A stretch of DNA of 34,482 nt from contig JAGNZZ010000025.1 of the NCBI GenBank assembly GCA_017984135.1, positions 1-34,482 of the forward strand, in the 5' to 3' direction. Of the stretch, positions 1 to 34,482 are shown piece after piece. Positions within the stretch are counted from its first letter, which is position 1. Each line of letters opens with the position of its first letter. Origin of the DNA: Chitinophagales bacterium. GTDB taxonomy: Bacteria; Bacteroidota; Bacteroidia; Chitinophagales; JADIYW01. The notes under the pieces are model-generated. The model was not told the origin of the DNA, ran no database searches, and was given only the letters and a program-made list of their open reading frames with translations. A program made the translations under genes and the position numbers.

Positions 1-75
1 TATGCAAAAGGAGTGTACTTGATAAAGTTAAAAGTAGATGAAGAAAGCTTTTACCATAAAGTGGTGAAACAATAG
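1..75 (+). CDS. 3' end of a T9SS-exported protein (C-terminal sorting domain)
   Basis: Only the last 24 codons are inside the window, ending with TAG at 73-75. The readable tail begins YAKGVYLIKLKVDEE and ends KVVKQ. This matches the end of a type A T9SS C-terminal sorting domain: a G-(V/I)-Y-L-(I/V)-K-(L/I) strand, a short hydrophilic turn and a final lysine-rich strand. In this family the domain directs export across the outer membrane and is usually removed by a PorU-type sortase. The catalytic or binding part lies upstream of the window, so the function is unknown. A strong terminator follows 23 bases after the stop. Confidence 0.75.
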   Translation, partial: YAKGVYLIKLKVDEESFYHKVVKQ

Positions 76-98
76 AAAAGCATCATAAAAAAAGTATG

Positions 99-130
99 AA
101 AAACCTCAACGAAAGTTGAGGTTTTTTGTT
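99..130 (+). terminator. Rho-independent terminator
   Basis: A 12-bp perfect stem (99-110 with 115-126) closes a GAAA tetraloop (111-114) and runs into a T-rich tract. Its core is CCTCAAC/GTTGAGG. It ends the partial T9SS gene and insulates the downstream HMG-CoA lyase gene. Confidence 0.9.
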
Positions 131-167
131 ATTTTAGTAGAATCAGAAATGAATTAAAAAAATACAA

Positions 168-1022
168 ATGCCAAGTGTGAAAATAATTGAATGTCCGAGA
201 GATGCGATGCAAGGAATGAGGAGCTTTGTGCCTACAGCACTAAAAATAAAATATTTAAATTCATTGTTGCAAGTTGGATTTGATACCTTAGATTGTGGAA
301 GTTTTGTGTCAGAGAAGTCGATTCCACAAATGGCAGATACTAAATTGATAATTCCACATCTAAAATTAGATAATTCAAAAACAAAACTATCGGTTATAGT
401 AGGAAATGCTCGAGGTGCAGAAATTGCCGGAGATTTTGATGAGCTTACCTATGTTGGTTATCCATTTTCTATATCAGAAACCTTTCAGCAGCGCAATACC
501 AATTGTAGTATTGAACAATCTTTACAGCGAGTAGAAGAAATTATGAATGTGTGTGCGTGTTCGGGGCAAACATTTGTTTGTTATATTTCGATGGCATTTG
601 GAAATCCATACGGTGATTTTTATGATGCTTCACTCGTGGAACATTGGGTAGATCGATTACTAGAAATTGGTGTCACTAAATTTTCTATTTCTGATACAAT
701 TGGGGTTGCAACTCCGGAATTAATAACAGATGTATTTTCAATTTTAGCTAATGATTTTCCTGAAATTGGATTTGGTGCTCATTTTCATACCACTCCAACC
801 ACATGGAAAGATAAAATTGAAACAGCATGGCAATCAGGATGTACTCGTTTTGATGGTGCCATAAAAGGGTTTGGTGGTTGCCCAATGGCAAAAGATGATT
901 TAACAGGAAATATGCCTACCGAAAATTTAATAGCATATTTTGAAGAAAAAGGAATTGAACATGGTTTAGATAAAGAAGCATTTGCAGTATCTATGCAAAT
1001 TGCCAATCTAATATTTAAATAG
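168..1022 (+). CDS. mvaB: Hydroxymethylglutaryl-CoA lyase
   Basis: A 284-residue DRE-TIM metallolyase. The family cleaves HMG-CoA to acetyl-CoA and acetoacetate, the last step of leucine breakdown, in the cytoplasm. Visible active-site residues are R11 and D12 (motif ECPRDAMQ), metal ligands D176 (ISDTIG) and H205/H207 (AHFHTT), the catalytic cysteine C238 in the flexible loop GFGGCPMAKD, and N248. The usual catalytic Glu of the second strand (EVTSFVSP in well-studied enzymes) aligns with Asp42 in LDCGSFVSEK. The ATG at 168 places the first strand at the normal distance. It stands alone between a terminator and a convergent gene, whose end it overlaps by 8 bases. No other leucine-degradation genes are in the window. 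A related acyl-CoA lyase is possible but less likely. Confidence 0.88.
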   Translation: MPSVKIIECPRDAMQGMRSFVPTALKIKYLNSLLQVGFDTLDCGSFVSEKSIPQMADTKLIIPHLKLDNSKTKLSVIVGNARGAEIAGDFDELTYVGYPFSISETFQQRNTNCSIEQSLQRVEEIMNVCACSGQTFVCYISMAFGNPYGDFYDASLVEHWVDRLLEIGVTKFSISDTIGVATPELITDVFSILANDFPEIGFGAHFHTTPTTWKDKIETAWQSGCTRFDGAIKGFGGCPMAKDDLTGNMPTENLIAYFEEKGIEHGLDKEAFAVSMQIANLIFK

Positions 1023-1710
1023 GTATATTTGGATTTTTCTTAATTTCTCGTTCTCCAAATATGGCGGAGCCAATTCTTATCATGGTAGATCCTTCTTCTA
1101 AAGCAATTTGATAATCTCCACTCATTCCTATCGACAGAATTTTAAAACACTCATTTCGTTTAAAATAAGTAGATTTTAATTCGTCAAAATAGACTTTTAT
1201 AGCATTAAATTCATTTTTAATTAAAATCTGACTTTTGGTATTGGTAGCCATTGCCATTAATCCAATAATACGAATATTCGTTAATGCATCAAAGGCTTTG
1301 ATGTCCAAATGGTCAATTAATTCTTCTTCCGAAAATCCTGATTTGTTTGTTTCTGCAGCAATATGTATTTCCAATAAAACATCAATTATTCTTTTATTTT
1401 TTAGGGCTTGTTTATTAATTTCAATGGCTAGTTTCAAACTATCAACTGAATGGATAAGAGAAATAAATGGTGCAATGTATTTTACTTTATTGCTTTGGAG
1501 CGTACCTACCATGTGCCATTCAATATCTTTAGGTAGTACTTCGTATTTGGGAACCAGTTCTTGTACTTTATTTTCTCCAAAAATTCGCTGTCCAGCATCA
1601 TAAATAGTGCGTATGGCTTCAACTGATTTAGTCTTGGAAATTGCAACTAAAACTGCATTTTTGCCATTAGCAACTTTTTTTATATCTTGTAAGGCAGAAA
1701 TATTTGCCAT
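1015..1710 (-). CDS. YggS/PROSC-family PLP homeostasis protein
   Basis: A 231-residue single-domain alanine-racemase-like TIM barrel that binds pyridoxal phosphate. Family members buffer cellular PLP and have no known catalytic activity. The PLP lysine is K26 in LVAISKTKS. Other family motifs are GQRIFGENKVQE, the EWHMVGTLQSNK phosphate-site stretch, and the C-terminal run from LSIGMSGDY to IRIGSAIFGE. Length and motif order match the family. It overlaps the HMG-CoA lyase 3' end tail to tail by 8 bases. Its ATG is only 4 bases from the divergent ATG of the DUF4296 gene, so each promoter must lie inside the other gene. In many bacteria this gene lies near proC or cell-division genes, but not here. 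Confidence 0.9.
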   Translation of the reverse strand: MANISALQDIKKVANGKNAVLVAISKTKSVEAIRTIYDAGQRIFGENKVQELVPKYEVLPKDIEWHMVGTLQSNKVKYIAPFISLIHSVDSLKLAIEINKQALKNKRIIDVLLEIHIAAETNKSGFSEEELIDHLDIKAFDALTNIRIIGLMAMATNTKSQILIKNEFNAIKVYFDELKSTYFKRNECFKILSIGMSGDYQIALEEGSTMIRIGSAIFGEREIKKNPNIPI

Positions 1711-1714
1711 TGTA

Positions 1715-2251
1715 ATGATTATTTTAGTACATAAATATAGTTCAAATTTTTTTTTATCTTTTCTTTTTTTACTGATAGTACCATCGTGTATTAAAAAGCA
1801 TCAAATAGCATCTTCTGATAAAATTATTTCTGAAAATAAAATGATTTCAGTGTTAACAGAGATTTTTAAAATGGAAGCTTACGTAAACGATAAATTAATT
1901 GGAAGCAATATAGACTCACTTACTTTTGTTAAAAAATCATTGTATGCTCCTATATTATCTCATTATAAAGTAGATAGTACAGATTTTTATACTACATTTA
2001 ATTATTATCAATCGAATCCGAACGAATTTATTGCATTATTGAGTTTGGTAGATTCGAATCTAGTGAAAATAAAACCATTGGATACAACGGAAACGAAACA
2101 ATTAGTAGCGCCACCGGAAAATATAGAACAATTAGGCACTTATAATGAACAAGAAGCGGCAATGCGTGATGTTTTTATTAAAAAGAATCACCAAAAATTA
2201 AATAAACTACATCAGAAGAAACCAGAAAATCAACAAAAACAAATTAAATAG
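1715..2251 (+). CDS. DUF4296 lipoprotein
   Basis: A 178-residue protein starting at ATG 1715. An upstream in-frame ATG at 1607 lies inside the antisense YggS gene and would bury the signal peptide, so it was rejected. The N-terminus has a charged patch, a hydrophobic stretch and a lipobox ending at C25 (LLIVPSC), so it should be a membrane-anchored lipoprotein. The rest fits DUF4296: an [19 protein letters not shown] helix, then a segment like [18 protein letters not shown] and SNPNEF. DUF4296 proteins are confined to Bacteroidota and have no assigned role. The C-terminus is a low-complexity K/Q/N tail. It ends 8 bases before bioB, so it probably leads the biotin operon transcript. Whether it has any link to biotin is unknown. 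Confidence 0.75.
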
Positions 2252-2259
2252 AACTTAAA

Positions 2260-3243
2260 ATGAATTTACACACAAATTGGACATTTCAAGAGATACTTAA
2301 TGTATATAATAAGCCTTTGTTAGATTTAGTATATGAAGCGGCAACGGTACATCGTCAAAACAATGACCCGAATGAAATACAAGTTTGTACCTTATTGTCG
2401 GTTAAAACAGGTGGTTGTACGGAAGATTGTTCTTATTGTCCTCAAGCAGCACGTTATAACACTGGTTTAAAAGCGCATAAATTAATGGATGTAAATGAAG
2501 TATTGGAGAAAGCATTAGAAGCTAAACAAACTGGTTCCACACGTTTTTGTATGGGTGCCGCTTGGCGTGAAATACGTGATAACAGAGATTTTGATCGTGT
2601 TTTGGATATGGTAAAAGGCGTAAACGAAATAGGATTGGAGGTTTGTTGTACCATGGGAATGCTAACAGAAGAACAAGCTCAAAAATTAAAATCTGCCGGA
2701 TTGTCAGCTTATAACCATAATGTAGATACGTCGGAAGATTATTACGATAAAATCATTACTACTCGAACGTATGACGATAGACTAAAAACAATAGGACATG
2801 TTCGTAAGGTTGGAATAAGTGTTTGTAGTGGTGGAATAATTGGTTTAGGCGAAAGTGTTGATGCCAGAATTGGTTTAGTTCATACATTAGCTTCTTTGCC
2901 ACAAGCTCCTGATTCTGTACCTATTAATGCTTTAGTTCCTGTTGAAGGAACTCCAATGGAAGGTCTTAAACGTGTTTCTGCTTTTGAAATGGTACGTATG
3001 ATTGCTACCGTTCGTATTGTACTACCAAACACTCAAGTACGTTTAAGTGCCGGAAGATTAGATATGACTGTAGCAGAGCAGGCTTTGTGTTTTATGGCTG
3101 GAGCGAATTCCATATTTGCCGGCGATAAGCTCCTAACTACGCCGAATCCAAATTTTACTGATGATATGGAAATGTTAAATCTATTGGGGTTAAAACCAAT
3201 GGAATCTTTCAAAGAAAATGAGATTGAAACTGCTTCTGTTTAA
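2260..3243 (+). CDS. bioB: Biotin synthase
   Basis: A 327-residue radical SAM enzyme. It inserts sulfur into dethiobiotin to make biotin, the last step of the pathway, in the cytoplasm. The radical-SAM [4Fe-4S] triad is C53, C57 and C60 in [17 protein letters not shown]. Ligands of the sacrificial [2Fe-2S] cluster are visible as C97 ([10 protein letters not shown]), C129 (EVCCTMGML), C189 ([13 protein letters not shown]) and the Arg of VRLSAGR. The product-site tail ([13 protein letters not shown]) is present, and the length is normal. The gene starts 8 bases after the DUF4296 lipoprotein, and its TAA overlaps the bioF ATG by one base (TAATG), which suggests translational coupling. Confidence 0.97.
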
Positions 3244-4376
3244 TGGATGTTGAAAATAGAATTTCTACTTATTTAGAGAAACGGGTAATTAGCAACCAGT
3301 TGCGTAGATTAATGATTGTCAACGATTTAGTTGATTTTTCTTCAAATGATTATTTAGGGTTTTCTCGTTCAGCATATCTGAAACAACAAGTGGATATAGA
3401 ATTAAATTCTTTTTATAAATTTAAAAAATCAGGTGCAACAGGTTCGCGACTTTTAGATGGTAATTCTTACTTAGCGGATGAACTAGAACAATTACTTGCA
3501 AAGATGCATCATGCAGAAGCAGCTTTGCTTTTTAATTCAGGCTATGATGCCAATGTTGGTCTGCTTTCAACGGTTATCCGTTCTGGAGATCTTGTATTCT
3601 ATGACGAATTAATTCATGCATCATTACATCAAGGAATTAAGTTAAGCTGCTCTAATTCTTTTTGTTATAAACATAATAACTATGACGAGTTAAATGATTT
3701 TCTTCAACAAGCAGATAAGAATAAAGTGAAATTTATTGTTTCTGAGTCTGTTTTTTCCATGGAAGGAGATAAAGCGGATTTGAAGAAACTTGTTCATTTA
3801 TCAAAGCAATACAACGCCCATTTAATTATTGATGAAGCGCATTCAAACGGAATATTTGGTGATAGAGGAAGCGGTATGTGCAATGAATTTGAGGTGGAAC
3901 AAGATTACTTTGCTCGTATTTATACATTCGGTAAGGCCATTGGAAGCCATGGCGCTGTAGTGGTCGGTAGTCAAATGTTAATAGAATACTTGATTAATTT
4001 TTCGAAGAATTTTATTTATACTACTGCCTTGGATTCACATACTTTATTAAGCGTGAAACATGCGTATTTATATTTACAAAACAATATAAATCAATCAGTT
4101 AAATTAAGAAAAGCAATCTTTTACTTTAATTTATGTATTGATACTCTGAAGGATAAATATGAAGTGTGCGGAGAAGGACCGATATATGGTATTATTGTTC
4201 CTGGTAATGAAAACTGTAAAAAGATGGCTTTGTACTTGAGCAATAAAGGTTACAATGTTCGACCTATTTTGTCTCCAACTGTTTCTAAAGGGAAAGAACG
4301 ATTGAGGATTGTTTTGCATAGCTATAATACAGAAATCGAAATCAATCAATTGATTTCATTAATTGTTGATTATTAA
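3243..4376 (+). CDS. bioF: 8-amino-7-oxononanoate synthase
   Basis: A 377-residue PLP-dependent alpha-oxoamine synthase. It condenses L-alanine with a pimeloyl thioester to give 7-keto-8-aminopelargonate. Family signatures are SSNDYLGF near residue 33, SGATGSRLLDGN at 63-74, the PLP aspartate and histidine in IIDEAHSNG (D197, H200), and the Schiff-base lysine K231 in YTFGKAIGSHGA. Its start overlaps the bioB stop by one base. Because it follows bioB and precedes bioD and bioA, the bioF assignment is much better than the related 2-amino-3-ketobutyrate CoA ligase, which shares all these motifs. Confidence 0.92.
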   Translation: MDVENRISTYLEKRVISNQLRRLMIVNDLVDFSSNDYLGFSRSAYLKQQVDIELNSFYKFKKSGATGSRLLDGNSYLADELEQLLAKMHHAEAALLFNSGYDANVGLLSTVIRSGDLVFYDELIHASLHQGIKLSCSNSFCYKHNNYDELNDFLQQADKNKVKFIVSESVFSMEGDKADLKKLVHLSKQYNAHLIIDEAHSNGIFGDRGSGMCNEFEVEQDYFARIYTFGKAIGSHGAVVVGSQMLIEYLINFSKNFIYTTALDSHTLLSVKHAYLYLQNNINQSVKLRKAIFYFNLCIDTLKDKYEVCGEGPIYGIIVPGNENCKKMALYLSNKGYNVRPILSPTVSKGKERLRIVLHSYNTEIEINQLISLIVDY

Positions 4377-4386
4377 TAAATTATAC

Positions 4387-5028
4387 ATGAATCGTCTGTT
4401 TGTTACAGGAATTGGTACCGATATTGGTAAAACGGTTGTGGCAGCTATCTTAGTGGAAGCTTTAGCAGCGGATTACTGGAAGCCAGTTCAATCGGGTAAT
4501 TTAGAGTATACAGATTCCGATTTTATTAGAGAATATACCAGCCATCATACATGTATTCATCCGGAAGATTTTTTACTAACTAATCCTGTTTCTCCTCACT
4601 TAGCAGCAGAATTTGATGGTAAACCAATTGATTTACAGAATTTTAACTTGCCAATTTTAAGAAATAATTTAATAATTGAAGGTGCCGGTGGATTAATGGT
4701 TCCATTAAATGAAAACAATTTAATTATTGATTTAATTATTTCACTACAAGTATCTGTAATAGTGGTTGTTAAAAATTATTTAGGAAGCATAAATCACACC
4801 TTATTAACAATTGAAGTTTTGAAACAGAAAAATATTCCTATATTAGGGATAATTTTTAATGGTGAAGGTAATTTAGCTTCAGAATCTTATATAGAAGCCT
4901 ACTCGCAAATTCCCATTTTAGCTAAAATTCCTAAAGTGGAAACGATATCGAAAGGGTTCATTATTCAAGAGTCAGATAAATTGCGAAAACGATTAGTTGA
5001 CCATCTACCTAATTCTACAAATTTATAA
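4387..5028 (+). CDS. bioD: Dethiobiotin synthetase
   Basis: A 213-residue ATP-dependent carboxylase. It closes the ureido ring of 7,8-diaminopelargonate to form dethiobiotin. The P-loop is at the very N-terminus (VTGIGTDIGKT, K15). It is followed by the KPVQSG substrate-binding motif near residue 32 and EGAGGLMVPL near 100. The ATG at 4387 is preferred over an in-frame ATG at 4363, because family members begin two to five residues before the first strand and 4363 lies inside bioF. It lies 10 bases after bioF and 25 before bioA, in one operon. Confidence 0.94.
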   Translation: MNRLFVTGIGTDIGKTVVAAILVEALAADYWKPVQSGNLEYTDSDFIREYTSHHTCIHPEDFLLTNPVSPHLAAEFDGKPIDLQNFNLPILRNNLIIEGAGGLMVPLNENNLIIDLIISLQVSVIVVVKNYLGSINHTLLTIEVLKQKNIPILGIIFNGEGNLASESYIEAYSQIPILAKIPKVETISKGFIIQESDKLRKRLVDHLPNSTNL

Positions 5029-5053
5029 CCATCAAACGATTTGTCTATTGATT

Positions 5054-6319
5054 ATGAATCTTTCTGATTTTGATAAACAACTAATTTGGCATCCATTTAC
5101 CCAACATCATACTTCAGGATGTTCAATTCCTATTACTAAAGGTGATGGTGTTTTACTTTGGGGTGAAAATGGCGAAGAATATATAGATGCTATTTCCAGT
5201 TGGTGGACAAATGTTTTTGGTCATTGCCAGCCGGATATTTCACAAGCCATTAAATGTCAACTAGATACGTTAGAGCATGTTATATTTTCGGGATTTACAC
5301 ATCGACCTGCAGTTGATCTAGCAGATTTGCTTCTTTCGGCTTTGCCTGAAAATCAAAAAAAAGTGTTCTTTTCTGATAATGGTTCTACTGCAGTGGAAGT
5401 TGCACTTAAAATGTCAATTCAATATTGGCACAATAAAGGTATTGAAAAACAAACATTTATATCTTTTGTAGATGCATATCATGGCGATACATTTGGAGCC
5501 ATGTCTGTAGGAACGCGTGGTGTTTTTAACCAGGCATTTGAATCACTTTTGTTTAACGTAGAATTTGTTGATTTACCCAACGAATCTAATTTTGAGATGG
5601 TTTTAAATCATTTTATTGACATTATACATACTGGAAATGTAGCAGCTTTTATATTTGAACCTTTGATACAAGGATCTGCAGGTATGAATATGTATTCATC
5701 TATTTATTTAGATAAATTAATTGAAATAGCTAAAAATGAAAGTGTTATATGTATCGCAGATGAAGTAATGACCGGAATTGGTCGTACCGGAAAACCGTTT
5801 GCAAGTGATTACTTAACACATAATCCTGATATTTTCTGTATTTCTAAAGGAATTACTGGTGGCTTTCTGCCTTTAGGATTAACCACTTGTACTCAACCTA
5901 TTTATGACGCTTTTTTAAGTACGGATAAAATGAAAACATTTTTACACGGACATTCTTATACCGGAAATCCATTGTCGTGTGCCGCAGCTGTTGCCAGTCT
6001 TAAGCTTCTAAATAATTCGGCTTCGCAGATTTCATCTTTGACAGAATGGCAGAAGTTGTTTGCCCTTGGATTACGCACTAATTCCAAAATTGAAAATGTA
6101 CGACACTTGGGAACCATAGTTGCATTTGAAGTAATTACGCAACAACAATCTAATTATTTTAATGAACTTCGAGATTTTCTCTATGCTGAGTTTTTAAAAC
6201 GTGGTGTATTGTTACGTCCTTTGGGTAATACGATTTACATTATGCCTCCGTATGTCATTTCACATGAACAACTAAAATATGTGTATGCTGTGATTGATGA
6301 AGTATTAAAACTAGTCTAA
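5054..6319 (+). CDS. bioA: Adenosylmethionine-8-amino-7-oxononanoate aminotransferase
   Basis: A 421-residue class III PLP aminotransferase. It converts 7-keto-8-aminopelargonate to 7,8-diaminopelargonate, normally with S-adenosylmethionine as amino donor. The N-terminal IWHPFTQHH motif and SSWWTNVFGHCQP are diagnostic for BioA rather than other class III enzymes. The PLP site includes FSDNGSTAVEVALKM, ADEVMTGIGRTG (D236) and the lysine K265 in FCISKGITGG. The ATG at 5054 was chosen because an earlier in-frame ATG (4997) lies inside bioD and adds no family sequence. It is the last gene of the biotin operon and ends tail to tail with comEC, with a 4-base overlap and no hairpin terminator. Confidence 0.95.
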   Translation: MNLSDFDKQLIWHPFTQHHTSGCSIPITKGDGVLLWGENGEEYIDAISSWWTNVFGHCQPDISQAIKCQLDTLEHVIFSGFTHRPAVDLADLLLSALPENQKKVFFSDNGSTAVEVALKMSIQYWHNKGIEKQTFISFVDAYHGDTFGAMSVGTRGVFNQAFESLLFNVEFVDLPNESNFEMVLNHFIDIIHTGNVAAFIFEPLIQGSAGMNMYSSIYLDKLIEIAKNESVICIADEVMTGIGRTGKPFASDYLTHNPDIFCISKGITGGFLPLGLTTCTQPIYDAFLSTDKMKTFLHGHSYTGNPLSCAAAVASLKLLNNSASQISSLTEWQKLFALGLRTNSKIENVRHLGTIVAFEVITQQQSNYFNELRDFLYAEFLKRGVLLRPLGNTIYIMPPYVISHEQLKYVYAVIDEVLKLV

Positions 6320-8400
6320 ATTTCTGTTTGATAGTATTTCTCATTTAGATCCCAAAAATCAATCTTATTTTCAGCAAATAATTTTCGGTAGATTTTTACA
6401 TGGTAAGCATCGTTGTCTGAAGAAATGAACAATTTTTGGTATTTGAAATTTCTGCGTATGGCATCGATATTTAAATAACAATTATCACTCACCATTAAAT
6501 AATCTATTTCTAAAGGTATTTTAAAGCTTTTACGAGTATTTTTTTGAGTCAGAAAATAGAACGATTTGTTTTTTAGTACAAGTACATCTTCTTCATAATA
6601 ATAGTCAGATTGCGATGTGCTGTCTAATTGTTTATTTGTGTAATTATCTATTTGAAATAAGCGATGTGAGTTGGCTATGGAAAAAGAATAATCTTTATCT
6701 AAAATTTTATCTTTCGAAATTAAAATTTGCTTTCCTTGATGTTGATAGGCAATGGCCATATTTTTAGGAATTGAATACAAAACGATTTGTTTTTTCTGAT
6801 GTTGAAAAATGGTAAAATAATAGGATTGTAGAATACAAATTAATATCAGACCTAAGCTGACCAATAAATATTTTGGTTTTTTACTTAAATAAAATGCTAA
6901 AATTAAACTCATTGCCAACATTAAAATCAGTAATTGGCCATACGAAAGATATATATTATTCCATTTACCCATGGGCAAGTTTGCCAACCATTGCGATAAA
7001 AATAGAAAACAATCTATTTGAAACGAGATAATTTTTCCAAAATAAACAGCCAAAAATGAAATTAAACTTAATGGAATTAAGAGCAAACAACACCATAAGA
7101 TGCTAAATGAAAGTGGTATGGCAAATAAATTAGCTATTAAAAAATAGGTTGGAAAATTCCCAAAATAATAGATACTCAATGGAACAGTAAAAATTTGTGC
7201 GGCAATACTTGCCGACCATAATTGCCATATTTTATCTATCCAAAAATTAGAAGAATAGTAGATTGCATAAATCGGTTTGTATAAAAATAATAATCCAAAC
7301 ATGGCTAAGTAAGACAATTGGAAGCCCACATCAAAAACAACATTAGCATTAAAGAAAATTTGCAGTAATGCTGCTCCAGCCAATAAATTTACACTGTTTA
7401 CGTATTCTCGTTGTATTTTTCCGGTATGTATTAGTGTAAATAAAAGTGCTGCACGGACACATGCAGTAGAAGAACCAGTTACAAACGTAAACATCCAAAT
7501 AAATACAAGTATGAAAATAAATTTCCAGTATTTTATTTTCAGATTTTTGTCTTTAATAAAACTCAATAAAAATGCTAACAACATATAGACAATACCAACA
7601 TGTAAACCTGAAACTGATAAGATATGCAAGATACCTGTAAATGCAAAAGTGTTGTAGGTGTCACGATTAATATCATCATCATTTCCTAATAAAATTCCAT
7701 TTGCCACAGCCATATTTTCCGGCTTTTCAATGTATTTTCTTAAAATGGATTGAATAAATAAGCTTATGGAAGCACTAATTCGTTTCAAAGTATGTTTCTT
7801 ATGTTTTTGAATTAAATGAATACTATGAACAGGAATATATTGTTGCTGATAGATGGATTTATTTTCCAAGTAATTTTTATAATCGAATTCAGCAATGTTT
7901 TTTGAAGATTGAATTTCAGTTGCATTCCACTTAAATAAAACTTCATCACCAATTTGTAAATTAGAGAGTGAACTATCTTTTTCAAAATAGGCAAGGAGCT
8001 TACCTGAACATTTTTTAATATTGGAATTACTATCTATTACTTCTTCAATAGATAGGATAGTTTTGTACGATTTGGCTGTTTTACTTAAAGTTAATTCAAT
8101 AATACCTTTTGCATAGTTGGCAGTATAAAGTGAAAAATGATTTTTTTGTTCTTCTCTTTGTTGATGCAAGTACAAGGAACCACCTAAGCAAATCAAAAAG
8201 ATATATAATACAATTGAAGTGAGTCGTTTTGTTTTTTTAGTATGTATAGAAAAATGAAAACTAAGCAGTAAAATGAACAATAATACGGTTACAGTATAAA
8301 GGATAGAAAATTGAATAAAAAAAGAATTAAATACAACAATTCCCAAAAGGATTGGGAATACAATTTTTAAGATTGGCAATTGCGATAATTTATATTGCAT
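6316..8400 (-). CDS. comEC: ComEC/Rec2-family DNA-uptake membrane protein
   Basis: A 694-residue polytopic inner-membrane protein. ComEC forms the channel for single-stranded DNA entry in natural transformation. The N-terminus has paired helices and then an OB-like soluble segment (about residues 90-200). The ComEC hallmark FTGILHILSVSGLHVGI is near residue 255, and GSSTACVRAALLF marks the competence core. Many helices follow to about residue 540. The C-terminal soluble part (about 545-694) should correspond to the metallo-beta-lactamase-like domain, but no HxHxDH metal motif is seen. It looks like a shortened, probably non-catalytic remnant, as in other Bacteroidota homologues I know of. No other competence genes are nearby. 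Confidence 0.88.
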   Translation of the reverse strand: MQYKLSQLPILKIVFPILLGIVVFNSFFIQFSILYTVTVLLFILLLSFHFSIHTKKTKRLTSIVLYIFLICLGGSLYLHQQREEQKNHFSLYTANYAKGIIELTLSKTAKSYKTILSIEEVIDSNSNIKKCSGKLLAYFEKDSSLSNLQIGDEVLFKWNATEIQSSKNIAEFDYKNYLENKSIYQQQYIPVHSIHLIQKHKKHTLKRISASISLFIQSILRKYIEKPENMAVANGILLGNDDDINRDTYNTFAFTGILHILSVSGLHVGIVYMLLAFLLSFIKDKNLKIKYWKFIFILVFIWMFTFVTGSSTACVRAALLFTLIHTGKIQREYVNSVNLLAGAALLQIFFNANVVFDVGFQLSYLAMFGLLFLYKPIYAIYYSSNFWIDKIWQLWSASIAAQIFTVPLSIYYFGNFPTYFLIANLFAIPLSFSILWCCLLLIPLSLISFLAVYFGKIISFQIDCFLFLSQWLANLPMGKWNNIYLSYGQLLILMLAMSLILAFYLSKKPKYLLVSLGLILICILQSYYFTIFQHQKKQIVLYSIPKNMAIAYQHQGKQILISKDKILDKDYSFSIANSHRLFQIDNYTNKQLDSTSQSDYYYEEDVLVLKNKSFYFLTQKNTRKSFKIPLEIDYLMVSDNCYLNIDAIRRNFKYQKLFISSDNDAYHVKIYRKLFAENKIDFWDLNEKYYQTEI

Positions 8401-8652
8401 TGTCTAATATATATATAAGTATTTAAAAAACACAAAAAAGCAAAAACTTATACATTATCTCATACTGTAAAAAATAAAATTGCTCTCCATTAATACTATC
8501 CTCCAAATATAAATTTACCATAGGCTACAAGGAATTATTTAGTTTTACACTTCGAGATGTAAATATGTAACGTACATTATTTTCTAACCAGTTGTGCAAT
8601 TTGAAACAGAAAAAAATCAAATTAAACCACACAAAGGGTTAAATTATAAAAT
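8401..8652. other. Intergenic spacer upstream of comEC, no gene seen
   Basis: AT-rich sequence between the comEC start and the structured repeat. I find no credible coding frame or RNA gene. A small imperfect hairpin (TTTACA/TGTAAA arms around a CT-TCG-AG core) lies near 8540-8560. A 67-codon frame begins at 8594, but it shows no protein-like features and runs into the repeat-like sequence and the purL stop. Confidence 0.5.
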
Positions 8653-8760
8653 AATTTCTCGTTGTGCGGCTCCAATACTTGTAATTTTTATATTGGTAGG
8701 TATTCTTACCGACCAACTCTATTATATAGTATCAGCTGGTTCGGACACCAGCCGAAAGCA
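8653..8760 (+). repeat. Degenerate copy of a dispersed structured repeat
   Basis: This stretch shares two blocks with the element at the right end of the window. TTGTGCGGCT at 8662-8671 and TACTTGT at 8676-8682 recur in register at 34457-34466 and 34470-34476. The 16 bases at 8743-8758 match 34367-34382 at 14 positions (GGACAC-AGCCGA-AG). The two blocks are in the opposite order in the two places. Two hairpins are seen here: 8693-8716 (10 pairs, one A·G mismatch, loop TTCT) and 8735-8752 (GCTGGT/ACCAGC, loop TCGGAC). It lies between the comEC start and the purL stop. Its nature is unknown. Confidence 0.5.
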
Positions 8761-8793
8761 GAAGGATTGGCTAATTTATTTTAATTGGTGGTG

Positions 8794-11019
8794 CTAATCA
8801 AAATATTTTTCAATGGCAGTATCGTAAAGTGTTTTGTATTCATCAATGTTTCCATAAAGTTCGCCATCAATAATAATTTTTTGCCCATTTATTCTTCCTA
8901 AAGCTTGATATGGAACTTTGTGTTCGTTTAAATAGATTTCAAATGCATTTTGTGTCACAGCATCAATAGAAACGATAACTCTACTTTGCGCTTCACCAAA
9001 TAAAAATGCATCTTTTCTAATAGTAGAATCAGTATTGATTTCAAATCCAATATTGCGTACCATAGCACTTTCTAAAACGGCAATAAACAAGCCACCTTCA
9101 CTAATATCGTGAGCAGATTTAATTTTATTTTCAGCTATTAAATTAGTAATAGTATTTTGAATGAAGGCTTCTTCTTTTAAATCAAAATGTGGCGCAGGAG
9201 ATAAGTCCACCTTGTGTTCATGTACTAAATATTCAGAACTGGAAATGTCATTTTTATTTTCTCCAATTAAATAAATTAAATCGCCTTCATTTTTGAAATC
9301 TAAAGTCATGGCATCGTCCACATTTTCTATAATTCCAAGCATGCCAATAGTTGGTGTTGGATTTACAGCTCTGTTTGGTGATTGGTTGTAAAAAGACACA
9401 TTTCCACCAGTAACTGGAGTTTCAAATTGTAAACACGCATCGCCCATACCTTGAAGTGCGTGTACAAAATTCCAATACACTTCTTCGTCATAAGGATTGC
9501 CAAAGTTTAAACAATTGGTAATAGCAACCGGTTTTGCGCCGGTACATACTATGTTTCTTGCCGCTTCGGAAACGGCAATGGCACCACCATTATAGGCATC
9601 GGCATGCACGTAACGAGAATTGCAATCAACGGTAACGACTAAACCTTTTTTAGATTCTTTTAAGCGGATAACATTGGCATCACTCGGATGATTGGTGCCA
9701 GCATTGTTAATGCCCACCATGGAGTCATATTGTTTGTAAATAAAGCGTTTAGAAGCAATATTTGGATTTTGAACTAATCGTTTAGATATATCTATATAAT
9801 TACTTGGTAATGAGATATTATTGATGTTAAATTCATCGCGTTTTGTGTGGTAAGATGGTTGTTTAAAGCTACGATCATAAACAGGAGCGCCACCACCCAA
9901 AACTAAGGTGTCAGCAGGCACTTCGGCCACTAACTCATCATTCATATAATATTGTACGAAATTACCTTCGGTTACTTCTCCAATAATGGCACAATGTAAA
10001 TCCCATTTTTCAAATACAGCTTCCACTTCTTTCTCTTTGCCTTTTTGAACTACTATTAGCATTCTTTCTTGAGATTCAGATAGTAGAATTTCAAAAGGCT
10101 GCATATTTTTTTGTCGAGTAGGTACTTTGTCTAACCAAATTTTCATACCATGTTTGCCTTTGGCACTCATTTCATTCGTAGAACATGTAATGCCTGCTGC
10201 GCCCATATCTTGCATGCCAACAACAGCACCGGTTTTTATTACTTCTAAAGTGGCTTCTAGTAATAATTTTTCCGTAAAAGGATCGCCTACTTGAACCGAT
10301 GGGATTTTGTCTTCTGCATCTTCACCTAAATCTTCAGAAGCAAATGTGGCACCATGTATGCCATCTTTTCCAGTGGACGCACCTACTATATAAATTGGAT
10401 TTCCGACACCTTCGGAAGTGGCCGAAATGGTTTCACCTACTTTTACAATGCCAACACTCATCGCATTTACCAATGGATTGACTTGGTAGCAATCGTCAAA
10501 ATAAACTTCTCCGGCAACAGTTGGCACGCCAAAGCAGTTGCCATAATGAGAAATGCCTTTTACTATGCCTTTCAATAAGTGTTGCGTCCGTTTATTGTCT
10601 AAATTTCCAAAACGAAGAGAATTTAAAGAAGCAATAGGTCGTGCGCCCATGGTAAAAATATCTCTAGAAATTCCACCTACGCCAGTAGCAGCACCTTGGA
10701 ATGGCTCTACAGCACTTGGATGATTGTGTGATTCAATTTTAAAAGCACATGCCCAGCCGTCGCCAATATCTACTAATCCGGCATTTTCTTCACCGGCTTC
10801 AACTAGCAAGGCTTTCCCTTTTCTTGGTAATTTTTTTAAATATTTGATGGAGTTTTTATAGCTGCAATGCTCGCTCCACATAACTGCATACACACTTAAT
10901 TCGGTAAATGTGGGAATTCTACCTAATATATCTTGTATTTTTTGATATTCTTCAAGCAATAATCCTAAAGATTTTGCCGTTTCTTCATTGACAATGGGTT
11001 GTTGTATTTTCGTTGACAT
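8794..11019 (-). CDS. purL: Phosphoribosylformylglycinamidine synthase subunit II
   Basis: A 741-residue small-type PurL. It performs the ATP-dependent fourth step of purine synthesis (FGAR to FGAM) and uses ammonia from a separate PurQ glutaminase with PurS. Motifs are the N-terminal [42 protein letters not shown] with the ATP/Mg site, [36 protein letters not shown], and the second-half [12 protein letters not shown] and [16 protein letters not shown]. It lacks the fused glutaminase domain of the long type (about 1,300 residues), so purQ and purS must be elsewhere. A promoter-like box lies just upstream. The next purine gene, purM, is about 6 kb away on the other strand. Confidence 0.97.
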
Positions 11020-11035
11020 TTGCTAAGTATATGTG

Positions 11036-11043
11036 CAAAAATA
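11036..11043 (-). promoter_or_regulatory. Candidate Bacteroidota -7 box of purL
   Basis: On the minus strand this reads TATTTTTG, a full match to the TAnnTTTG -7 consensus. It lies 16 bases before the purL ATG. No good TTTG -33 element is at the usual 19-base spacing, so this rests on one box. Confidence 0.4.
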
Positions 11044-11111
11044 GAGAATATTCAACAAGGAATTGTTTTATTTTATCATCAATAAATTAAATAACGTATT
11101 TTTACACATTA

Positions 11112-12392
11112 ATGAATGCAATTCAAGAATTTTTTGCGCCTATTATTTTCGTTGCATGTTTTATGCTAATAATAAACAGTAAATGGTTTTTTACTTCAAA
11201 ATCAATTAGCAAAAAAGTGTTACTTGTCGGCTTTTCCTTAAAAGCATTTAGTGCTATTTTATTTGGTTTTTTATATAAGAGTAGAATATTAGCAGGAGGT
11301 GACACTTTTATGTATTTTAATGATGGTAATATCATCTACAATGCATTAAAAGAAGATCCATTTGTGTATTTTAAATTAGCTATCGGTACAAACGATTTTA
11401 CACCAGTGCCACCCTATTTATTGCCTTATACAGATGCTATGCATTTCTGGTTTGATAGTAGTAATTATTTCTTAGTAAGAATTAATGCTATTATTCGTCC
11501 GTTTTCATTTGGTGTGTATAATGTACATGCGTTGGTGTTTGCTTTTTTATCATTTATAGGAACATATACGCTTTATTTGTTTTTCGAAAATAAGGTGTAC
11601 AGCAAAAAAATATTACAATTTATTTTATTCGGAATTCCATCTATTGTTTTTTGGACTTCAGGAGTACATAAAGAAGCTATTGTTATTTTTGCTTTAGGAA
11701 TTATTTTATATAATTTAGATATAATATTGCAAAATTCATTTAGAAAACGAAATTTGTTTTTTGCCCTATTTGGATTAATAGTATTAGGTTATACTCGAAT
11801 TTACATTTTGGCATTCTTGCTTCCATTTTTAGCAGCTATTATTATTTATAATAAATATGAATCCGCACGAATCTCTTTCAAGTTTTTTGTTTTAACGATT
11901 TTGGTATTTGGTGCTGCCGCATTTTTGGTAGATATTTTATCTGATCAACATAGTTTGATGTATGAATTTTTAGTAAGAAGAGAATACTTTATTAATTCGC
12001 CTGGAAATATGACCTTTCAGGTGGAACGTATTCCACATAATTTTCATGGTGCTTTATTGTTAATATGGGAAGCCATCATTAATCCATTTATTCGACCATT
12101 GCCCAAAGATTGTAATATATTTTTAGCCTATTTAGCATCATTTGAAACATTTATCTTGTTATTGGTAATAGTTATATTAGCTTTCACAGTCAACAAAAAG
12201 TCAATACTCAATAATCCTTATGCTATATTTTCAATTTTATTTGGGTTGAGTATATTATTTTTAATCGGGTTAATCGTCAATAATTCAGGTGCAATTGTGC
12301 GATATCGTTCCATTGCAATCCCATTTATATTAATTGGATTCTGTTTAAAGTCAAGAGATATGAAAATTTCTTCATTATTTTCGAAAAATTAA
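11112..12392 (+). CDS. Polytopic membrane protein, possible GT-C-like fold
   Basis: A 426-residue integral membrane protein with about nine or ten hydrophobic helices across its length and no signal peptide or soluble domain. After the second helix there is an RILAGGDTFMYFNDGN loop containing acidic residues. GT-C glycosyltransferases and O-antigen or exopolysaccharide membrane enzymes often carry an Asp in such a first extracytoplasmic loop, but I see no specific family signature. The C-terminal helix is followed by a short basic tail. The gene is monocistronic: divergent from purL, with glutamine synthetase starting 70 bases later. A function in cell-surface glycan assembly is only a guess. 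Confidence 0.55.
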   Translation: MNAIQEFFAPIIFVACFMLIINSKWFFTSKSISKKVLLVGFSLKAFSAILFGFLYKSRILAGGDTFMYFNDGNIIYNALKEDPFVYFKLAIGTNDFTPVPPYLLPYTDAMHFWFDSSNYFLVRINAIIRPFSFGVYNVHALVFAFLSFIGTYTLYLFFENKVYSKKILQFILFGIPSIVFWTSGVHKEAIVIFALGIILYNLDIILQNSFRKRNLFFALFGLIVLGYTRIYILAFLLPFLAAIIIYNKYESARISFKFFVLTILVFGAAAFLVDILSDQHSLMYEFLVRREYFINSPGNMTFQVERIPHNFHGALLLIWEAIINPFIRPLPKDCNIFLAYLASFETFILLLVIVILAFTVNKKSILNNPYAIFSILFGLSILFLIGLIVNNSGAIVRYRSIAIPFILIGFCLKSRDMKISSLFSKN

Positions 12393-12436
12393 CAATAATT
12401 CAATCCACATCTTGATTTTTTTCTAAAAATTTTCTC

Positions 12437-12444
12437 CATTTTTG
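12437..12444 (+). promoter_or_regulatory. Candidate -7 box of glutamine synthetase
   Basis: CATTTTTG matches TAnnTTTG at all but one position and lies 18 bases before the ATG at 12463. A CTTG at 12411-12414 could serve as the -33 element, but the spacing is 22 rather than 19, so support is weak. Confidence 0.25.
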
Positions 12445-12462
12445 TATAAAAATAAGAAAGTT

Positions 12463-14655
12463 ATGTCAAAAACAAGATTTAATGCAATTTCTGCATTTTC
12501 CTCCAGACCCAAAGTAAGCGTTGAATTACCGGCTGAAAAAATTTCTGATTTTTTTGCTTCTGCCGTATTTGGCGAAAAAGAAATGAAAGAATTTTTGCCA
12601 TCAGATGCCTATAAAAAACTGAATGCATCTGTAAAAGATGGTAAAAAAGTAGATCGTGATATTGCAGACCAAGTAGCATCTGCCATGAAAGCATGGGCAA
12701 TGAAACAAGGTGCAACACATTATACACATTGGTTCCAGCCATTAACAGGAACTACTGCTGAGAAACACGATTCATTTTTTATGCCTAAAGGTGGAAGTGG
12801 TATTGAAGAATTTAGTGCGGATGCATTAGTACAACAAGAACCGGATGCTTCTTCTTTTCCATCAGGTGGAATTCGTGTAACTTTTGAGGCTCGTGGTTAT
12901 ACGGCTTGGGATGTTACTTCTCCAGCTTTTATAATGACTGTAGGAAGCGGAAAAACACTTTGTGTGCCAACTATTTTTATTTCTTATACCGGTGAAACTT
13001 TAGATTTTAAAGCTCCATTATTAAAATCTATTCAAGCATTAGACACAGCAGCAACTGAAGTGGCAAGATATTTTGATAGAGATGTAAAACATGTAAATAC
13101 AACATTAGGATGGGAACAAGAATATTTCTTGGTAGATTCTGCTATGTACTATGCTCGTCCGGATTTAGTGATGACTGGCAGAACACTATTAGGGAAACGT
13201 TCTCCTAAAGGGCAGCAATTAGAAGACCATTATTTCGGTGCAATTCCTGAACGCGTTTATGCATATATGCGTGATTTTGAAATTGAATGTTTGAAATTAG
13301 GTATTCCAATTCGTACACGTCATAATGAAGTTGCACCATCTCAATTTGAGTGCGCACCTATGTTCGAAGAAGCTAATTTAGCGGTTGACCATAATTCATT
13401 ATTAATGGATGTTATGGATAGAGTTTCATCCAAACATAAATTAAAAGTTTTATTCCATGAAAAACCATTTGCCGGTGTGAACGGAAGTGGTAAACACAAT
13501 AACTGGTCAATGGGAACAGATACTGGCGTGAATTTATTATCACCTGGAAAAACGCCAAGAACCAATTTGCAATTTTTAACTTTCTTCATAAATACGATCG
13601 CTGCAGTGAATAGACACGAAGAATTATTGCGTGCATCAGTAGCTTCTCATGGTAACGACCATCGATTAGGTGCTAACGAAGCGCCACCAGCAATTATTTC
13701 AGTGTTTACAGGTTCTTATTTGAAAGAAGTATTGGATATGATTGAAACTCGTGTAGATGAAGATAAATTTGATGAGCAAGATAATATCAACTTACGTTTA
13801 GATATTCATAATAGAATTCCTGATATCATGTTAGATAACACGGACAGAAACAGAACCTCACCATTCGCATTTACAGGAAATAAATTTGAATTCCGTGCCG
13901 TTGGCTCATCTGCGAATTGCGCATTACCAATGACCGTTTTAAATACTATTGTTGCGGAACAATTAGGCATGTTTAAAGCTGAAGTAGATGAATATATCAA
14001 AGGTGGCGATTATAAAGATGTGGCGATTTTAAAAGTGTTGCGTAAAACAATCAAAGAATCAAAACAAATTATTTTTGAAGGTGACAACTACTCTGATGAA
14101 TGGCATAAAGAAGCTAAAAAACGTGGATTAAGTAATAACAAAAACACACCATCTGCATTGGATGTTCTAGTTTCTGATAAATCTATTAAATTGTTTGAAA
14201 CGCAAGGAATTTATTCTCACCGCGAAATAGAAGCACGTTACGAAATTGCATTGGAAAATTACGTAAAAGCCATTCAAATCGAATCACGTGCTTTAGGTGA
14301 AATTGTGGTGAATCAAATAATTCCTGCTTGTGTGGAATATCAAAATAAATTGATTGTAAACGTAAAAGGTTTAAAAGAAATCGGCTTAGATGCAAAATTA
14401 TATACAGCTCAAGTTGATTTGTTAAAACTTATTTCTGAAGGAATTGATAAATTAATCAAATTAGATAAAGAAATGTTTGATTTACGTGTAAAAGGAAATG
14501 ATATTTCTAATGCGAAAAAACAAGCAGCATTATATTGCGATAAAGTAAAACCAATTATGGATAAAATGCGCGAAATAGTCGATAAAATTGAAGGTTTGGT
14601 TGATGACGAATTATGGCCATTACCAAAATACAGAGAAATGTTATTCTCAAAATAA
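12463..14655 (+). CDS. glnN: Glutamine synthetase type III
   Basis: A 730-residue type III glutamine synthetase. It makes glutamine from glutamate, ammonia and ATP in the cytoplasm. The length and motifs distinguish it from type I (about 470 residues): KQGATHYTHWFQPLTG, SSFPSGGIRVTFEARGYTAW (which begins the catalytic part), GWEQEYFLVD, RHNEVAPSQFECAPMFE, FAGVNGSGKHNNWSMGTDTG and NRTSPFAFTGNKFEFRAVG. The ATG at 12463 starts MSKTRFNAIS; an in-frame ATG at 12442 adds seven residues and overlaps the promoter-like box. It stands alone, with a strong terminator directly downstream. No nitrogen-regulatory gene is adjacent. Confidence 0.96.
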   Translation: MSKTRFNAISAFSSRPKVSVELPAEKISDFFASAVFGEKEMKEFLPSDAYKKLNASVKDGKKVDRDIADQVASAMKAWAMKQGATHYTHWFQPLTGTTAEKHDSFFMPKGGSGIEEFSADALVQQEPDASSFPSGGIRVTFEARGYTAWDVTSPAFIMTVGSGKTLCVPTIFISYTGETLDFKAPLLKSIQALDTAATEVARYFDRDVKHVNTTLGWEQEYFLVDSAMYYARPDLVMTGRTLLGKRSPKGQQLEDHYFGAIPERVYAYMRDFEIECLKLGIPIRTRHNEVAPSQFECAPMFEEANLAVDHNSLLMDVMDRVSSKHKLKVLFHEKPFAGVNGSGKHNNWSMGTDTGVNLLSPGKTPRTNLQFLTFFINTIAAVNRHEELLRASVASHGNDHRLGANEAPPAIISVFTGSYLKEVLDMIETRVDEDKFDEQDNINLRLDIHNRIPDIMLDNTDRNRTSPFAFTGNKFEFRAVGSSANCALPMTVLNTIVAEQLGMFKAEVDEYIKGGDYKDVAILKVLRKTIKESKQIIFEGDNYSDEWHKEAKKRGLSNNKNTPSALDVLVSDKSIKLFETQGIYSHREIEARYEIALENYVKAIQIESRALGEIVVNQIIPACVEYQNKLIVNVKGLKEIGLDAKLYTAQVDLLKLISEGIDKLIKLDKEMFDLRVKGNDISNAKKQAALYCDKVKPIMDKMREIVDKIEGLVDDELWPLPKYREMLFSK

Positions 14656-14678
14656 TTTTTTTTTTAAAAAATAATTTT

Positions 14679-14722
14679 AAGATTTCTAGAGCGTTAAACC
14701 TTTAGAAATCTTTTTTGTTTTT
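14679..14722 (+). terminator. Rho-independent terminator of glutamine synthetase
   Basis: A 13-pair stem (14679-14691 with 14700-14712, one G·T pair) closes the 8-base loop CGTTAAAC and is followed by a T-rich tract. It starts 24 bases after the glnN stop and separates it from the PorE-like gene. Confidence 0.9.
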
Positions 14723-14753
14723 CTAAGTACTTTATATTTATTACTTTTATTCT

Positions 14754-16733
14754 ATGATTAAGACAGCTCCAATTATCTTTACTATCGCTATTGTTTTAGT
14801 TTTATTTTCTTGTAAATCAGGTGCAAAAATTCAAGATGGTGAAACAGCCTATCAATACAAAAAGTATCTTTTGGCAGCTGATTTATTACAAAAAGATTTC
14901 TCCAAAGCAAAAACAACACAAGAGCAAACTAAAATTGCCTTGAAAATTGCCGATAGCTATGATAAACAATTAGACTATGCAAATGCGGAAAGCTGGTATA
15001 AGAAAATGGCTGACTTACGTGTTCAAAACGATGCTGTTTTTTTATATTTAAATGCATTAAAACGCAACGAAAAATATCAAGAAGCATTGTCTTATTTAGA
15101 TACGTATTTAAAAGCCAATAAAAGCGAGAAATTTAGATTACAAAAAGAATACGAATTCTTAGAAAATGTAATAAAAGAACAAAAAAAACGTGCATTAGTA
15201 AAATTAAATAATTTAAATTTTAATACAACAACTTTAGATTTTGCCCCATTTTTGAAAAAGGATATAATGTATATAACATCCACACAAACTTCCAAAAATG
15301 CAATGAAAGACGATTGGAGTGGACAGAATTATACAGATATATACGAAGTTAATAAAATAAATAATCACACATTTTCTTCTCCAATTGCATTGTCATCTCC
15401 TATAAATTCTGATTACCACGATGCAGAACTTGTTCTGTCAAAAAATGGAAAAATAGCCTATTTTACTAGATGTTTGCCTAAAGAAAAAAATACAAATGCG
15501 TATTGTCATATTTATAAAACTACCAAAAATATTGACGATACTTGGAGCGAACCAGAACGATTGGTTTTATTTGCTGATACCATTAACGAAGGGCAAGCGT
15601 ATTTGTCACCAGATGATAGTGAATTATATTTTGTTTCAGACAGTAAAGATGGTTATGGTGGAAAAGATATTTTTTTAGCAAAAATAAACAATGCTGGAAA
15701 TTATGAATATCCAATTAATGCTGGCTCAAAAGTGAATACACAAGGCGACGAATTATTTCCTGTTATTGCAACAGATAATAAATTGTATTTTTCTTCTAAT
15801 GGTAAAATTGGTTATGGTGGATTAGATATTTATATGGCAACCAAAGAAGGAAAAATATATACCAATGTCCAAAATTTAGGATATGGCATCAATAGTGGAG
15901 GCGATGATTTTAGTATGGCACTCATTAAGCCATCGGATGATTCCGTATTGTTATGTGGTTATTTAACTTCTAATCGAAAAGGTGGAAATGGATTGGATGA
16001 TATTTATTATTTTGAAAAACGTATGGCACCAGCAGAGCCATTGCCACCAGCTATTTTTGTATTGAAAACACTTGTTCAAACTAAAAAATATCAAAATGAA
16101 AACAATCCTAATTCTTTGTATTTAGGTTTGGTTCCAATCGATCAAGCAAATGTAGTGGTACATAACCTAGAGGAAGTAAAGTCAACGAATCAACCATTTC
16201 TGACAAATATTGAAGGTACTACACAAACTATTCTACCAAAAGGAAAAAACTATACTTTGAAAGTTTCAAAGTTTGGTTTTTTAGCAACAGAAGAAAATGT
16301 AACTACAAATTTACCGGCTAAAGATGGCGATACTATCATCATTCAAAAAACAATTACTTTAGATAAGATTTATCAAGATGTAGAAATTACCTTAAACAAT
16401 ATTTATTACGATTACAATAAATGGAATATACGTGCCGATGCTGCACAAAGTTTAGATACGTTGGTATTTATTCTTCAAAATAATCCAACTATAAAAATTC
16501 AACTTTCAGCCCATACCGATTGTAGAGGCAGTGATGTTTACAACCAAACATTGTCTCAAAAACGAGCTGAAAGTGTGGTACAATATCTAATCTCTAAAGG
16601 AATATCTACCAATCGTTTAACGGCAAAAGGCTATGGAGAAACAATGCCTATTGAAACATGTGTTTGCGAAAAATGCAACGATGAACAACATCAAATAAAT
16701 AGAAGAACCACGTTTAAAATTGTTAGCGAATAA
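14754..16733 (+). CDS. PorE-like OmpA-family lipoprotein (TPR, PD40 propeller, OmpA)
   Basis: A 659-residue envelope lipoprotein. Order of parts: signal peptide with lipobox at C20 (LVLFSC), TPR-like helices at about 25-150, a beta-propeller with PD40 motifs at about 170-430 (YLSPDDSELYFVSD, GGKDIFLA, GYGGLDIYMA), a degenerate carboxypeptidase-regulatory-like segment at about 450-530, and a C-terminal OmpA peptidoglycan-binding domain at about 540-659 (HTDCRGSDVYNQTLS, KRAESV, RLTAKGYGE). This is the architecture and length of PorE, a T9SS component that anchors the machinery to peptidoglycan. Bacteroidota often encode several such proteins, so a T9SS role is inferred. T9SS cargo genes elsewhere in the window fit. 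It has its own unit after the glnN terminator. Confidence 0.8.
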   Translation: MIKTAPIIFTIAIVLVLFSCKSGAKIQDGETAYQYKKYLLAADLLQKDFSKAKTTQEQTKIALKIADSYDKQLDYANAESWYKKMADLRVQNDAVFLYLNALKRNEKYQEALSYLDTYLKANKSEKFRLQKEYEFLENVIKEQKKRALVKLNNLNFNTTTLDFAPFLKKDIMYITSTQTSKNAMKDDWSGQNYTDIYEVNKINNHTFSSPIALSSPINSDYHDAELVLSKNGKIAYFTRCLPKEKNTNAYCHIYKTTKNIDDTWSEPERLVLFADTINEGQAYLSPDDSELYFVSDSKDGYGGKDIFLAKINNAGNYEYPINAGSKVNTQGDELFPVIATDNKLYFSSNGKIGYGGLDIYMATKEGKIYTNVQNLGYGINSGGDDFSMALIKPSDDSVLLCGYLTSNRKGGNGLDDIYYFEKRMAPAEPLPPAIFVLKTLVQTKKYQNENNPNSLYLGLVPIDQANVVVHNLEEVKSTNQPFLTNIEGTTQTILPKGKNYTLKVSKFGFLATEENVTTNLPAKDGDTIIIQKTITLDKIYQDVEITLNNIYYDYNKWNIRADAAQSLDTLVFILQNNPTIKIQLSAHTDCRGSDVYNQTLSQKRAESVVQYLISKGISTNRLTAKGYGETMPIETCVCEKCNDEQHQINRRTTFKIVSE

Positions 16734-16829
16734 AAATATTCAAATTTTTTTTACTTCCATTTTTTTTATTTTATCCATAATTACCTTTTTATTGATATTA
16801 ATTCGCATTCAACTCCATTTTCTAATTGG

Positions 16830-16837
16830 TATATTTG
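16830..16837 (+). promoter_or_regulatory. Candidate -7 box of purM
   Basis: TATATTTG fully matches the TAnnTTTG consensus and ends 18 bases before the purM ATG. No clear TTTG -33 element is found 19 bases upstream. Confidence 0.45.
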
Positions 16838-16855
16838 TACAAATTTATTTTTAAA

Positions 16856-18028
16856 ATGAGTTCCACCAACCGATACGACCAACGTGGTGTTTCTGCTACT
16901 AAAGACGAAGTCCATGCAGCCATTAAAAATGTAGATAAAGGTTTGTTCCCAAATGCATTTTGCAAAATTTATCCAGACCATTTAACCGGCAATGACGAAT
17001 ATTGTTCTATCATTCATGCAGATGGTGCTGGCACCAAAAGTGTATTGGCTTATTTATATTGGAAAGAAACCAACGATTTAGCTGTTTGGAAAGGCATCGC
17101 ACAAGATGCCATTGTTATGAATACGGATGATTTAATATGCGTAGGAGCGACGTCTAATTTTTTAATGTCGAGCATTATCAACAGAAATAAACATTTAATT
17201 TCCGGTGATGTCGTCAAAGCATTGATTGATGGCACGAATGAAGTGGTGGAAATGATGCACGAAAATGGTGTGCAAATACATGCAATGGGTGGCGAAACCG
17301 CCGATATGGGCGATGTTATTCGCACGGTTTCTGTAGATGCAGTTATGACAGCACGATTTAAACGCAGTGAGGTAATAGACAATGCAAATATACAAGCCGG
17401 AAACGTAATTGTAGGCTTTGCTTCTTATGGAAAAGCATCTTATGAAAATGAATACAATGGTGGAATGGGCAGTAATGGTTTAACTTCCGCTCGACATGAT
17501 GTTTTTTCAAAAATATATGCAGAAAAATATCCAGAAGCGTTTGATGCCAACACGGATTATCAATTCATCTACTCAGGTTCAAAATTATTAACGGATTCAG
17601 TAGATGACGCACCTCTAAATGCTGGAAAATTGGTGCTTTCACCAACAAGAACATACGCACCTATTGTGAAAAAAGCGATTGACGAAATTGGCACTAAAAA
17701 TATTAATGGAATCATACATTGCAGTGGTGGTGCACAAACAAAAATTTTACATTATATCAATAAATATCACATTGTAAAAGATAATTTATTTGCCATTCCA
17801 CCATTGTTTAAACTCATTCAACAAGAAAGTAAAACTGATTGGAAAGAAATGTACCAAGTATTTAATTGCGGACATAGATTGGAAATTTATTGCGATGAAA
17901 AATTTGCAAACACCTTAATTTCTATTTCTAAATCGTTTAATATCGATGCTCAAATCGTTGGATACGTTGAAGAATCTGAACAAAAAAAGGTGACTATTAA
18001 AAGTACATACGGCACGTTTTCTTATTAA
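16856..18028 (+). CDS. purM: Phosphoribosylformylglycinamidine cyclo-ligase (long Bacteroidota form)
   Basis: A 390-residue AIR synthetase. It closes the imidazole ring of FGAM with ATP, the step directly after PurL. Motifs are YDQRGVSATKDEVHAAI, DEYCSIIHADGAGTKS, MNTDDLICVGAT, GGETADMGDVIRT, YNGGMGSNGLTSARHD, VLSPTRTYAPIVKK and HCSGGAQTK. The protein is longer than the E. coli enzyme (345 residues), as I know for Bacteroidota. The ATG at 16856 begins MSSTNRYDQRG; an in-frame upstream start at 16826 would run through the -7 box. It is monocistronic and lies downstream of the PorE-like gene without an obvious terminator between. Confidence 0.92.
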   Translation: MSSTNRYDQRGVSATKDEVHAAIKNVDKGLFPNAFCKIYPDHLTGNDEYCSIIHADGAGTKSVLAYLYWKETNDLAVWKGIAQDAIVMNTDDLICVGATSNFLMSSIINRNKHLISGDVVKALIDGTNEVVEMMHENGVQIHAMGGETADMGDVIRTVSVDAVMTARFKRSEVIDNANIQAGNVIVGFASYGKASYENEYNGGMGSNGLTSARHDVFSKIYAEKYPEAFDANTDYQFIYSGSKLLTDSVDDAPLNAGKLVLSPTRTYAPIVKKAIDEIGTKNINGIIHCSGGAQTKILHYINKYHIVKDNLFAIPPLFKLIQQESKTDWKEMYQVFNCGHRLEIYCDEKFANTLISISKSFNIDAQIVGYVEESEQKKVTIKSTYGTFSY

Positions 18029-18148
18029 GTATTAATCCAAGATTTCATTTTAAGTCTAAATCTGAAATCTGAAATCAATTGCCCTTTATGTTTAAAACTC
18101 AACTGCTTTTTTTATAGGTCTATTTAAAAATAATGAGTACATTTAATT

Positions 18149-18622
18149 ATGCCAATCATTCGTGTAGAAACCGAAATCAACGCACCTATACAAATCTGTT
18201 TCGATTTATCTCGAAGCGTTGAAGTACATAAACATTCGATGTTTCATACTAATGAAGAAGCAATTGCCGGCAAAACTTACGGTTTAATGGAAGATGGCGA
18301 ATTTGTTACATGGCAAGCGTATCATTTTGGCGTAACACAATTTTTAACCTCCAAAGTGTATAATTTTAATCCACCATTTGCATTTAGAGATTCACAAACC
18401 AAAGGTATTTTTAATCATTTTCATCACGACCATTTTTTAGAAGTTAAAAATGGAAAAACAGTATTGATAGATGAGTTGAACTATGAAGCACCTTTAGGTT
18501 TTTTAGGTAAATTAGCAGATGTTATTTTTTTAAAGAAATACATGACAAATCTAATTTTGAAACGTAATGAATTTATCAAAGAAATCGCTGAATCTGAAAA
18601 GTGGAAAGTGTATATAAAATAA
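18149..18622 (+). CDS. SRPBCC-family (START-like) ligand-binding protein
   Basis: A 157-residue soluble protein with the helix-grip pattern. The N-terminal strand IRVETEINAPIQICFDLSRS leads to an alternating beta sheet and ends in a long C-terminal helix. The conserved closing motif APLGFLGKLADVIFLKKYM and LILKRNEFIKE is typical of the SRPBCC subgroup often annotated as cell-division inhibitor-like or cyclase-like. These proteins have a hydrophobic cavity for lipids or other small ligands, and the natural ligand of this subgroup is not known. No signal peptide is seen. Its TAA abuts the ctlX TAA with no gap, and the junction is a 16-base palindrome. Confidence 0.75.
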   Translation: MPIIRVETEINAPIQICFDLSRSVEVHKHSMFHTNEEAIAGKTYGLMEDGEFVTWQAYHFGVTQFLTSKVYNFNPPFAFRDSQTKGIFNHFHHDHFLEVKNGKTVLIDELNYEAPLGFLGKLADVIFLKKYMTNLILKRNEFIKEIAESEKWKVYIK

Positions 18623-18630
18623 TTATTTTA
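18615..18630. other. AT palindrome joining two abutting stop codons
   Basis: TAAAATAATTATTTTA is a perfect palindrome. Its centre lies between the TAA of the SRPBCC gene and the TAA of ctlX on the other strand. It could be a weak bidirectional terminator or chance in AT-rich DNA. Confidence 0.3.
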
Positions 18631-19549
18631 CAGCTAAATAAATTTCAGCCAACATACAACGCGCACTTCCACCACCAATTTGTTCTATGGTAGGAATTTC
18701 TACAGAAAGTATAGAAGTATGTTTATTTATTTGTTTGATTTGTTGAATATTTAAACTGTCATACGACGTTTCTGACATCACTAAATACGTTTTTCCATCT
18801 TCATTTTCCACTTGCAACATGTTGCCTGCAAATGCATTCATTTGCTCAAAATTAATGTCAATAATTTCATGTCCAGTTTGTTCCAATTGTTGCTTTATCG
18901 TATTTCGTTCCAGCTCATTTTTTATGCTTTCTAAACAAATTACTGCAAATTTATCTCCAATGGTGAGCATTACATTTGTATGATAAATTAAAACATCCTG
19001 TTCGTTGTATGCCGAAAATGAAAATGCTTGATAGCCAAGTTTTATACAAAGTTGTTCAAATAAATCTTGGTTTGTGCGTGGCGACAAACAAGCATAAGCA
19101 ATTTTATTTAAATGATCAAATAAGATACTTCCAGTGCCTTCTAAATAAATATTTTGTTTCGTGTAAAAAGTTAAATCTACAATATTTTGAATCTTAAATT
19201 TTTTTCGTAAATCATCAATAATTTCTGGTCTTACTTCTAAACGTCTGTTGGGTGTACACATCGGATAGATATAAATTGTTCCGTCATCATGCATACTAAT
19301 CCAATTATTTGGAAAAATGGCATCTGGTTTTGCTGGCTCTTTTGTGTCTTGTATCACCGTTACATTTATTAAATGTTCTTGTAGTTTATTGACATAAGCA
19401 TCGAACTCAGCAACTGCTTTTTGTTTTATTTCTTCTTTCGATAAATTTTCAATTTGATTTTGAAATAAATTGGACGCCGCTGTTTCTACATTAAATTGAA
19501 AACATGCCGGACGAACCATGAGCAAATGGGATGTGTATTGTTTTGCCAT
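18623..19549 (-). CDS. ctlX: CtlX-type hydrolase, amidinotransferase fold
   Basis: A 308-residue enzyme of the arginine deiminase/amidinotransferase superfamily. CtlX-type members are assigned to citrulline use, hydrolysing a guanidino- or ureido-type substrate through a cysteine intermediate. The N-terminus SHLLMVRPACFQFN matches this group. Catalytic residues visible are D76 in KPDAIFPNNWIS, E137 in LEGTG, H190 in IYHTNVMLTIG and the nucleophile C298 in GGGSARCMLAE near the C-terminus. Length is normal and there is no signal peptide. No arginine or ornithine genes are adjacent, so the substrate is not settled by context; dimethylarginine or arginine are alternatives. Confidence 0.8.
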   Translation of the reverse strand: MAKQYTSHLLMVRPACFQFNVETAASNLFQNQIENLSKEEIKQKAVAEFDAYVNKLQEHLINVTVIQDTKEPAKPDAIFPNNWISMHDDGTIYIYPMCTPNRRLEVRPEIIDDLRKKFKIQNIVDLTFYTKQNIYLEGTGSILFDHLNKIAYACLSPRTNQDLFEQLCIKLGYQAFSFSAYNEQDVLIYHTNVMLTIGDKFAVICLESIKNELERNTIKQQLEQTGHEIIDINFEQMNAFAGNMLQVENEDGKTYLVMSETSYDSLNIQQIKQINKHTSILSVEIPTIEQIGGGSARCMLAEIYLAVK

Positions 19550-19646
19550 ATTGTAAATTTAATATTTCTGAATTAAGATTTATAAAATTTAAGTTATAAT
19601 TGTAACTTCGTATGTATTATTTACCCACTTTAATTTTTAATTTTTT

Positions 19647-20132
19647 ATGTCATTTTCAACTGCTGATTTATTCGATGCTAACGAAGGTAAAGTAAGTGTA
19701 GCACATCCTGTTTTTCAAACTTTTGGTTTAAAAAAACAATTTTATGGTCAAATTTATACGATAAAATGTTTTGAAGATAATACACCAGTAGGTGAAACCT
19801 TACGCAATGTAAATGGAAAAGGGAAAGTATTAGTGATTGATGGTGGTGGTTCGTTGCGTTGTGCATTAGTCGGCGATTTATTGGCTGCTGCTGCCATTAA
19901 AAACGAATGGGAAGGCATCATTGTACATGGTTGCATTCGCGATAGTGCGGCCATTAATGAAATGGCAATAGGCATCAAAGCATTGAACACCAATCCAACT
20001 CGTTCCGTAAAAAAATATCCAGGATTAAAACAAATTCAAGTGGATTTTGCGCATGTTTTTTTTACACCGGATAAGTATGTGTATTGCGACGAAGACGGCA
20101 TTTTATTAAGCGACACTGCGTTGTTTGAATAA
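19647..20132 (+). CDS. rraA: RraA-family protein
   Basis: A 161-residue protein of the RraA fold. E. coli RraA inhibits RNase E, while sequence relatives are 4-hydroxy-4-methyl-2-oxoglutarate aldolases and oxaloacetate decarboxylases. The shared active-site-like signature is GDLLAAAAIKNEWEGI (from G76) followed by HGCIRD (R98, D99). The N-terminus STADLFDANEG and the C-terminus fit the short RraA type (about 160 residues). The G-x20-R-D motif needed for aldolase activity is intact, so either function is possible. It stands between two minus-strand genes and ends 2 bases before the convergent membrane-protein gene. Confidence 0.85.
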   Translation: MSFSTADLFDANEGKVSVAHPVFQTFGLKKQFYGQIYTIKCFEDNTPVGETLRNVNGKGKVLVIDGGGSLRCALVGDLLAAAAIKNEWEGIIVHGCIRDSAAINEMAIGIKALNTNPTRSVKKYPGLKQIQVDFAHVFFTPDKYVYCDEDGILLSDTALFE

Positions 20133-20134
20133 AA

Positions 20135-20623
20135 TTAAAGTGGAATAGCATCATCGTAAACGATTTGCTTATCTTCTAATCCTGAAAATAAAAGCATGGC
20201 TGCCAATTGTCGCTGTGGTCGACGAAACAAGAGCATTAACGCTACACCAACAGCAATGAAAAAATGTAAATCATTGTGTGTTAAAAAATAAAATACAATA
20301 TTTAAAAACGCAACACCTTCTAAAATACTGATTTGTATTAAATGCGCAAATCTAAAAATAGTTAATTTTTCACCTAAAGTAAAAACAGCTAATGCTTCTT
20401 TTGTTTTCTTAAAAAATATAAAACGAGCAACGATAACACCAATGGCACCTACAACAATACCAATAATTTCCAATACTTGTTCACTCGGAAAATTTGGATT
20501 TGTTGAGTTTTGCTTCACAAATACTCTTGCGCCCGCAAGTATAAAAACCAACCCGAAACAAATGGCATAATGTAAAATATTCATCGTTTTAAAATAGGTT
20601 CCTACTGTTTGTGTTGATTGCAT
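20135..20623 (-). CDS. Conserved four-helix membrane protein
   Basis: A 162-residue inner-membrane protein with helices at about 15-34, 48-68, 97-115 and 119-135. The pattern matches an unnamed Bacteroidota family I recognise only by shape: LHYAICFG in helix 1, a basic FFKKTKEAL loop, an ISILEGVAFLNIVFYFLTHND segment, and LLFRRPQ after helix 4. It then has a soluble acidic C-terminus. No enzymatic motif is seen. It is monocistronic and convergent with rraA. I cannot assign a function. Confidence 0.6.
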   Translation of the reverse strand: MQSTQTVGTYFKTMNILHYAICFGLVFILAGARVFVKQNSTNPNFPSEQVLEIIGIVVGAIGVIVARFIFFKKTKEALAVFTLGEKLTIFRFAHLIQISILEGVAFLNIVFYFLTHNDLHFFIAVGVALMLLFRRPQRQLAAMLLFSGLEDKQIVYDDAIPL

Positions 20624-20773
20624 ACTCCAATATTTTTTCGATTCTAAGATACATATAAATAATCATCTAGATATGAAATTTGAGAATCAGCATAATATAA
20701 ATCAACATAAATAACATCCTGTCAAACAACTAAAAGTGCATAAATTACATCTTTATTGTATATTTACAGTAGT

Positions 20774-21526
20774 ATGAAAATAGATTTCTACAAGTTGAAT
20801 TTTATTGTTTTGCTTTTTGCAACAATCGTTTCTTGTAAAAAAGAAACAGAAGTAGTACAATTCGATTTTGGCTATAATTATTTTCCCGATGATTCAGGGA
20901 AATATGTCATCTACAAAGTGGATTCCGTTATTTTTAATGATTTTGATCCTTCCAATTTGAAACGTTTTTCTACTCAGTTTGTAAAAGAAATAGTAACAGA
21001 AGAATTTATTGACAATTTAGGTAGAAAAGCCAAAAAACTAGAAAGATATATAAGCACGGATACTACACAACCTTGGCAATTTTGGAATGTATGGTATTTT
21101 ATAAAAAACAAAACGAATGTAGAGCAAGTGGAAGATAATATTCGCTATGTAAAACTCATTTTTCCGTTAAAAATAGATGATTCTTGGCATGGCAATAAAT
21201 ATTTTGAAACCAATCACTTTCCATTTTTAGATTTAAGATATACCACCACCAATTTTGATTGGGAATATAAATTAACTGAAAAAGATGCACTCTATTCAAA
21301 TTTAAATTTTTCATCCGATTCAACATTAACGATTTTGCAAATTGCTGATTCGTCAAATGTACAAAAAGTATATAGCTTAGAACGATATTCAAGGAATGTA
21401 GGATTGGTTTATAAAGAATTATGGCGTTTAGATGCACAGCTTTTAAACGACACTCAAACGTATGAAAATAATTCAAAGTATGGATTTATTGTTTATCAAC
21501 GAGCAATAAGATTTGGTAAAGAATAA
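20774..21526 (+). CDS. Tandem-paralogue lipoprotein, copy 1
   Basis: A 250-residue lipoprotein starting at ATG 20774. Signal peptide and lipobox end at C21 (FATIVSC). The mature part begins with the motif FDFGYNYFPDDSG and VIYKVDSVIFNDFD and contains FIDNLGRKAKKLERY, an EQVEDNIRYVKLIFP segment and a FDWEYKLTEKD strand. The next gene has the same order of motifs, so this is a tandem duplication. I recognise this as an uncharacterised Bacteroidota family of exported beta-rich proteins without a catalytic motif. The last 14 coding bases overlap the likely start of copy 2. It heads a plus-strand cluster ending with the DUF4249 gene. Confidence 0.75.
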   Translation: MKIDFYKLNFIVLLFATIVSCKKETEVVQFDFGYNYFPDDSGKYVIYKVDSVIFNDFDPSNLKRFSTQFVKEIVTEEFIDNLGRKAKKLERYISTDTTQPWQFWNVWYFIKNKTNVEQVEDNIRYVKLIFPLKIDDSWHGNKYFETNHFPFLDLRYTTTNFDWEYKLTEKDALYSNLNFSSDSTLTILQIADSSNVQKVYSLERYSRNVGLVYKELWRLDAQLLNDTQTYENNSKYGFIVYQRAIRFGKE

Positions 21527-22280
21527 TTCTAATTTTAACGTGCGATTTTCGAAAAATATAATTGTCATTTATTTACCAATACTTTTTTTGGTCTTTGCAT
21601 GTGAGAAACAGATTGAATACAATGAATACGATTATGGCTACAATTATTTTCCCGATGATTCAGGAACCTTTGTTACCTATAAAGTCGATTCTATAATTTA
21701 TAACGATTTCGACCATTCCAGAAGGTACTCAACTATATATCTGAAAGAAAAAATAGGAGAGCAGTTTTTGGATAATTTAGGACGAAAATCGAAAAAAATT
21801 CTTCGCTATTATTCCGATTCATTATACAATGAATGGGAATTATACAATGTTGAATATTTCGTTAAAACTACACAATATTTGGAACGTGTAGAAGAAAACT
21901 TACGTTACATTAAGCTCGTCTTTCCAAATGATAAAAATTTAAAATGGTTGGGCAATAGATATATCACGATTCCACCACCATTTATTTTAGATTCTACTAA
22001 TTATTATTTAAACGATTGGAAATATACCATCAAAGAACGAGATAAATATTATGATAACGGTTTTAAAATTTTTGATTCAACTTTAATGGTCACACAAATT
22101 CAAGATTCAACAGCTATCTTTAAAACCTATTCGGTTGAAAAATTTGCTCGTAATATTGGATTGGTATATAAAGAATTTTGGATGGTAACTGGAGAAATTA
22201 ATATTGGATCGCCTTGGGAAGATAGAGCAGAAAAAGGTTTTATTTTAAGACAATACGCAATTGATTATGGCAAAGAATAA
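21513..22280 (+). CDS. Tandem-paralogue lipoprotein, copy 2 (non-ATG start)
   Basis: A 255-residue paralogue of the preceding gene: shared YDYGYNYFPDDSG, TYKVDSIIYNDFD, FLDNLGRKSKKILRY, ERVEENLRYIKLVFP and NIGLVYKEFW. No ATG precedes the signal peptide. The two possible starts are TTG at 21513, giving lipobox C30, and GTG at 21540, giving MRFSKNIIVIYLPILFLVFAC with lipobox C21. I list TTG because the protease gene starts at the homologous point of copy 2, overlapping its last 14 coding bases. Function is unknown. The conserved tail (Y/F)GKE before the stop supplies both overlapping starts. Confidence 0.7.
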   Translation: MVKNNSNFNVRFSKNIIVIYLPILFLVFACEKQIEYNEYDYGYNYFPDDSGTFVTYKVDSIIYNDFDHSRRYSTIYLKEKIGEQFLDNLGRKSKKILRYYSDSLYNEWELYNVEYFVKTTQYLERVEENLRYIKLVFPNDKNLKWLGNRYITIPPPFILDSTNYYLNDWKYTIKERDKYYDNGFKIFDSTLMVTQIQDSTAIFKTYSVEKFARNIGLVYKEFWMVTGEINIGSPWEDRAEKGFILRQYAIDYGKE

Positions 22281-23892
22281 AATTATATTTTTATTTTTTT
22301 TAGTGTTGTTTAATGTTATTTTGGCAAAGCCCAAACAAGATAAATTTATTGTCTATTTTAAAGATAAACCTGTGGACAAAAACGTAGAACGTTTATTTTC
22401 TAAAGAAGCGGTAGAATATAGAAAAAAATTTAATATTCCGGTTGATGAACGCGATTTTCCGGTAGATGTAAATTATATAGAACAACTAAAAAATGAACGT
22501 GCAACGATAATAAACACTTCGAATTGGTTAAATGCGTCTTTAATTTCAATAGATATAAAAAAGAGTCTAAAGATTCAGCAATTTCCATTTGTTTCAAATG
22601 TTATCAAAGTAGAAAAGAAAAAATTAGTAGGAATTTCTTCAACAAAACATATCACTGAATGCGTAGAAGCCAACGAGGTACAAGATTTCGAAGATAATTA
22701 TAACACATCCTTTCCACAAGTTCATTTATTAAATGGTGAATATTTACACGAACAAGGATTTAATGGTGAAAATATGACAATAGCCATTTGTGATAATGGA
22801 TTTTATCGTGCAGATTCAAATTTAGCATTTAAATCTTTATTTGATGAACATAGAATTTTAGGTACTTATGATTATGTACATAATGATTCACTGGTATATG
22901 ATGAATCTGGTGGTGTACATGGTTCTAATTGTTTATCCTTTATTGCCGCATTTAAGGATAGCCATTACATCGGTACAGCCACTAAATCCAACTTTTATTT
23001 ATTTCATACTGAAAATAATTCCAACGAACGATTGCAAGAAGAATTTAATTTAGCAGTTGCCTTAGAGCGCTGTTATCAATTGGGTGTAGATGTCGTAAGC
23101 ATTTCCTTAGGCTATACCACTTTTGATATTCCTTCAGAAAGTCATGACACGTCAGATTTTAGATTAAATAATACACCTGCTTCAAAAGCAGTAAATATTG
23201 CATCTTCCAAAGGAATGTTAGTTTGTGTTGCCGCAGGAAATGAAGGCGCAAAACCTTGGAAATATATCTCTTCACCAGCTGATGCAGATAGCGCATTTTG
23301 TATTGCTTCAGTAGATATCAATGGAAACGTGGCTACATCAAGTGGACATGGATTGCCAAATGATAGCAGAATTAAACCTAATATTGCCGCAGTGGGCGTT
23401 AATGCAAAATTCATTAATAGCATCGGAAATGTAGCTGTCGGAAATGGAACTTCTTATGCCACACCACAAATAGCTGGTCTTGCCGCTTGTTTATGGCAAG
23501 CATTTCCAACAAAAACAAATTGGGAAATAAAAACAGCAATAGAACAAAGTGCCTCACAATTTTTAACTCCAGACAAACGAATTGGATACGGCATTCCCGA
23601 TTTTAAAAAAGCGTATGATATTCTAACTACCACTACTTATGTATCAACACTAGAGCTTGAAAATAAGTTAACCATTTATCCAAATCCTGTTGGAAATATT
23701 TTAAACATACAAAATAATAGCAATTTAACCATTGAATCCATAACACTCTTAAATCACATTGGACAATTAATTTTCATCATAAATTCTACACAGCAAAGTA
23801 CAATAAATATAGAGTCGTTAGCAAGTGGATTATATTTATTGAAAATAAACACAGATAAAGGAATAGTCATAAAAAAAATAATTAAGGAATAA
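22267..23892 (+). CDS. S8 subtilisin-like protease with T9SS sorting domain
   Basis: A 541-residue exported serine protease. Signal peptide (FLVLFNVILA) is followed by a prodomain-like region to about residue 150, then the S8 domain with D176 (IAICDNGFYRAD), H218 (GGVHGSNCLSFIA), oxyanion N325 (VAAGNEGAKP) and nucleophile S396 (GNGTSYATPQIAG). The C-terminal domain (about 470-541: LTIYPNPVGNILN, LASGLYLLKIN, KIIKE) is a T9SS type A signal, so the mature enzyme should be released or surface-attached. The Asp motif is D-N-G rather than the more common D-(S/T)-G. ATG at 22267 overlaps copy 2 of the lipoprotein by 14 bases, so translation is probably coupled. Confidence 0.9.
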   Translation: MAKNKIIFLFFLVLFNVILAKPKQDKFIVYFKDKPVDKNVERLFSKEAVEYRKKFNIPVDERDFPVDVNYIEQLKNERATIINTSNWLNASLISIDIKKSLKIQQFPFVSNVIKVEKKKLVGISSTKHITECVEANEVQDFEDNYNTSFPQVHLLNGEYLHEQGFNGENMTIAICDNGFYRADSNLAFKSLFDEHRILGTYDYVHNDSLVYDESGGVHGSNCLSFIAAFKDSHYIGTATKSNFYLFHTENNSNERLQEEFNLAVALERCYQLGVDVVSISLGYTTFDIPSESHDTSDFRLNNTPASKAVNIASSKGMLVCVAAGNEGAKPWKYISSPADADSAFCIASVDINGNVATSSGHGLPNDSRIKPNIAAVGVNAKFINSIGNVAVGNGTSYATPQIAGLAACLWQAFPTKTNWEIKTAIEQSASQFLTPDKRIGYGIPDFKKAYDILTTTTYVSTLELENKLTIYPNPVGNILNIQNNSNLTIESITLLNHIGQLIFIINSTQQSTINIESLASGLYLLKINTDKGIVIKKIIKE

Positions 23893-23939
23893 TAGGAAGA
23901 CTGCTTTCAAGTGCTTATTTTTAATCCATTAAATTTTTC

Positions 23940-26321
23940 ATGAAAGCAGCCAATCTATTCTATTTTCTATTTCTGTTTCATTCATTCTTTTCATTCGCTC
24001 AAGAAGAAAAATATACCATTAGTGGATTTTTAAAAGACGCAAAAAATGGTGAAGTTTTAATAGGTGCCAATGTGGCGGTAAAAGGCAATCATGCATTAGG
24101 TGCCACCACCAATTTATATGGATTTTATTCTCTTTCATTGCCCAAAGGTATTTATCAAATTGAATATTCCTATATCGGATATTATACTCAAATCAAAGAA
24201 ATCAATTTAGATACAGATTTACGCATCAACCTTGAACTTTCTGATGATTCAAAAGCATTAGAAGAAGTAGTGATTACCAGCGAACGAAAAGATGAAAATG
24301 TTAAGAGTACGATAATGGGAAAAGAAGAACTTTCTACTGATCGAATAAAATCTATTCCGGCATTTATGGGTGAAGTAGATATTATAAAAGCCATTCAACT
24401 TATGCCAGGCGTACAAGCTGCCGGCGAAGGCAATTCCGGTATTTATGTACGTGGTGGTGGACCTGACCAAAATTTAGTTTTGTTAGATGATGCAATTGTA
24501 TATAATACCGGTCATTTATTTGGTTTTTTTTCCGTATTTAATGCCGATGCGGTGAAAAATACCACCTTATATAAAGGAGCGATGCCGGCCAATTTCGGCG
24601 GCCGACTTTCTTCCGTGATAGACATACAAATGAAAGAAGGAAATAATAAGCGTTTTGAAATGGAAGGTGGTATTGGAATCATTTCATCGAGGTTAACCAT
24701 AATGGCACCATTTAAAAAACCTAAATCTCCCAAAACAGCCAAAGGTTCTTTTTTGTTTTCTGGAAGAAGAACCTATTTGTTCGACATCGCTCAACCACTT
24801 TTAAAGAAAACTGATTTTGCAGGTACTAATTATTTTTTCTATGATATTAATTTAAAAGCCAACTATCAATTTTCCGATAAAGATAGATTGTATATCAGTG
24901 CCTATTTTGGCCGTGATGTGTTTGTGTATAATTCCACCAAAAATCAAACCAATGTAAAAATACCTTGGGGAAATGCCACCGCCACCGTTCGATACAATCA
25001 TTTGTTTAATGATAAATTATTTATGAATACCACTTTTGTATTTAATGATTATAATTTTAGTTTTTCAGGCAAACAAACTGATTTTGCTTTTAATGCATTT
25101 TCCGGCGTTCGTGATTTTAATGTAAAAATGGATTTAGATTATTATTTAAATACCAAACACAAATTAAAATTTGGCATGATGTACACGCATCATCGAATGA
25201 CACCAACACAAGCCAGCGCACGAAGTGGAGATACCGATTTTGAATCAAAAATTAATAAACGCTATTCACATGAATTGGCGTGGTATGTTGCACACGAATA
25301 TAACGTAAATGAAAAATTGAAATTTGATTTTGGTTTTAGATTGAGTATGTTCCAACATATTGGCCCATACCAAAAAGTACGTGGAGATCAGATCATTGGT
25401 TATGATACAATTTTTTATAAACGAAGTAAGCCAATAAAAACCTATGTTGGCCCTGAACCTCGTTTTGCCATGCGTTATGCGTTTGGAAATAATAATTCTA
25501 TAAAAGCAGGAATGGCATTAAACTACCAGTATATACACTTAGTTTCATCTTCAAATAGCACATTGCCCACGGATGTTTGGGTGCAAAGTTCGGGCATTGT
25601 AAAACCACAAATGGCAATGCAATATTCAGTAGGTTATTTTAGAAATTTTAAAGACAATATGTTTGAAACATCTATTGAAGTTTATTTTAAACATCTTTGG
25701 AATCAAATTGAATATGGTGAAAGTTATGTCAATGAATTAAATGTAGATCAAGAATTAGGTTATGTTTTTGGAAAAGGAAAAGCCTATGGAGCTGAATTTT
25801 TCTTAAAGAAACGAACCGGAAAATTAAACGGTTGGATTGGTTATACCATTTCGCGAAGCGATAGAAAATTTAAAGAATTAAATGAAGGCAAAGTGTTTCC
25901 TGCAAAATACGATAGAACACATGATTTGTCTATTAATATTAATTATGATATCAATAAAGAATGGAGCGTAGGTGCAACTTTTGTTTATGCAACAGGAAAT
26001 GCCATTACACCAGCCAATGCTTTGTCACTCATCGAATTTAATCCGATGATTGGTTACGCGTCGCGTAATTCATATCGAGTGCCGGCTTATCATAGAATGG
26101 ATGTTGCCTTAACATATACGCCAATTCCCAAACGCCGTCCAAACAGACGTTGGAAGTCGAGCTATAATATTTCAATATACAATGTATATAACCGCAAAAA
26201 CACGTATTTTATTTATAACAAAATAGAAGGAAGTACTTTAACCGGAAATTTAAAACAAACACCTATTAATGTTTCGTTGTTTCCTGTAATTCCTTCATTT
26301 ACTTGGAATTTTAAATTTTAA
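23940..26321 (+). CDS. TonB-dependent outer-membrane receptor with CTLD
   Basis: A 793-residue outer-membrane receptor. Signal peptide to about residue 20, then a carboxypeptidase-regulatory-like domain (ISGFLKDAKNGEVLIGANV to IEYSYIGY), a plug domain (SGIYVRGGGPDQNLVLLDDA, KGAMPANFGGRLSSVIDI), and a 22-strand-type barrel to the C-terminal Phe (FTWNFKF), the terminal aromatic signature of barrel proteins. Such receptors import ligands with TonB energy. No SusD partner follows; instead a DUF4249 lipoprotein starts 2 bases after the stop. That pairing is common in Bacteroidota and its substrates are mostly unknown. Protease genes on both sides suggest peptides, which is inference only. Confidence 0.93.
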   Translation: MKAANLFYFLFLFHSFFSFAQEEKYTISGFLKDAKNGEVLIGANVAVKGNHALGATTNLYGFYSLSLPKGIYQIEYSYIGYYTQIKEINLDTDLRINLELSDDSKALEEVVITSERKDENVKSTIMGKEELSTDRIKSIPAFMGEVDIIKAIQLMPGVQAAGEGNSGIYVRGGGPDQNLVLLDDAIVYNTGHLFGFFSVFNADAVKNTTLYKGAMPANFGGRLSSVIDIQMKEGNNKRFEMEGGIGIISSRLTIMAPFKKPKSPKTAKGSFLFSGRRTYLFDIAQPLLKKTDFAGTNYFFYDINLKANYQFSDKDRLYISAYFGRDVFVYNSTKNQTNVKIPWGNATATVRYNHLFNDKLFMNTTFVFNDYNFSFSGKQTDFAFNAFSGVRDFNVKMDLDYYLNTKHKLKFGMMYTHHRMTPTQASARSGDTDFESKINKRYSHELAWYVAHEYNVNEKLKFDFGFRLSMFQHIGPYQKVRGDQIIGYDTIFYKRSKPIKTYVGPEPRFAMRYAFGNNNSIKAGMALNYQYIHLVSSSNSTLPTDVWVQSSGIVKPQMAMQYSVGYFRNFKDNMFETSIEVYFKHLWNQIEYGESYVNELNVDQELGYVFGKGKAYGAEFFLKKRTGKLNGWIGYTISRSDRKFKELNEGKVFPAKYDRTHDLSININYDINKEWSVGATFVYATGNAITPANALSLIEFNPMIGYASRNSYRVPAYHRMDVALTYTPIPKRRPNRRWKSSYNISIYNVYNRKNTYFIYNKIEGSTLTGNLKQTPINVSLFPVIPSFTWNFKF

Positions 26322-26323
26322 AA

Positions 26324-27316
26324 ATGAGATTAAATACACGATTATATTATTCCTTAAGCTTGTTTTTTAGTGTGATGATTTCATTTTTCATCTTCACGGC
26401 ATGCGAGAAAGAAATCAAATTAAATATAAAAAACAACCCGAACGAAATTATTGTAGAAGGTCATATAGAAAATGGACTTCCACCTTATGTTATTCTCACA
26501 AAAAGTATTTCTTTGTATGATAATATCAACATCAATAAACTGGGAAATTTCTTTGTACATGGCGCAACTATAATAGTCAGTAATGGAAATGATTCCGTGC
26601 AATTAGTGGAATATAATTCAAGTATTCTACAAACTTTACCCGATTCGATTGCCATAGCATTGGCAGCACAATTCGGAATCCAAATAGATAGTGCCGGCGA
26701 TTTTCCAGATGTAAGTATTTATACTGTAGGCTTAACGGATACCAATTTTATAGGTGAAATTGGAAAACAATATGATTTACGAATTGATGTAGATAATCAA
26801 TATTTAACTTCCACTACGTCCATTCCTCAGCCGGTTTATTTTGATTCATTGTGGTTAATGCCGCATCCAAATGCTGCTTTTGCAGATTCATTTTTTCAGG
26901 TTTATGGTTGGTTAAAAGATCCACCTGCGTTTGGAAATTATTATCGTTATTTTACAAAAGCGGATAATCAACCATTTTTAATCAGCAGTCAATCTGTCTT
27001 TGATGATAATTTTTTCAACGGAAAAGCCTTTCAAATTTTTATTCCTAAAGGAAAACCTATTGGAAGTAATCCTTCAGATTTTAACTTCAATACAGATGGT
27101 TATTGGGATATTGCAGATTCTGTATGTACCGTAAAACTTTGTCAAATTGATAAAGCACATTATGATTTTTGGCGAACATTAGAAGCCAATCGCTCCAGTC
27201 AAGGAAATCCTTTTGGTTCTTTTGTATTGGTTAAATCCAATATAAAAGGAGGTAAAGGCGTTTGGGGTGGATATGGTAGCATAACTGGCAGTTATGTACG
27301 TGTTCCTTTGCCGTAA
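26324..27316 (+). CDS. DUF4249 lipoprotein, receptor partner
   Basis: A 330-residue lipoprotein with lipobox at C27 (FIFTACEKE). DUF4249 features are the N-terminal immunoglobulin-like stretch IIVEGHIENGLPPYVILTKS, the segment GKQYDLRIDVDNQYLTSTTS and IPQPVYFDS, and the C-terminal ANRSSQGNPFG and GGKGVWGGYGS. It begins 2 bases after the TonB-dependent receptor stop, so they are almost certainly co-translated. The family is thought to sit at the cell surface with the receptor, in a SusD-like arrangement, though it has no sequence similarity to SusD that I can see. The T- and A-rich sequence after the stop has no strong hairpin. Confidence 0.85.
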   Translation: MRLNTRLYYSLSLFFSVMISFFIFTACEKEIKLNIKNNPNEIIVEGHIENGLPPYVILTKSISLYDNININKLGNFFVHGATIIVSNGNDSVQLVEYNSSILQTLPDSIAIALAAQFGIQIDSAGDFPDVSIYTVGLTDTNFIGEIGKQYDLRIDVDNQYLTSTTSIPQPVYFDSLWLMPHPNAAFADSFFQVYGWLKDPPAFGNYYRYFTKADNQPFLISSQSVFDDNFFNGKAFQIFIPKGKPIGSNPSDFNFNTDGYWDIADSVCTVKLCQIDKAHYDFWRTLEANRSSQGNPFGSFVLVKSNIKGGKGVWGGYGSITGSYVRVPLP

Positions 27317-27430
27317 AAATAGATGGATATTGTATTTGGATAAACCTTTTATCATTTTATACACTAAATACTTTATTTCCTATGCTATGTTTACACATCA
27401 TGAAACAAACAAAAAATATTTTTTTTTAAA
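27317..27430. other. Short convergent spacer
   Basis: This AT-rich spacer separates the DUF4249 stop from the M43 protease stop. A palindromic A/T run (AAAAAATATTTTTT, about 27411-27425) could act as a weak two-way terminator. Nothing coding is visible. Confidence 0.35.
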
Positions 27431-28969
27431 TTATTTTTGAATGATTATTTTTTCAAATGCTTGAACATCTTCATTCATTAGTTTTAGAAAATAAATTCCA
27501 TTTGAAAATGATTGTGTATTAATGGAAAAGGTAGAAGTGTATTTTGGAATTAAATGAGATGAAATCATTTTACCACTAATATCGATGAGTTGATAAGTAA
27601 TATCTGTTGAATTTGGTTTTTGAAATTCAACCATAAAAATATTTTGTGCCGGATTTGGATACATATTAATACCCATCTCTTTTATAGAAATATTTTTGAT
27701 AGGCGTTGTCGTATTTTCTTCCACTTCTCTTTTGGTAATTAAGTTACCTCTACGTGTAATTAAATTAAATCGCATTAAGTTGACCTGCTGTTTGGTGAAT
27801 AAATTATAACATAAATCAGTGGAATAATTCATGTAATTTTCAAACATATCCGGCCAATCTCTTCCTAAATAATTTTTAGTACAAGTATTAATGGTGGAAT
27901 CGCATGGATTTAAAGTACCTCGAACTAAATTACTGGCAAATGCAGATGCTTCTTCAGGAGTGTCATCAATGAAATCATCAATTTCACATCCATTATCAAA
28001 TCCAGGAATTGGCAATACATTTCCCCAACTATGTTGTAAACCTAAATAATGACCCATTTCATGAACGGTGGAACGTCCTTGCGTATAAAAATCTCTGAAA
28101 CGTTGTGTGGTAGAATCTTGCGCATACCAATTGTTTTGTCCAAAAAAACGAAAATCAATTACAATACCATCATACTTTCCATGATCTAAAGCTAATGGTC
28201 CCCAATTCGTAGCATTCGATGGAGGATAGGCAAAACCGCCAAGTGCACCGCAAGTGTCACATAAGGTCAAACAAGTATTACATTTTCTATTTGAATAATT
28301 TAAATCACATACATATAGGTTTAAATATTTATTTGCCGGCCAAGGCGATTTTCCTTTAGAATTGGTTAATAAAAAGTAATCTTCTTTTAATGGTTCTACA
28401 CCTAATGCAGTCCAGATTACGTTATTTAATGGATCCCAACCTTTTAAATTTCCTAATTCTCCTTTTGTTCTAGTAATGCCTGTAGTTGCTGCGCCATTTG
28501 GCGCTTTCTTTGCTAATTCAAATTTAATTTTTGCATTACCTCTAAAAGGAACAAAAAATGCTCTTAAGTTAGAAGTGTCTGCATTTAATAAATTAAAATC
28601 TCTATTCAACGCATCTATTTGAGATTGTATAATGGCATCAGGAACATTTTCATATTTATTATTGTTTAAATACACAACATGCACTACAACTTGAATAGTA
28701 TAAGTTGTATCTGTATTGGCGATGCTGCTGTCGTACGATACAATATTAGTAATCTCATTTCCAATTTCTCTACGAAAAGCATCTGAAATAGAAGCATTAG
28801 ACTGTATGGCCTGAGTCGTGATTTCGTCTAAAGCACATCGATGTACAATATCTTGAGCTTGAATGGCTAATACATTAGAAATGAAAAAAATAAAAAGACA
28901 AAACTTAATGCTAATTTTAGTGAATATAAAATTTAATTTTATTTTTGAGCGATGCTTACTTATTTTCAT
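27431..28969 (-). CDS. M43 (pappalysin-type) metalloprotease with T9SS sorting domain
   Basis: A 512-residue exported zinc protease. ATG at 28969 gives a basic start, then a hydrophobic signal segment ending LAIQAQ. The prodomain has IQVVVHVVY. The catalytic site is HEMGHYLGLQH (H303, E304, H307, H313) with the Met-turn at M380 (ENYMNYS). The C-terminal T9SS type A domain (about 435-512) shows INMYPNPAQNIF, SNGIYFLKLM and KIIIQK. Residues 221-240 hold five cysteines, including CNTCLTLCDTC; comparable M43 proteases have only a short turn there. An upstream in-frame start at 29032 overlaps the divergent gene and would displace the signal peptide, so it was rejected. It is convergent with the receptor cluster. 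Confidence 0.9.
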   Translation of the reverse strand: MKISKHRSKIKLNFIFTKISIKFCLFIFFISNVLAIQAQDIVHRCALDEITTQAIQSNASISDAFRREIGNEITNIVSYDSSIANTDTTYTIQVVVHVVYLNNNKYENVPDAIIQSQIDALNRDFNLLNADTSNLRAFFVPFRGNAKIKFELAKKAPNGAATTGITRTKGELGNLKGWDPLNNVIWTALGVEPLKEDYFLLTNSKGKSPWPANKYLNLYVCDLNYSNRKCNTCLTLCDTCGALGGFAYPPSNATNWGPLALDHGKYDGIVIDFRFFGQNNWYAQDSTTQRFRDFYTQGRSTVHEMGHYLGLQHSWGNVLPIPGFDNGCEIDDFIDDTPEEASAFASNLVRGTLNPCDSTINTCTKNYLGRDWPDMFENYMNYSTDLCYNLFTKQQVNLMRFNLITRRGNLITKREVEENTTTPIKNISIKEMGINMYPNPAQNIFMVEFQKPNSTDITYQLIDISGKMISSHLIPKYTSTFSINTQSFSNGIYFLKLMNEDVQAFEKIIIQK

Positions 28970-29020
28970 GTTCGATATTTTTATTGAAAATTTATTTTGA
29001 TATAAAAAATAATACGTTTT

Positions 29021-29818
29021 ATGATTACCCATATAATCAAAGATAAATCTACGAAATTATTTATTTTTTTAGGTGGATTTTTTATCGCCAATGCATTTAT
29101 TGCAGAAGTTATTGGCGTTAAAATCTTTTCTTTGGAAGATACCATAGGAATAACACCTTTTCAAATTCCACTTTTTGGAAATACATTTTCTTTTAATCTT
29201 ACTGCTGGTGTGCTTTTGTGGCCAGTGGTTTTTATAATGACCGATATTATTAATGAATACTATGGAAAAAAAGGAGTGAAGTTTTTGTCATACTTAACGG
29301 TTGGTTTATTGGGTTATGCATTTTTTATGTATTATTTTGCCATTCATTTAGTGCCGGCTACGTGGTGGCCTGGTTCACGAGTTGAACAAGGTGTTCCAAA
29401 TATGCAAGCGGCATACAGTCAAGTTTTTGGACAAGGTTTAGCCATTATTTTAGCCTCTTTAATCGCATTTTTAATTGGTCAAATAGTAGATGTTTTTATT
29501 TTTCAAAAAATAAAAAAATGGAGTGGTGAAAAACATATCTGGCTGCGTGCTACCGGTTCTACATTGGTATCTCAGTTTATAGATAGTTTTGTGGTATTGC
29601 TAATTGCTTTCTATATTTTTCCTAAATATGTGAGTGATGCCAATGGAAAAGCATGGCCGTTTACTTTGGTTATGTCTATTTGTATTGGAAATTATATTTA
29701 TAAATTTATAGTAGCCATTGTGTTAACACCTGTAATTTACCTCATTCATTATTGGATAGAAAAATATTTAGGTCATGAATTGGCTACCGAAATGAAACTA
29801 AATGCCATTGAAGAATAA
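29021..29818 (+). CDS. yhhQ: Queuosine precursor transporter (VUT family, YhhQ)
   Basis: A 265-residue inner-membrane protein with about six or seven helices. The VUT/YhhQ family imports queuosine precursors such as preQ0 and preQ1 for tRNA modification. Signatures are the N-terminal NAFIAEVIGVKI, FIMTDIINEYYGKKG, a QVFGQGLAIILASLIAFLIG helix, RATGSTLVSQFIDSFVVLL and a final helix after MSICIGNYIYKFIVA. Length is normal. A 7-pair hairpin (29809-29828) spans its stop without a T tract. No queuosine genes are adjacent and no preQ1 riboswitch was recognised upstream, so the substrate is inferred from family. Confidence 0.88.
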   Translation: MITHIIKDKSTKLFIFLGGFFIANAFIAEVIGVKIFSLEDTIGITPFQIPLFGNTFSFNLTAGVLLWPVVFIMTDIINEYYGKKGVKFLSYLTVGLLGYAFFMYYFAIHLVPATWWPGSRVEQGVPNMQAAYSQVFGQGLAIILASLIAFLIGQIVDVFIFQKIKKWSGEKHIWLRATGSTLVSQFIDSFVVLLIAFYIFPKYVSDANGKAWPFTLVMSICIGNYIYKFIVAIVLTPVIYLIHYWIEKYLGHELATEMKLNAIEE

Positions 29819-29871
29819 TTTTTCTTCATGAGATTTATTTTTTGATAAAATCGAATGAAACAAGACTAAAA

Positions 29872-30276
29872 TTATTCCGTTACTCTGTTTAATTTATAGT
29901 CAATTACTTCTAGAGGTTTTTTTCCTTTATAATTTGGATTATTAAATTCTGAATAATAAAGTGAAAAACACAAACCTCGCAATCCAAGATTTAATTGTCG
30001 TAAGTTGGAAGGTAGAAAGCCATCACTAGGATTGTATTGAGCATTTCTACAAATATTGATAATCCATGATAAAATGCCATTAGGTAAAAAAGAAAAGATA
30101 GCTAATACTAAACTAAGTGAAGAAAAGTCATCTTCTGGAACATTCCTTACTAAGTTATTCAAATAGGCTGTTCCGGCAACTTCTTTAAAGGATGGAAATT
30201 CGCCATTTTTTGGACAGTATATTTCACCTACGGCTAATAATCCTTTTGTGGCTCTAGTTGAAAAAAAGTTAGACAT
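29872..30276 (-). CDS. Small companion protein of the GMC oxidoreductase
   Basis: A 134-residue protein I do not recognise at sequence level. It has no signal peptide, a mid-protein hydrophobic segment (SSLSLVLAIFSFLPNG), and a C-terminal basic tail (NPNYKGKKPLEVIDYKL). It lies 52 bases after the GMC oxidoreductase on the same strand, so the two probably form one transcript. Several membrane-bound GMC dehydrogenases have a small subunit 3 needed for folding or export, and this protein could play such a role. It lacks a twin-arginine signal, however, and shows no clear family motif, so this is context-based inference. Confidence 0.5.
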   Translation of the reverse strand: MSNFFSTRATKGLLAVGEIYCPKNGEFPSFKEVAGTAYLNNLVRNVPEDDFSSLSLVLAIFSFLPNGILSWIINICRNAQYNPSDGFLPSNLRQLNLGLRGLCFSLYYSEFNNPNYKGKKPLEVIDYKLNRVTE

Positions 30277-30328
30277 ACTTCTTTATTTTTTTTGATAATG
30301 AATCTTATTTTATTTATTTTTTTTGCAA

Positions 30329-31708
30329 CTATTTAGTTAATTGCATGGCTAATTTATGACCTAATGATTTAATAGTTAAACCTGGATTGATGCCTGGTGC
30401 ATTTGGGAAGATACTGGAATCAGCAATGTATAACGTTTTTTCTCCATGCACTTGAAAATCTGGGTTTACGACCGATGTTGCAGCATCAACACCCATGGAG
30501 CATCCACCCATTAAATGCAATCCGAAATAAAATTGTGATTTGTATATTTCTTTTGCACCAGCAGCATTCATAATATTTTCTATTGCTTGATGTCCTTTGT
30601 CTCTACGTGTTTTATCTTGATCGGTGAGCGGTTTCACGATAGTTAATTTTCCTTTATTGTCGCACAATATTTCACCTACATTTTCATCTCTCACTGCCAC
30701 TTCTATACATTGCATGTGTCTGTATTGTTTCATTAAACGCTGGTGTTCCATGCCATTTTCATTCATTAACATGCCAATTGAAATAGGTGATGCAAATACA
30801 TTTTCTAATTTAAAACCTTGTGCTCTAAAGTTTGGATCTTTCGAAGCAACAGATTGGAACATACCTTTATGTGCATCTACAATATCATTTTGAAAACCTA
30901 ACCACATAAATTGTGGATGTGATGCAAACTTTTTACCCAAAGCCGGTAATTTTGATTTAAAACCTGACATTGTCATCATTCGTGTGGAACCAAAGGCACC
31001 TCCTGAAAGAATTACTTTTTTACCTTCAAATGAAACTTGTTTGCCATTTTGTAATCCGTAAATTTTACAAGTATTATCATTGGGTTCTACTTTGTGTATT
31101 TCTGTTTCCGCAATTATTTCCAATCCTTCTTTTTCTGCTTTTTGTATAAAAGCCACTAATGAACTTTGTTTGGAATCTCTAAAACAACCACCTAAACAAC
31201 CGGTACAATCATTGTTTTTGTCTGGTGCGCAATTACTTTGTCCACGTCGCAAGTAATCCCATTTGTACCCTAATTTATCGCATGCATTGGCAAATAGAAT
31301 ACCATTTGGTCGCATTTCTTCTTTAGTGAAAGTATGCAATACCATATCATTTTCCACTTGCGAATAATGAGGATCCAATATTTCAGGAGTAAACCAATCT
31401 ACTCCACTTTCATTTTTCCAATCGTTCAATGCAATATCATCAAAACGATCCATTAAACATTGATATACAATGGAAGAACCACCCACCATTCTGGTACGCA
31501 AAAATCCCATTCTTCCATCTTTTGCAAACTCAATGCCGCCACCCCAATATAAATGAGCAGAAGTTTCTGCTTCTGTTTTTGGGAACGTATCTTTTCGGTA
31601 AAATTTCCCGGCTTCTATAAGTAATACTTTTGCTCCGGTTTTATTTAAATAGTAGGACATAGCACCACCTCCGGAGCCAGAGCCAACAACAATAAAATCA
31701 TAAATCAT
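30329..31708 (-). CDS. GMC-family FAD oxidoreductase
   Basis: A 459-residue FAD-dependent oxidoreductase. GMC enzymes oxidise alcohols, sterols or sugars. Seen are the N-terminal Rossmann motif FIVVGSGSGGGAM and EAGKF, an RMVGGSSIVYQC loop, and the cysteine cluster NDCTGCLGGCFRDSK (about residue 165), as in bacterial alcohol/sterol-type GMC enzymes. FAD contacts are in GGAFGSTR, the active-site histidine is in LHLMGGCSMG, and the C-terminal IADSSIFPNAPGINPGLT also matches. It has no Tat or Sec signal, so it is probably cytoplasmic. The companion gene follows. Substrate cannot be inferred. Confidence 0.88.
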   Translation of the reverse strand: MIYDFIVVGSGSGGGAMSYYLNKTGAKVLLIEAGKFYRKDTFPKTEAETSAHLYWGGGIEFAKDGRMGFLRTRMVGGSSIVYQCLMDRFDDIALNDWKNESGVDWFTPEILDPHYSQVENDMVLHTFTKEEMRPNGILFANACDKLGYKWDYLRRGQSNCAPDKNNDCTGCLGGCFRDSKQSSLVAFIQKAEKEGLEIIAETEIHKVEPNDNTCKIYGLQNGKQVSFEGKKVILSGGAFGSTRMMTMSGFKSKLPALGKKFASHPQFMWLGFQNDIVDAHKGMFQSVASKDPNFRAQGFKLENVFASPISIGMLMNENGMEHQRLMKQYRHMQCIEVAVRDENVGEILCDNKGKLTIVKPLTDQDKTRRDKGHQAIENIMNAAGAKEIYKSQFYFGLHLMGGCSMGVDAATSVVNPDFQVHGEKTLYIADSSIFPNAPGINPGLTIKSLGHKLAMQLTK

Positions 31709-31828
31709 TAGAAAAAATTATTATTGTAAATGAGTAATTATTTTCAGTTACAAAATAAGAATAAAAAGAGAATTAGCTACTATGTCTAGTTTAAATTTAT
31801 GTTGTTTGATTCGTGATACTAATTTCGC

Positions 31829-31859
31829 TTTCCATAGTTTAAAATATTGAGTAATTTTG
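31829..31859 (+). promoter_or_regulatory. Candidate Bacteroidota promoter of mutS2
   Basis: TTTC at 31829-31832 is followed after exactly 19 bases by TAATTTTG at 31852-31859. This fits the -33 TTTG / -7 TAnnTTTG consensus with one mismatch. The expected transcript start falls at about 31864-31868, on the ATG at 31865, so the mRNA may be leaderless. Confidence 0.5.
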
Positions 31860-31864
31860 CCACT

Positions 31865-34252
31865 ATGCTATCATTTTATCCTGAGAAAACATTACAAAAA
31901 CTTGATTTCCCATTTATTATTCAAGAATTAATGAATCGTTGTAGTGGTTCCTTAGGTAGAAATTTAGTCGAAAAACAATATTTTATCACAGATGTTGAGG
32001 TGTTAAAAGAGGCACTTTTTTGTACACGTGAGATGAAAGATATTCTTGAAAATGATGTCGCATTACCTCATAGTGGATTTAATGAGTTATCATTTTTAGA
32101 TAAATTAAAAATTGACAACTATTATTTAGAAATCAATGAGTTGATTGAACTTTATTTTTCATTAACCTCTATTGCAGATGTTTTTCGATATTTTTCACCA
32201 AAAGCAAGGCAGCAACTATATCCATGTTTATACAATAAGGTAAGTGCTTTTTTCTTTGATGTAGAAATTATTATTTCCATTGCGAAAATTATTGATGTTG
32301 ATAAGGAAGAAATTAAAGATAATGCTACACCTGCATTATCTAAAATTCGAAAACAAATCCAATATAAAAACCAAGAAATTAGTGCTGCTTTCCGTCGTGC
32401 TTTAGCTCATTATAAATTACAAAATTGTTTAGCTGAAACCGAAGAAACCATCCGCGATGGACGACGTGTTTTGTCGGTAAAAGCAGAATATAAACGTTCC
32501 ATTAAAGGGTTAATAGTGGATGAAAGCGATTCAGGAAACATTACCTACATCGAGCCAAATGAAACTATTTTCTTGAATAATGAATTAACCGATTTGTTTT
32601 TTGAAGAACGACGTGAGTTGATAAAAATTTTAAGAGAAATTACAGCTGTAATTCAACCTCATCGAGAAAATATTTCTTTATTACAACTGTTAATGGGTGA
32701 AATAGATTTTATTAGAGCCAAAGCTTATTTTGCCATGTATTTTAATTGCTCTTTGCCACAAATATCTTTGGAACCACAAATCTATTTGCGAGAATTTGTA
32801 CATCCTGTTTTATATCATTATCATAAAAAACAACATAAACCCATTATTGATAATACTATTTTATTAGATGAAAAAAACAGAATTATTTTAATTTCCGGAC
32901 CCAATGCCGGCGGAAAATCTATTGTGTTAAAATCAGTTGGATTAATACAATTGATGTTTCAATTCGGCATGTTAATTCCAGCGAAAGAAACTTCTTCATT
33001 GTGTGTTTTTCAACACTTATTTGTTGATATAGGAGACGAGCAATCTATAGAAAATGATTTGAGCACGTACAGCTCTCATTTGTCAAATATGAATTTTTTT
33101 TTAAAAAATGCAAATGAGAAAACCTTAATATTAATTGATGAAATGGGCATGGGAACCGATCCTGCTTTAGGTGGACCAATGGCTGAAGCTATCGTAGAGC
33201 AATTGCATAAAGAAAAAGTTTTTGGAGTAATCACTACTCATTTCAATAATCTAAAAATATTTGCAGCAAATACTGATAATATGCTGAGTGGTGCTATGTC
33301 TTTTGATACGAAACAATTGAAACCATTATACCAATTGCAAATGGGACAACCAGGTAGCTCGTTTACATTTGAAATTGCTAAAAAAAGTGGATTACATGAA
33401 CAAATAATTAAAAACGCAACGGCTAAAATTGGTGGCAATAAAAAAGCGTTGGATGATGTGTTGACAGATATCCAAACTGAAAAACAATTTATAAAAGGAT
33501 TACGTAAAAATGTGCAAGCAAAAGAATCGCAATTACAAGACTTAACAAAAAGCTATGAACAATTAAATATTGATTTAGACAAAGAAAAACGAAAATTATT
33601 GAAACAATACGAAGCTCGATTATTAGATAGATTTAATGCTGAAAGCAGAAATTTAGAAAATGAAATGCGCACTTGGAAAGAACAGAAAAACAATAAAGAA
33701 AAGTTTTTAGATGTTCGAAATTTTATTGATGTTCATAGAGAAAATATTGAAATTAAATTATCGGAAGAACGAACAAATTCAAAACCAGTTTCGAACAGAA
33801 TTATTAAAATAGGAGATACCGTAAAATTAGAAGATAGCTCTCAAATAGGTAAAGTTTTAGATGTTAAAAATGGAATTGCTACAGTTACTTTCGGGTTTAT
33901 TCAAAGCAAGATGAAATTAAATAAGCTTATTTTAGTTCAAGATAATAAGCCTAAAATAGAAACAAAAATTAATTCATATACATCTAAATTGATAATTGAA
34001 AAAAGCGAATTTGATCAGCAATTGGATTTGCGAGGCATGCTTAAAGAGGAAGCAATTATTGCATTAGATATCTTTATGGATAAAGCAATTATGTACGGAA
34101 TGCATCAAATTAAAATTATTCATGGTCGTGGAACTGGTGCTTTAAAACAAGCCGTACAATCTTTTTTAAAATCATACCCACATGTGAAAAACTATAAATT
34201 TGAAATTGAACAATTTGGTGGCGATGGCATTACGCTAGTAGAATTAAAGTAA
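31865..34252 (+). CDS. mutS2: MutS2-family ATPase with Smr domain
   Basis: A 795-residue MutS2. Family members are not mismatch-repair proteins; they suppress recombination or rescue collided ribosomes through their ATPase and Smr nuclease domain. The protein starts MLSFYPEKTLQKLDFP, has the MutS core lever/clamp region at about 20-330 and the P-loop GPNAGGKS at 345-352. Walker B is LILIDEMGMGTDP, followed by a coiled coil at about 530-650, a KOW-like connector (IGDTVKLEDSSQIGKVL) and the Smr domain from about 718, with LDLRG and IIHGRGTGALK. The N-terminus lacks a mismatch-binding domain, as expected. ATG 31865 is preferred over an in-frame TTG at 31847. Confidence 0.94.
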   Translation: MLSFYPEKTLQKLDFPFIIQELMNRCSGSLGRNLVEKQYFITDVEVLKEALFCTREMKDILENDVALPHSGFNELSFLDKLKIDNYYLEINELIELYFSLTSIADVFRYFSPKARQQLYPCLYNKVSAFFFDVEIIISIAKIIDVDKEEIKDNATPALSKIRKQIQYKNQEISAAFRRALAHYKLQNCLAETEETIRDGRRVLSVKAEYKRSIKGLIVDESDSGNITYIEPNETIFLNNELTDLFFEERRELIKILREITAVIQPHRENISLLQLLMGEIDFIRAKAYFAMYFNCSLPQISLEPQIYLREFVHPVLYHYHKKQHKPIIDNTILLDEKNRIILISGPNAGGKSIVLKSVGLIQLMFQFGMLIPAKETSSLCVFQHLFVDIGDEQSIENDLSTYSSHLSNMNFFLKNANEKTLILIDEMGMGTDPALGGPMAEAIVEQLHKEKVFGVITTHFNNLKIFAANTDNMLSGAMSFDTKQLKPLYQLQMGQPGSSFTFEIAKKSGLHEQIIKNATAKIGGNKKALDDVLTDIQTEKQFIKGLRKNVQAKESQLQDLTKSYEQLNIDLDKEKRKLLKQYEARLLDRFNAESRNLENEMRTWKEQKNNKEKFLDVRNFIDVHRENIEIKLSEERTNSKPVSNRIIKIGDTVKLEDSSQIGKVLDVKNGIATVTFGFIQSKMKLNKLILVQDNKPKIETKINSYTSKLIIEKSEFDQQLDLRGMLKEEAIIALDIFMDKAIMYGMHQIKIIHGRGTGALKQAVQSFLKSYPHVKNYKFEIEQFGGDGITLVELK

Positions 34253-34268
34253 GTTGAAAACTTACTTT
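34246..34268 (+). terminator. Hairpin at the mutS2 stop codon
   Basis: A perfect 10-pair stem (AAAGTAAGTT with AACTTACTTT) with a GAA loop includes the mutS2 TAA. There is no T tract after it, so it is a weak terminator candidate or an mRNA 3'-end stabiliser. Confidence 0.45.
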
Positions 34269-34482
34269 ATGCAATTCCTCTATCGGTCGGTTTCCCACCA
34301 CCCGAAATACAAAACGGTGGCGTTAGTTGTTGGATAAAATCCAACAACGGCGAGGTTGGTACTTGAGGACACGAGCCGATAGTAAAAAAAATGTACGTGT
34401 CTCTGTCATCTCGATTCCGATACAATCACAAACTCGCGCAAGTATGCAGCATAGTTTTGTGCGGCTGCGTACTTGTGCGTTG
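34269..34482 (+). repeat. Structured, more GC-rich element, probable dispersed repeat, truncated by window end
   Basis: This 214-base tail looks different from the rest: richer in G and C, no confident gene, and dense in inverted repeats. Arms seen are CTATCGG (34280-34286) with CCGATAG (34376-34382) closing the element, CCACC/GGTGG (34295-34299/34316-34320), GTTGTTGGAT/ATCCAACAAC with an AAA loop (34326-34348), an imperfect GGTTGGT/ACGAGCC stem (34354-34377) and a 16-pair stem (34435-34450/34464-34479, two G·T pairs, 13-base loop). A frame from ATG 34391 stays open to the window end (30 codons) but shows no family. Two blocks recur at 8662-8682 and 8743-8758. It could be a non-coding RNA, a mobile-element end or a repeat; I cannot decide. 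Confidence 0.55.

Follow-up and report, generated by a model that had tools for sequence, protein, structure and literature searches.

A lipoprotein family (LP) that, judged from its sequences, is undescribed stands directly before a subtilisin-family peptidase (S8) exported by the type IX secretion system (T9SS) in many genomes of the order Chitinophagales, and this tandem recurs beyond chance. We studied it on one complete contig of 34,482 nucleotides (hereafter the window) from a 2.6 Mb genome, whose closest named relatives are Chitinophagales metagenome bins. In our preferred explanation, to which we give roughly an even chance, the genes form two housekeeping surface modules lying side by side, and LP acts on or with S8 at the cell surface. 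The features are as follows, with assignments from Pfam/NCBIfam where so marked.

20774-21526, + strand: LP1, lipoprotein, a derived tandem copy of the LP family; lipobox ..IVSC, then KKETE
21540-22280, + strand: LP2, lipoprotein in the ancestral position immediately upstream of S8; GTG start at 21540 preferred over TTG at 21513
22267-22280, + strand: overlap of the LP2 stop and the S8 start, 14 bases, ATGGCAAAGAATAA; conserved within its own family and in a second family of the class
22267-23892, + strand: S8, subtilisin-family peptidase and T9SS cargo, ATG start; S8 and Por_Secre_tail domains (Pfam/NCBIfam)
22336-22629, + strand: S8 residues 24-121, subtilisin-type propeptide of I9-like fold (model against 1scj chain B)
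23674-23883, + strand: C-terminal T9SS sorting domain of S8 (Pfam/NCBIfam and model alignment)
23940-26321, + strand: TonB-dependent receptor (TBDR) with CarbopepD_reg_2 and Plug domains, a core gene of the order (Pfam/NCBIfam)
26324-27316, + strand: DUF4249 lipoprotein, predicted lid of TBDR (Pfam/NCBIfam)
27431-29032, - strand: M43 metallopeptidase with Por_Secre_tail and zinc motif HEMGHYLGLQH, a neighbour outside the conserved cluster (Pfam/NCBIfam)

The layout given in the earlier note stands for the gene identities, their order, the 14-base overlap of LP2 and S8, the gap of 47 bases between S8 and TBDR and the gap of 2 bases between TBDR and DUF4249, but not for a 14-base overlap of LP1 and LP2. 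The latter requires LP2 to start at the TTG at 21513, whereas a start at the GTG at 21540 gives LP2 a 20-residue signal peptide ahead of the lipobox Cys. Because this matches the relatives, in which LP2 begins 12-38 bases downstream of the LP1 stop, LP2 probably starts at GTG 21540 and the two genes probably do not overlap. Both LPs end in (Y/F)GKE-stop, and the corresponding DNA, ...TGGxAAAGAATAA, holds the ATG of S8 at the end of LP2 and the TTG at the end of LP1; since the same motif carries the S8 start at the LP2 end, TTG 21513 looks like a relic of duplication. Most simply, LP1 would have arisen by a tandem duplication that took in the LP/S8 junction. The two are paralogues with 47% identity, five of the eight genomes of the genus carry a second LP copy, and in the LP tree LP1 forms a separate clade inside the genus, while LP2 clusters with single-copy LPs from sister species. 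According to the same tree, LP was tandemly duplicated independently in another family (L058:6452-8018, genome G023). As for transcription signals, the Bacteroidota promoter motif (TTG then TAnnTTTG) was found in none of the intergenic stretches, a scan for sigma-70-type promoters returned 49 sites against 39 expected, and the gaps between the genes held no terminator-like sites.

The pairing of LP and S8 was followed in an order sample of 61 genomes from 22 families (G019, G027 and G029 being only 57-83% complete) and a phylum sample of 247 genomes. In the order sample, 51 genomes carry both genes, six LP alone, four S8 alone and none neither, with the absence of LP from G017, G022, G027 and G050 checked by an LP family profile; across the 61 genomes, presence and absence gave no signal of co-loss. 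In 34 of the 51 genomes with both, representing 13 of the 22 families, S8 comes next after LP on one strand; in two further genomes the genes are adjacent but convergent, and in 17 of the 51 they are out of tandem. Outside the order, the pair is kept in four more families of the class (f27-f30). Genomes that share ancestry cannot be treated as separate events, and a tally of families is fairer; it is from the 13 families inside the order and the four outside it that we conclude that the tandem exceeds chance. In the phylum sample, with an S8 cut-off of E<1e-140 and both the S8 and the LP cut-offs set after the scores were seen, 37 genomes have a strict S8 orthologue, 22 a strong LP and 15 both, and the genes are in tandem in 14 of these 15. 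The way in which the two genes meet is also conserved: the 14-base overlap recurs across most members of the own family and in three genomes of another family (L109, L116 and L118), and a 4-base ATGA overlap is found at L058, L067, L074, L077 and L108. The earlier note had supposed a lipoprotein-subtilisin coupling, and as a conserved pair with overlapping genes this was confirmed. The finding that the note had named as refuting its locus, lipoprotein homologues unaccompanied by S8 or a receptor, was also made, in the 17 genomes with LP and S8 out of tandem and the six with LP but no detected S8.

These exceptions bear on a different explanation, in which LP is an envelope protein with its own function, and its place beside S8 is mainly inherited gene order, with a transcript shared through its position between mnmA and S8. 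LP is near-universal and mostly single-copy in the order, it stays beside mnmA with no S8 detected at L119 and L123, and a paralogue lies without S8 at L113. Moreover, LP is kept in complete genomes in which S8 was not detected (G030, G032, G045, G146 and G216), so it may have a role of its own. Against it stand the 14 tandem genomes of the phylum sample, which include the own family and families without an adjacent mnmA (L109-L112 and L116-L118), and the overlaps of 14 or 4 bases that persist between families. We consider this explanation possible but somewhat doubtful. Conversely, S8 without LP is found in G017, G022 and G050 and in 22 genomes of families f24, f25 and f31, which means that the pairing is not obligatory.

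The evolutionary rate of LP was compared with several cuts. Terminal LP branches are longer in genomes lacking S8 (p 0.0005, uncorrected for kinship, with groups assigned by hand and two of the six genomes incomplete). When scaled to MnmA, the LP rate is not significantly higher where S8 was lost (p ~0.15, the LP row of G034 being a 28-residue fragment), and a residual test of LP rate against TBDR scores detected no significant effect of S8 loss.

The surroundings of mnmA offer a glimpse of the ancestry of the pair. In 16 genomes of a presumably Flavobacteriales-like family, S8 follows mnmA without LP (at L152, a locus of this family, mnmA looks split in the ORF call), whereas the order mnmA-LP or mnmA-LP-S8 is seen at L114, L115, L119, L120 and L123 and at several loci of the order. 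For this reason mnmA-S8 looks like the older arrangement, into which LP would have been inserted, although LP may instead have been lost in the other lineages. In the genus studied here, mnmA no longer adjoins LP-S8.

What kind of protein is LP? Its genes are about 740-753 bp long and encode about 230 mature residues, and searches of Pfam, NCBIfam and PDB sequences returned no match passing a cut-off. An alignment of 40 LP sequences shows the lipobox Cys and a few other invariant residues, namely G42, P129, W136 and G207 in LP2 numbering. The AlphaFold2 model of LP2, built from 11 sequences, is all-beta, with a mean pLDDT of 48 that is too poor for fold comparison, and at this quality it had no meaningful structural match in the PDB. 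After the lipobox Cys, LPs typically read K-K-E-(T/S)-(E/D) and the DUF4249 protein reads E-K-E-I. These starts (C-x-K-E) resemble C-X-K-(D/E)2-X, the signal for surface export that was defined in Capnocytophaga (PMC5080379), which suggests that both LP and the DUF4249 protein may be surface-exposed; such signals vary among groups of Bacteroidota.

The catalytic residues of S8, D176, H218 and S396, and the oxyanion N325 are invariant across 21 orthologues, and the T9SS sorting tail was detected in 20 of these. The same genome encodes the T9SS (SprA_N match, E 1.4e-149), and 33 of its proteins exceed the family cut-off for the sorting tail. Built from six sequences, the AlphaFold2 model of S8 has low overall quality (pLDDT 52); within it, residues 24-114 were modelled as a beta-alpha-beta-beta-alpha-beta unit with block-mean pLDDT of about 50-87. 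This N-terminal unit superposes on the subtilisin propeptide 1scj_B (Z 9.8, rmsd 3.9, 69 of 71 residues), and the C-terminal part matches two T9SS sorting domains, 8gl6_D (Z 9.7) and that of mirolase, 8qb1_C (Z 9.0). In genus g3, the S8 that follows LP is short, at about 455-460 residues (L046:9940-11307 and L048:9703-11106); the L046 protein is the single orthologue of the 21 without a detected sorting tail, and LP is kept there nonetheless.

The presence of a propeptide is relevant to another proposal, that LP is a folding or secretion chaperone required by the subtilisin. Overlapping genes with LP in first place would suit such a role. However, with an I9-like propeptide of its own S8 should be able to fold without LP, and S8 persists without LP in many genomes; on both counts LP is probably not an obligatory chaperone. 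The suggestion, made in the earlier note, is weakened accordingly, and we regard it as highly improbable.

The second module consists of TBDR, a receptor of 793 residues with weak N-terminal similarity to RagA, and the DUF4249 lipoprotein. Best TBDR matches outside the own family are mostly full-length, with 42-55% identity among the order genomes, and by inspection DUF4249 lies directly downstream of the best match in about 45 of 60. Relatives at 34-50% identity, recognised by similarity, occur in most sampled genomes of the class. DUF4249 proteins have been proposed as partners, or lids, of BT2172-type transporters, and disruption of either gene has similar effects (PMC11003636). From their domains and adjacency, TBDR and DUF4249 are expected to form a transporter and its lid, with the lid and import functions being predicted. 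Pfam and NCBIfam searches gave no match to a SusD-family lipoprotein beside TBDR, the adjacent lipoproteins being LP and DUF4249.

The idea from which this analysis started was a dedicated locus for protein utilisation; in its full form, S8 would cut proteins, the lipoproteins would bind the products, TBDR-DUF4249 would import them and all would be regulated jointly. Several of its elements were upheld, namely the LP-S8 pair, DUF4249 as a lid partner and the LP-S8-TBDR order in several families. The genes run head to tail in this genus, TBDR follows S8 at a distance of up to about 2 kb in 18 genomes from six of the 22 families (three of these genomes, G017, G022 and G050, being without LP), and the resemblance of the receptor N-terminus to RagA points the same way. 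The dedicated locus itself was not borne out. LP is present in 57 of the 61 order genomes and additionally in the four other families of the class, S8 in 55 (match E<=1e-10) and TBDR in 60 (match E<=1e-80), which marks them as core genes rather than an accessory locus; LP, S8, TBDR and DUF4249 are all core genes of the order, each with a separate history. Across the class, S8 and TBDR are both widespread, and they are usually encoded apart, as they are in the remaining order families, although both are present. Furthermore, identity to the genus relatives is 78-93% for TBDR, against 50-63% for S8, 53-72% for LP2 and 61-74% for LP1 (DUF4249, 54-82%), and since TBDR is more conserved than S8 or LP, a general ligand fits better. 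With TBDR relatives found class-wide, SusD lacking and M43 not conserved, we judge a true utilisation locus to be unlikely.

The M43 protease, which the earlier note had placed in the locus, was rejected as a member: in five genus relatives (L040-L044) the contig extends beyond DUF4249, and none of them has an M43 gene next to it. Its N-terminal region, ...DIVHRCALDEIT..., contains a possible cysteine-switch latency segment like the one reported for mirolysin, and the first ATG of the gene overlaps a divergent gene at 29021. Elsewhere in the window, 14754-16733 (+ strand) encodes an OmpA/PD40 protein related to the PorE-family T9SS proteins and the CHU_0125-family integrity proteins (NCBIfam E 2e-111 and 2e-138, respectively, both below curated cut-offs), which may be an envelope component of the T9SS. 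A membrane protein of 162 residues, for which no family match passed a cut-off, is encoded divergently from LP1 (20135-20623, - strand), and six genus relatives (L038-L043) retain its gene upstream of their LP genes. A 134-residue protein at 29872-30276 (- strand) has no match in Pfam or NCBIfam.

We return to two housekeeping modules. The first would be a T9SS-exported subtilisin whose gene, in many of the lineages of the class, follows mnmA; Chitinophagales and some sister lineages have an LP gene just before it, overlapping, and the lipoprotein would be made just ahead of the protease. LP would most likely be located at the outer surface of the outer membrane and act there on or with S8 as a guard, tether or inhibitor, and in this genus it has been duplicated. 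The second would be the class-wide TBDR with its DUF4249 lid, a downstream neighbour of S8 in some families, which may import peptides or another small ligand. A narrower version, that a new outer-membrane lipoprotein family, core to the order and found also in sister groups, is the dedicated surface guard or regulator of a core T9SS subtilisin through translational coupling, can be offered only tentatively. In other words, the region seems to be mostly ordinary housekeeping and not a specialised nutrient locus, and a partnership of LP and S8 is plausible within it. To our knowledge, the control of their own surface proteases by T9SS bacteria is known mainly from one oral genus. If our reading is true, LP-S8 would be the housekeeping counterpart of protease-inhibitor pairs reported to date from that genus, and an undescribed core family coupled to an ancient subtilisin would offer a general and easily tested case of surface-protease control.

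Three known systems invite comparison. Like SusCD/RagAB, the second module combines a surface lipoprotein with a TonB-dependent receptor, but its receptor is shorter than RagA (997 residues) and its lipoprotein is not of the SusD family. It also resembles BT2172-BT2173, a conserved operon in which a TBDR gene is directly followed by a DUF4249 lipoprotein gene (PMC11003636), with the difference that the pair here sits downstream of LP-S8 in some families. For LP-S8, the parallel is in Tannerella forsythia, which has six KLIKK proteases, three of them serine proteases, exported by the T9SS (PMC4404884, PMC7296668). A lipoprotein gene precedes every KLIKK protease gene (PMC4404884), and these lipoproteins, the potempins, were reported from then-unpublished data to inhibit specifically the protease encoded downstream (PMC7296668). 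Here, too, the LP gene directly precedes a T9SS protease gene, and in our best reading S8 would have in LP a surface partner specific to these lineages, which would serve as guard, tether or inhibitor in the manner of the potempins. The systems also differ: (i) potempin genes measure 360-550 bp (PMC4404884) and are thus smaller than the LP genes; (ii) S8 ends in ...GIVIKKIIKE, whereas the KLIKK proteases end in KLIKK with a near-identical C-terminal domain; and (iii) compared by description, potempins are small, mutually unrelated and strain-variable, whereas LP is one vertically inherited family that stands before one core subtilisin across many families.
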